Below the pieces are notes generated by a model that did not search any database, was not told the origin of the DNA, and worked only from the letters and a program-made list of their open reading frames with translations. This document shows, piece by piece, positions 1-49,108 of a stretch of DNA of 49,108 nt; position 1 is the stretch's first letter, and every line of letters starts with the position of its first letter. Source of the DNA: Dysgonamonadaceae bacterium (GTDB lineage: Bacteria; Bacteroidota; Bacteroidia; Bacteroidales; Azobacteroidaceae); assembly GCA_031275735.1 (NCBI GenBank), contig JAISOJ010000106.1:1-49108 (forward strand). Direction: 5' to 3'. The translations under genes were made by a program, and so were the position numbers.

Positions 1-1
1 T

Positions 2-307
2 TTGAGATATATAGACCCTAACGGCATGGACTGGTATTCGTATGAAGAAAAATACATAGATGAAAATGATGAAGAGAAGACACGGATACAGTACAAATAT
101 TTCGATTATGAACTGTCTAAAAAAGAAATGGAAAAAGGAGGCTATACTCACTTGGGAAAAACGCATTTGGAAGATGGCAAATATTACAGTTTGGGCGGCG
201 CTGTTTTGGAATATGACAAGAGCAATATGTATGACTGCCAATGTAATAATAGTAACTTTATTCAAGGGATTTTACGGTATCTCGCCAACCATATATGGAA
301 AATTTGA
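2..307 (+). CDS. C-terminal end of an RHS-repeat protein (5' truncated by window)
   Basis: The frame is open from the first bases, so the gene begins upstream of the window; the TTG at position 2 is not a credible start. The first residues read RYIDPNGMDW, which matches the close of the RHS core domain (usual form 'NPI.YIDPdG'). What follows, about 90 residues rich in Lys, Glu and Tyr, would be the variable C-terminal tip of an RHS protein; in such proteins this tip is often a toxin, but I recognise no toxin family here. No immunity gene is evident downstream: the next gene, 48 bp on, is the GH115 enzyme. The RHS assignment rests on one short motif and is moderate. Confidence 0.55.
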   Translation: MRYIDPNGMDWYSYEEKYIDENDEEKTRIQYKYFDYELSKKEMEKGGYTHLGKTHLEDGKYYSLGGAVLEYDKSNMYDCQCNNSNFIQGILRYLANHIWKI

Positions 308-355
308 AACAAAATAATACAAGTAATAATATATAAATTAAATATTCTAATTAAA

Positions 356-3300
356 ATGAAAAACTTATTAAAATTTATCGTTATCATGTTGTTGTGGACA
401 AATATCTGCACTGTAAAAAGTTGGTGTCGCGACCACAACAATATAGTATCTTTTACCAAAAATGATACTGTGTTTTTATTAACCTCGGATGGGAAAACAT
501 TGCCCATTCTGATAGATGTCAATATCGATAAGGGTATTGAACGGGCAATAAATGATTTGCTTAATGATTTTGAACGTGTTATACAAACAAAACCTGCATT
601 AATCAGACAGTTGCCGGCATCCGGCAATATAGTTCTGGCAGGAGAAGTCGGCACAAGTTCTTTTATTGATGCTTTAATAAAATCAAAAAAACTTGATGTA
701 AGTTCATTACATAACAAACGCGAAACATATATCATTCAGACAATATCAAATCCTTTCGATGGAATCGATGAAGCCCTCGTCATTGCCGGCAGCGACAAGC
801 GGGGAACTATCTACGGCATTTACGAACTGTCGCGGCAAATCGGCGTGTCGCCGTGGTACTGGTGGGCGGACGTGCCGGTAATGCACCGCGAAAATCTGTA
901 TGTAAAGCGCGGCAAATACACCGACGGCGAACCTGCCGTTCGCTGGCGCGGTATTTTTATCAACGACGAAGCGCCCGCCTTCCAGGGCTGGTGCGAAGAG
1001 AAGTTTGGCGGCGTGAACGCCAAAATGTACGAACACATGTTCGAGTTAATCCTCCGCCTCAAAGGCAATTTCCTTTGGCCTGCCATGTGGGGCAATGCGC
1101 TGTATTACGACGACCCGCGCAGCGGCGCGCTGGCGGACGAAATGGGTATTGTGCTCGGCACGTCCCACCACGAACCTATGGGACGAGCCCATGAAGAATG
1201 GAACTACCTCGGCAAAGGCGCATGGGATTATGACAAAAACCCGGAAGAACTGCGGGAATTTTGGCGCGGCGGCATGGAACGCATGAAAGACTTTGAAACG
1301 GTCGTAACCGTGGGCATGCGCGGCGACGGCGACGCCCCCATGAGCGAAGGCGCAAACATTGCCCTGCTGCAACGAATAATCAAAGACCAGCGCGATATTA
1401 TCGCAAAAGTTACCGGCAAAAAAGCCGAAGAACGACCGCAGGCATGGGCTTTGTACAAGGAAGTGCAGGACTACTACGACAAGGGCATGCGCGTGCCCGA
1501 CGACATTACCCTCCTGCTTTGCGACGACAACTGGGGCAACGTCCGCAAACTGCCCGACCCGAAAGCCCCCAAACGCAAGGGCGGCTACGGTATCTATTAC
1601 CATTTCGACTATGTAGGCGGTCCCCGCAATTACAAATGGCTTAACGTAACCCAAAACGAACGCACCTACGAGCAAATGAGCCTTGCCTACCGGCACGGCG
1701 TAGACCGGATTTGGGTAGTAAACGTGGGCGACCTCAAACCAATGGAATTTCCTATCAGTTTCTTCCTCGACCTCGCATGGAATCCCGACCGCTTCAATGC
1801 GCAAAACATTGCGCAGTGGACGGAAGAATGGGTGCGGCAGCAGTTCGGCGGGCTATACACCAAAGAAATCGCCCGCATGCTGGATTTATATACAAAATAC
1901 AACAGCCGCGTAACCCCCGAACTGCTCGACGATAAAACTTTCAGCCTCGACCATTACAACGAATATCAAACCGTGCTGAATGACTACAAAAACCTTGCGA
2001 TAGACGCCCTGCGGCTCTACAACCTGCTACCGGCGGAATACCGAGACGCTTTTGACGAACTCGTGCTGTTCCCGATTAACGGCGTATGCAACCTCTATGA
2101 AATGTACTACGCCCTTGCGCTGAACAAAAAATACGCCGCTGCCTACGACATGAGGGCAAACGCTTATGCCGACAAGGTAAAGGAATGTTTCACGCGCGAC
2201 TCGCTGCTCACCCAACATTACAATAAGGATATTGCCGGCGGCAAATGGGCGCACCAAATGGACCAGCAGCGTATCGGCTACACCAACTGGAACAATCCGC
2301 CGGTAAACATTATGCCGAAAGTGGAATATGTGTACCGCGCCGAACCCGCAGAAAAACGCTTTGTGGAAGCCGACGGCTACGTGGCAATCGAAGCGCACCG
2401 TTTTGCCCGCGCAAAGGGAGACGGGGATATCCGCTGGGAAATCATTCCCAATTTGGGCAGGACAGGCTCGGCGGTAACCACCTTCCCGCAGGCGGCATAC
2501 CCGCCGCCGGCGTCTTCCGTACACCTCGAATACGACCTGCAAACGACCTTTGCCGGCGGCGACATGGAAGTGCAGGTATTCCTTGCACCCACGCTGAATT
2601 TTAATGCCAACAAAGGGCTGCGATACGCCCTCTCGTTTGACGGCGGCGAAGAAACGGTGGTAAACTTCAACGGGCATTACCAGGGAGAACTTGGCGCATG
2701 GCAGGGCGAACGCATTATTAAAACGGCTACCAAAATGAAAATAGGAGGGGCGGGCAACCATACCCTGCGTATCCGCGTGCTTGAGCCGGGCATTGTGTTT
2801 GAAAAAATACTGTTCGACTTCGGTGGGCTGAAACCAACATACCTCGGCGCGCCCGAAAGCGAATATATAAACGACAACTCGCCGTTTCCCGCTTTCCCGC
2901 CGCGAGACGGCGTAAGCTCGCGTTTAGACCACGACCAAATGCTGGAGCAGCTGGGAATAAAATATCCCGTGCTGCCGCCAGGCGCCGGCGCGCCCAACAA
3001 ATCTTCCTACAACACCGCCCGCTCCCCGTTTGGATTGTGGACAAACTACGTGCAGGCATGGGAAACCGGCGGCGACTATTACACCGGCGCAAAGTTCTAC
3101 AAGCCGCTCAAACTGCATGACCTTTCCGGTCTCACCGCGCAGACATGGGCTGCCCGCCGCGCCGAAATATTCAACGAAGTGCAGAAAATTTACGGCTATA
3201 TCCCGCCGGCAGCCGCCGACCTGAAAATCGAGTGGACGGTGAGCGAACCGGTAGTGGTTACGCAGGTGTTCAGCCGCGCCGGACTGGTGGAAACAACGCC

Positions 3301-4282
3301 TTTCCGGCAATACCAAATCACGGGGAAAATTGACTCGTCGGCTTACCCCAATGTGCGCAATGTGCCGGTGATAAGCGGCACGCTGCGTATTCCCGCAAGC
3401 GTTCCCGAAGGAACGAAAGCGCCCGTAGTAATCAACTACGCTTTCAGTTTCGGGCGGTTTGTCATGGGAGACGAAGAACTGTGGAATACCATGTCGCCCG
3501 ACGGTATCGGCGTGCTTTACTTCAACGCCGGCGCGCTGCAACCCGACAACGGAGAAGGACTCACGAGCTACCTTGTCGGATTAGTGAACAAAGGCGCATG
3601 GCGCAAACCAACCGACTGGGGTTCGCTGGTAGCATGGTCATGGGGCATTAGCCGGTTTATCGACTTCTTTGAACAGGACAATTCGCCGGTGGACGCAAAG
3701 CGCGTAGCCCTTACAGGACATTCGCGCTACGGCAAGGCTACGCTGGTAGCCATGGCTTATGACGAGCGTATTGCCGCGGCATTTCCCAGTTCTTCGGGAG
3801 CTATGGGCGTTGCGCCCACGCGCCGACACTGGGGCGAAGACCTCGAAAACTGTGCAGATAACGCAGAATATCACTGGATGGCAGGCAATGCAATGTTGTA
3901 TGCAGGAGTGGACGAAACCAGCGCCGACGGCTACCTGCCGCGCAAGGTTATCAATATGCCGGTGGACGCTGAGTCGCTGGTGGCGCTTTGCGCGCCGCGC
4001 CCCGTTTTTATCGGCAGCGGCAGCGATAATGGCGATGCATGGACAGACCCCTACGGGCAATACCTGACCGCCGTTGCCGCAAGTCCGGTGTACGAACTGC
4101 TCGGGAAGCGGGGAATTGTAATGACCGACTTTACCGAATATAACGGAAAGAAAATACCCATGCCTGTTACCGACAAGGCTTACCTGTCGGGCGACATAGG
4201 CTACCGCCTCCACCACGGCGGGCATGTTGCCGCGCCGAATTATCCGGCGTTTAAGGAATTTATTTTGAAATACTGGAAATAA
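356..4282 (+). CDS. GH115 alpha-glucuronidase fused to CE15 glucuronoyl esterase
   Basis: This is a secreted 1308-residue two-enzyme protein. Residues 1-22 form a hydrophobic signal peptide. Residues from about 25 to 830 look like GH115 xylan alpha-1,2-glucuronidase, including RWRGIFINDEAPAFQGW starting at Arg196, followed by the beta-rich C-terminal part of that family. Residues from about 850 to the end look like CE15 4-O-methyl-glucuronoyl methylesterase: the nucleophile motif GHSRYGK has Ser1123, and GGHV near the end gives the likely catalytic His1290. GH115 removes (methyl)glucuronic acid from inner xylan positions; CE15 cuts the ester between that acid and lignin alcohols, so the two activities act on the same side chain. 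The first 135 or so codons are AT-rich (19 G+C of 60 at 541-600) and the rest GC-rich (41 of 60 at 1081-1140). It is probably first in the xylan operon. Only 19 bp separate it from the esterase gene downstream. Confidence 0.9.
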   Translation: MKNLLKFIVIMLLWTNICTVKSWCRDHNNIVSFTKNDTVFLLTSDGKTLPILIDVNIDKGIERAINDLLNDFERVIQTKPALIRQLPASGNIVLAGEVGTSSFIDALIKSKKLDVSSLHNKRETYIIQTISNPFDGIDEALVIAGSDKRGTIYGIYELSRQIGVSPWYWWADVPVMHRENLYVKRGKYTDGEPAVRWRGIFINDEAPAFQGWCEEKFGGVNAKMYEHMFELILRLKGNFLWPAMWGNALYYDDPRSGALADEMGIVLGTSHHEPMGRAHEEWNYLGKGAWDYDKNPEELREFWRGGMERMKDFETVVTVGMRGDGDAPMSEGANIALLQRIIKDQRDIIAKVTGKKAEERPQAWALYKEVQDYYDKGMRVPDDITLLLCDDNWGNVRKLPDPKAPKRKGGYGIYYHFDYVGGPRNYKWLNVTQNERTYEQMSLAYRHGVDRIWVVNVGDLKPMEFPISFFLDLAWNPDRFNAQNIAQWTEEWVRQQFGGLYTKEIARMLDLYTKYNSRVTPELLDDKTFSLDHYNEYQTVLNDYKNLAIDALRLYNLLPAEYRDAFDELVLFPINGVCNLYEMYYALALNKKYAAAYDMRANAYADKVKECFTRDSLLTQHYNKDIAGGKWAHQMDQQRIGYTNWNNPPVNIMPKVEYVYRAEPAEKRFVEADGYVAIEAHRFARAKGDGDIRWEIIPNLGRTGSAVTTFPQAAYPPPASSVHLEYDLQTTFAGGDMEVQVFLAPTLNFNANKGLRYALSFDGGEETVVNFNGHYQGELGAWQGERIIKTATKMKIGGAGNHTLRIRVLEPGIVFEKILFDFGGLKPTYLGAPESEYINDNSPFPAFPPRDGVSSRLDHDQMLEQLGIKYPVLPPGAGAPNKSSYNTARSPFGLWTNYVQAWETGGDYYTGAKFYKPLKLHDLSGLTAQTWAARRAEIFNEVQKIYGYIPPAAADLKIEWTVSEPVVVTQVFSRAGLVETTPFRQYQITGKIDSSAYPNVRNVPVISGTLRIPASVPEGTKAPVVINYAFSFGRFVMGDEELWNTMSPDGIGVLYFNAGALQPDNGEGLTSYLVGLVNKGAWRKPTDWGSLVAWSWGISRFIDFFEQDNSPVDAKRVALTGHSRYGKATLVAMAYDERIAAAFPSSSGAMGVAPTRRHWGEDLENCADNAEYHWMAGNAMLYAGVDETSADGYLPRKVINMPVDAESLVALCAPRPVFIGSGSDNGDAWTDPYGQYLTAVAASPVYELLGKRGIVMTDFTEYNGKKIPMPVTDKAYLSGDIGYRLHHGGHVAAPNYPAFKEFILKYWK

Positions 4283-4301
4283 TTATTCAAACAAATATGC
4301 T

Positions 4302-6218
4302 ATGAAAAAAACAGTTTTATTCTCGATTTTAATCCTTCTCGGATTATCATTGCAGGCTGCCGTGCGTCTGCCCAAACTGATAGGCGACGGCATGGTGCTG
4401 CAACGAGACGCGCAGCTCAAAATATGGGGCTGGGCTGACCCGGGCGAAACCGTGCGCGTTACGTTCAACAAAAAATCGTATAACACCCAAGCCGCCGCCG
4501 ACGGAAGCTGGGAAGTGGCGCTGCCGGCGCAGAAAGCCGGCGGGGCTTATACCATGCGGATAAACGGCATTACGCTAAACGATATTTACGTCGGGGACGT
4601 ATGGGTGTGTTCAGGGCAGTCGAACATGGAAACGCCCCTGTCGCGGCTAATGGATTTGTATGCCGGAGAACTGGCGGCTGCCCACAATCCGCAAATACGG
4701 TTTATTATCCAGCCGCACGGATATGTTCCCGAAGCCCCGCAGCAGGAAATTACCGGCGGGCAGTGGAAAGCCGTTACGCCCGAAAACATTCAGCCGTTGT
4801 CGGGAGTGGCTTATTTCTTCGCAAAAGCGCTGTTTGACGCTTACAAAATCCCGCAGGGAATAATACAGTCTGCCGTCGGCGGGTCGCCCATAGAAGCGTG
4901 GATTAGCGAAGACGGCTTGCAGCCTTTCCCGAAATATATACACGATATACGGCGGCAGGTAGAACAGGGCAGGGGAGGGGGACGCGCCGCACCTCAGGGC
5001 GGGCAGTTCCCGAGAATGAACATTCCGCCGGACAAAGGCGCGGGAAAATGGTTTCTGACGGACATTGACCTCTCGGAATGGAAACCTATGGACTTGCCCG
5101 GATACTGGGCTGACAAGGGGCTGGGTACGCTGAACGGCGTGTTTTGGTTCCGGAAAAACATTCGCTTGCCCGAAGAATGGGCTGGCAGGGAAGCCGTGCT
5201 GCGGCTGGGAAATATCACCAACTCCGACTCGGCATGGATTAACGGCGTGTTTGTAGGAAATACCACTTACCAGTATCCGCCGCGTATTTACAAAGTGCCG
5301 GCAGGCATACTGAAAGCGGGGAACAATGTAATCGCCGTTCGCGTGGAGAACGCATACGGGCGCGGCGGCTTTGTCGAAGACAAGCCGTTTAAGCTCGTTG
5401 CCGGCGGCGAAGACATTGACCTTGCCGGAAAATGGCAATACCGTATCGGCAGGCTCAACCCCGCATTCCCGCCCATGCCGGCGGGCGGCGGGCAAATGTC
5501 CATGCCCTCGCAGGCGGCAGGCATGTACAACGCCATGATTGCGCCGCTCATTAAATTCCCCGTTAAGGGCATACTCTGGTATCAGGGCGAAGCAAATACG
5601 GGGCGGGCAAAAGAATACGCCTCGCTGTTTCCCGCGCTGGTGAACGACTGGCGCAGCAAGTGGAACAAGCCCGATATGCCTTTCCTGTATGTGCAGCTGC
5701 CCAACTTTATGACGCCCGACAGTTACCCGCCGCAGGAAAGCGACTGGGCGGAACTGCGCGAAGTGCAGCGGAAAGCCCTGTTGCAGCTGCCCAACGTTGG
5801 TATGGCGGTGGCTATTGACGCAGGCGAATGGAACGACATTCACCCGCTCAACAAAAAGGACGTCGGTAACCGGTTGGCGCTGCTGGCGCGGCGGCTGGCT
5901 TTCGGCGAAAAAAATATCGCAGCCTCGGGACCCCTGTATAAAGAGGCAAGGGTGCGTGGCGACAGTCTGGTTATTTCGTTCACCGAAACAGGCAGCGGGC
6001 TGGCTGCCGGAGAGCCTTTGCTCGGGTTTGCCATTTCCGCCGACGGCAAATATTTCGTATGGGCGGACGCAAAAATAGAAACCGGCAGCACGGTGGTTGT
6101 GTGGAGCGATTTTATAAAAAATCCGACAGTGGTGCGCTATGCCTGGGGCGACAATCCCGTAAACGCCAACCTGCGCAACAGCGAAGGACTGCCCGCCTCG
6201 CCGTTCAGCACCGAATAA
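4302..6218 (+). CDS. Sialate O-acetylesterase-like (SASA) carbohydrate acetylesterase
   Basis: This 638-residue secreted protein has a signal peptide in residues 1-19 (MKKTVLFSILILLGLSLQA). The SGNH-type catalytic parts are the GQSNM motif with nucleophile Ser107 and the NDIHP motif with Asp512 and His514. Between them, at about residues 250-365, lies a beta-sandwich insert resembling the sugar-binding domain of GH2 enzymes, as in many SASA proteins of Bacteroidetes. The family is named for sialic acid, but members in xylan loci (CE20 type) remove acetyl groups from xylo-oligosaccharides, and the neighbours favour that substrate. It is 19 bp from the GH115-CE15 gene and shares its GC-rich composition. 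The family call is firm; the acetylxylan substrate is inferred. Confidence 0.87.
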   Translation: MKKTVLFSILILLGLSLQAAVRLPKLIGDGMVLQRDAQLKIWGWADPGETVRVTFNKKSYNTQAAADGSWEVALPAQKAGGAYTMRINGITLNDIYVGDVWVCSGQSNMETPLSRLMDLYAGELAAAHNPQIRFIIQPHGYVPEAPQQEITGGQWKAVTPENIQPLSGVAYFFAKALFDAYKIPQGIIQSAVGGSPIEAWISEDGLQPFPKYIHDIRRQVEQGRGGGRAAPQGGQFPRMNIPPDKGAGKWFLTDIDLSEWKPMDLPGYWADKGLGTLNGVFWFRKNIRLPEEWAGREAVLRLGNITNSDSAWINGVFVGNTTYQYPPRIYKVPAGILKAGNNVIAVRVENAYGRGGFVEDKPFKLVAGGEDIDLAGKWQYRIGRLNPAFPPMPAGGGQMSMPSQAAGMYNAMIAPLIKFPVKGILWYQGEANTGRAKEYASLFPALVNDWRSKWNKPDMPFLYVQLPNFMTPDSYPPQESDWAELREVQRKALLQLPNVGMAVAIDAGEWNDIHPLNKKDVGNRLALLARRLAFGEKNIAASGPLYKEARVRGDSLVISFTETGSGLAAGEPLLGFAISADGKYFVWADAKIETGSTVVVWSDFIKNPTVVRYAWGDNPVNANLRNSEGLPASPFSTE

Positions 6219-6219
6219 C

Positions 6220-6247
6220 GGAGAATGGAGAATGGAGAATGGAGAAT
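6220..6247 (+). repeat. (GGAGAAT)4 short tandem repeat
   Basis: Four perfect copies of the 7-mer GGAGAAT lie directly after the esterase stop codon. The same four-copy run occurs at 13665-13692, and single or double copies occur near 7168 and 15001, each next to a GTCATTGCGAG-type repeat or a gene end. The function is unknown. Confidence 0.9.
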
Positions 6248-6280
6248 GACGAACAGAAACAGTAAATAAAAAAATAGTAA

Positions 6281-7117
6281 ATGAAAAAAATTATCCTTTT
6301 TGTTTTTGCATTGAGCGCGGTGATTGCCGGTGCGCAGCCGGCAAACAGTCTGTTCAGTCATACAGCCGGAAAATATCTCGAAATAAACGGCGCAAACATT
6401 TATTACGAAGAGATAGAAAACCCGGGCAAGCCTGTGCTGCTTTTTTTGCACGGCGGGTTTGGCAGTATCGAAGATTTTAATATAATTGTTCCGCCGTTTA
6501 CCGCCGGTTTCCACATAATCGGCATAGACAGCCGCGGACACGGGAAATCAACGCTGGGAACGGACAGGCTCAATTATGAACGCTTGCAGTCGGATATTGA
6601 AAGCGTATTGCGGCATTTGCGGGTAAGCGAAGTTTCCGTTATCGGATTTAGCGACGGCGGAATTGCAGGTTACAGGCTGGCGGCGGCAAACCCTGGGCTG
6701 GTAAAAAAACTGATTACCGTAGGCGGCTCGTGGAGTTTGAACGACGCTGCGCTGATAGAAAATTTAATGGCAGGCATAACGCCCGAAACATGCAGGGAAA
6801 TGTTTGCCCGGAACTTTGAATTTTATCAAAAAAACAATCCGCAGCCCGACTTCGACAGGCTGGCAAAATGCGCTATGGAAATGTGGTTTGATAAAAGCGA
6901 AGCGGGCTATCCCGACACAAGCGTTTCGGCAATCAGCGCGCCTGTTTTGATTGTAAGAGGCAACGACGACGAAATGTTCCCGCTTGAAAGCGCGGTGGAA
7001 CTGACGCAGAAAATAAAAAATGCGCTGCTGTTCAACATTCCCTTTGCGCCGCACAGGGCATTCGGCAAATATCCCGAAGTTTTTGTAACAGTCGCTACGG
7101 AATTTTTAATGAAATAA
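6281..7117 (+). CDS. Secreted alpha/beta-fold hydrolase
   Basis: This 278-residue protein has a signal peptide (MKKIILFVFALSAVIAGAQ). The fold shows the oxyanion motif FLHGGFG, the strand-turn IGIDSRGHGKS, the nucleophile elbow GFSDGG with Ser124, an acid in RGNDDEMF and a final His in PHRAFG. The length is normal for a single-domain alpha/beta hydrolase. Its place between the acetylesterase and GH67 suggests a carbohydrate esterase role, for example acetyl or feruloyl groups on xylan, but nothing in the sequence fixes the substrate. It is GC-rich like its neighbours. It is followed by a 411-bp gap filled with dispersed repeats. Confidence 0.85.
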   Translation: MKKIILFVFALSAVIAGAQPANSLFSHTAGKYLEINGANIYYEEIENPGKPVLLFLHGGFGSIEDFNIIVPPFTAGFHIIGIDSRGHGKSTLGTDRLNYERLQSDIESVLRHLRVSEVSVIGFSDGGIAGYRLAAANPGLVKKLITVGGSWSLNDAALIENLMAGITPETCREMFARNFEFYQKNNPQPDFDRLAKCAMEMWFDKSEAGYPDTSVSAISAPVLIVRGNDDEMFPLESAVELTQKIKNALLFNIPFAPHRAFGKYPEVFVTVATEFLMK

Positions 7118-7177
7118 TGAAACAAAAAAAGAAATATTGCGTATAAATACCCAAAAGGTTAAATAATGGAGAATGAA

Positions 7178-7471
7178 CACGTCATTGCGAGGAGCGCAGC
7201 GACGAAAGCAAAACGTCATTGCGAACGAAGTGAAGCAAACCAGAAAAAATAAATGAATATAAAACGGCAAATAAAACAATGGTCAATATCTGGATTGCTT
7301 CCTGCTCCGCTTACGCTCCGCAGTTCGCAATGACGAATAAAAAGCAACACGTCATTGCGAGTGGAGCGAAGCAAACCAGAGTAATGATAATGGATAATGA
7401 AAATAATAAACGTAAGTCTGGATTGCTTCCCGCTTCGGGCAAAGCCCTCGCGGTTCGCAGTTCGCAATGAC
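7178..7471. repeat. Cluster of REP-like dispersed repeats (GTCATTGCGAG family)
   Basis: At least four copies of the dispersed element are present, in alternating orientation. Forward copies are at about 7180-7243 (two half units) and 7349-7380, beginning CGTCATTGCGAG. Reverse copies are at about 7290-7336 and 7411-7471, ending TTCGCAATGACGA. Adjacent opposite copies can pair as long hairpins. The stretch AACCAGAGTAATGATAATGG at about 7374 recurs upstream of the second DUF6261 gene. The rest of the 411-bp gap (7118-7528) is A-rich spacer with no gene that I can support. Confidence 0.85.
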
Positions 7472-7528
7472 GAACAAAAATCAAACAAATAATAAAACAA
7501 ACAAACAAATAAATAAAAATAAAAAAAT

Positions 7529-8497
7529 ATGAATACAATTTTAAGAATACCTATTTTAGACAGGTACAACAGCGCCGATCATTTGGCATTTCACGAACAG
7601 TCAATCAAAATTTGCGACAGGAACGCCGATATAATAAATGCGCCCGGGTTGCTCGAAACCTACCATTTTGTGATAGAACAGGAACAGCACGTGTTCAAAT
7701 GGACGCGGCGGAGCGAATTTACGGCGAAAAAAGCCGACGCCGACCACGCCCGCGACAGCACGCTGTCGGGAATAGCCGCCATTGTAAAAACCGACATGAA
7801 GCACTTCGACCCGTCGATACGCGACAATGCCGTGCATGTGTACAACCTGCTGGTCGCCTACGGCAACATTCCGAAAGCCGACTATGACGCGGAAACCGCA
7901 AATATCGACAGCCTCATAACGCGGCTTATGGGAGACGATTATTTTCCCGCAGTGCAAAACCTGAACCTTGTGGAATGGGTGAATGAACTGCACGAACAGA
8001 ACGAACTTTTCAAAAGTTATGTGGACGACGTGGCGCAGGAAAAGTTAGTAAAACCCGATATTACGCCGGCAGCCGCCCGCCGCAATACCGACGCGGCGTT
8101 GAGGCAAATCACCAACCGCGTAAGCTCGCTGGTTATACTCAACGGGCAGGCGGATTATGCGGCGTTTATCGCCGAGTTTAACGTGATCGCAGACCATTTC
8201 AATAATGTGGTGCACGAACACTACGGCAGGCTGCACGCCCGAATAGACATTACGCCGGCGGCGATTGACAGCATTCCCGAGCAGCCCTGCACGGGCAAGC
8301 CGGTGTTTGTAATCCCCGGATTGACCCTTGCGGTCGAAAAGGAAGGCAAACAAACAATCCTGCACCCCGTGTTCAGCGAAGATTTTACCGTTGCCTACAA
8401 AAATAATATCGAGCCCGGCACGGCAACCCTTGTGATTAAAGGCATGGGGAAATATACCGGCGAAATCACGACAACGTTTAATATCGTTCACGTATGA
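7529..8497 (+). CDS. DUF6261-family protein with C-terminal Ig-like extension, copy 1
   Basis: The protein has 322 residues and no signal peptide. Residues 1 to about 235 are largely helical and match the DUF6261 pattern known from Bacteroidetes: HFDPSIRDNA, YGNIPKADYDAETANI, a WVNEL-type helix and a LVILNGQADYAAFIAEFN helix. Residues from about 245 to 322 form a small beta domain (TGKPVFVIP, then FTVAYKNNIEPGTATL and YTGEITTTFNI) of the kind repeated in bacterial surface Ig-like modules. No function is known for the family. A close paralogue lies at 15624-16598 between uxuA and the SDR gene. The stop codon overlaps the GH67 start by 4 bp (ATGA), so the two are probably translationally coupled. 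The A-rich leader just before the ATG supports this start. Confidence 0.8.
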   Translation: MNTILRIPILDRYNSADHLAFHEQSIKICDRNADIINAPGLLETYHFVIEQEQHVFKWTRRSEFTAKKADADHARDSTLSGIAAIVKTDMKHFDPSIRDNAVHVYNLLVAYGNIPKADYDAETANIDSLITRLMGDDYFPAVQNLNLVEWVNELHEQNELFKSYVDDVAQEKLVKPDITPAAARRNTDAALRQITNRVSSLVILNGQADYAAFIAEFNVIADHFNNVVHEHYGRLHARIDITPAAIDSIPEQPCTGKPVFVIPGLTLAVEKEGKQTILHPVFSEDFTVAYKNNIEPGTATLVIKGMGKYTGEITTTFNIVHV

Positions 8498-10548
8498 AAA
8501 AACAACTACTCACATTACTGTTTTCGGCATGCCTGATAAATGCGTATGCCGAAGACGGCAGCCGGCTGTGGCTGCGCGCCGATACCACCGCACAGGCAAC
8601 GGTTACGGCAAACCGCCAAAGTCCGGTGATTGCCGTAGCGGTAAAAGAACTGCAAACGCAGTGGCGGGGCGCGCCGGTGCAGCTGTTGATAGCAGGCACC
8701 AAAGCCGCGCAGACGCTCGGCAGCGACGGCTATACGATTGCAGGAAACCCGCAAACAGGCGTTACCCTTACCGCCGCCGCCGAACAGGGACTGCTCTACG
8801 GGGCATACCATTTATTGCGGTTGCAGGAAACAGGCGCGCTTGCCGGAAACATAAACATAACCGAGAAACCCGGGTATGAACGCCGTATCCTCAACCACTG
8901 GGACAACCTCGACCGGAGCATTGAACGCGGCTATGCCGGTCGGTCGCTCTGGGAATGGGAAAAACTGCCCGACACCCTTTCGCCGCGATACCGCGAATAT
9001 GCGCGGGCAAACGCCTCGATAGGTATCAACGGCTCGGTGCTGAACAATGTCAATGCCAATCCGCAGATACTCTCGGGCGAATACCTCGCCAAAGTGAAAG
9101 CCATAGCAGACGTATTCCGCCCTTACGGAATAAAGGTGTACCTGTCGGTCAATTTCGCTTCGCCCAAAACTCTCGGCGGGCTGCCCGACGCCGACCCGCT
9201 CAACAGGGAAGTTATACAGTGGTGGAAAAACAAGGTGAAGGAAATATATGCGCTTATACCCGACTTCGGCGGCTTTCTGGTAAAAGCAAACTCCGAAGGG
9301 CAGTCAGGACCGCAGGACTACGGACGCACCCATGCCGACGGCGCAAACATGCTGGCAGACGCTTTGAAACCCTACAAGGGCATTGTCATGTGGCGGGCGT
9401 TTGTTTACAGCCCTACCAGCGAAGACCGCGCAAAACAGGCGTATCAGGAATTTGTGCCGCTCGACGGACAGTTCCGCGACAATGTCATTATCCAGATAAA
9501 AAACGGACCGGTCGATTTCCAGCCCCGCGAGCCGTTCAGCCCGCTCTTCGGCGCATTGCAGCATACGCAGGAAATGATAGAATTTCAAATTACGCAGGAA
9601 TACCTCGGCTTTTCCAACCATTTGGTTTACCTTGCGCCCCTGTTTAAGGAAACGCTCGACAGCGATACCTACGCCGGCGGGCAGGGCGCAACAGTGGCGA
9701 AAATTACCAACGGCGCGCTGCGACCCGCAAAAGTTACCGCCATTGCCGGCGTTGCCAACACCGGCGACAGCGTAAACTGGTGCGGACACCACTTTGCGCA
9801 GGCAAACTGGTATGCCTTCGGACGGCTTGCCTGGAACAGCGAACTGTCTGCCGAACAAATCGCCGAAGAATGGCTCAAAATGACCTTTACCGCCGACGAA
9901 AACTTCGTGCGCCCCGCCGCCGACCTCATGCTTGCCTCGCGCGAAGCCTGCGTCAATTATATGATGCCGCTCGGGCTGCACCACATATTTTCGTTCAATG
10001 CCCATTACGGACCGCAGCCATGGGGCTACTTCCCCGGAGGGCGCATGGACTGGATGCCGGTGTACTACCACAAAGCCGACAGCGCAGGCGTGGGCTTCGA
10101 CCGCAGCAAAACAGGCAGCAACGCCGTGTCGCAGTATTTCCAGCCACTCGGCGACCTCTACGGCGACATTGACCGCTGCCCCGAAAACCTGCTCCTCTGG
10201 TTTCACCACGCAGCATGGACGCATAAAATGAAATCGGGGAATAGCCTCTGGGACGAACTCTGCTACCGCTACGACAGCGGCGTGCGCCAAGCCCGCGACC
10301 TGCAAAAGGCGTGGGACAGGCTCGAACGCCATATAGACGCGGAACGCTTCGACCAGGTGCAGGCAAAACTGCAAATACAGGCAAAAGACGCCGTGTGGTG
10401 GAAAGACGCCTGTTTGCTCTATTTCCAAACCTTTTCCAAAATGCCGATTCCATACGAAATCGAACGACCGGTGCACCGGCTCGACGATTTGTATAAAGTA
10501 TGGTTTAGGCAGGAAGACGTGCTCAATAATAATTACTGTATAAAATAA
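8494..10548 (+). CDS. GH67 alpha-glucuronidase
   Basis: This 684-residue enzyme starts with a signal peptide (MKKQLLTLLFSACLINAYA) and is probably periplasmic. GH67 removes (methyl)glucuronic acid from the non-reducing end of xylo-oligosaccharides. The hallmark WDNLDRSIERGYAGRSLWEW is intact. The candidate catalytic residues are Glu268 (KANSEGQ), Asp341 (GPVDFQ) and Glu369 (QITQEYLG). Their spacing of 73 and 28 residues equals that of Glu292, Asp365 and Glu393 in the Cellvibrio japonicus enzyme, which is strong support for activity. The start overlaps the DUF6261 stop by 4 bp. With GH115 in the same cluster, the cell can take glucuronate from both inner and terminal positions. Confidence 0.95.
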   Translation: MKKQLLTLLFSACLINAYAEDGSRLWLRADTTAQATVTANRQSPVIAVAVKELQTQWRGAPVQLLIAGTKAAQTLGSDGYTIAGNPQTGVTLTAAAEQGLLYGAYHLLRLQETGALAGNINITEKPGYERRILNHWDNLDRSIERGYAGRSLWEWEKLPDTLSPRYREYARANASIGINGSVLNNVNANPQILSGEYLAKVKAIADVFRPYGIKVYLSVNFASPKTLGGLPDADPLNREVIQWWKNKVKEIYALIPDFGGFLVKANSEGQSGPQDYGRTHADGANMLADALKPYKGIVMWRAFVYSPTSEDRAKQAYQEFVPLDGQFRDNVIIQIKNGPVDFQPREPFSPLFGALQHTQEMIEFQITQEYLGFSNHLVYLAPLFKETLDSDTYAGGQGATVAKITNGALRPAKVTAIAGVANTGDSVNWCGHHFAQANWYAFGRLAWNSELSAEQIAEEWLKMTFTADENFVRPAADLMLASREACVNYMMPLGLHHIFSFNAHYGPQPWGYFPGGRMDWMPVYYHKADSAGVGFDRSKTGSNAVSQYFQPLGDLYGDIDRCPENLLLWFHHAAWTHKMKSGNSLWDELCYRYDSGVRQARDLQKAWDRLERHIDAERFDQVQAKLQIQAKDAVWWKDACLLYFQTFSKMPIPYEIERPVHRLDDLYKVWFRQEDVLNNNYCIK

Positions 10549-10565
10549 TCTTATAAAAAAATAGT

Positions 10566-13490
10566 ATGAAAAAAGTAAAATCAATATTAATCCTTGCCGC
10601 GGTAAGCATGTTTATGATAAACATGTTTTCGTGCAAACCCTCCGGCACGGAGCAGAAAGCCGTGTTCGGCTATTTCGCTTATAAAGGAACCGACGCAACT
10701 TTTACCGCCGTTAATGCCGCTTCGGAATATCAAAACCCTGTATTGAGCGGCTTCTATCCCGACCCGAGCGTTTGCCGCAAGGGTAACGACTATTACCTCG
10801 TAACCTCTACATTTGCGTACTACCCGGGAATACCTGTTTTCCACAGCACGGATCTGGTAAACTGGGTGCAGCTGGGGCATGTGCTGAACCGCCGGTCGCA
10901 ACTGCAACTCGACGGCATACGGCTGAGCGGCGGCGTGTATGCGCCCACAATCCGCTACAATCCCCGCAACGACATGTTTTATGTGATAAATACCTGCGTG
11001 GACGGTATCGGTAATTTTATCGTGAAAACGAAAGACCCCAAAGAAAACAACTGGTCTGAACCGATAGTTTTACCCTCTGTCGGCGGCATTGACCCCGATA
11101 TTTTCTTCGACGACGACGGCAAAGCCTATATCGTACACAACGACGAGCCGCCCGTGAAACCCGAATGGAACGGACACCGCGCCATTTGGCTGCATGAGTT
11201 CGACACGGAAAACGATTTGGCTTCGGAAGAAAAAATATGCCTCATAGACGGCGGCACGGACAAAGCCAAACACCCGATATGGATTGAAGCCCCGCATTTG
11301 TATAAAATCGACGGATACTACTACCTCATGTGCGCCGAAGGCGGCACAAGCACGGAGCATTCCGAAGTTATTTTCCGCTCCGACCATGTAAAAGGACCTT
11401 ATATTCCATGGAAAGGAAACCCCATACTTACGCAGCGCGATTTGCCGGCTGACCGCCCCAGTCCCGTTACCTGCGCCGGTCATGCCGATTTGATACAGAC
11501 CGAAACCGGCGACTGGTATGCCGTATTCCTTGCCTGCCGCCCTTATGAAGACAATTATTTTAACACCGGTCGCGAAAGCTTCCTGCTGCCGGTAACGTGG
11601 AACGGCGGCTATCCGGTGATACAGCCCAAAGGCGCTGCCGTGCCTTACACGGTCGAAAAGCAGGGGCTGTCGCCCAATCCCGAAAGTTATAAAGGCAACT
11701 TTGAATGGCGGGACGAATTTGATACGGACAGCCTGCACAACCGCTGGATTTTTGTGCGCACGCCGCCCGAAAAAGAATGGTGGAAACAGGAAAAAGGGAA
11801 ACTGACAGTCGCTTCCTCCGGTCATACCGTTTACGAAGCGGCGCACCCCGCCTTTATCGGCGCGCGGCAGCAGCATTTGACCTTTGAAGCGCAAACGGAA
11901 CTGGAATATGCGCCCGCAAAAGAGGGCGACATTGCAGGGCTGGTATGCTACCAGAACGAGTCGCACAATTTTGTGTTCGGCAAAACCGTAAACGAACAGG
12001 GCAAGCCCTGCATTATTGTCAATCGCGCGCAGGGAACGGTGGCGCGGCTGGCGGAAACGGAAATTCCGGAAGAATATGTAAACAGCCCGCTGACGCTGAA
12101 AGTAACCGGCAACGGCGGTGAATATTCGTTCTTCCTGTCATACGACAAAGGCGAAAACTGGACAGCCATAGTTGAAAATGCAGACGCAAAAAATTTGAGC
12201 ACGCAGGTTGCCGGCGGCTTTACCGGCGTGGCGCTGGGAATGTATATATACACCAATCCCGCCCCCAAAAAAGGCAACTTGCAGGCATGGGACAAGGGCG
12301 CGTTTGAAACGCGGGAATACCGCAACCTCTTTGCCGAAGCCGGCTATACGGAAGAGGAAACAGACGCTAAACTGGCGGATTTGTTTTATCAGGTGTTTGA
12401 GGGCGAAAACAGGGTATATTTTGAAGTGGGCGACAGCATGGCGTACATATCCGATTTGAAAAACCACGACGTGCGCACCGAAGGCATGTCTTACGGACTA
12501 ATGGTTGCCGTGCAGTTTGACCGCCGCGATATTTTCGACAGACTGTGGCGGTGGGGCGTAAAATATATGCAGCATAAGGAAGGTCGCTACAAGGGCTATT
12601 TTGCGTGGAGCTGCAAAACCGACGGTACGCATAATGCCGAAGGTCCCGCTTCCGACGGCGAACTGTATTATATCACGTCCCTGCTTTTTGCCGCCAACCG
12701 CTGGGGAAACGACGGCGAAATAAATTATCTCAAAGAAGCGCAGTATATCCTTGACTGCGCATTCGCCAAAAACGCTTCGGACGACGGCATAACCAATTTT
12801 ATCGACACCGCCCGCCGCCTTATCAACTTTACGCCCGAAGCCTTTTGGGGGGCGACGTTTACCGACCCGTCCTACCATATTCCCGCATTCTATGAAGTGT
12901 GGGCGCGCTGGGCGCACGACGGACGTTCGGAATTTTGGCGCGAATGCGCGCAGAAAACGCGCGAATACCTGCACAAGTCCGTGCACCCCGTTACGGCGCT
13001 CAATGCTGACCAGAACGAGTTTGACGGCTCGGTAAGGGAAAATAAACTGCCCAACGGAATGGTGTTTCGCAACGAAGCCTTCCGCTTCGACTCGTGGCGC
13101 GTGCCTATGAACATTGCCCTCGATTATTCATGGTGCTGCGAAGACCGCGAATGGCAGCGCGAATACGGGCATAAGTTCCAAAATTTCCTCTACCTGCAAG
13201 GCATAAATACCTTCGTTGACCAGTATAATATGGACGGCTCGCAGGTGCAGTGGATACTTCCCGCCGGCGGGAAAGTGAAACTCCGCCATTCGCTCGGCTT
13301 GGTTGCTACCGCCGCCGCCGTGTCGCTGGCGTGTACGCACCCCAAAAGTTACGAGTTTATCGACCACTTCTGGCAATCGGAAAATAAACCCTACGACGAC
13401 GGCTACTTTGACGCTTACTACGACGGACTGCTGCAACTGTTCGCCTTTATGCACCTGAGCGGAAACTACAGGATAGTTTTTAGTGATTAG
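10566..13490 (+). CDS. GH43-GH8 fusion lipoprotein: beta-xylosidase/arabinofuranosidase plus reducing-end exo-oligoxylanase
   Basis: This 974-residue lipoprotein has the lipobox NMFSC with Cys23. Residues from about 55 to 350 are a GH43 five-blade propeller: Asp66 (YPDPSV, base), Asp176 (GGIDPDIF) and Glu241 (WIEAPHLY, acid) form the expected triad. Residues from about 370 to 590 are the beta-sandwich that follows many GH43 domains. Residues from about 595 to 974 are GH8 of the Rex type: Glu639 (VRTEGMSYG) and Asp697 (PASDGEL) lie 58 apart, the same as Glu70 and Asp128 of the Bacillus halodurans Rex enzyme, and Asp842 (FRFDSWRVP) is the probable base. The two halves would attack xylo-oligosaccharides from opposite ends. 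It starts 17 bp after GH67. The exact GH43 activity (xylosidase or arabinofuranosidase) cannot be decided by reading. Confidence 0.92.
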   Translation: MKKVKSILILAAVSMFMINMFSCKPSGTEQKAVFGYFAYKGTDATFTAVNAASEYQNPVLSGFYPDPSVCRKGNDYYLVTSTFAYYPGIPVFHSTDLVNWVQLGHVLNRRSQLQLDGIRLSGGVYAPTIRYNPRNDMFYVINTCVDGIGNFIVKTKDPKENNWSEPIVLPSVGGIDPDIFFDDDGKAYIVHNDEPPVKPEWNGHRAIWLHEFDTENDLASEEKICLIDGGTDKAKHPIWIEAPHLYKIDGYYYLMCAEGGTSTEHSEVIFRSDHVKGPYIPWKGNPILTQRDLPADRPSPVTCAGHADLIQTETGDWYAVFLACRPYEDNYFNTGRESFLLPVTWNGGYPVIQPKGAAVPYTVEKQGLSPNPESYKGNFEWRDEFDTDSLHNRWIFVRTPPEKEWWKQEKGKLTVASSGHTVYEAAHPAFIGARQQHLTFEAQTELEYAPAKEGDIAGLVCYQNESHNFVFGKTVNEQGKPCIIVNRAQGTVARLAETEIPEEYVNSPLTLKVTGNGGEYSFFLSYDKGENWTAIVENADAKNLSTQVAGGFTGVALGMYIYTNPAPKKGNLQAWDKGAFETREYRNLFAEAGYTEEETDAKLADLFYQVFEGENRVYFEVGDSMAYISDLKNHDVRTEGMSYGLMVAVQFDRRDIFDRLWRWGVKYMQHKEGRYKGYFAWSCKTDGTHNAEGPASDGELYYITSLLFAANRWGNDGEINYLKEAQYILDCAFAKNASDDGITNFIDTARRLINFTPEAFWGATFTDPSYHIPAFYEVWARWAHDGRSEFWRECAQKTREYLHKSVHPVTALNADQNEFDGSVRENKLPNGMVFRNEAFRFDSWRVPMNIALDYSWCCEDREWQREYGHKFQNFLYLQGINTFVDQYNMDGSQVQWILPAGGKVKLRHSLGLVATAAAVSLACTHPKSYEFIDHFWQSENKPYDDGYFDAYYDGLLQLFAFMHLSGNYRIVFSD

Positions 13491-13521
13491 TGGTTAGTGG
13501 TTAGTGATTAGTGGTTCGTAG

Positions 13522-13749
13522 GGGCGAACCTGCGTGTTCGCCCGTCATTGCGAGCGGAGCAACAAAAGCAAAACGTCATTGCAGGTAGGGGCAAAACATG
13601 TTTTGCCCGAACAGCAACAAAAGCAAAACGTCATTGCGAGCGGAGCGAAGCAATCCGGAATAATGGAGAATGGAGAATGGAGAATGGAGAATGAAATTAA
13701 TAACAGTCAATATCCGGATTAACTCCGTTGAGCTCCGCTTCGCTTTCGC
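13522..13749. repeat. REP-like repeats, two palindromes and (GGAGAAT)4
   Basis: This covers most of the 340-bp gap before uxuA. A hairpin at 13522-13543 pairs GGGCGAAC with GTTCGCCC. A perfect 20-bp palindrome at 13589-13608 (GGGCAAAACATGTTTTGCCC) recurs with one mismatch at 15037-15056. Forward GTCATTGCGAG units lie near 13543, 13574 and 13630. A (GGAGAAT)4 run is at 13665-13692. A reverse unit (tccggattaactccg...) follows. Just upstream, 13480-13515 repeats TTAGTGATTAGTGG-like words. I see no gene. Confidence 0.85.
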
Positions 13750-13830
13750 AAGGACGGATAACAAATAAATAAAAATTGACGGCGTAAGCCAATCAGAAAT
13801 TAGAAATCAGAAATAAAAAAATAAAAAATT

Positions 13831-15000
13831 ATGGAAAGAACATGGAGGTGGTTCGGAAAGAAGGACAGCATTAGGCTGGATATGCTCCGACAAATAGGCG
13901 TGGAGGGAATTGTTACCTCGCTGCACGACGTGCCTAACGGCGAAATATGGACGCCGGAAGCTATTAACGAGATAAAACATTATATCGAACTCTTCGGCTT
14001 GCGGTGGTCGGTGGTCGAAAGCCTGCCGGTGTCGGAAGCAATCAAATACGGCGGGGCAGACAGGGGGCGGCTGATAGAAAATTATAAAATCAGCCTTGCC
14101 AACCTTGGAAAGGCAGGCGTGAAAACCGTTTGCTATAACTTTATGCCGGTAATAGACTGGATACGCACCGACCTGCGCAAATCCAACGGCGACGGCTCTT
14201 ATTCGCTCTTCTTCGACCCGGTTAAGTTTGCTTATTTCGACTGCCGGATTCTCGAACGGCAGGGGGCGGAAAAAGATTATCCCGACAAAATAATGAATCA
14301 GGTATATGATTTGGATAAGGTCATTACCCAAGCCGAAAGAGACGGGCTGGTAGATACGATTATCGTAAAAACGCAGGGTTTTGTGAGCGGCAATATCCGC
14401 GAAGGCGAAAAAAATCCGGTGAGCCTGTTCAAGCAGCTGCTCGCCCTCTACGAAGGCGTCGGCAGGGAAGAGCTGCGCCAAAACATGAAATATTTTCTGG
14501 AGCAGGTTGTCCCCGTAGCCGAAGAATACGGCGTAAACCTCTGCGTGCACCCCGACGACCCGCCCTTTCCGGTGCTGGGACTGCCGCGCATTGTTACCTC
14601 CGCCGAAGATATAGAATGGTTTTTGCAGGCGGTCGATAACCCGCACAACGGGCTTACTTTCTGCGCCGGCTCGCTGAGTTCGGGCTTGCATAACGACGTG
14701 GTGGAACTGGCGCGGCGCTTTGCCCGCCGGACGCATTTCGTCCACCTGCGCAGCACCGAAGTAAACGAAGACGGCTATGTGCTCGAAGCCTCGCACCTCG
14801 AAGGACGAGGGCAGGTAATCGAACTCGTGCGCATATTTGAACGCGAACGCCCCGGCGTCCCCATGCGCATTGACCACGGACGCCTAATGCTTGACGACAC
14901 AGGCAAAACCTACAACCCGGGCTACTCGTTTCTGGGACGCATGTATGCCTTTGCGCAGGTAATGGGCGTTATGGCGGCAGTAAAGGAACTGGATAAATGA
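13831..15000 (+). CDS. uxuA: Mannonate dehydratase
   Basis: UxuA turns D-mannonate into 2-keto-3-deoxy-D-gluconate in the cytoplasm, using Mn2+ or Fe2+. The 389-residue length matches the family (E. coli 394). The N-terminus MERTWRWFG is the usual UxuA start, and the metal-binding segment LCVHPDDPPFP and the later HLRSTE and RIDHGR segments are present. It sits after the xylan glycosidases and before the other hexuronate genes, as the third step of the glucuronate route. The stop codon is part of an ATGA that opens a long in-frame extension of the next gene; see the findings. Confidence 0.96.
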   Translation: MERTWRWFGKKDSIRLDMLRQIGVEGIVTSLHDVPNGEIWTPEAINEIKHYIELFGLRWSVVESLPVSEAIKYGGADRGRLIENYKISLANLGKAGVKTVCYNFMPVIDWIRTDLRKSNGDGSYSLFFDPVKFAYFDCRILERQGAEKDYPDKIMNQVYDLDKVITQAERDGLVDTIIVKTQGFVSGNIREGEKNPVSLFKQLLALYEGVGREELRQNMKYFLEQVVPVAEEYGVNLCVHPDDPPFPVLGLPRIVTSAEDIEWFLQAVDNPHNGLTFCAGSLSSGLHNDVVELARRFARRTHFVHLRSTEVNEDGYVLEASHLEGRGQVIELVRIFERERPGVPMRIDHGRLMLDDTGKTYNPGYSFLGRMYAFAQVMGVMAAVKELDK

Positions 15001-15022
15001 GAATGGAGAATGAAATCAGCGC

Positions 15023-15198
15023 GTCATTGCCGGTAGGGGCAAAACATTTTTTGCCCGAACAGCGACGAAATCAACACGTCATTGCGAGGAATGAAATGAC
15101 GAAGCAAACCAGAGTAATGATAATGGATAATAAAATAATAAACGTAAGTCCGAATTGCTTCCTGCTTCGGGCAAAGCCCTCGCAGTTCGCAATGACGA
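15023..15198. repeat. REP-like repeats upstream of the second DUF6261 gene
   Basis: A forward GTCATTGC unit is joined to the near-palindrome at 15037-15056 (one mismatch from the perfect one at 13589), then a second forward unit (cacgtcattgcgaggaatg) and, at about 15155-15198, a reverse unit ending TTCGCAATGACGAA. The words AACCAGAGTAATGATAATGG and GCTTCGGGCAAAGCCCTCGC are shared with the repeat upstream of the first DUF6261 gene (7370-7471). No gene is seen here. Confidence 0.85.
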
Positions 15199-15212
15199 AA
15201 AAAAGCAATCCT

Positions 15213-15565
15213 GCTGCAACGCAGCAAGTCGTAATGCAACCTGCATTCATATCTGCTGCAACGCAGCAAGTCGCAATGCAATCTGCATTCATATTTGCTG
15301 CAACGCAGCAAGTCGCAATGCAATCTGCATTCATATTTGCTGCAACGCAGCAAGTCGCAATGCAACCTGCATTTATATTTGCTGCAACGCAGCAAGTCGC
15401 AATGCAACCTGCGTTTATATTTGCTGCAACGCAGCAAGTCGCAATGCAACCTGCATTCATATTTGCTGCAACGCAGCAAGTCGCAATGCAACCTGCGTTC
15501 ATATCTGCTGCAACGCAGCAAGTCGCAATGCAACCTGCATTTATATCTGCTGCAACGCAGCAAGA
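15213..15565. repeat. 42-bp tandem array, 8 units plus a partial ninth
   Basis: Units start at 15213, 15255, 15297, 15339, 15381, 15423, 15465, 15507 and 15549, an exact 42-bp step; the last is cut after about 17 bp. Each unit holds two small inverted repeats: GCTGC-AAC-GCAGC and AATGCA-AYC-TGCATT. Units differ at only a few positions (ACC or ATC in the second loop, CATTC, CGTTC or CATTT after it, TATTT or TATCT at the end). The changes mostly leave the stems paired. The array has no spacers and is not a CRISPR. Several frames are open because 42 is a multiple of three. It ends 59 bp before the DUF6261 copy-2 start. Confidence 0.95.
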
Positions 15566-15623
15566 AGTAAAAAAAATTTATTTATATTTGCTGCCACAAA
15601 GTAAACAGCAAAATAAAAATAAA

Positions 15624-16598
15624 ATGAAAAAAATACTGCACAGCCCCGACGAAGTTCGGCTCAACAATGCCGATCATGTGGAATTTCACAAACAGTCGTA
15701 TGAAATATGCGACCGGAATGCCGCCGCTATTGACGCGCCCGCGCTGCTCGCCGGCTACCATGAAAAGGTAGCGCAGGAAGAATATATCTTTAACTGGATA
15801 CGCGGGAGCGAATATACTAAAAAGAAAGCCGAAGCCGACCGCGCCCGCAACAGGATATTTACGGGAATAAGAAGTATCGTGCGGGCAAACCTGAAACATT
15901 TCGACCCGGCAATCCGCGACAACGCAACGCATATACAGAACCTGCTCGGAAACTACGGCAACATTACGCGCGCCGGCTATGACTCCGAAACGGCGGATAT
16001 CGACAGCCTCGCCGCCCGCCTCCGCAGCGCCGACTATCTTCCAGCCGTGCAAAACCTCGGGCTTGCCCCGTGGATAACGGAACTGGAAAACCAGAATACG
16101 CTGTTCAAATCTTATGTGGACGACAGGACGCAGGAACAGCTCGAAAAACCGGCTGTCAGCCAGCGCGCCGCCCGCCGTGAAACCGCCGCAGCACTGCGCG
16201 CTGTGACCGACCGCGTAAAATCGCTGGTTATACTCAACGGGCAGGCGGGTTATGCCGCATTTATCGCCGAATTTAATGTGCTGGTAAACCATTATAACGC
16301 GCTGGTGCATGAACATTACGGCAGGTTGCACGCCAAAACCGACATTGCGCCGGCGGATATTGACGAAATACCCGCGCAGCCCTTTACCGGCAAGCCGGTG
16401 TACGTGATTCCGACAGTAAAAATGGTTAAAAAAGACAGGGACGGCAATGAAACGGCGGTTGAACTCCTGTTTGGCGAAGAATTTACGGTGTCATACAAAA
16501 ATAACGTGGAACCCGGCACGGCTACCCTCTTTATTAAAGGTATCGGGAAATATGCCGGCAAAATCGTAACTACATTTAATATAAATAACAGTAACTAA
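15624..16598 (+). CDS. DUF6261-family protein with C-terminal Ig-like extension, copy 2
   Basis: The protein has 324 residues. I place the start at ATG 15624 (MKKILHSPDEVRLNNADHVE), which aligns with the first residues of the paralogue at 7529 and follows an A-rich leader. The frame is also open back to 14997 through the repeats, but that part is low-complexity. It shares with copy 1 the order CDRNA, HFDPAIRDNA, YGNITRAGYDSETADIDSL, LVILNGQAGYAAFIAEFN, EHYGRLHAKTDIAPADID, and the C-terminal beta module (FTVSYKNNVEPGTATLFI, YAGKIVTTFNI). No signal peptide is visible. Its place between uxuA and the SDR gene makes co-transcription with hexuronate catabolism likely, yet the function is unknown. 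Confidence 0.8.
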   Translation: MKKILHSPDEVRLNNADHVEFHKQSYEICDRNAAAIDAPALLAGYHEKVAQEEYIFNWIRGSEYTKKKAEADRARNRIFTGIRSIVRANLKHFDPAIRDNATHIQNLLGNYGNITRAGYDSETADIDSLAARLRSADYLPAVQNLGLAPWITELENQNTLFKSYVDDRTQEQLEKPAVSQRAARRETAAALRAVTDRVKSLVILNGQAGYAAFIAEFNVLVNHYNALVHEHYGRLHAKTDIAPADIDEIPAQPFTGKPVYVIPTVKMVKKDRDGNETAVELLFGEEFTVSYKNNVEPGTATLFIKGIGKYAGKIVTTFNINNSN

Positions 16599-16614
16599 AA
16601 AAAAATTAAATCAA

Positions 16615-17430
16615 ATGAACGAATTATTCAACATTTCAGGAAAGGTAGCGATAATAACCGGCGCCGGCGGCGTACTTGGCGGAAATATCGCAAAACATTT
16701 TGTAACGCAGGGCGCGAAAGTGGCTGCGCTCGACATTCGACCCGAGCAGCTCGACTTGCGGGTGAAGGAATTATTGTCGCTCGGCGGCGAAGCAGTTGGT
16801 ATCACAGGCAATGTACTCGAAATCGACAGCCTCGAAAAAGTCGCCGCAGACGTACTGTCCCGCTGGGGGCGGATAGATATTTTACTGAATATCGCCGGCG
16901 GCAACCTGCCCGGGGCAACGCTTGCGCCCGACCAGCATTTTTTTGACATGAAAATACCGGACTGGGAAAAAGTAACCACCCTCAACCTCAACGGCACGGT
17001 TTATCCCTCGCTGGTCTTCGGCAAAGTAATGGCGCAGCAGAAAGAAGGCGCAATCGTCAATATCTCGTCCATGGCGGCATATTCGGCAATTACGCGCGTG
17101 CCGGGCTATTCGGTAGCCAAAACGGGTATCAGCAACTTCACCCAGTGGCTGGCAATGGAAATGGCAATGAAATACGGCGACGGCGTCCGCGTAAACGCTA
17201 TTGCGCCCGGGTTCTTTATCGGTGACCAAAACCGCGCCGTGCTAATCAACCCCGACGGCTCGCTCACCGACCGCAGCATGAAAGTACTTGCCAAAACGCC
17301 CATGAACCGTTTCGGCGACATATCCGAACTCAACGGCGCAGTGCAGTTCCTGTGCAGCCCTGCGGCAAGTTTTGTTACCGGCGCAGTGCTGCCCGTCGAC
17401 GGCGGGTTCAGCTCTTTTAGCGGAGTATAA
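16615..17430 (+). CDS. SDR-family fructuronate reductase (D-mannonate oxidoreductase)
   Basis: This is a 271-residue classical short-chain dehydrogenase with the nucleotide-binding motif TGAGGVLGG, the NIAGG strand, the catalytic Ser in NISSM and the YxxxK pair Tyr165 and Lys169 (YSVAKTG). It lies between uxuA and uxaC, so the natural role is reduction of D-fructuronate to D-mannonate with NAD(P)H. This step is done by a different fold (UxuB, long-chain mannitol dehydrogenase family) in E. coli; SDR replacements are common in Bacteroidetes and Thermotoga. The substrate is inferred from position, since SDR sequence alone does not show it. It starts 16 bp after the DUF6261 gene and ends 14 bp before uxaC. 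Confidence 0.85.
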   Translation: MNELFNISGKVAIITGAGGVLGGNIAKHFVTQGAKVAALDIRPEQLDLRVKELLSLGGEAVGITGNVLEIDSLEKVAADVLSRWGRIDILLNIAGGNLPGATLAPDQHFFDMKIPDWEKVTTLNLNGTVYPSLVFGKVMAQQKEGAIVNISSMAAYSAITRVPGYSVAKTGISNFTQWLAMEMAMKYGDGVRVNAIAPGFFIGDQNRAVLINPDGSLTDRSMKVLAKTPMNRFGDISELNGAVQFLCSPAASFVTGAVLPVDGGFSSFSGV

Positions 17431-17444
17431 AAAATAAACGAATT

Positions 17445-18851
17445 ATGGATACATTTATAAACGAAAATTTTATTTTGCAGACTGACATTGCAAGTCGGTT
17501 ATATCACGGTCATGCAAAAAACCAGCCGATAATTGATTATCATTGCCATTTAGACCCCCGCCAGATTTATGAAAACCGCCGGTTCGACAATCTGGGGCAG
17601 CTTTGGCTCGAAGGTGACCACTACAAATGGCGGGCTATGCGCGCCAACGGGATAGATGAAAAATTTATTACCGGAAAAAACTCCTCCGACTGGGAAAAAT
17701 TTGAAAAGTGGGCGAAAACCGTCCCTTATACCATGCGAAACCCGTTATATCACTGGACGCATTTGGAACTGAAAACCTGCTTCGGCATAAATAAACTGCT
17801 AAAGCCCGAAACGGCGCGCGAAATTTATGACGAGTGTAGCGCAAAACTGCAACAGACCGGATACTCCGCGCGCGAGTTAATGAAAAAGTACAATGTCGTT
17901 GCCGTTTGCACTACCGACGACCCTGTCGATACTTTGGAATACCATATTGCGTTGAAACGTGAAAAATTTTCGATAAAAGTATTGCCCACATGGCGTCCCG
18001 ACAGGGCAATGGCAGTCGAAAACGCTGCCGCTTTCCGTACTTATGTCGAAAAACTGTCGGACATTTCCGGCGTGTCCATTAGCGCTTATGCGGATTTGTT
18101 ACAGGCATTAAAAGTGCGTCATGATTTTTTTGAGGCGGCAGGCTGCAAGTTATCCGACCACGGATTGGAGGAATTTTATGCGGAAGATTATACCGGTTTG
18201 GAAATTGAAAATATTTTCAAAAAAGTTTTCGGCGGTGCTGCCCTTGCTACAGACGAGATAAGGAAATTCAAATCTGCAATGCTTGTCGAAGGAGCAAAAA
18301 TGGATTGGGAAAAAGGCTGGACACAGCAGTTTCACTACGGTGCGCTACGCAACAACAATACGCGGTTTTTTAATGCCATTGGCGCAGACACGGGCTTCGA
18401 CTCCATTGGCGACTGGAATACCGCCCGGCATCTGTCAAAATTCCTTGACCGTTTGGACAGTGAAAACAAACTCGCAAAAACCATTCTCTACAACCTCAAT
18501 CCGTGCGACAACGCCATGCTTGCAGTAATGGCAGGTAATTTTCAGGACGGCTCGATAGCAGGCAAAATACAATTTGGCGCGGGCTGGTGGTTTTTAGACC
18601 AGAAAGACGGAATAGAAAACCAGTTGAACACCCTGTCGGTAATGGGGCTGTTGAGCCGGTTTGTCGGAATGTTGACCGATTCGCGCAGTTTTTTGTCGTA
18701 TCCGCGTCATGAATATTTCCGCAGGATACTGTGCAACCTTTTGGGAAACGATCTTGCTCATGGTTTACTGCCTGAATCGGAATTGCCGTTCTTGGGCAAA
18801 ATGGTAGAAGATATATCGTATAACAACGCAAACAAATTTTTTAATTTTTAA
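17445..18851 (+). CDS. uxaC: Uronate isomerase
   Basis: UxaC interconverts D-glucuronate and D-fructuronate (and galacturonate and tagaturonate), the first cytoplasmic step. The 468-residue length matches the family (E. coli 470). The amidohydrolase-type metal motif is seen in IIDYHCHLDP; the following segment FDNLGQLWLEGDHYKWRAMR and the CTTDDP segment are typical. The C-terminus shows DSRSFLSYPRHEYFRR, the usual signature. It is followed after 5 bp by kdgK. Its GC content is intermediate between the xylan genes upstream and the AT-rich genes downstream. Confidence 0.96.
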   Translation: MDTFINENFILQTDIASRLYHGHAKNQPIIDYHCHLDPRQIYENRRFDNLGQLWLEGDHYKWRAMRANGIDEKFITGKNSSDWEKFEKWAKTVPYTMRNPLYHWTHLELKTCFGINKLLKPETAREIYDECSAKLQQTGYSARELMKKYNVVAVCTTDDPVDTLEYHIALKREKFSIKVLPTWRPDRAMAVENAAAFRTYVEKLSDISGVSISAYADLLQALKVRHDFFEAAGCKLSDHGLEEFYAEDYTGLEIENIFKKVFGGAALATDEIRKFKSAMLVEGAKMDWEKGWTQQFHYGALRNNNTRFFNAIGADTGFDSIGDWNTARHLSKFLDRLDSENKLAKTILYNLNPCDNAMLAVMAGNFQDGSIAGKIQFGAGWWFLDQKDGIENQLNTLSVMGLLSRFVGMLTDSRSFLSYPRHEYFRRILCNLLGNDLAHGLLPESELPFLGKMVEDISYNNANKFFNF

Positions 18852-18856
18852 TACAC

Positions 18857-19897
18857 ATGAAAAAAATAGTTACTTTTGGAGAAATCATGCTTCGCCTGGC
18901 AACGCCCGACAATTTACGGTTTGCGCAATCCGGCAAACTGATTGCTGCGTTTGGGGGCGGAGAAGCGAATGTTGCCGTGTCGCTGGCTAATTACGGCATC
19001 CCGGTAAATTTTGTTACCCGCCTGCCCAAAAACGATATTGCCGGGTGGTGCATGTCGGAATTGCGCAAATACAATGTCGGAACATCGCATATTATCAGCG
19101 GCGGCAATCGCGTAGGCATTTATTTTCTCGAAACAGGCGCGGTAGCGCGCCCCTCAAAAGTCGTTTACGACCGCGCCGGCTCGTCGATTTCCGAAATTCA
19201 ACCCGGAATGATAGACTGGCAAAAAATTTTTGAAAATGCGCAGTGGTTTCACTGGACAGGTATCACGCCGGCGCTGTCGCAGGGCGCAGCCGATACCTGC
19301 CTCGAAGCCATAACGGCGGCAAACAGCATGGGCATTACCGTATCCTGCGATTTGAACTACCGTAAAAACCTTTGGCTCTACGGAAAAAAAGCCGCTGAAG
19401 TAATGCCTGCGCTGGTCGAATGCTGCGATATTATTTTGGGCAACGAAGAAGATGCCGAAAAAGTATTCGGCATAAAACCGGAACAGTTTGACGCGGCGCA
19501 AACGCAGGGCAATATCAGGGCGCAGGAATTTGAATCGGTTTGTCGCCAGTTGATGGAAAAATTCCCGAAAGCAAAAAAAGTAATCATTACGCTTCGCGGC
19601 TCAATTAATGCCAACCACAACACATGGGGCGGCTGTTTGTACGGCGGCGGTACATTTTACCGGTCCCGGCAGTACGACATTACGCATATCGTTGACCGTG
19701 TCGGCGGCGGCGACGCTTTCATGGGCGGGTTAATCTACGGATTGCTGAAATATCCCGGCGACGACCGGACAGCGCTTGATTTTGCGGTAGCAGCGTCGGC
19801 GCTGAAGCATACCGTTTACGGCGATTTCAATTTGGCAACAGTAGCAGAAGTCGAGCAACTCATGAAAGGCGACGGCAGCGGCAGAGTTATCAGGTAA
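18857..19897 (+). CDS. kdgK: 2-keto-3-deoxygluconate kinase
   Basis: This 346-residue PfkB-family sugar kinase phosphorylates KDG to KDPG. The substrate-side motif GGGEANVAVSLA lies near residue 35, and the PfkB C-terminal signature DRVGGGDAFMGG carries the catalytic base Asp286. The protein is a little longer than E. coli KdgK but normal for the Bacteroidetes form. Only 5 bp separate it from uxaC, so they are clearly in one transcript. Eda, which uses its product, follows after a 269-bp repeat-containing gap. Confidence 0.93.
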   Translation: MKKIVTFGEIMLRLATPDNLRFAQSGKLIAAFGGGEANVAVSLANYGIPVNFVTRLPKNDIAGWCMSELRKYNVGTSHIISGGNRVGIYFLETGAVARPSKVVYDRAGSSISEIQPGMIDWQKIFENAQWFHWTGITPALSQGAADTCLEAITAANSMGITVSCDLNYRKNLWLYGKKAAEVMPALVECCDIILGNEEDAEKVFGIKPEQFDAAQTQGNIRAQEFESVCRQLMEKFPKAKKVIITLRGSINANHNTWGGCLYGGGTFYRSRQYDITHIVDRVGGGDAFMGGLIYGLLKYPGDDRTALDFAVAASALKHTVYGDFNLATVAEVEQLMKGDGSGRVIR

Positions 19898-19929
19898 AAA
19901 AGCCGTTATTGCGGGGGCAGCAACGAAAA

Positions 19930-20070
19930 AGAGAACGTCATTGCGAGGAGCGTAGCGACGAAGCAATCCGGAGAAAAGAATAAAGTATAAAATGGTAAAT
20001 AAAACAATAGTAAATAATATTATAGATTGTTTCCTGCTTCGGGCTAAAGCCCTCGCAGTTCGCAATGACG
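19930..20070. repeat. Inverted pair of REP-like dispersed repeats
   Basis: A forward unit at about 19932-19972 (acgtcattgcgaggagcg...gcaatccgg) and a reverse unit at about 20026-20070 (gattgtttcctgcttcggg...cgcaatgacga) face each other across 55 bp of A-rich DNA. The pair could fold as one long hairpin between kdgK and eda. No gene is seen in this gap (19898-20166). Confidence 0.85.
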
Positions 20071-20166
20071 ACACAAAAGTAAACAAAAATAGAAATGATT
20101 AAGAAAAGAAAATACATATTGAACGAAACAAATAAAAAATAAAAATAAAAAACAGTAAATGAAATT

Positions 20167-20841
20167 ATGGCAAGATTTAATAAACTTCAAGTATTGGAAA
20201 CAATGCTTTCGTCGGGAATTATTCCGGTGTTTTATCATTCGGATATAGATGTGGCAAAGCATGTCGTAAAGGCATGTTACGAGGGCGGAATAAAAGTGTT
20301 TGAATTTACCAACAGGGGCGAATTTGCGCATGAAATATTCGGAGAATTGAGCAAATTTATAACCAAAGAATGTAAACAAATGGTTCTTGGTATAGGGTCG
20401 GTAGTGGATGCGCCAACGGCTTCTGCTTATATTCAACTGGGAGCAAACTTTATTGTCAGCCCGCTGTTTAACCCCGATATTGCAAAAACAGCCAACAGGC
20501 GGTTAGTGCCCTATTTGCCGGGCTGCGGCACGGTGTCGGAAACAGGCTTGGCGCAGGAAGCCGGTTGCGACCTGTGTAAAATATTTCCCGGAGATGTACT
20601 GGGCGCGGCGTTTGTAAAAGCAATAAAAGCACCAATGCCATGGTCGATGCTGATGGTTACCGGCGGCGTTAAACCCGAAGAAGCAAACCTCAAAATGTGG
20701 TTTGACGCCGGCGTAAGTTGCGTGGGAATAGGCGCTAATTTGTTTCCCAAAGAAGTTATCGCCGCAGGCGAATGGGAAAAAATAACCGCATTATGTAAAA
20801 ATACATTGGAAATAACTAAAAAACTAATTAAACAATCATGA
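20167..20841 (+). CDS. eda: KDPG/KHG aldolase
   Basis: Eda splits 2-keto-3-deoxy-6-phosphogluconate into pyruvate and glyceraldehyde-3-phosphate, ending the hexuronate branch. The 224-residue class I aldolase shows the Schiff-base lysine Lys138 in CKIFPGD and the phosphate-binding VTGGV segment. The segment FEFTNRGEF stands where the E. coli enzyme has EVTLRT, as in other Bacteroidetes. The start is the ATG that follows an A-rich leader. The stop overlaps the transporter start by 4 bp (ATGA), so aldolase and transporter are probably translationally coupled. Confidence 0.94.
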
Positions 20842-22220
20842 ATAAATTTAATGACATTAACGCAAAGATTGGAAAGTACCGCTGGACGATATGTTCCCTG
20901 CTGTTCTTTGCCACCACAATCAATTACCTCGACAGGCAGGTGCTTAGTCTTTTACAGCCATCTCTTTCCGAAGAATATGGTTGGACAAACTCGGATTATG
21001 CCAATATTACCGCAGCATTTCAGTTTTGTTATGCCATAGCGGTGATTTTTGCAGGACGTTTTATTGATTGGATTGGCACTCGCAAAGGGTATGTATGGGC
21101 AATTGCCGTTTGGTCGTTTGCCGCAACAATACATGCATTTGCAATAGGAATAGGCGAAGTTGTTTCACCTGTTCTTTCAATAATTGGAATAGTGCTACCT
21201 GTGTCGGTTCTTGGATTTATAGTCGGACGAATTGTACTTGCCATTGGAGAAGCGGGCAACTTTCCCGCAGCCGTCAAAACTGTAGCCGAATGGTTTCCGC
21301 GCAATGAACGTTCTCTGGCGACAGGCATATTTAATTCGGGCGCAAATATTGGCGCTATTCTTGCTCCGCTGACAATTCCATGGGTAGCCGAATATTGGGG
21401 TTGGCAGTCGGCATTTGTAATTGTAGGATGTATAGGTTTTTTGTGGATTATATTCTGGATTTTGTTTTATGACTCGCCGCAAAAAATGCTTGCAAAGGGT
21501 AAAATCAATCAGGCTGAATATGATTATATCAATGAAGAAAAAGAAAATATCATATCTCAAAAAAGCAATACGAAAGAAAAAGTATCGTGGTTCAAATTGC
21601 TTTCCTATCGCCAGACATGGTCATTCTTTTTCGGCAAATTTATGACCGATGGCGTGTGGTGGTTTTTCCTGTTCTGGCTTCCTGCATATTTGGAAAGTCA
21701 ATATAATATGAAAAACACACAAATCACTTTGCCATTGACTGTACTTTACAGCATGACAATGGCAGGAAGCATTTGCGGGGGATGGTTTCCCGCCTATTTC
21801 ATCAAAAAAGGATTTGAACCGTACCGGGCGCGAATGACGGCTATGCTGGTAATTGCAATTATTCCATTAATGATTTTGCTGGCTCAACCGCTTGGATATA
21901 TTTCGATGTGGATACCTGTAATACTTATAGGCATAGGCTGTTCTGCTCATCAGGCTTGGTCGGCAAACATATATACAACAGTATCTGACATGTTTCCAAC
22001 AAAAGCGGTAGCATCTATTATCGGCATAGGAACAATGGCAGGAGGAATTAGCGGAGTTATAATATCAAAAACGGCGGGTACACTGTTCGATTATTATAAA
22101 ACCATCGGACATATCGAAACAGGGTATACTATTGTGTTTTCTTTTTGTGCCGTAGCCTATTTGCTGGCATGGATTATTATGAAATCCCTTGTACCTAAAT
22201 TTAAACCCGTTGTATTGTGA
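20838..22220 (+). CDS. exuT: MFS hexuronate transporter (ExuT type)
   Basis: This 460-residue inner-membrane permease has about 12 hydrophobic segments. It belongs to the anion:cation symporter branch of the MFS, as shown by the N-terminal segment [14 protein letters not shown], the [18 protein letters not shown] motif after the fourth segment and [14 protein letters not shown]. Members take up glucuronate and galacturonate with protons. Its overlap with eda and the surrounding pathway genes agree with glucuronate import. The exact uronate cannot be told from sequence. Confidence 0.9.
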
Positions 22221-22304
22221 GGGTTTAAATATTTTAAAAATAAAGAATTTAAAGTTATGAAATATTAAATATAATTATTAATTTTACAGTTAAAAACACA
22301 GTTT

Positions 22305-23798
22305 ATGTATTTACTTGGTTATGATATTGGAAGTTCGTCGATAAAAGCAAGTCTGGTAAACATACAGACCGGCGAAGCAACGGCAAGTGCCTTTTTCCCG
22401 AAAAGAGAAATGGGTATTAAATCCGTAAAAACGGGTTGGGCAGAACAGAACCCCGAAATATGGTGGGAAAATTTGAAGCTGGCAACACAGTCTGTAATAC
22501 AGCAGGCATGTGCTACACCCAAAGAAATAAAAGCTATAGGTATTTCTTACCAGATGCATGGTTTAGTAACAGTGGATGAATGTCAGAAAGTTATTCGCGA
22601 TGCTATAATATGGTGCGACAGTCGTGCCGTTACTTATGGCGAAAAAGCATTTGCCGGTTTGGGAAATGACAAATGTCTGTCGCATCTGTTAAATTCACCG
22701 GGAAATTTTACCCTGTCCAAACTGGCATGGTTGAAAGAAAACGAGCCTGAAAATTATGCTAAAATACGATACTTTATGCTTCCGGGTGATTATATTGCCA
22801 TGAGGCTTACCGGAGATGCACGTACTACCGTGTCGGGATTATCGGAAGGTATCGCATGGGATTTTTCAACAAATACGCCTGCAAAATTTCTGTACGATTA
22901 TTTCGGATTCGATACAAAAATGATTCCTGAAATTGTGCCTGCTTTCGGGCAGCAGGGATATTTAACAGATTCCGTAGCCGAAGAACTGGGACTTGAAGCC
23001 GGCACTCCCGTTACATATCGAGCAGGCGACCAGCCAAACAATGCTCTTTCGCTTAATGTGTTTCACCCGGGCGAAGTTGCAGCAACGGCAGGAACATCGG
23101 GCGTAGTGTATGGCGTAAACAGCGATGCAAGGTATGATTTACTGTCGCGAGTCAATTCGTTTGCACACGTAAACCATTCTCCGAAACAAACGCGCATAGG
23201 TGTGCTGTTGTGTATAAACGGTACGGCAATTCTGAATGCATGGATAAAAAATAACATTGCACCTGAAAATACCGGATATGCGGAAATGAACGAACTTGCT
23301 GCCGAAATTCCTGTTGGCAGCGACGGCATCAGCATTATTCCATTCGGTAATGGAGCCGAGCGCGTATTGTGTAACAGAGAACCCGACTGTTCGATACATG
23401 GAATTAATTTTATCAGGCACGGAAAAGCCCATATCATTCGCGCAGCGCACGAAGGTATTGCATTCTCATTTAAATACGGAATGGATATTATGAATCAAAT
23501 GGGCATAGAAACCAAAACTGTCAGGGCAGGACATGCAAATCTGTTTTTAAGTCCGGTGTTTCGACAGACATTGTCGAATATCACAGGCGCAACCATTGAA
23601 CTGTACAATACCGACGGCGCAACAGGAGCAGCACGCGGCGCAGGAATAGGAGCAGGAATCTTTAAAGACGAAAAAGAAGCCTTTGCAACATTGAAAAAAA
23701 TAATAACCGTAAGCCCCGAACCTAATAAGATAAAAGAAAGTATGGAAGCTTACGACAGATGGCTGGCATTGTTGAAGGATAATATTGATAATAAATGA
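22305..23798 (+). CDS. xylB: Xylulokinase
   Basis: This 497-residue FGGY-family kinase phosphorylates D-xylulose with ATP. The N-terminus YLLGYDIGSSSIKASLV is the first ATPase motif, WCDSRAV and the SYQMHGLV segment are typical xylulokinase motifs, and AGTSGVVYG plus GATGAARGAGIGAG form the second nucleotide lobe. The gene begins 84 bp after exuT in an AT-rich leader and is itself AT-rich, unlike the xylan genes. A lipoprotein gene separates it from xylA. Confidence 0.94.
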   Translation: MYLLGYDIGSSSIKASLVNIQTGEATASAFFPKREMGIKSVKTGWAEQNPEIWWENLKLATQSVIQQACATPKEIKAIGISYQMHGLVTVDECQKVIRDAIIWCDSRAVTYGEKAFAGLGNDKCLSHLLNSPGNFTLSKLAWLKENEPENYAKIRYFMLPGDYIAMRLTGDARTTVSGLSEGIAWDFSTNTPAKFLYDYFGFDTKMIPEIVPAFGQQGYLTDSVAEELGLEAGTPVTYRAGDQPNNALSLNVFHPGEVAATAGTSGVVYGVNSDARYDLLSRVNSFAHVNHSPKQTRIGVLLCINGTAILNAWIKNNIAPENTGYAEMNELAAEIPVGSDGISIIPFGNGAERVLCNREPDCSIHGINFIRHGKAHIIRAAHEGIAFSFKYGMDIMNQMGIETKTVRAGHANLFLSPVFRQTLSNITGATIELYNTDGATGAARGAGIGAGIFKDEKEAFATLKKIITVSPEPNKIKESMEAYDRWLALLKDNIDNK

Positions 23799-23890
23799 TA
23801 AAAAAAATCATAAAAATTAATTATCGAAAGATGATAACGAATAATCATAGATAAATTGTAAACAGAATAATAATATTAAAACTTATAATT

Positions 23891-24391
23891 ATGCAAAAAA
23901 TATCAAAACTGATTGCTTGCATGCTCACAATAGCAGTAATTGCAGGTTCGTGCAACAAAGATGATGATGATATGTTTATCGGACACGGAAGCATTATTTG
24001 GGAAGAAACGACTTATCAACTCGATTATGCAGATGTGAACAAAAAGATGAAAACTATAATTATGGCAGACTCATCTGAAATCTATGAATATTCCATAAAT
24101 TTACATTCAAAAAACAATGCAAACATAGTTGAGATTATAATTTTGGAAGACGATAAGCCATTGCCCGAATTATCGGGAGAATATACAATACTCAGCTACA
24201 ACATAAAGGTTAAAAATAATAGAATACAATGCGTTCTATCAATATTTCGGACATTTTCCGGATATGACTATACATTGCCTTATTATCTTGAAATAACAGA
24301 ACATAAGGACAACCGATATTCATTGAAACTGAACACTGATGATGGCAGTGAATTTATCAAGTGGGAAGGGCATTTTAAATTTCTGCAATAA
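23891..24391 (+). CDS. Surface lipoprotein of unknown function
   Basis: The protein has 166 residues. The N-terminus is a lipoprotein signal with lipobox AGSC (Cys21). Right after the cysteine comes NKDDDDM, matching the acidic lipoprotein export signal that sends Bacteroidetes lipoproteins to the cell surface. The mature part alternates polar and hydrophobic residues (YEYSINLHS, VEIIILEDD, YTILSYNIKVK), which suggests a small beta-sandwich. I recognise no family. It lies between xylB and xylA, so it may be expressed with xylose use, but no role can be claimed from sequence. Confidence 0.75.
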   Translation: MQKISKLIACMLTIAVIAGSCNKDDDDMFIGHGSIIWEETTYQLDYADVNKKMKTIIMADSSEIYEYSINLHSKNNANIVEIIILEDDKPLPELSGEYTILSYNIKVKNNRIQCVLSIFRTFSGYDYTLPYYLEITEHKDNRYSLKLNTDDGSEFIKWEGHFKFLQ

Positions 24392-24446
24392 TAAAGATAA
24401 GAAGTAAAAAAATAACGATAGAGAATGAAAAACATAATCGAAACTC

Positions 24447-24563
24447 TGGATTGGCTCCGCCGAGCTCCGTTGCGCTTCGCTGACGCTCGCAATGACGCAC
24501 TGCCTTTGTTGGCTCGTCATTGCGAAAGAAGTGAAACCCGAAGGCTTCGGCGTAGCCAACCAA
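24447..24563. repeat. REP-like repeats after the lipoprotein gene
   Basis: A reverse unit (ctggattggctccg...cgctcgcaatgacg, about 24447-24496) is followed by a forward unit (cgtcattgcgaaagaagtg, about 24515-24563). The two are again in opposite orientation. The apparent frame 24425-24727 runs through these repeats and the palindrome next door and is not credible as a gene. Confidence 0.8.
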
Positions 24564-24570
24564 TATTTAT

Positions 24571-24725
24571 ACCTTATTCAGAAAACAAAACAACCTTAGT
24601 AACTATGAAAGGTAATACAAACGCTAACCTTATTAGCTTATTAATTATGAACATAAAATCATGTAATAAGGTTATTGATTTTTGTACCTTACTTGCTACT
24701 AAGGTTGTTTGTTGGAAAATAAGGT
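24571..24725. repeat. 155-bp nested imperfect palindrome built on ACCTTA/TAAGGT words
   Basis: Four ACCTTA-type words lie at 24571, 24593, 24627 and 24685, and four AAGGT-type words at about 24609, 24667, 24700 and 24720. They are nested so that the whole element folds back on itself: the outer arm ACCTTATTCAGAAAACAAAA faces GTTTGTTGGAAAATAAGGT, the middle arm ACAACCTTAGTAA faces GCTACTAAGGTTGT, and the inner arm AACCTTATTA faces TAATAAGGTT. It is AT-rich, has no open gene, and is flanked by REP-like units on both sides. It could be a MITE-like insertion or a structured RNA. Confidence 0.7.
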
Positions 24726-24763
24726 GAAAATCAGGTTTAGCGGAATTATTAATAAAACTTATC

Positions 24764-24852
24764 CGGACTGCTTCGTCGCTCCGCTCCTCGCAATGACGAC
24801 CCAAACATGCAAAACGTCATTGCGAACCCGCAGTGTGAAGCAATCCGGAAAA
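24764..24852. repeat. Inverted pair of REP-like repeats upstream of xylA
   Basis: A reverse unit (ccggactgcttcgtcgct...cgcaatgacg, about 24764-24798) and a forward unit (aacgtcattgcgaacccg...gcaatccgg, about 24812-24849) stand close together. An A-rich leader of about 80 bp then leads to xylA. With the neighbouring palindrome these fill the 539-bp space between the lipoprotein gene and xylA. Confidence 0.8.
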
Positions 24853-24930
24853 CAGAAAGTAAATTAAAAATGAAAACAGACAAATAACAAATTAATTTAT
24901 TATAGTATTAATTTAAATAAAAAAAATTTT

Positions 24931-26244
24931 ATGAGTAAAAACATTTATTTCCCCACAGTGGGAGAAATCAAGTACGAAGGAAAAGACAGTAAAAATCCTT
25001 TGGCATTCCGTTACTACAATCCCGAAAAGATTGTTTACGGACGAAAAATGAAAGACTGGTTCAAATTTGCGATGGCATGGTGGCACACACTTTGCGCCGA
25101 AGGCGGCGACCAGTTTGGACCTGGAACAAAAACATTTCCATGGGCGCAGGGAAATTCGGCGCTGGAAATTGCAAAGCAGCGAATGGATGCAGGTTTTGAA
25201 TTTATGCAAAAAATCGGCATCGAGTATTATTGCTTTCATGACATAGATTTAATTGACGAAGGAAAATCTATAGAAGAATATGAAGCAAATTTGAAGGCTA
25301 TTGTTGCATACGCAAAGCAAAAACAGGCAGAAACAGGAATAAAACTCCTGTGGGGAACAGCCAATGTATTTGGCAACAAACGCTACATGAACGGTGCGGC
25401 AACAAATCCCGACTTTGATGTTGTAGCGCGAGCCGCAGTACAGATAAAAAATGCTATTGACGCTACCATAGAACTCGGCGGGCTGGCTTATGTGTTTTGG
25501 GGTGGGAGAGAAGGATACTCTTCGCTGCTGAATACGCAGATGAAACGCGAAAAAGACCATCTTGCCACATTTTTAGGTAAAGCCCGTGACTATGCGCGCG
25601 CAAAAGGTTTTAAAGGTATTTTCCTGATTGAACCTAAACCTATGGAACCTACAAAACACCAGTACGATGTAGATACCGAAACGGTTATCGGTTTCCTGCG
25701 AGCATACGGTTTGGACAAAGATTTCAAGGTAAATATCGAAGTAAATCATGCTACGCTTGCAGGACATACTTTTGAACACGAATTGCAGTGCGCCGCCGAT
25801 GCAAACCTGTTAGGCTCAATAGACGCAAATCGAGGCGACTATCAAAACGGTTGGGATACCGACCAGTTCCCGGTAGATGCTTATGAACTTACACAGGCAA
25901 TGCTGGTGATTTTACAAAATGGAGGTTTGCCGGGAGGTACTAATTTTGATGCTAAAACACGCCGTAATTCTACCGATTTGGAAGATATTTTCATTGCACA
26001 CATTTCGGGCATGGATGCTTTTGCGCGCGCTCTTGAAAGCGCCGCCGAGATTCTTGAAAAATCTCCATACAAAAAAATGCTTGCCGACAGATATTCTTCT
26101 TTCGATATAGACAAAGGAAAAGAATTTGAAGAAGGAAAACTGTCGCTCGAAGATTTGGTCGATTATGCCAAAACCAAAGGCGAACCGGCGCAAACAAGCG
26201 GTAAGCAGGAATTGTATGAAGCAATAGTAAACATGTATATATAA
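24931..26244 (+). CDS. xylA: Xylose isomerase
   Basis: XylA isomerises D-xylose to D-xylulose with two divalent metals. The 437-residue length fits the long (class II) form. The active-site motif YYCFHDIDL contains His103, and the metal and substrate segments [23 protein letters not shown] and [16 protein letters not shown]-like sequence ([19 protein letters not shown]) are all intact. The [10 protein letters not shown] and [12 protein letters not shown] segments close the barrel. It is followed by a gap with a strong hairpin, then galM and xylE. Bacteroidetes xylose isomerases of this type work in cytoplasm. Confidence 0.97.
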
Positions 26245-26282
26245 CATTGTTTCAATTGACGGTACTGATAATTATAAACGCT

Positions 26283-26326
26283 CATGCGAATTATGTACAG
26301 GGTTTATTCCCTGTGCATATCGCATG
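26283..26326 (+). terminator. Strong 18-bp hairpin between xylA and galM (terminator or mRNA stabiliser)
   Basis: The arms pair CATGCGA with TCGCATG, TATG with CATA, and ACAGGG with CCCTGT around a TTTATT loop. One T-G wobble and one two-base bulge interrupt 18 paired positions. No T-run follows, so it is not a textbook intrinsic terminator; it may be an RNA-processing or 3'-end-stabilising hairpin that sets xylA above galM-xylE, or an operator. The structure is seen; the role is inferred. Confidence 0.6.
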
Positions 26327-26373
26327 GGTATATGTATTGTTTGATAATGTTGATAAAATGAATTTATAAAACT

Positions 26374-27441
26374 ATGATAATGCAAAAATTACCCTTACTC
26401 ATTGCTGTTGCTTTTCAAACAACGGTTGACAACAGGCAAATATCGCTTTATACTTTACACAATGGAGATATTACAATGCAGGTAACAAACTTCGGCGCTC
26501 GCGTAGTATCATTGTTCACTCCCGACCGTACAGGAAAATATGATGACATTGTATTGGGATATCCCAATATAGAATCATATCTGCATAATCGGGGCGAACG
26601 GTTTCTGGGATGCGTGGTAGGTCGTTATGCAAACCGTATTGCAAACGGTAAATTTACTCTTAACGGAAACGAATATGCCTTGCCGCTTAACAGCGGCGGA
26701 CAAACTTTGCACGGAGGAATAAGAGGATTCGATAACGTAGTATGGAACGTTGACAGTGTAAGCGAAAATGAAATCGTTTTTTCATATATATCCGTAGATG
26801 GAGAAGAAGGTTTTCCGGGCGAATTGCATGTAATAATGACATATTCGCTTACTGAAAACAACGAATTTAAAATTACTTACAAAGCAACTGCAAACAAAAC
26901 TACTGTCGTAAATCTTTCGCACCATTCGTTTTTCAATCTCAAAGGCGAAGGAAACGGCAGCGTCGAAAATCATATTCTGACGCTCAATGCAGGTCATATT
27001 ACAGATGTAAACAGAACGCTTATTCCAACAGGAAATTTGATGCCTGTCGAAAATACTCCGTTTGATTTTCGTACTCCGCACACTATTGGCGAACGAATTA
27101 ATGAAAATCATGAACAGTTGAAATTCGGCAGCGGATACGACCACAATTGGGTACTCGACTGTAAAAGTATTGACGAACCTGCAGCCACAGTTTATGAACC
27201 CGAAAGCGGAAGAGAATTGCTGGTATTTACCGACCAGCCAGGAATACAGTTTTACAGCGGAAATCATTTTTACGGAATGGTAGAAGGAAAATACGGAAAA
27301 CGGCATAACAGGCGCGAATCTTTTGCTCTTGAAACGCAAAAATTTCCAGATTCGCCCAACCATTCCGGCTTCCCGACTACAGTATTGAATGTCGGAGAAA
27401 CATATCAACATACATGCATTTATAAATTTAATACAAAATAA
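26374..27441 (+). CDS. galM: Aldose 1-epimerase (mutarotase)
   Basis: This 355-residue galactose-mutarotase-like protein interconverts the alpha and beta forms of aldoses such as xylose. Typical segments are NFGARVVSLFTPDR, VGRYANRIANGKFTL, GGQTLHGG, the catalytic-histidine segment NLSHHSFFNLKGEG, YDHNWVLD and the C-terminal Glu region RRESFALETQKFPDSPN. The start could be ATG 26374 or the ATG two codons later (MQKLPLLIAVAF); the hydrophobic opening is not a convincing signal peptide. It lies 3 bp before xylE, so the two are co-translated or nearly so, and serves xylose entry into the XylA step. Confidence 0.94.
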   Translation: MIMQKLPLLIAVAFQTTVDNRQISLYTLHNGDITMQVTNFGARVVSLFTPDRTGKYDDIVLGYPNIESYLHNRGERFLGCVVGRYANRIANGKFTLNGNEYALPLNSGGQTLHGGIRGFDNVVWNVDSVSENEIVFSYISVDGEEGFPGELHVIMTYSLTENNEFKITYKATANKTTVVNLSHHSFFNLKGEGNGSVENHILTLNAGHITDVNRTLIPTGNLMPVENTPFDFRTPHTIGERINENHEQLKFGSGYDHNWVLDCKSIDEPAATVYEPESGRELLVFTDQPGIQFYSGNHFYGMVEGKYGKRHNRRESFALETQKFPDSPNHSGFPTTVLNVGETYQHTCIYKFNTK

Positions 27442-27444
27442 TCC

Positions 27445-28896
27445 ATGAAAAATAAAGAATACAATTCAACATATATTTTATGTATCACTCTGGTAGCAAC
27501 TCTCGGCGGCTTGCTTTTCGGATATGATACGGCAGTAATTTCAGGAGCGGAAAAAGGTATTGAAGGTTTTTTCCTGCAATCCGGAGCAAATTTCCAGTAC
27601 AATAAATTTCTGCACGGCATAACTTCGTCGAGTGCGCTTATAGGTTGTGTTATTGGCGGATTTATATCAGGATTTTTTGCACAGCGACTCGGACGGCGTA
27701 ATTCGCTCCGATTTGCATCCGTGTTGTTTTTCCTGTCAGCCTTAGGCTCTTATTACCCCGAATTTTTATTTTTTGAAAAAAATATTCCCACAAGCAATCT
27801 TTTGATAACATTCAATATGTATCGCATATTGGGCGGTATAGGTGTGGGACTTGCTTCGGCTATTGTGCCTGTGTATATTGCCGAAATTGCTCCATCAAAA
27901 ATTCGCGGAACACTGGTTTCCTGCAATCAGTTTGCAATAATTTTCGGTATGCTGATTGTTTATTTTGTAAATTATCTGATACTGGGCGATCATACGAATC
28001 CGATTATAGATAAAGATTCTGTAACAGGAATATTGTCTTTAAATCAAAAATCCGATATATGGACAATCCATAACGGTTGGAGATATATGTTCGGTTCTGA
28101 AGCGTATGTTGCCGCAATATTTGGATTTTTACTGTTTTTTGTTCCGAAAACGCCGCGTTATCTTGTAATGATACGACAGGAAGAAAAAGCCATGTCGATT
28201 CTTTCAAAGATAAACGGAAAAGAAACGGCAAAACAAATTCTGTCGGATATAAAAGCAACAGTTCAAGTGAAAAGCGAAAAACTGTTTACTTATGGCGTTA
28301 CCGTTATTGTTATAGGTATATTTTTATCAGTATTTCAACAGGCTATAGGAATAAATGCCGTGCTTTATTATGCTCCCCGCATGTTTCAAAATGCAGGAGC
28401 CGAAGGAGGCGGAATGTTGCAAACGGTTATAATGGGTATTGTGAACATTGTATTTACTGCTGTAGCAATATTTACGGTAGATAAATTCGGACGCAAACCA
28501 TTACTGATTATCGGTTCGGCAGGTATGGCAATAGGCGCTTTTGCCGTTGCTGTTTGCGACAGCATAGGATTACAGGGAATAGTTCCCGTGATGTCTATTA
28601 TTGTTTATGCAGCATTTTTCATGATGTCGTGGGGACCGATATGCTGGGTACTGATATCCGAAATATTTCCCAATACCATTCGCGGGCAGGCAGTTGCGAT
28701 TGCCGTAGCGTTTCAATGGATTTTCAACTTCATCGTTTCATCCACATTTCCGCCGCTTTACGATTTCAGTCCGATGATTGCATACGGACTGTATGGAATA
28801 ATGTGCATATTTGCCTTTGTTTTTGTATGGAAGTGGGTACCCGAAACAAAAGGCAAAACCTTGGAAGACATGAATAAACTTTGGACAAAACGATAA
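27445..28896 (+). CDS. xylE: D-xylose:H+ symporter, MFS sugar transporter
   Basis: This 483-residue inner-membrane transporter has 12 predicted segments. Sugar-porter signatures are present: GGLLFGYDTAVISGA in the first segment, RLGRRNSLR after the second, RILGGIGVGLASAIVPVYIAEIAP around the fourth, QQAIGINAVLYYAP in the seventh, DKFGRKPLL, and VPETKGKTLEDM at the end. The sequence and the xylA/xylB/galM setting point to D-xylose, although close relatives also carry arabinose or glucose. It ends the xylose cluster and is followed by an intrinsic terminator. Confidence 0.92.
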   Translation: MKNKEYNSTYILCITLVATLGGLLFGYDTAVISGAEKGIEGFFLQSGANFQYNKFLHGITSSSALIGCVIGGFISGFFAQRLGRRNSLRFASVLFFLSALGSYYPEFLFFEKNIPTSNLLITFNMYRILGGIGVGLASAIVPVYIAEIAPSKIRGTLVSCNQFAIIFGMLIVYFVNYLILGDHTNPIIDKDSVTGILSLNQKSDIWTIHNGWRYMFGSEAYVAAIFGFLLFFVPKTPRYLVMIRQEEKAMSILSKINGKETAKQILSDIKATVQVKSEKLFTYGVTVIVIGIFLSVFQQAIGINAVLYYAPRMFQNAGAEGGGMLQTVIMGIVNIVFTAVAIFTVDKFGRKPLLIIGSAGMAIGAFAVAVCDSIGLQGIVPVMSIIVYAAFFMMSWGPICWVLISEIFPNTIRGQAVAIAVAFQWIFNFIVSSTFPPLYDFSPMIAYGLYGIMCIFAFVFVWKWVPETKGKTLEDMNKLWTKR

Positions 28897-28912
28897 TATA
28901 AAACGAACAGAT

Positions 28913-28952
28913 AAAAAGAGGCTGTCTCAAAACAAAAGGCAGCTTCTTTTTT
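28913..28952 (+). terminator. Intrinsic terminator after xylE
   Basis: AAAAAGAGGCTG (28913-28924) pairs with CAGCTTCTTTTTT (28940-28952) with one G-T wobble, giving a 12-bp stem and a T-run on the + strand. It starts 17 bp after the xylE stop and closes the xylose operon. Confidence 0.8.
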
Positions 28953-28956
28953 ATAT

Positions 28957-29154
28957 GAGGCTGTCTCAAAATGGTATTTTACACGTCATTGCGAGGAGCG
29001 TAGCGTGGGGGATCGCAGTTCGCAAAGACGAAACAGGAGTTTTATATGAAATACAGTCGAAAATTTTAATTACATTAAAATTAAATAGTTGATTTTTAAT
29101 ATTAAATCAGCAATTATTTATAAAATTTTATTAGACTTTATATAAGACAGCCTC
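28957..29154. mobile_element. 198-bp element with 10-bp perfect terminal inverted repeats (MITE-like)
   Basis: GAGGCTGTCT at 28957 and AGACAGCCTC ending at 29154 are perfect inverted repeats. The inside holds a REP-like unit (cacgtcattgcgaggagcg, 28979-29033) and an AT-rich part with two small palindromes. The end sequence GAGGCTGTCTCAAAA also occurs at 28918 in the xylE terminator and, as GAGGCTGTTTCAAAA, in the hairpin at 39700. Ends like this are common in insertion sequences of this phylum, but no transposase is present. It fills most of the 347-bp gap between xylE and the AMP nucleosidase gene. Confidence 0.5.
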
Positions 29155-29192
29155 TCTGTCATCCGCTGATTTTTATTTGTAAATAACAACTG

Positions 29193-29215
29193 ATACCGCA
29201 TTCCTGCTACGGTAT
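29193..29215 (-). terminator. Hairpin downstream of AMP nucleosidase
   Basis: ATACCG and CGGTAT pair across an 11-base loop, 29 bp after the AMP nucleosidase stop on the - strand. It is a weak terminator candidate without a strong T-run. Confidence 0.35.
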
Positions 29216-29243
29216 TTTGGCGAATGGAATGAAAAATTCTGTT

Positions 29244-30020
29244 TCAAAATCTCAAATGTTTAACCGAGCGCCCCGAACGTCTGAGCAATTTAAGCGATTC
29301 GATTCCTATTTTTACATGATTTTCGGCAAACTGTTCCGAAACTTTTTTGTCGCTTTCTGCCGTTTTTACTCCCGAAGCAATCATTGGCATGTCGGATGTA
29401 AGTAACAAGGCGCCTGTGCTTATGTTGTTTGCAAAACCTGCCGTGAATATTGTAGCTGTTTCCATATCCACAGACATGCAGCGCAATTTTATAAGGTATT
29501 GTTTAAATTCGTCATCGTGTTCCCATACGCGGCGATTTGTTGTATAAACTGTACCTGTCCAGTAGTCCAGTCCGAAGTCGCGAATTGTGGTAGAAACAAC
29601 GCGCTGCAAACTGAATGCCGGCAATGCCGGAACTTCGGGCGGAAGATAATCGTTTGACGTTCCGTCTCCGCGAATTGCCGCTATGGGTAATATTAAATCT
29701 CCAACTTTGTTTTTTTGCTTGAGCGTTCCGCATTTGCCCAAAAACAATACTGCCTTTGGTTCTATTGCGGTTAGCAAGTCCATTACTATTGCGGCGTTAG
29801 GGCTTCCCATTCCGAAGTTTATCATTGTTATTCCATCGGATGTTGAGCAAGGCATGTTAGCGGCTTCGTTAATAACTGTCGAATTTGTACATTCGCAAAA
29901 AAGATTGAGATAAGCCCTGAAATTTGTGAGTAATATGTGGCTTCCGAAATCTTCCAGTTTTGCGCCCGTATATCGTGGAAGCCAATTTTTTACAATATCT
30001 TCTTTTGTTTTCATTATCAT
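29244..30020 (-). CDS. amn: AMP nucleosidase
   Basis: This 258-residue cytoplasmic enzyme of the nucleoside phosphorylase-like fold hydrolyses AMP to adenine and ribose-5-phosphate. The family pattern includes INFGMGSPNAA, LFLGKCGTLK, the RGDGTSNDYLPPEVPALP loop and the base/ribose-binding MSVDMETATIFTAGF. This short form lacks the extra N-terminal regulatory domain of E. coli Amn (484 residues), as is usual in Bacteroidetes. ATG at 30020 and a second ATG two codons in are both possible starts. It is transcribed away from the MATE gene, with a 667-bp repeat-rich divergent region between them. Confidence 0.9.
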   Translation of the reverse strand: MIMKTKEDIVKNWLPRYTGAKLEDFGSHILLTNFRAYLNLFCECTNSTVINEAANMPCSTSDGITMINFGMGSPNAAIVMDLLTAIEPKAVLFLGKCGTLKQKNKVGDLILPIAAIRGDGTSNDYLPPEVPALPAFSLQRVVSTTIRDFGLDYWTGTVYTTNRRVWEHDDEFKQYLIKLRCMSVDMETATIFTAGFANNISTGALLLTSDMPMIASGVKTAESDKKVSEQFAENHVKIGIESLKLLRRSGRSVKHLRF

Positions 30021-30096
30021 AACAATTTTACAAATTTATAAAGATTTTTTGAATTGAATACAAATTAAAGAAAAAATTAACAAATGAATACGATAC

Positions 30097-30218
30097 CGGT
30101 CGGCTGAAAGCCATCCGCAAATTTAATTCAAAATTCATAACTTCGTGACGGCTACCTGCGGATAAACAGACGCCGCCGGCATACTGATGTTAAAAAACAG
30201 TATGCGGATAATGGCGGC
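30097..30218. other. GC-rich, foldable intergenic segment with alternative pairings
   Basis: This island stands in AT-rich DNA between two divergent genes. Visible pairings are GGCT-GAA-AGCC (30102-30112); ATCCGCA (30113-30119) with TGCGGAT at either 30157-30163 or 30203-30209; GCATACTG (30079+100 to 30186) with CAGTATGC (30198-30205); and GCCGCC (30172-30177) with GGCGGC (30213-30218). The two possible partners for ATCCGCA are mutually exclusive with part of the second hairpin. It may be an RNA leader, an operator region or an old element; I do not recognise a known riboswitch. Confidence 0.45.
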
Positions 30219-30258
30219 TGTGTCATTTTTTGAGCAGTTTTCTTAAACTTTTGAGCAA

Positions 30259-30531
30259 ATTTGCTTGGAAGTCGGAGTAATTTGCTTGGAAGTCGGAGTA
30301 ATTTGCTTGGAAGTCGGAGCAATTTGCTTGGAAGTCGGAGTAATTTGCTTGGAAGTCGGAGTAATTTGCTTGGAAGTCGGAGTAATTTGCTTGGAAGTCG
30401 GAGTAATTTGCTTGGAAGTCGGAGCAATTTGCTTGGAAGTCGGAGCAATTTGCTTGGAAGTCGGAGTAATTTGCTCGGAAGTCGGAGCAATTTGCTTGGA
30501 AGTCGGAGTAATTTGCTCGGAAGTCGGAGCA
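30259..30531. repeat. Perfect-period 13 x 21-bp tandem array
   Basis: Thirteen units of exactly 21 bp run without gaps. The unit reads ATTTGCTTGG followed by AAGTCGGAGTA. Variation is limited to two sites: T or C at the second-last base (C in units 3, 8, 9, 11 and 13) and TTGG or TCGG in the middle (TCGG in units 11 and 13). There are no spacers, so it is not a CRISPR. Both strands have open frames because 21 is divisible by three; the predicted 7-residue peptides (ANYSDFQ, LLRLPSK, LEVGVIC) have no credible start or family. It lies between the divergent amn and MATE genes. Confidence 0.97.
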
Positions 30532-30627
30532 AAAAAACAAATCCCGGTAAGGTCTCAAATTATCAGAATTGTTTTATATAATTATCGCCTAACATTGAAT
30601 TAATTTGTGTTAATTGCATAGGGGCAA

Positions 30628-30660
30628 ATTGATATTGTTTTTTCAAATTCATTACATTTG
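30628..30660 (+). promoter_or_regulatory. Bacteroidetes-type promoter of the MATE gene
   Basis: ATTG at 30628-30631 (the -33 box, consensus TTTG) is followed after 21 bp by TACATTTG at 30653-30660, a full match to the -7 consensus TAnnTTTG. The MATE start codon is 27 bp further on. Confidence 0.6.
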
Positions 30661-30687
30661 CATCGATGTTAATTGAATAATAAATTT

Positions 30688-32073
30688 ATGACTGATAAAA
30701 ATAATCCTGCAATTTTGGGTACTGAAAGCGTAGGAAAATTATTGACTCAATATTCTGTTCCTGCAATTATGGCAATGGTTGCAGCTTCGCTTTATAATAT
30801 TGTAGATAGAATATTTATAGGAAATGCCGTTGGACCTTTGGCAATTTCAGGTTTGGCAATTACATTTCCGCTTATGAATATTTCAGCGGCTTTTGGCTCG
30901 CTTGTCGGTGCGGGAGGCTCAACTCTTGTTGCCATAAAAATGGGACAAAAAGACAATTGGAGCGCAAACCTGATTCTTGGAAATGCAATAATGCTCAATA
31001 TTATTCTTGGCGCAGTAATAATGATTTCAGGTCTTTTGTTTTTAGACCCGATACTGTACTGTTTCGGCGCAACCGAAAATACAATAGATTTTGCACGCGA
31101 TTACATGCAAATAATTCTTGGCGGAAATATCATTACGCACGTTTATCTGGGAATGAACAATATAATGCGTTCGTCGGGTTATCCGCAAAAGGCAATGTAC
31201 ACAACGTTTATAGCTGTGATTATAAATGCCGTTCTGGATATGATTTTTATTTTCAAATTCGGCTGGGGAATACGCGGCGCGGCTGTTGCAACAATTATTG
31301 CACAAATAATCGCCCTGATTTGGGTAAGCATACATTTTACAAATAAAAACAGTTTTATACATTTTCAGAAAGGAATATATACATTAAAAAAGCGGATTGT
31401 TTCGGGAATATTTTCGATAGGAATGTCGCCGTTTATTCTTAACGTATGTTCATGTCTGGTTGTGATACTTTTTAATACTGCTCTGCTTGCTCATGGCGGC
31501 GATCTGGCTATAGGCGCTTTCGGAATAACAAACAGCGTTGGAATGTTTTTTGTAATGATAGTATTGGGATTGACACAGGGAATGCAGCCTGTTGCAGGAT
31601 ATAATTTCGGAGCAAAACAATTCGACAGAGTTTTGAAAGTATTAAAACTGTCAATGATTGCTGCAACCTGTATTACAACGGTTGCTTTCATCGTAAGCGA
31701 ACTGTTTCCTCAACAGATTGCCATGCTGTTTTCGCAAAAGGACAATGTTTTAAACAGGAATATCGAATTAACGCGGCAGCAGATAGAATATGCGGTAACA
31801 GGATTGCGAATAACGCTTGCAGTATTTCCGATTGTAGGAATTTCAATGGTAATAGCAAACTTTTTTCAGTCAATCGGAAAAGCGAAACATGCAATATTTT
31901 TATCAACAACGCGACAGTTGATTTTTTTGGTTCCGCTTATATTGGTTCTTCCTGAATTTTGGGGTTTAACAGGTATTTGGTTAAGTATTCCGATTTCTGA
32001 TTTTATTTCTACCGTTTTGTCCATAATTTTGATGCGGCAACAATTTAAAATCTTGAAAAAACAGACAACATAA
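30688..32073 (+). CDS. MATE-family multidrug/sodium antiporter
   Basis: The protein has 461 residues from ATG 30688 (MTDKNNPAILGTESVGKLL). A TTG five codons upstream is also in frame but overlaps the promoter-proximal leader and is less likely. About 12 membrane segments are visible in two similar halves. Family features include SVPAIMAMVAASLYNIVDRIF, the GxxxPLxxLxxA-type segment of the first loop, and GLTQGMQPVAGYNFGAKQ in the second half, typical of the DinF/NorM-like Bacteroidetes exporters. It would expel cationic drugs or metabolites using Na+ or H+. The cytidylate-kinase-like gene follows after 21 bp, probably in the same transcript. Confidence 0.92.
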   Translation: MTDKNNPAILGTESVGKLLTQYSVPAIMAMVAASLYNIVDRIFIGNAVGPLAISGLAITFPLMNISAAFGSLVGAGGSTLVAIKMGQKDNWSANLILGNAIMLNIILGAVIMISGLLFLDPILYCFGATENTIDFARDYMQIILGGNIITHVYLGMNNIMRSSGYPQKAMYTTFIAVIINAVLDMIFIFKFGWGIRGAAVATIIAQIIALIWVSIHFTNKNSFIHFQKGIYTLKKRIVSGIFSIGMSPFILNVCSCLVVILFNTALLAHGGDLAIGAFGITNSVGMFFVMIVLGLTQGMQPVAGYNFGAKQFDRVLKVLKLSMIAATCITTVAFIVSELFPQQIAMLFSQKDNVLNRNIELTRQQIEYAVTGLRITLAVFPIVGISMVIANFFQSIGKAKHAIFLSTTRQLIFLVPLILVLPEFWGLTGIWLSIPISDFISTVLSIILMRQQFKILKKQTT

Positions 32074-32094
32074 ACATATATAAATCATAATATC

Positions 32095-32712
32095 ATGAAC
32101 GATAATATAATAATAACCATAGGCAGGCAATTTGGCAGCGGCGGACACGAAACAGGCAAAAAACTTGCCGACCTGTTCGGATTCGAGTATTACGACAATA
32201 AACTTATAACGCTTGCCGCCAAAGAAATAGGTTTTGCGCCGGAACATCTGGAAACTTTAGACGAAAAGCCTGAATTTAACAGCGCATTCAGGATATTTGA
32301 AGGCGTTTTTTGGGGCAATTATCAATATGATAATTATTTTTCAAACGATATGATATTTAAAATACAGTCGAATGTGATTCTAAAACTTGCAGAAGAAAAA
32401 TCCTGCGTTTTTGTAGGTCGCTGTTCCGATTATGTTTTGCGCAACAATCCGAATACCGTAAATATTTTCATACATTCATCCATTGCCGACAGAACGCAGC
32501 GAATATGCAAGCGAATGAACATTAGCGAACAAAAATCTCTTGAACTTATCAAACAGTCCGACAAGCGCCGGGCTTCATTCTATAATTATTATTCAAACAA
32601 GCGCTGGGGACATTGCGAATCCTACAACATTTCGATTGATGTATCGGTATTGGGCGAAGAACAGTCTGTATATTTTCTGGCAGAGTTTATAAAAAAAAGA
32701 TTTCAAATATAA
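32095..32712 (+). CDS. Cytidylate kinase-like family protein
   Basis: This 205-residue protein carries a P-loop near its N-terminus, GRQFGSGGHETGK (residues 10-22), as in the cytidylate-kinase-like family distinct from canonical Cmk. The middle part has VFVGRCSDYVLR and the lid-like RICKRMN with many Arg residues, and the end has the family ISIDVSVLG segment. Members are common next to MATE genes in Bacteroidetes and Firmicutes, but the real substrate is not established. The gene probably forms an operon with the MATE gene. It is followed by a 244-bp AT-rich gap that contains one decayed REP-like unit (about 32788-32823). Confidence 0.85.
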   Translation: MNDNIIITIGRQFGSGGHETGKKLADLFGFEYYDNKLITLAAKEIGFAPEHLETLDEKPEFNSAFRIFEGVFWGNYQYDNYFSNDMIFKIQSNVILKLAEEKSCVFVGRCSDYVLRNNPNTVNIFIHSSIADRTQRICKRMNISEQKSLELIKQSDKRRASFYNYYSNKRWGHCESYNISIDVSVLGEEQSVYFLAEFIKKRFQI

Positions 32713-32956
32713 TTTTTCGACATAACAGGATAATTATAAATTATTTTATTCAAAGTAGTAATTGATAATTATTTTTTTGTTTTTTGCGAACCCACAAAGA
32801 CGAAGTCCGAATCGGGAAGCAATTTATTCATTTATTATATAACTGTTTTTTAACACTTCCCTCAAAATTTCCTGTCTGATAATATATATTATTGGACAAA
32901 AAAATAGCAAATGTGAAATTTACAGTATATACTTTTTTATCAAATAATCAAAAATT

Positions 32957-34521
32957 ATGAAACTCTTAACGTCTTTCTGCCTTGTTTTTTTGTTGACTCT
33001 TACAGCAGCGGCGCAGGATAGCGACAGTTTTGCCATCAGACAGTATCCATGGTCGATGAACTCTCTTAATTATCCGCGAACACATGGATGCGACAGCGTG
33101 TTTGTATACGAATATGGCGAAACATGGTATTACAATTCCGACAGCCTGTTTTACAAAATGGCTGTGCAGGGGCGAACGCTCGAAGTTGAAGATTTGCTGC
33201 ATCATTTTTATTTTCAGATATTGGAAGATTATGCCGACGCAAAAAAAATAGATGATGAATGCAGGAAAATGCGTGAAGCGGCTAAAAAATACAACAGCGG
33301 CATACTCGAATATGAAGCCGGTTTTATGGAAGCCCGTTTTATGCATGCCGACAGCGACAGCCTTTGGAACATCAAATCAGAACGAATAAGCGAACTGATG
33401 AACAAAGCAGCCAAAAACAGGGATTATGCAAACGAATGTAACATGTTGTTCGAAGACAATACGGCAGAGCTTTCAAACACGCAGCCGTTCTGCTCAATAA
33501 AATGGAAAACATGACAGACAGGGACTTTTTCAAACGTCGCGAAACATATTTTCATATCGGAAACGCATATTATTTTTTCAGAGATTACCCGAGGGCTGTT
33601 GAGTATTTCAGGGTGGCAATGCAGGACGGCGAACGCCTGTTTTTCGACCGCTCGGGATTGCGGGCTAAGGAAAAAATGGCTCAATATTACGCATCCGTTA
33701 ATCAGCTTGATTCGTCCGACTGTTATTACCGTGCGCTTTACAACAGCCCCGAACATGTACGGTTTCGTCCTGATTATGATATTATTGCAATACAAGGACT
33801 GGCAGGCAACTGCATCAAAAGAGGAGAATACCACAAGGCTTTGGCTTTGCTGCAAAAAATTCACCCGGAATTATTGAAAGCCAAAAAATCAGGCAATATA
33901 ACAACCAATATGTATTTGCTCGCAATATGCTACATTGAAACGGGGCGCTTAAACCTTTCAAAATCAATGATGGACTCAACGAAAGTAATGCTGATGAAAT
34001 CAAAAGAGCAAAGTAGGAAGTACCCGAAAACAGGGAAGGAAATAGACTTCCTGCTCAAAAACTGGTATGACTTGATGAACCGTTATAATAAAATTACAGG
34101 CAACAGAGAACTCGAATATGCTTATCGCGACTCGGTGTATATTATCGACAAAGAAGAAAGCGAAGAAAAAAATACTTTGGTAATATTAAGAGCCGAACAG
34201 GAATTGTTTGAAACCCAAAAACGACTTGCAAATGAGCAAATCCGTATCCGGAATTATCAAATTGCAATAGTTTCCACAGCCTTCAGCCTGGTATCCGAAG
34301 CAATCAATACGGTATGCAAATGCAATTTCAATACATTCATAAACGATTACCGTATAAAATTTGCCGTAACAATACTCAGCAATTCCGATTACGACAAATA
34401 TTCGCTTGAACAGATTGCCGAAATTTCGGGATTTTCAAACAGACAGTCATTTTACACCTCGTTCAAAAATAAAACCGGACTGACGCCTGCCGCTTTCTGC
34501 AAAAACCGCAATCCGCAATAA
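32957..34521 (+). pseudogene. Broken TPR-AraC type transcriptional regulator (frameshift plus internal deletion)
   Basis: Two overlapping frames, 32957-33514 (185 residues) and 33502-34521 (339 residues), appear to be one gene. The first begins with a signal-like segment (MKLLTSFCLVFLLTLTAAAQ) and helical repeats. Adding one T in the CTTTC at about 33470 would continue AEL into FKHAAVLLNKMENM and on into the second frame, which holds TPR-like helices (YFFRDYPRAVEYFRVAM). Near residue 250 of the second frame the expected membrane segment starts (YQIAIVSTAF) and then jumps directly into SLVSEAINTVCKCNFNTFIN, the middle of the AraC DNA-binding domain. The rest of the membrane helix, the linker and the first DNA-binding helices are missing. 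The C-terminal helix-turn-helix (YSLEQIAEISGFSNRQSFY) is intact. Known relatives are membrane-anchored TPR/AraC regulators of Bacteroidetes. It is very likely non-functional. Confidence 0.75.
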
Positions 34522-34585
34522 ATTAATTTTTAAAAATTAAATATCTTCTAATAAACCCGAAAAACCATAATAAATGGAAGCAACA

Positions 34586-34802
34586 TGTCATTGCGAGGAA
34601 TGAAATGACGCGCTACGCCCCTGTTTTGTCCGTCATTGCGAAGCGGTGAAGCAATCCATGTGTCATTGTCTTTATTCATTTTCTCTGGTTTGCTTCGTCG
34701 CTACGCTCCTCGCAATGACGTGTTGCTTCGTCATTTCATTCCTCGCAATGACGTATTGCATTTTGCATCCTGTGCAGTCATTGCGAAAGCAGCGAAACAA
34801 CC
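34586..34802. repeat. Cluster of REP-like dispersed repeats
   Basis: Forward units (atgtcattgcgaggaatg at 34588; cgtcattgcgaagcgg at 34631) are followed by reverse units (tggtttgcttcgtcgctacg...cgcaatgacg at about 34687-34720 and tcgtcatttcattcctcgcaatgacg at about 34728-34753) and another forward piece (cagtcattgcgaaagc). Opposing units could form hairpins. The remaining gap to 35100 is AT-rich with TTGTCAAAA words at 34929 and 35052 and the inverse TTTTGACAAAA at 35084, which could bind a regulator. Confidence 0.8.
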
Positions 34803-35108
34803 TGATATATTTGCTGTTTATTAATTTTCAACTGACAGTTTTCAATTCATATTTACTGATTTAAATTTCTAATTTAACAGCAAATATTGTTTTTTATAAT
34901 GCAAATAACAGTATGTATAACTGTTCACTTGTCAAAATTTGCAATTTTTAACATTTGCATCTTTATATAAGCATCGTTTTTTTGAAAAATAAGCATGTTT
35001 CATTTATATTAAAAGTCAATAGAAATAAGCAATAGCGAATATCGTTAAAATTTGTCAAAATTTATTTTGTAAAGAATTGCATTTTTTGACAAAATAAAGA
35101 CTGTTTTA

Positions 35109-35140
35109 TTAGGTGGTACATTTTGTCTAAAATACCTTTG
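35109..35140 (+). promoter_or_regulatory. Bacteroidetes-type promoter
   Basis: TACCTTTG at 35133-35140 fully matches the -7 consensus TAnnTTTG, with TTAG at 35109-35112 (3 of 4 to TTTG) 20 bp upstream. The expected start of transcription is near 35147. It would read through the degenerate 21-bp array into the small gene at 35478 and the type IX-related genes. Confidence 0.5.
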
Positions 35141-35281
35141 TACGGCAATATCGAAATATTTTATATGACAAATTTTACAGTAAATACGGCAACAGGCACA
35201 GCAGGCAAAAACCCAGCAAATACACTATATACAGGATATATTAAGAATTTTTTTAATACATTTTTTTTCGTTAAATGCGTG

Positions 35282-35407
35282 AATTTCGGGGAAACATACG
35301 GAAGTTTCGGTGGTACAAATGAATGTTTCGGAGATTCATACGAAAACTTCGCAGGAACAAACGAAGATTTTACAGGGTATATGGGAACTTCGTGTGAAAA
35401 ATACGAA
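35282..35407. repeat. Degenerate array with 21-bp period, about 6 units
   Basis: Six units start at 35282, 35303, 35324, 35345, 35366 and 35387. They share TTCGG or TTCGC near base 4 and, in most, TACGAA/AATGAA-like ends; all have lost identity but kept the 21-bp step. On the + strand one frame (35165-35533) reads 7-residue motifs of the form SFGGTNE, CFGDSYE, NFAGTNE. The other strand reads FVPPK and YVSPK. I think this is a decayed repeat in a leader and not a gene, though a low-complexity peptide from ATG 35165 cannot be excluded. Confidence 0.6.
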
Positions 35408-35477
35408 ACGAACATGCAATACAGAAACGGAAAATTATTAAACGCTATAATTATAAATTTAAACACACAATACAATT

Positions 35478-35711
35478 ATGAGTACTCAAGATTTTATACC
35501 GCGAGCCGACAACAAGTTTCTCGTCTGGCTTAAAACAATGGTTGCTTACCTGCTTACAAAAGCTGCCGAATGGAACATTCCGCAGGCAGATGTAGATGAG
35601 ATGGAAACGCTGACAGCCGGTTTTGATACCGCGCTCGAAACGGCAGAAAACCCGTTAACGCGCACAAAAGTGGCTATAATAGTAATAAACAAATTAATAA
35701 ATAAAAAATAA
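35478..35711 (+). CDS. Small Bacteroidetes protein, probably a truncated N-terminal module
   Basis: The protein has 77 residues: MSTQDFIPRADNKFLVWLKT opens it, followed by a helical segment with IPQADVDEMETLTAGFD and LTRTKVAI. This resembles the first 70 or so residues of a common Bacteroidetes family of hypothetical proteins that starts M.xxDFIP and runs to 200 residues or more with a C-terminal beta domain. Here the frame stops right after RTKVAIIVINKLINKK, so it may be truncated or a stand-alone short version. It lies downstream of the degenerate 21-bp array and 23 bp before the T9SS protein gene. The function is unknown. Confidence 0.6.
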   Translation: MSTQDFIPRADNKFLVWLKTMVAYLLTKAAEWNIPQADVDEMETLTAGFDTALETAENPLTRTKVAIIVINKLINKK

Positions 35712-35734
35712 AACTTTTAATCTAAATAAAAAAA

Positions 35735-37099
35735 ATGAAAAAATTTATAATTTTAATTTTTATGATGGCAGTAACGGCTGCCACTGTAAAATCACAATGC
35801 GTCTCTTTCTCCACGCCGCCAATAACCGGGGCAAGCGACGTATGTTACGGGGAAACTGTTACGCTAACGGTTGCCCAAGGCTATGACTTCTATGAATGGA
35901 CGCGAATACTCCCTTCTTTACAGGCAGTTACCACTGCGGACAATAAAGTGCAGGTAACAGAGCCGGGCGTATATTCTTATAAAGTGCGTGTAAAGGATAT
36001 TTCCATGGATACTCCCGGCGGCTGCTGGAGCGATTACAGCACTGAAGTGAGTTTCGCAATTTATGCCCTGCCTGCCACACCTGTAACAGATGGAGCGGCA
36101 AACGTATGTTCAGGCAATACGGTTACGCTTACAACAGCATCAGCAGGCATGGCACGCTACCGCTGGCAGGAAACAATAAGCGGCAACATACACACCGGCG
36201 CGGAAAATACAATATTGCAAACTGCCGTCGGTAAATACACATACCGCGTACAGGTACGCAATGCCGAAGGCTGCTGGAGCGACTACAGCGGTGCGGCAAC
36301 AGGTTACGTTCATCCTCTGCCCGAACGTCCATCAATAGAACCTGCCGGAACTGTGGCAATATGCGAAAACGGCAATATTACGCTGACGGCAACAGACGGT
36401 TTGGCAAAATATGTATGGTATCTCAACGGAATAGAAATAAGTAGCGGAATATCCGGCACTTACACGGCAACTCAGGCTGGCAGTTATACAGTTAAGACAG
36501 AAACCGTTTACGGCTGCGAAAGCGATATAAGCGATGCAACAACGGTTGAAACAGTACCATATCCTGCCAAACCTGTAATTACAGCGGCAGGCACGGACAA
36601 TGGTCTGGTATGGCGCAAAACAGGAATGGGAATAGTATTTGAAGTAGTAAACAGGCTTGATACTCTCGTATATCAATGGTATCACAACAGCAGCCTAATA
36701 TCTGGCGGACAGGGCGAAGCCCTGCATCTTACGGGATTGCGCCTGACGGATGCAGGTCTGTATTCGGTAACGGCAACAACGCAAAAAGCCAGGTGCTCAA
36801 CGGTGTCCGACAATGTGGAACTGATAATGAGAGAAGAAATATACATACACAATCTGATAACTCCTAACAATGATGGACAAAATGACAATTTTCATATCAG
36901 AGATTTGGAAATATATCCGCACAACGAACTGACAGTTATCAACCGCTGGGGAAATCAGGTATTCAAAGCCAAAGATTATGTAAACGGAACATGGAACGGA
37001 GCAAACTTGCCCGACGGCGTGTATTTCTACAGGTTGAAGCTGATTGAATTTAATGGTTATACCGAAGAAAAAACAGGTTATTTCCATCTTAAACGCTAA
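35735..37099 (+). CDS. Secreted Ig/PKD-like protein with T9SS type B sorting domain
   Basis: The protein has 454 residues and a signal peptide (MKKFIILIFMMAVTAATVKS). The body is a row of three or four beta-sandwich domains of about 80-90 residues; repeated words are CYGETVTLT, CSGNTVTLT, CENGNITLT and GCWSDYS. The last 85 residues are the gliding-motility C-terminal domain (CHU_C): LITPNNDGQNDNFHI, then INRWGNQVF and WNGANLPDGVYFYRL. This domain sends cargo through the type IX secretion system and keeps it attached or released at the surface. PorP/SprF and OmpA-type genes follow, the usual trio for type B cargo. The ligand is unknown. Confidence 0.9.
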   Translation: MKKFIILIFMMAVTAATVKSQCVSFSTPPITGASDVCYGETVTLTVAQGYDFYEWTRILPSLQAVTTADNKVQVTEPGVYSYKVRVKDISMDTPGGCWSDYSTEVSFAIYALPATPVTDGAANVCSGNTVTLTTASAGMARYRWQETISGNIHTGAENTILQTAVGKYTYRVQVRNAEGCWSDYSGAATGYVHPLPERPSIEPAGTVAICENGNITLTATDGLAKYVWYLNGIEISSGISGTYTATQAGSYTVKTETVYGCESDISDATTVETVPYPAKPVITAAGTDNGLVWRKTGMGIVFEVVNRLDTLVYQWYHNSSLISGGQGEALHLTGLRLTDAGLYSVTATTQKARCSTVSDNVELIMREEIYIHNLITPNNDGQNDNFHIRDLEIYPHNELTVINRWGNQVFKAKDYVNGTWNGANLPDGVYFYRLKLIEFNGYTEEKTGYFHLKR

Positions 37100-37112
37100 A
37101 CGAACGGGGAAA

Positions 37113-37197
37113 AATGAAAGGTGAAAGGCAAAATTGTTACAGTAATATGTATTGCATATTCAAACATAAACAAATAAAAGGCTTTTCACTTTTCATT
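37113..37197. repeat. Inverted repeat with 17 paired positions between two T9SS genes
   Basis: AATGAAAGGTGAAAGGC (37113-37129) pairs with GCTTTTCACTTTTCATT (37181-37197) along all 17 positions, two of them G-T. The 51-bp interval holds a second small stem, AATATG with CATATT. It lies between the stop of the CHU_C gene and the PorP/SprF start, and could be a terminator-like or regulatory stem, or a small mobile repeat. Confidence 0.65.
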
Positions 37198-37256
37198 CGA
37201 CTCTTTACAAAAATTACATTAAAAATAGATATATGAATCAAATAAAAAAAGAAGAT

Positions 37257-38216
37257 ATGAAAAAGATATTTTTATTTGCAGGAATACTTGTTTTATGCAG
37301 TATTTTCAAGACCGAAGCGCAACAGGCGCCCCAGTTTTCGCAATATATGTTCAACGGCATATATATCAATCCGGCTTATGCAGGATACAAAGATGTGTTT
37401 TACGGACACATGGTTTATCGCAAGCAGTGGGCAGGTATTAAGGGAACTCCGCAAACAACAATGCTGAGCGTGGACGGAAATTTATCGAAAGGCTCAAATA
37501 TTGGCTTTGTTTATACAAACGACAGGATAGGAGAAACATATTCCAACAGTTTTATGGTGGATTATGCCTATCGCATTAAGATAATGGAAGGCGGCAGATT
37601 GAGTTTCGGTCTGTCGGCAGGAATGGTTCATCACGGATTTGACCGTTCAAAGTTTATCGATCCGGAAACAGGAGAAATAGACCCCGAAGCGCAGAATGCA
37701 AAAAACGTATGGAAACCAGGATTTGATGCAGGTTTATATTTCGACATGAAAAACTTTTATGCGGGATTTTCAATAATGGGACTGGTTGCAAACAAAGCCG
37801 ATTCGGAATCGTTTCAGGTAATTCGCACCGATGCAAACTATTTTCTTACATTCGGAGGTATTATACCTTTAAACAAATCGCTTAAACTTTTGCCATCGGC
37901 GCTGTTAAAAACAGATTTGGAGAATCCTATGACCTTTGATATAAACGCTTTGCTGATGATAAACGATAGACTTGCCGTAGGCGGAAGTTACCGTAAAGGC
38001 GTATTATGGTTTTCGGATGTAGAAGAAAACACAATGCAAAAAGATGCCATATCGCTTATTGCCGAAGTGTATGTAACCGAAAAAATACGCTTGGGCATGG
38101 CTTACGATTTCAATTTGAATAAAGTAATGTCGGGAGCAAATGGAAGTTTTGAAGTATCATTGGGATATTATTTTGTAAAAGCCAAAAAGAAATACGTAAC
38201 GCCGAGATACTTTTAA
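37257..38216 (+). CDS. PorP/SprF-family type IX secretion system membrane protein
   Basis: The protein has 319 residues from ATG 37257, chosen because it opens a clean signal peptide (MKKIFLFAGILVLCSIFKTEAQ); an ATG eight codons earlier only adds a charged tail. The mature start QQAPQFSQYMFNGIYINPAYAG is the hallmark of PorP/SprF. The rest alternates beta strands and ends in aromatic-rich strands (FEVSLGYYFVKAKKKYVTPRYF), as in outer-membrane barrels. Members help particular CHU_C cargo to reach the surface; the cargo gene just upstream is the likely partner. Confidence 0.93.
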   Translation: MKKIFLFAGILVLCSIFKTEAQQAPQFSQYMFNGIYINPAYAGYKDVFYGHMVYRKQWAGIKGTPQTTMLSVDGNLSKGSNIGFVYTNDRIGETYSNSFMVDYAYRIKIMEGGRLSFGLSAGMVHHGFDRSKFIDPETGEIDPEAQNAKNVWKPGFDAGLYFDMKNFYAGFSIMGLVANKADSESFQVIRTDANYFLTFGGIIPLNKSLKLLPSALLKTDLENPMTFDINALLMINDRLAVGGSYRKGVLWFSDVEENTMQKDAISLIAEVYVTEKIRLGMAYDFNLNKVMSGANGSFEVSLGYYFVKAKKKYVTPRYF

Positions 38217-38275
38217 TTTTGGATTATTAATAAAATAAAATTAATAAAATAAAATTAATAATAATTGCAGCATTA

Positions 38276-39568
38276 ATGTCCGTTTCATCAATAATTTCTT
38301 CTCAGGAAAAAACATATACGCTCACGCAGATAAATATCGGCAATGACGGCGTTTGGGGAGCAATTCCTCTGGCTAACGAACAGATTATATTTGTGGAAAA
38401 CATGCAAAATGCAGGCAGCAACAACGTTTCAGACTCAAAACTGTTTGTGCTGGACAGAAATAACAATAAATCGGAATTGCCTGCATTTGGAGAATACAAA
38501 AAAACAGGTTCGCCTTTCATCAGTCCGGATGGCACAGAATTTTACTTTACAGTATCGGGTACTGCTGCATCCATATCAAAAGGCGGATGGCTTCATCGGG
38601 ACGTACAAATGTATCCGTTACAGATACTCATAAGCAAAAAAGGCGAAAACGGCGAATGGCAGGAACCTGTGCCTTTTCAGCACAACGGCAACAACTTTTC
38701 AAACGGCGACCCGTGTTTGTCGCATGATGGAATGTATCTGTACTTTGCATCCGACAGAGAAGGCGGAGTGGGAGGAACTGATATTTACCGCAGTCGGCGC
38801 GACAGCGACGGCTCGTGGGATGAGCCTCAAAATTTAGGCGCAATCAATACTCGCGGAAACGAACGTTTTCCCCGCTTTGATGCAAAGGGAAATCTTTATT
38901 TCTCGTCAACAGCAAACACAGGCAGTTTAGACCTGTTTATGTTGCCGCTCAACGGCGGCAGTTTTGCAAAACCTGTGCGCATGGATTTTCCTTTTAATTC
39001 GCAAGGCGATGATTTTGCAATATCATTTATTGACGAAGATAAGGGATATTTATCATCAAACAGGAACGGAGCAGATAACATCTATTTTTTTGAACTTGAA
39101 AAACCTGAAATCAGGTACGAAACGATAAAAATATACGACACGGTAAAAACAGTTGAAAAACCTCTGCCTGTACATCCTGATTTGATACTGGCTGACATGC
39201 TTAAAAGCGGTAAAATGAAATACATTTATTTTGATTTCAATAAATATGACATACGCGACAAAGAAATCACCGCGCTTACCGAACTTTTAATATTCATGCG
39301 GCAATATCCAACCGTAGTTTTGGAATTGCCATCTTACGCCGACTGCCACGGTTCCGATTTGTACAATATCCGGCTGTCGGGCAATCGAGGCGAGGCTGTC
39401 AAAAATTATCTGGTAACATTAGGCAAAATAGATGCAAACCGCATAACAGTTAAGGAATACGGGTCGGCAAATCCGGTAAACGAATGCGGCGACTGTGCCA
39501 ATCCCGAATGTAACGAAGCCAAGTTTGAAGCCAACAGGCGCGTAGAATATAAGGTTGTAAAATATTAA
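38276..39568 (+). CDS. PD40 beta-propeller / OmpA-family protein
   Basis: The protein has 430 residues from ATG 38276. The first 270 or so residues hold PD40/WD40-like repeats (SPDGTEFYFT, SHDGMYLYFASDREGGVGGTDIYRS, DEDKGYLSSNRNGADNIYFF); residues from about 310 to 430 are an OmpA peptidoglycan-binding domain (IYFDFNKYDIRD, YNIRLSGNRGEAVKNYL). Such proteins accompany PorP/SprF in type IX modules and tie the outer membrane to the cell wall. The ATG leaves no proper signal peptide, yet the frame continues upstream with NKIKLIIIAAL from an ATT codon at 38240, which would complete an ideal one. The real start is therefore probably non-ATG or mutated. Confidence 0.85.
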   Translation: MSVSSIISSQEKTYTLTQINIGNDGVWGAIPLANEQIIFVENMQNAGSNNVSDSKLFVLDRNNNKSELPAFGEYKKTGSPFISPDGTEFYFTVSGTAASISKGGWLHRDVQMYPLQILISKKGENGEWQEPVPFQHNGNNFSNGDPCLSHDGMYLYFASDREGGVGGTDIYRSRRDSDGSWDEPQNLGAINTRGNERFPRFDAKGNLYFSSTANTGSLDLFMLPLNGGSFAKPVRMDFPFNSQGDDFAISFIDEDKGYLSSNRNGADNIYFFELEKPEIRYETIKIYDTVKTVEKPLPVHPDLILADMLKSGKMKYIYFDFNKYDIRDKEITALTELLIFMRQYPTVVLELPSYADCHGSDLYNIRLSGNRGEAVKNYLVTLGKIDANRITVKEYGSANPVNECGDCANPECNEAKFEANRRVEYKVVKY

Positions 39569-39578
39569 AACAAAGGAA

Positions 39579-39641
39579 ACTTCTAAAAATAAATTCCACT
39601 TTTGTTTATGTCGCAAATTTCGATTTTTAGTTTTTAGAAGT
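39579..39641. repeat. 11-bp inverted repeat after the OmpA gene
   Basis: ACTTCTAAAAA (39579-39589) and TTTTTAGAAGT (39631-39641) are perfect inverted repeats 41 bp apart, starting 11 bp after the OmpA stop. It may be a long-loop terminator or the ends of a tiny mobile repeat. Confidence 0.55.
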
Positions 39642-39699
39642 CCCCTAAATATATCTGGCATGTGTGATGTTAGATTATTCAGAATTATTTATTATTCGG

Positions 39700-39732
39700 A
39701 GGCTGTTTCAAAAAATACTTTTGAGACAGCCT
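39700..39732. terminator. 14-bp hairpin, terminator-like, sharing the GAGGCTGT word
   Basis: AGGCTGTTTCAAAA (39700-39713) pairs with TTTTGAGACAGCCT (39719-39732), with one G-T pair and a 5-base loop, followed by TTTC. The arm sequence matches the GAGGCTGTCTCAAAA words at 28918 and 28957. It could work as a bidirectional terminator between the OmpA gene and the lysine operon. Confidence 0.55.
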
Positions 39733-39747
39733 TTTCATTATTCCTGC

Positions 39748-39865
39748 TCCGGTTTGCTTCGGGCTTTCAGCCCTCGCAGTTCGCAATGATGTGTTGCTTC
39801 CCGCTTCGCACAGCCTTCCCCGAGCGTAGCGTGGGGGATTGTAGTTCACGGTTCACAATGACGGA
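39748..39865. repeat. REP-like dispersed repeats upstream of the lysine operon
   Basis: Two reverse-type units occur in tandem: one at about 39748-39795 (ccggtttgcttcgggcttt...ttcgcaatgatg) and one at about 39797-39863 (gcttcccgcttcgcac...ttcacaatgacgga). With the two hairpins upstream they account for most of the 504-bp gap 39569-40072; no gene is seen in it. Confidence 0.8.
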
Positions 39866-39998
39866 CGAACAAATAATTCAAACTCTCTATTCTCAATTAA
39901 ATAATACAGTAAGCCTTAAATAATATTTTCCGATGTTGTTAAATAATATTCAAATATTCAGCAAGTTATATTTATTTTTATTTTTCTTTATCATTTTT

Positions 39999-40031
39999 TT
40001 TGTTTGTTTTACTAAAAAAATAATAACTTTA
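39999..40031 (+). promoter_or_regulatory. Bacteroidetes-type promoter of the lysine fermentation operon
   Basis: TTTG at 39999-40002 is followed after 21 bp by TAACTTTA at 40024-40031, 7 of 8 to TAnnTTTG. The CoA-transferase start lies 41 bp downstream. Confidence 0.55.
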
Positions 40032-40072
40032 CGCATTGAATTTACATCATAAAATTAATAAAAACATTATTT

Positions 40073-40717
40073 ATGAACAAAAAAATAACAGTAGAAGAAG
40101 CCGTTTCTAAAATTAAAAGCGGCATGACGATTATGGTTGGCGGATTTTTATCAAACGGTTCGCCAAATAAAATACTCGATGCACTTTCCGGAAGCGATGT
40201 CAAAGATATTACGCTGATTACAAACGATACCTCATTCCCCGATAAGGGCGTAGGCAAATTGATGCAGCGTAAACAAATCAAAAAATTGATAGCATCTCAT
40301 ATTGGAACAAACGAACTTACTCAGCAGCAAATGAATGCAGGCGAAATTGAAGTTGAATTTGTGCCGCAGGGAACTCTTGCGGAGCGCATACGTGCAGGAG
40401 GTTACGGATTGGGCGGTTTTCTCACTCCAACAGGACTTGGAACAGTCATAGCCAGCGGAAAGCAAATTATAAATGTTGATGGAAAAGATTATCTTCTTGA
40501 GAAACCTTTACGAGCCGATATTGCTCTTGTTGGTGCAAGTAAGGGAGACGAATCAGGGAATCTTGTATATTACGGAACAAGTCAAAATTTCAATCCACTA
40601 ATGGCAACGGCAGCCGATTTGGTAATTGCCGAAATTGATGAAATGGTTACCGTAGGCACAATTCGTCCCGAAGAAGTGCATACGCCTGCAATTATGACAG
40701 ATTATATTGTTACATAA
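40073..40717 (+). CDS. atoD: CoA-transferase alpha subunit (butyrate/acetoacetate type)
   Basis: The 214-residue subunit closely follows E. coli Ato[67 protein letters not shown] and [11 protein letters not shown]. In lysine fermentation the alpha-beta enzyme moves CoA between butyryl-CoA and acetoacetate. The beta subunit, which carries the catalytic glutamate, is not next to it and is not in the window, so it must be encoded elsewhere or lost. A promoter-like sequence precedes it. The gene heads the kal-kce-kdd group, which supports the lysine pathway over plain acetoacetate use. Confidence 0.9.
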
Positions 40718-40733
40718 AATAAAATATTTGAAT

Positions 40734-41120
40734 ATGACAAAATCACTTATCCGCGTACGAATGAGTTCACACGATGCCCATTATGGCGGCAATCTGGTTG
40801 ATGGTGCAAAAATGCTAAATCTGTTCGGAGATGTGGCTACCGAACTTTTAATTATAAACGATGGCGACGAAGGTCTTTTTTGTGCTTACGATAATGTGGA
40901 ATTTTTAGCCCCTGTTTATGCAGGCGATTATATTGAAGCAACAGGCGAAATAATCCACACAGGCAATTCATCGCGCAAAATGATTTTTGAAGCGCGAAAA
41001 GTTATAGCTCCGCGAACCGATATTTCCAGTTCGGCAGCAGATGTTCTTGACGAACCTCTACTTGTTTGCAGGGCAAGCGGAACTTGCGTTGTACCCAAAA
41101 ATTGTCAAAGAAGAAAATAG
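40734..41120 (+). CDS. kal: 3-aminobutyryl-CoA ammonia-lyase
   Basis: Kal removes ammonia from L-3-aminobutyryl-CoA to give crotonyl-CoA in lysine fermentation. The 128-residue hot-dog-fold protein starts at ATG 40734 ([19 protein letters not shown]), which matches the family start; an earlier in-frame start at 40707 would overlap the upstream gene. Typical segments are [40 protein letters not shown] and [10 protein letters not shown]. It lies 16 bp after the CoA-transferase gene and 34 bp before kce. Confidence 0.92.
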
Positions 41121-41154
41121 TTTGCATTTTATAAAATCTTAAAAATAACGGAAT

Positions 41155-41979
41155 ATGGAAAAATTAATAATTACAGCAGCAATTTGCGGCGCCGAAGTAC
41201 TTAAAGAACACAATCCTGCCGTGCCATACACAGTTGACGAAATTGTTCGCGAAGCAAAATCGGCTTACGACGCCGGCGCAAGCATTATTCATTTGCACGT
41301 GCGTTACGACGACGGAACGCCAACTCAGAACAAAGAGCGCTTTAAGGAATGTATTGATGCAATAAAATCGGTAACGCCCGACATTATAATAATGCCATCG
41401 ACCGGAGGAGCGGTAGGAATGACCAACGACGAGCGTTTGCAGCCGACTGAACTTGACATAGAAATGGCGACACTTGATTGCGGAACATGTAATTTCGGAG
41501 GAGATGATGTATTTACAAATACCGAAAATACAATTAAATATTTCGGGCAGCGAATGATTGAACGCGGTATAAAACCCGAACTCGAAGTTTTTGATAAAAG
41601 TATGATTGAAATGGCGTTGAGGCTGCACAAAAAAGGATTTATCAGCAAACCTCTGCATTTCGATTTTGTTATGGGAGTGAACGGCGGAATTGGAGGCGAT
41701 TTGCGTGATTTTGTTTTCATGCGGGGCAGTATTCCTCCGGATGCGACTTATACTGTTGCAGGAATAGGACGTTATGAATTTCCTCTGGCTATGGCTTCGA
41801 TTATCGACGGCGGACATGTGCGCGTAGGATTTGAAGATAACGTTTATCTGTCGAAAGGAGTATTGGCAAAATCAAATGGCGAACTTGTTGCAAAAGTTGT
41901 GCGAATGGCAAAAGAACTAGGGCGCGAAATTGCAAACCCTGCCGAAGCAAGACAAATACTGGGAATGAAACCATTGTAG
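41155..41979 (+). CDS. kce: 3-keto-5-aminohexanoate cleavage enzyme
   Basis: Kce condenses 3-keto-5-aminohexanoate with acetyl-CoA to give L-3-aminobutyryl-CoA and acetoacetate. The 274-residue TIM-barrel (BKACE, formerly DUF849) protein has the metal-binding HLHVRYDD near residue 46, the IIIMPSTGGAVGMT strand, KPLHFDFVMGV with the second metal ligands, and HVRVGFEDNVYLSKGVLAKSN, the usual C-terminal signature. The order beside kal and kdd makes the lysine role clear, though BKACE enzymes as a family accept several beta-keto acids. Confidence 0.94.
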   Translation: MEKLIITAAICGAEVLKEHNPAVPYTVDEIVREAKSAYDAGASIIHLHVRYDDGTPTQNKERFKECIDAIKSVTPDIIIMPSTGGAVGMTNDERLQPTELDIEMATLDCGTCNFGGDDVFTNTENTIKYFGQRMIERGIKPELEVFDKSMIEMALRLHKKGFISKPLHFDFVMGVNGGIGGDLRDFVFMRGSIPPDATYTVAGIGRYEFPLAMASIIDGGHVRVGFEDNVYLSKGVLAKSNGELVAKVVRMAKELGREIANPAEARQILGMKPL

Positions 41980-42047
41980 AAAAAATATAACATTTTCATT
42001 AATTTTACACTTTTTATAAATAGAAATTAATAGCGAAAACGAATGAA

Positions 42048-42069
42048 TAATTTTGTATAAACTTTATAC
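42048..42069 (+). promoter_or_regulatory. -7 box overlapping a perfect palindrome: promoter/operator of the DUF5655 gene
   Basis: TAATTTTG at 42048-42055 fully matches TAnnTTTG; a -33 box is not clear. Its last base starts the perfect inverted repeat GTATAAA-C-TTTATAC (42055-42069), which would cover the start of transcription, as a repressor site would. It suggests that the gene at 42128 has its own control within the lysine operon. Confidence 0.45.
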
Positions 42070-42127
42070 AATGTGTTTTGAAAATTAATAGAATGAATTT
42101 ATGTAACAAAATAAAATTTATAAAATT

Positions 42128-43042
42128 ATGGCTTTATATAGTATTGAAAAAAAATTAGAACATATTAATGATGTGCCTTTCAAATTAGAAAAAGAAATTC
42201 AGAAAATTACAGAAAATAATTTGAACTTGCTTTTAGGTTTGGATTTTATAAAATCTGAATTTGCTTTGAATAATTTTCGTATCGACACGTTGGCTTTTAA
42301 TAATGAATTAAAATCATTTGTTATAATTGAATACAAAAAAGATAAAAATTTTAGTGTTATCGACCAAGGTTATGCCTACCTTGCTTTGATGTTAAATAAT
42401 AAAGCCGATTTTATTTTGGAATACAATGAAAGCAAAAAGAAAACACTTAAACGGAATGATGTGGATTGGTCACAATCAAAAATTATTTTTGTATCACCAC
42501 AATTCACACATTACCAACGCGAAGCAATAAATTTCAAAGATTTGCCTATCGAACTTTGGGAAATCAAAAAATTTGAAAATAACATTCTTTCTTTTGAACA
42601 AATTCAAAAAACCACAGCAAAAGAAAGCATTAAAGTAATTTCAAAATCCGATGAAATTGTAAAAAAAGTAAGTAATGAAATTATTGTTTATTCCGAACAG
42701 GATCATATACAAAAAGTTGATGTTGAAACCCAAGAACTTTACGAAGATATTAAAAATCGCTTATTAAATATGGACAATAATATATCTATTCAACCCAAAA
42801 AGCAAACTATCGGTTTTAAAATAAATAACAGTGTTTTTTGTGATATTGTACTTCTATCTAAAGGATTAAAAATATATTTAAACCTGAAAAGCGGTGATTT
42901 AAACGATATTAGAAAAGTAGCGCGTGATATTTCAAGTATAGGACACTGGGGTAATGGTTCTTATGAAATAAAAATTAACGATGCAGAAGATATTGATTAT
43001 ATTATGAGCCTTCTGAAACAGTCATTAAAGAAAAATAAATAA
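42128..43042 (+). CDS. PD-(D/E)XK nuclease-like protein with DUF5655 domain
   Basis: The protein has 304 residues, mostly acidic and lysine-rich, and no signal. The N-terminal half has a restriction-endonuclease-like core: RIDTLAF with Asp53 and FVIIEYKKD with Glu68 and Lys70, spaced as in the PD-(D/E)XK fold, then a Gln in VIDQGYAYL. The C-terminal part from about residue 205 is the DUF5655 domain, ending LARDI-like and GHWGNGSYEI, DIDYIMSLLKQS. Homologues are widely spread, often in defence or mobile regions; no real activity is established that I know of. It is very AT-rich and breaks the kce-kdd order, with its own promoter/operator, which points to insertion by transfer. Confidence 0.82.
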   Translation: MALYSIEKKLEHINDVPFKLEKEIQKITENNLNLLLGLDFIKSEFALNNFRIDTLAFNNELKSFVIIEYKKDKNFSVIDQGYAYLALMLNNKADFILEYNESKKKTLKRNDVDWSQSKIIFVSPQFTHYQREAINFKDLPIELWEIKKFENNILSFEQIQKTTAKESIKVISKSDEIVKKVSNEIIVYSEQDHIQKVDVETQELYEDIKNRLLNMDNNISIQPKKQTIGFKINNSVFCDIVLLSKGLKIYLNLKSGDLNDIRKVARDISSIGHWGNGSYEIKINDAEDIDYIMSLLKQSLKKNK

Positions 43043-43090
43043 TGCAAATAAATATAATATAAAAATTTTATAATAAAAAAACAAATTACT

Positions 43091-44134
43091 ATGCAAAAAA
43101 AAGGAAACAAATACGGTACGCACCGTGTAATTGAGCCGAAAGGCGTATTACCGCAACCGGCAAACAAATTAGACAACAATATGGATGAAATCTACGACAA
43201 TGAAATCCTTATTGACGTACAAACACTGAATATCGATAGCGCATCGTTTACGCAGATTGACGAACAGGCGGGCGGAGATAAAACAAAGATTGCCGAAATA
43301 ATGATGAGCATTGTTGAAAAACAGGGCAAACATCGCAATCCTGTAACAGGTTCGGGCGGAATGCTGCTTGGAACGGTCGAAAAAATCGGAGATGCTCTGA
43401 AAAACAAAACAGACCTGAAAATCGGCGATAAGATTGCAACTTTGGTATCATTGTCGCTTACGCCTTTGCGTATTGATAAAATCAAAGAAATTCGCGCAGA
43501 TGTCGATCAGGTTGACATTGACGGAAAAGCAATTTTGTTTGTAAGCGGAATTTACGCTAAAATTCCGGACGACATGCCCGAAAAACTTGCTCTTTCAGCC
43601 TTGGATGTAGCGGGAGCGCCGGCGCAAACTGCCAAACTTGTAAAACCCGGAGACACGGTTTTGATTATCGGAGCAGGCGGAAAATCGGGAATGCTGTGCT
43701 GTTACGAAGCAAAAAAACGCGCCGGCGTTACAGGAAAAGTGATAGGACTGTGCCACAGCCAGAAATCAACCGAACGTTTGAAAAGTCTTAATTTCTGCGA
43801 TTATGTTTTTTCTGCCGACGCAACACAGCCCATACCTGTACTTGAAGAAATTGAACGTATTACCGGCGGGCAGCTTTGCGATATTACAATCAACAACGTA
43901 AATATCAACGATACTGAAATGACATCAATCCTTTGTACCAAAGACACAGGACTGGTTTACTTCTTTTCTATGGCTACAAGTTTCACCAAAGCCGCTCTGG
44001 GCGCAGAAGGCGTTGGCAGCGATGTAACAATGATTGTAGGTAACGGCTATACAAGAGGACATGCTGAAATAACATTGCAGGAACTGCGCGAAAGCGAAGA
44101 ACTTCGCAAAATATTTACAGAACTTTACGCTTAA
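43091..44134 (+). CDS. kdd: L-erythro-3,5-diaminohexanoate dehydrogenase, copy 1
   Basis: Kdd oxidatively deaminates 3,5-diaminohexanoate to 3-keto-5-aminohexanoate with NAD+. The 347-residue length matches the Fusobacterium enzyme (about 344). The N-terminus KKGNKYGTHRVIEPKGVLPQ, the VTGSGGMLLGTV segment, the Rossmann motif IIGAGGKSGMLCC and the C-terminal YFFSMATSFTKAALGAEGVG are the family features. It is followed after 8 bp by a second kdd-like gene. The lysine aminomutases that make its substrate (KamA, KamDE) are not in the window. Confidence 0.92.
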   Translation: MQKKGNKYGTHRVIEPKGVLPQPANKLDNNMDEIYDNEILIDVQTLNIDSASFTQIDEQAGGDKTKIAEIMMSIVEKQGKHRNPVTGSGGMLLGTVEKIGDALKNKTDLKIGDKIATLVSLSLTPLRIDKIKEIRADVDQVDIDGKAILFVSGIYAKIPDDMPEKLALSALDVAGAPAQTAKLVKPGDTVLIIGAGGKSGMLCCYEAKKRAGVTGKVIGLCHSQKSTERLKSLNFCDYVFSADATQPIPVLEEIERITGGQLCDITINNVNINDTEMTSILCTKDTGLVYFFSMATSFTKAALGAEGVGSDVTMIVGNGYTRGHAEITLQELRESEELRKIFTELYA

Positions 44135-44142
44135 AAGGTAAA

Positions 44143-45186
44143 ATGCAGAAAAAAGGTTGCAGATACGGAACACATCGAGTAATAACGCCGGCGGGTACAT
44201 TGCCGCAGCCGGCTTTAAAACTCGATAATACAATGGAAATATACGACAATGAGCTGCTCATTGATGTATCAACTCTTAATATCGACTCGGCAAGTTATAC
44301 GCAAATATACAATACCTGCAAAGGTGATGAAAACCTTATGAAAAGCATGATTCTTTCCATTGTCGAAGAACGGGGAAAGATGCAGAATCCCGTAACAGGC
44401 TCAGGCGGAATGTTGATTGGCACGGTGAAAACCATAGGGGAAAACTTTAACAATGCAACAAAAGTAAAGGAAGGCGACAGAATAGCAACTCTGGTATCGC
44501 TTTCGCTCACCCCATTGAAAATAGACAGAATAACCGCTATTTCGGCACATTCCGATCAGGTGGATATTAAGGGTCAGGCTATACTTTTCGAAAGCGGTTT
44601 GTTTGCAGTACTGCCCGGCGACATTCCCGAAAAACTGGCTTTGGCAGTGCTTGATGTAGCAGGCGCTCCGGCGCAGGTTGACAGGCTTGTTACCGAAGGC
44701 GACATGGTTTGCATTATAGGTGGAGGCGGAAAATCGGGAATACTCTGCTGTTATCAGGCAATGAAAAATGCAGGTCGTTACGGAAAGGTCATTGTAGTTG
44801 AATATTCAGCCGAAAACGCCCAACGCATCAAAGACATGAATCTGGCTACCGATGTAATTGTAGCAGATGCCACAAACGTAATGAATGTTTACAGCAAAGT
44901 AATGCCGCTGACGGGTGGGAGAGGGGTTGATGTTACAATCAATAACGTAAATGTACCTTCTACCGAAATGACATCCATTTTGATAACCAAAGGGCAGGGT
45001 TGCGTTTACTTTTTTTCTATGGCAACAAGCTTCACCAAAGCCGCTCTGGGCGCCGAAGGAGTGGGAAAAGACATAAACCTTATTGTAGGCAACGGCTATG
45101 CACGCGGACACGCCGAACTGACGCTCAACATAGTAAGAGAATCAAAAGAAATACGCAAACTTTTTGAAAATCTTTACATAAAATAA
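44143..45186 (+). CDS. kdd: L-erythro-3,5-diaminohexanoate dehydrogenase, copy 2
   Basis: This tandem paralogue also has 347 residues and, by eye, about 60 percent identity to copy 1, with all family segments: YGTHRVITPAGTLPQPA, VTGSGGMLIGTV, IIGGGGKSGILCC (the third base of the usual GAGG pattern replaced by Gly) and YFFSMATSFTKAALGAEGVG. It differs in the region after the Rossmann strand (VIVVEYSAENAQR against VIGLCHSQKSTER), which normally contacts the cofactor's ribose. It may be a second isozyme with a different cofactor or substrate, or a subunit of a mixed oligomer. It ends the lysine operon. Confidence 0.88.
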   Translation: MQKKGCRYGTHRVITPAGTLPQPALKLDNTMEIYDNELLIDVSTLNIDSASYTQIYNTCKGDENLMKSMILSIVEERGKMQNPVTGSGGMLIGTVKTIGENFNNATKVKEGDRIATLVSLSLTPLKIDRITAISAHSDQVDIKGQAILFESGLFAVLPGDIPEKLALAVLDVAGAPAQVDRLVTEGDMVCIIGGGGKSGILCCYQAMKNAGRYGKVIVVEYSAENAQRIKDMNLATDVIVADATNVMNVYSKVMPLTGGRGVDVTINNVNVPSTEMTSILITKGQGCVYFFSMATSFTKAALGAEGVGKDINLIVGNGYARGHAELTLNIVRESKEIRKLFENLYIK

Positions 45187-45227
45187 CAATAAAACAATTA
45201 ATAATTAACAGTTAAACAGTAACCGGA

Positions 45228-46031
45228 ATGAATACAACCGTAAAAAAAACAGATTGGGACAAAGATGGTTTAAATGGCAAAGTGAAAAGCATAAGAGAAA
45301 TTCCATATTATGCAGAAAAAAAATTCGGAGTAAATGCCACATATAATATTTTTGATAATAAAAAATGGCGTAACACATTAAAAAAATATGACGACAGAGG
45401 CAACCTGACAGAATTGCATCATTATTATTCATCCGGTAGCCTTTACTCTAAATGGATTTACAAATACGACGACAATGGAAATCTGACAAAGATGACCGAA
45501 TATAATTCAAAAAACTTGGTAAAAAGCTACGAAACTTACAAATATAATGCCAAAGGCAACAGAGTAAAAGATACGGTTTATGCTATCGACAACTTGCCAT
45601 ATAAATGTACTTACAAATACAACAGCAAAGGCAACCGCACGGAGATGAAAAGATACAACCCAGACGGTACCTTATCAAGAAAGGAAACTTACATATACGA
45701 CAACAGCGGCAACCTGACAGAACAGAACTGGTACAGTGCAAAAGGCAACCTGCAAACGAAATGTACATACAAATATGACAACAGAGGCAGGCTGGCAGAA
45801 TGGTGCGAACACAAACAGTCGGGCAAGATAAGACAGAAACTTACCTGCGAATATGACGACAGAGGCAATCTTGCAGAATTGAAAGAATACAAACAGTTCG
45901 GCAAAACAGTTGTTAAACGGACTTACCAATACAGGCTCGATGATAAAGGCAACTGGATTGAACAGACAGAATATAAAGATGACGAAGCAGAAACAATTAC
46001 CGAACGAACAATAGAATATTACGATAATTGA
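45228..46031 (+). CDS. YD-type (RHS-like) repeat protein
   Basis: The 267-residue protein has no signal peptide. After a 50-residue head (LNGKVKSIREIPYYAEKKFG) it consists of eight repeats of about 26 residues, each of the form KYDDRGNLTEL...Y....Y (KYDDNGNLTK, KYNAKGNRVK, KYNSKGNRTE, IYDNSGNLTE, KYDNRGRLAE, EYDDRGNLAE). This is the YD/RHS-type repeat seen in short Bacteroidetes proteins, often present in several copies per genome; without the RHS core it is not a toxin carrier. The role is unknown. It lies after the lysine operon and before the decayed element. Confidence 0.75.
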   Translation: MNTTVKKTDWDKDGLNGKVKSIREIPYYAEKKFGVNATYNIFDNKKWRNTLKKYDDRGNLTELHHYYSSGSLYSKWIYKYDDNGNLTKMTEYNSKNLVKSYETYKYNAKGNRVKDTVYAIDNLPYKCTYKYNSKGNRTEMKRYNPDGTLSRKETYIYDNSGNLTEQNWYSAKGNLQTKCTYKYDNRGRLAEWCEHKQSGKIRQKLTCEYDDRGNLAELKEYKQFGKTVVKRTYQYRLDDKGNWIEQTEYKDDEAETITERTIEYYDN

Positions 46032-46349
46032 CAAATGAGAAAAAAATAAAAATAATTCCGGACTGGCTGGCTACTCATAATCCTATTCGATTTTTTCGCA
46101 AAAAAGTATGTATGCAGACAAAACGAACAGCGGAAGTACAAAACGCTCGGAAACAGTGTTATAAATGGATTTTTCTTTTGTTTTCGACTTGGGGAAAAGA
46201 CTTAAAAAGGGCTTGAAAAGACAAAGTTTGCAACCCAAACAGTGCTCCTTAAAATGCAGGGCGAAAACAGGTGCAAAACAGTCTTAAATTGACTGCTAAA
46301 TATCTAATATTGTCTATGTTACATGAAACTCATTTTTAACAGAAATAAA
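46032..46349. other. Gap with no supported gene
   Basis: A short open frame from 46028 to 46216 begins with TTG and has no family resemblance. The rest is A-rich. Near the integrase start, ACTCATTTTTAAC (46329-46341) faces ATTAAAAAATGAGT (46361-46374), an inverted repeat that could mark the promoter or a recombination site; I cannot show an attachment site. Confidence 0.5.
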
Positions 46350-46357
46350 TAATTTTG
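46350..46357 (+). promoter_or_regulatory. -7 box upstream of the integrase remnant
   Basis: TAATTTTG matches TAnnTTTG in all fixed positions, 19 bp before the integrase ATG. No good -33 box is visible. It lies inside the loop of the inverted repeat named in the preceding gap. Confidence 0.4.
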
Positions 46358-46375
46358 TAAATTAAAAAATGAGTC

Positions 46376-47604
46376 ATGAGAAGTACCTTTAAAGTTCTCT
46401 TTTACTTGAAACGGGACAAACAAAAATCCAACGGAACGATTCCGCTTTTTTGCCGTGATGGAGGACAGGAAGCTCGTTTTGGAATGAAATGCGACGTAAA
46501 CCCCAAAATTTGAGACGTAAAAACAGGCAAGGTAAGCGGTCTAACAGTGGAAGCAGTCAAAACCAACGCCCTTGTTGATAACACTAAATCAGCGACATAC
46601 AGAATCTATCGCGATCTACAGGAACGCGATAACCATGTTACGGCTGAAAGAGTGAAAAATGTGTTTCTGGGCGCAGAAATCAGACAGCGAACATTGCTGG
46701 AACTGTTTGACAGACACAACAAAGAACGCAAACCGCAAGTCGGCATAAACATCTGTCGATGCGGTTACAATTCTTATTGCCGAACACGCGACTGACTGGC
46801 GATTTTATTCGCCTGTACTACAATATTTCGGATATTTCGTTAAAAAATATCGACCACAAGCTTATTAATGATTTTGAGGCGTATCTTATTGCCAATTATC
46901 AACTTACGCATAACACGATTACCAAATATCTGAAAAAATTTAAGGCATATTATCTGCATTGCGATGGATGATGAACTGATTAGCAAAAATCCGTTTTCAA
47001 AGCGTAGCGTTCAGTATCAAAACACAGGAAGAGAATTTCTTACGCAGGACGAAATCAATAAACTTATTGGTTTTCGCTTTGATCAAAAAGAACTTGAACA
47101 GGCACGCGATATATTATTTATATTCTGTTGTTTTACAGGACTTTCATATTCGGATATGGCTAATTTGAAAAGGAACATATCCGACTTTCCTTTGACGGCA
47201 AAATGTGGATAAAAGGCAGGCGCGTGAAAACAGACATGGAATATAATATTCCGCTTTTGGACATTCCAAAAAGAATTTTGGAAAAATACAAGTCGTGTAA
47301 TACAGGCGATAAACTTTTGATTATAAGGAAATTAAATAAATATAACAAATTACTGAAAACGATAGCCGAAACGGTCGGAATAAATAAAAAAATTACCTCT
47401 CATATTGCCCGCCACACGTTTGCGACACTTACTCTGACCAAAGGCGTATCAATCGAAAGTGTCAGTAAAATGTTGGGACATGCCGACATTAAAACTACAC
47501 AGATTTACGCAAAAATTGCGAATGAAAAAATCAGTAACGATATGGCTTTATTTTCCGAAAGGATAAAAGGATTTGAAAATAAAAATATTGGCGCTAAAAT
47601 ATAA
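46376..47604 (+). pseudogene. Tyrosine recombinase (conjugative-transposon type integrase), multiply broken
   Basis: Reading across frames gives a normal Bacteroidetes integrase of about 400 residues: N-terminal arm domain (MRSTFKVLFYLKRDKQKSNG), SAM-like core-binding domain (FIRLYYNISDISLKNIDHK, TKYLKKFKAYYL), and catalytic domain (FCCFTGLSYSDMANL, then HIARHTFATLTLTKGVSIES, MLGHADIKTTQIYAKI with the Tyr nucleophile). Defects are an in-frame TGA at 46511-46513 where Trp is expected, and frameshifts near 46745-46790, 46960 and 47170. The Ser in TGLSYSD stands where most recombinases have the first Arg, a feature shared with IntDOT-like enzymes. The gene cannot give a working protein. Confidence 0.85.
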
Positions 47605-47609
47605 TTATT

Positions 47610-47760
47610 ATGGAATGTGGAAATATAAAAATCAATGTAGAAGAAGGCAAAACGCCTTGGGTTGAAAATCAGACTGATTGATAATGATTTGTGGCTTGCG
47701 AAATCTGAAATTGCGAGGTTGATAAACTATTTTCCACAAAAGAATTACAGGTTAAATTAA
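47610..47760 (+). pseudogene. Remnant of a small helix-turn-helix-like protein of integrative elements
   Basis: MECGNIKINVEEGKTPW opens in one frame, and GLKIRLIDNDLWLAKSEIAR followed by LINYFPQK continues in another, with a frameshift near 47665. The second part resembles the first half of proteins that follow integrases in Bacteroidetes elements (LWLTKxEIARLxxxxPQ). Translation stops after NYRLN, so the C-terminal half is missing. Confidence 0.5.
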
Positions 47761-47782
47761 ACTGTAATTTATCATTCGTTAG

Positions 47783-47809
47783 AAGTCCGACAAAATTGGA
47801 CTTTTTTTA
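47783..47809 (+). terminator. Intrinsic terminator after the integrase region
   Basis: AAGTCC (47783-47788) pairs with GGACTT (47798-47803) around a 9-base loop, followed by seven T. Confidence 0.65.
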
Positions 47810-47886
47810 TAATTCTACTCAACTATAGATGATAAATCAACTACATACCGATATTTCAAAATTCCATGTTCTAATTTTTTCACTGT

Positions 47887-48090
47887 TTATATTTTGCATA
47901 ATCGTTCCCTTTTGTCTTGTGTAATTCCGCCGCCCGATACTGTCGTTTTTGTTTGGATGGCAAAGGTGTTTACGGCTTCCTGACAGTCTGTAAAGATCAA
48001 GCCTGCGGGTTTTGCAAAAAAAATCTCCACACCTTCGGGTAATATTTTTTCAAAAATCTTGACAGCCCTGAATCCTTCACCGAAAAGCCC
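47887..48090 (-). pseudogene. C-terminal coding remnant on the minus strand, unknown family
   Basis: An uninterrupted 67-codon frame ends at 47887-47889. It reads GFRAVKIFEKILPEGVEIFF, then AKPAGLIFTDCQEAVNTFAI and QTKTTVSGGGITQDKRERLC, which has the look of real protein. It has no start codon and is closed upstream by TGA; the adjacent frame continues as ASVVLCFEGF, suggesting a frameshift near 48085. I do not recognise the family. It is probably a decayed gene of the integrative element on the opposite strand. Confidence 0.4.
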
Positions 48091-48109
48091 TCAAAACATA
48101 AAACGACCG

Positions 48110-48376
48110 ATGCGACGGATGAAGCATGAGATAAAAAAAATGTCACAGATTATGGTAAACAGCGAAAAAATACTAAAACAAAACAACTCCATCCGCTCAT
48201 AAATCAACATAAAATTTTGGTTTCTTCTGACTGACTTTGTGTGGATTATCTGTCTGATTTGGGCTTGTGGATTGACTGTCAGAACAGCAACAGTAATATA
48301 TCTCGACTACCGATTTTTACGCTTTGCAATTCGCATTTTGGGATTGTTTGCAGTTCTTTTTTTTACGTCGTTTTGA
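48110..48376 (+). pseudogene. Small membrane protein of an integrative element, interrupted by in-frame TAA
   Basis: From ATG 48110 the frame reads MRRMKHEIKKMSQIMVNSEK and a short helix, stops at TAA 48200-48202, and continues in the same frame with INIKFWFLLTDFVWIICLIW, a clear membrane segment, and a basic tail with a second hydrophobic stretch to the stop at 48374. The design (helical head, one or two membrane segments) is like small accessory proteins of Bacteroidetes conjugative elements. One codon change makes it non-functional. Confidence 0.45.
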
Positions 48377-48435
48377 CTGGGATACTGATTTTAATTATTT
48401 CATTATTAATCTTTTAATATAAAATTTATACATAA

Positions 48436-48687
48436 ATGGAAAGTTACAAAACAATTAAGGTATTATTTCCCGAAAGCATTATTAACCTTGATAGAATGTT
48501 TGATAATCAGGAAAAATGGGGAACGTCCACTCTGAAAGGTTGGATAGATGGTTACGAAACGACGCGATTTACGTAAAGAGGTGCATTTATAGCAGTAATT
48601 ACATCGGATTACAATATGGATTTTGTAAAGGAATGGATAAAAAAGCATATTCCAAATACAGACATAAAAGACATAAATACTAATTAA
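48436..48687 (+). pseudogene. Small unknown protein interrupted by in-frame TAA
   Basis: MESYKTIKVLFPESIINLDR begins at 48436 after an AT-rich leader. TAA at 48574-48576 interrupts the frame, which then continues with RGAFIAVITSDYNMDFVKEW and ends at 48685. The two parts look like one 83-residue protein. I recognise no family. It lies among other broken genes of the integrative element. Confidence 0.45.
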
Positions 48688-48697
48688 ATAACAGAAA

Positions 48698-48875
48698 ATG
48701 AATACAATTAATTCAATCAGTCAAAACGGATGTTCCGTTTGCGGGAGAGGCGAAGAAAATTATACTATATTTCGTCCTGTACATTATCGAAACAGATATT
48801 TTTATCAATAGCGAACTGTTTTCAACAGTTGCATCAACGCTTGAACAGTGCATAAATAGGCGCGCAAATGGTTAA
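48698..48875 (+). pseudogene. DUF3873-like protein, frameshifted
   Basis: MNTINSISQNGCSVCGRGEE and NYTIFRPVHYRNRYFYQ are followed by a stop at 48809-48811, but the next frame continues NSELFSTVASTLEQCINRR. The order NGxSxCxxxGEE.Y..F.P....YQ, then ELFS.VA.TLE.C...R, is that of DUF3873, a small protein of Bacteroidetes conjugative transposons. About six residues seem to be lost at the join. The remaining 230 bp to the window end show no gene I can support. Confidence 0.6.
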
Positions 48876-49108
48876 AGGCAAAAAATTACAAACTTTTGAA
48901 ACAGAGATAAATATTAACATGGAACGACAATCTCCGCTCCACAAACCAAGGAAATATGAAAATAACAGCAAGAAAAAGAAGAAAATCCATACCTGTTGTG
49001 CATTTAGGAAATATTGCATTTGATAATATTTAAGAGACGGTTAAAGACAAATAAATTGAGGTATTGGATCATCGTTAAAGCTGTGATTTTAGATATAATT
49101 CTTGTAGC

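Follow-up and report, generated by a model that had tools for sequence, protein, structure and literature searches.

The window analyzed in this work, that is, the whole stretch of 49,108 nucleotides of contig JAISOJ010000106.1 from a Dysgonamonadaceae bacterium (assembly GCA_031275735.1), harbors a diverged tandem array with a 21-bp step. This array ends 70 bp upstream of a short truncated gene and is preceded by a promoter box of the Bacteroidota type (TAnnTTTG class), for which no good -33 element was seen. The gene belongs to a family that we call DYIP (= FIP), a name coined in this analysis after the start of most of its members. The initial annotation had also noted a 42-bp array and a 13 x 21-bp array in the same window, and the TRF analysis revealed that both are real. 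The first of them precedes a gene of the DUF6261 family, of which the window contains a second copy. The coordinates of all these features are reported in Table 1. As to the surroundings of the truncated gene, the gene directly downstream of it (35735-37099) shows, by eye, a gliding-motility-type C-terminal sequence and is followed by a PorP/SprF-like gene (37233-38216).

Table 1. Arrays, genes and promoter box discussed in the text (positions refer to the window).
Feature	Position	Strand	Description and basis
DUF6261 gene, second copy	7529..8497	+	322 aa; no array upstream
42-bp array	15212..15564	+	8.4 copies; each unit contains two inverted repeats, centers 21 nt apart; TRF
DUF6261 (PF19775) gene	15624..16598	+	324 aa; Pfam 137 bits vs. 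a cut-off of 27
21-bp array	30258..30529	.	13 copies, dyad unit; between divergent genes, no adjacent DYIP/DUF6261 gene
Bacteroidota-type -7 promoter box	35133..35140	+	TACCTTTG; upstream of the 35282 array
Diverged 21-bp tandem array	35282..35407	+	four clear and two weak units; lag identity, Markov null
Truncated DYIP/FIP family gene	35478..35711	+	77 aa; profile E 1e-17 over positions 1-68

The exact 21-bp step that had been claimed for the region 35282-35407 is confirmed by our data, which place it beyond a Markov null. Indeed, the self-identity of the region is 0.55, 0.58 and 0.56 at lags 21, 42 and 63, respectively, the other lags giving mostly values of 0.13-0.35, although lags 54 and 41 reach 0.46 and 0.42, respectively; the composite score over the three lags reaches its maximum (0.563) exactly at position 35282. 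The best composite score was 0.44 at period 21 in 400 kb of Markov sequence with the local composition, 0.50 in the same null when any period between 10 and 41 was admitted, and 0.52 in the window outside the array. The core of the array is represented by four units (35282-35365), the fifth and the sixth being weak, and the units embed partial inverted repeats, such as CTTCG...CGAAG. The array is missing from the TRF list obtained at score 30 because its units are too diverged.

The product of the truncated gene gives nothing above the Pfam cut-off, and no NCBIfam match was found for the full-length DYIP homologs. It retains about 64 residues of the helical N-terminal module of the family, including the D-[FY]-[IVL]-P start, the W near position 17 and the P-x-T-R-T motif, and its gene also exhibits the 21-bp array located between promoter box and start codon that marks the family. 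The C-terminal fn3-like domain is absent, the next gene beginning at 35735, and the intact relatives are about 204-240 aa long. The predicted structure of DYIP proteins comprises a helical N-terminal module and an fn3-like C-terminal domain, the latter being recognized as fn3 by Foldseek. VIA-align retrieved generic helical-bundle matches only, and no solved relative was found at E 0.001. Since the gene has lost its C-terminal domain and the array is short and diverged (its best lag-21 identity is 0.64 vs. 0.75-1.0 in many intact loci), this copy of the array has probably decayed; this is not certain, however, because several intact genes carry arrays that are equally diverged.

The analysis of the DYIP homologs revealed an upstream array with a 21-bp period in all of the 28 loci retrieved by a first search. 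After the addition of termite-gut MAGs and of genomes belonging to other Bacteroidota classes, which brought the set to 57 loci (paralogous loci among them not being independent samples), the strongest upstream lag was 21 or a multiple of it in 54; among 97 control segments, lag 21 was the strongest in 4. The three exceptions are a truncated gene (L074) and two similar paralogs of one genome (L081 and L084, 204 aa), in which the array is absent. Arrays with this step are shared by distant genomes that belong to other classes of the phylum, and each branch of the family possesses a private unit sequence. The step is conserved while the sequence of the units varies freely between loci, and the gene-plus-array unit is widespread but sparse in Bacteroidota. 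In DYIP loci the array lies at a median distance of 72 bp from the ATG. Gene-associated arrays consist of about 4-17 units, with a step of either 21 bp or 41-43 bp, and we are confident that the basic anatomy is that of a gene family accompanied by a 21- or 42-bp array embedded in a probable leader. Searches of open-licence PMC papers gave no description of such arrays. Arrays of 21 bp are likewise present in a sister family, whose proteins start with DWMP and share the fn3-like end of DYIP (L213, 8700-8988; L210, 354-611).

The second family associated with arrays is DUF6261, for which the Pfam entry (PF19775) gives no function and Foldseek found nothing below E 0.001. The product of gene 15624-16598 is composed of an all-helical N-terminal part and a C-terminal beta domain. 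The homologs of this protein are preceded by arrays of 41, 42 or 43 bp, and in most of the distant loci 41-42 is the top lag; no paper describing these upstream arrays was found among the open-licence PMC papers. Arrays of 41-43 bp are found also where the protein is devoid of the C-terminal domain (L034, L041, L047 and others), so that the step follows the helical part. Moreover, the DYIP helical module can be aligned with the helical part of DUF6261, the scores being 21.8 for the first half and 26.5 for the second half; column shuffles averaged 9.5-9.9, none of the 100 reaching either observed score, and reversed-profile controls gave 10.1 and 11.5. The comparison of the whole families by hhalign yielded a probability of 9.5, and the two halves of DUF6261, compared directly, scored 15.9 vs. 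15.7 of the reversed control, a difference that is not significant. Given this lack of significance, the presence of two modules in DUF6261 is something that we infer: one module (DYIP) would go with 21 bp and, apparently, two modules (DUF6261) with 42 bp. Dispersed CGTCATTGCGAG...GCGAAGCAATCC repeats are also present in the window (7176-7480, 13543-13646, 15073-15200 and 34636-34800), one cluster of which is located in front of the DUF6261 gene without array (7529) and looks like a substitute for the array.

According to the initial annotation, the three arrays were unrelated, and a single mechanism might generate 21-bp duplications throughout this genome; neither idea agrees with our findings. 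Two of the arrays are located directly upstream of members of two families with consistent arrays, the third (30258) being without such a gene. Moreover, long 21/42-bp arrays are confined to the window within the 1.35 Mb covered by the TRF survey (about 55% of the genome, some contigs being masked and the assembly being 76% complete); one further 21-bp match proved to be a harmonic of a 7-bp repeat, and matches with a score of 1.0 at all periods corresponded to masked N contigs. In a relative that is rich in these genes (G036), 21- and 42-bp arrays represent 10 of the 16 tandem arrays listed in a 239-kb sample. It follows that the peak of unit length at 21/42 bp tracks the gene families. The fact that some arrays have no intact gene beside them (30258 of the window, and L211 and L222 of a relative) might suggest that 21-bp arrays are untied to particular genes and arise by chance or through a genome-wide duplication bias. 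Nevertheless, the arrays track two gene families and control segments are without them. In addition, the array of L222 (at about 14250) precedes the truncated start of a gene (MNNKDWMP*), and that of L211 (7392-7483), which has no family gene, is accompanied by a leader resembling the one of L026, so that both loci look like stages of gene loss. We consider the probability of chance or duplication bias as very low.

A further question concerns the force that maintains the 21-bp step, for which either helical phase or the preservation of the reading frame (seven codons) had been invoked. Something like the former is probably correct, while the latter has to be abandoned. Indeed, DUF6261 units are often 41 or 43 bp long and break the frame; the variable sites of DYIP arrays show no concentration in a codon phase (0.437 vs. 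0.460 expected), and the sense and antisense strands have equal best-frame synonymous fractions (0.448 and 0.454, respectively). If the arrays were coding, the one in the window would belong to a heptapeptide-repeat ORF, and one plus-strand frame (35123-35533, reading NFGETYGSFGGTNE...) is actually open across it. Open frames through the arrays are also slightly commoner than in shuffles (2.56 vs. 2.24), on both strands, an excess that we attribute to composition; 7 of the 54 arrays have no open frame at all, and only one is fused to the gene. On these grounds the idea of a coding heptapeptide repeat was rejected, and we regard it as very unlikely.

The full-match promoter reported just upstream of the array was not recovered, since a sigma-70 scan of the region 35000-35760 gave no plus-strand match. 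The related proposal that the array is transcribed as leader is probably right, on the basis of the TAnnTTTG boxes that are found upstream of the arrays as a class. The 150 bp that precede the array contain such a box in 18 of 50 DYIP loci (4.8 ± 2.1 expected) and in 10 of 22 DUF6261 loci (1.8 ± 1.2 expected), and a box is found between array and start codon in 2 of the former loci and 6 of the latter. As the boxes are placed upstream, the arrays of both families are probably transcribed as leaders. They are probably not translated.

Inverted repeats tend to occur in the units at a rate of one per ~21 bp; no clear dyad is present in the arrays of L027 and L062. When the folding of the consensus unit was compared with that of circular dinucleotide shuffles, it surpassed the median in 46 of 54 DYIP arrays (z averaging -1.04) and in 21 of 23 DUF6261 arrays (z averaging -2.05). 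DUF6261 units often contain two inverted repeats, centered about 21 nt from each other; in those with two hairpins, the spacing falls within 1.5 nt of half a unit in 11 of 15 cases vs. 165 of 426 shuffles. Compensatory changes in DUF6261 arrays number 13 vs. 6.5 ± 1.8 in shuffles, with paired cells above all 300 shuffles; the excess within DYIP arrays is weak (36 vs. 28.6 ± 3.9). Folding predictions, confined to nested structures, gave hairpins, and Rfam returned no match at the gathering score in the window or in eight loci.

These features might be interpreted at the RNA level, assuming, by analogy with the arrays of type III toxin-antitoxin systems, that the transcribed leader folds into tandem 21-nt hairpins which bind the encoded protein or serve as a guide or an inhibitory RNA. 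The location of the arrays downstream of promoter boxes, the folding of the units and the covariation in DUF6261 arrays would all be in favor of this possibility. However, the strand that folds better is the sense one in 34 arrays and the antisense one in 43 (p 0.31), whereas for the tRNAs of this and of a related genome, used as control, the sense strand is favored in 12 of 14 cases. The lack of a sense-strand advantage, unlike what is observed for tRNAs, favors dyads at the DNA level over RNA structure, and selection for sense-RNA hairpins was discarded, both strands folding alike with a positive control. We therefore lean towards dyads that would act at the DNA level, one per two helical turns.

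The comparison with type III systems (ToxIN, CptIN, TenpIN) points in both directions. As in those systems, short tandem repeats, which are probably transcribed and made up of structured units, immediately precede a small gene; furthermore, the unit sequences of type III arrays likewise differ greatly between loci (PMC4627078), which supports the RNA interpretation. On the other hand, the type III repeat is a single 36- or 45-nt pseudoknot, whereas here the step is 21 bp, or 41-43 bp with two inverted repeats. Moreover, a terminator before the gene is usually missing here, a terminator-like site between array and ATG being present in 4 of 54 DYIP loci (shuffle expectation 0.4), and the folding shows no strand bias. 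The encoded protein is predicted to be helical plus fn3/Ig-like and has no toxin match; in particular, neither Pfam nor PADLOC gave a match to the ToxN/CptN/TenpN endoribonuclease family, and the predicted models are helical with a beta sandwich. Lastly, a search of viral contigs gave no exact match for three unit sequences, which argues, weakly, against a guide-like array. In our opinion the RNA interpretation ranks next after the DNA-level one and is unlikely.

The freedom of the unit sequence is particularly evident among close paralogs. DYIP proteins sharing 80-93% identity carry unrelated units, and in the pair L093/L086 the first 100 residues are almost identical while the units are without recognizable likeness. 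The finding of near-identical modules with unrelated units makes a sequence-specific recognition of the array by the module unlikely, and this candidate was set aside. In close paralog pairs, the density of protein differences is highest over the first dozen residues and decreases with the distance from the array, as expected if gene conversion homogenized the coding part and left the array side private. In genome G036, four loci (L020, L021, L023 and L024) have nearly identical gene bodies with the first ~15 residues private, and L024 differs also in its array; the pattern is suggestive of a recombination or gene conversion event within the gene.

The lack of sequence constraint among close paralogs, together with the steady position upstream of the ATG, might also be explained without any protein partner, by assuming that the array is a sequence-neutral 5' leader spacer or attenuator, or a supercoil-sensitive cruciform, whose 21-bp unit was inherited and kept by tandem turnover. 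This would nevertheless leave unexplained both the difference between 21 and 41-43 bp in the two families, with its apparent correspondence to the modules, and the persistence of the arrays across classes despite the complete turnover of their sequence. We rank this explanation below the RNA one, as improbable.

The reading that we tentatively put forward is, instead, that of a DNA platform. The dyads would be kept by selection at a spacing of two helical turns (21 bp) or of four (about 42 bp), and the protein with the helical module would bind the array of its own gene in cis, recognizing the shape and the phase of the dyads and not their sequence; such binding might serve for setting its own expression or for assembling on the array. 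A phased-dyad platform of this kind, bound by its own protein, may be suggested from the sequence data as one possibility worth stating first. A broader proposal, on which we are more doubtful, is that of a new type of cis system, in which each module would cover two turns of the leader dyad array, the period would scale with the number of modules (21 bp for one, 42 bp for two), and recognition through shape and phase would leave the unit sequences free to turn over and to differ in every paralog.

Two other known systems deserve a comparison. The iterons and phased-operator arrays of replication and partition systems are direct repeats of about 21 bp, spaced by two turns and located beside a gene. 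The proteins studied here, in contrast, have no Pfam or NCBIfam match to replication or partition proteins, and near-identical proteins carry unrelated unit sequences; no plasmid or phage match was found for the DYIP protein, which was also absent from viral contigs, and DUF6261 had no match in plasmids. CRISPR and similar arrays are transcribed and consist of short, regularly spaced, partly palindromic units. Differently from them, the repeats described here are not separated by spacers, the neighboring gene is not a known CRISPR/defence protein, and the three units mentioned above have no exact viral match.

These data provide a DUF without known function and an unnamed family with a common genomic signature across several Bacteroidota classes, and the period of the array represents a handle for finding further family members. 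If it is true that the modules count helical turns on hypervariable arrays, this would be an unfamiliar mode of protein-nucleic acid recognition, and type III antitoxin arrays and CRISPR would be joined by a further, new class of arrays encoded in cis.

As far as the remaining repeats of the window are concerned, the minus-strand gene beside the 30258 array resembles, by eye, an AMP nucleosidase gene starting at about 30015, and the MATE-like gene on the other side possesses a TACATTTG box of its own, located downstream of the array at 30653. TRF also detected a 78-bp direct repeat, present in 1.9 copies, at 45754-45904.
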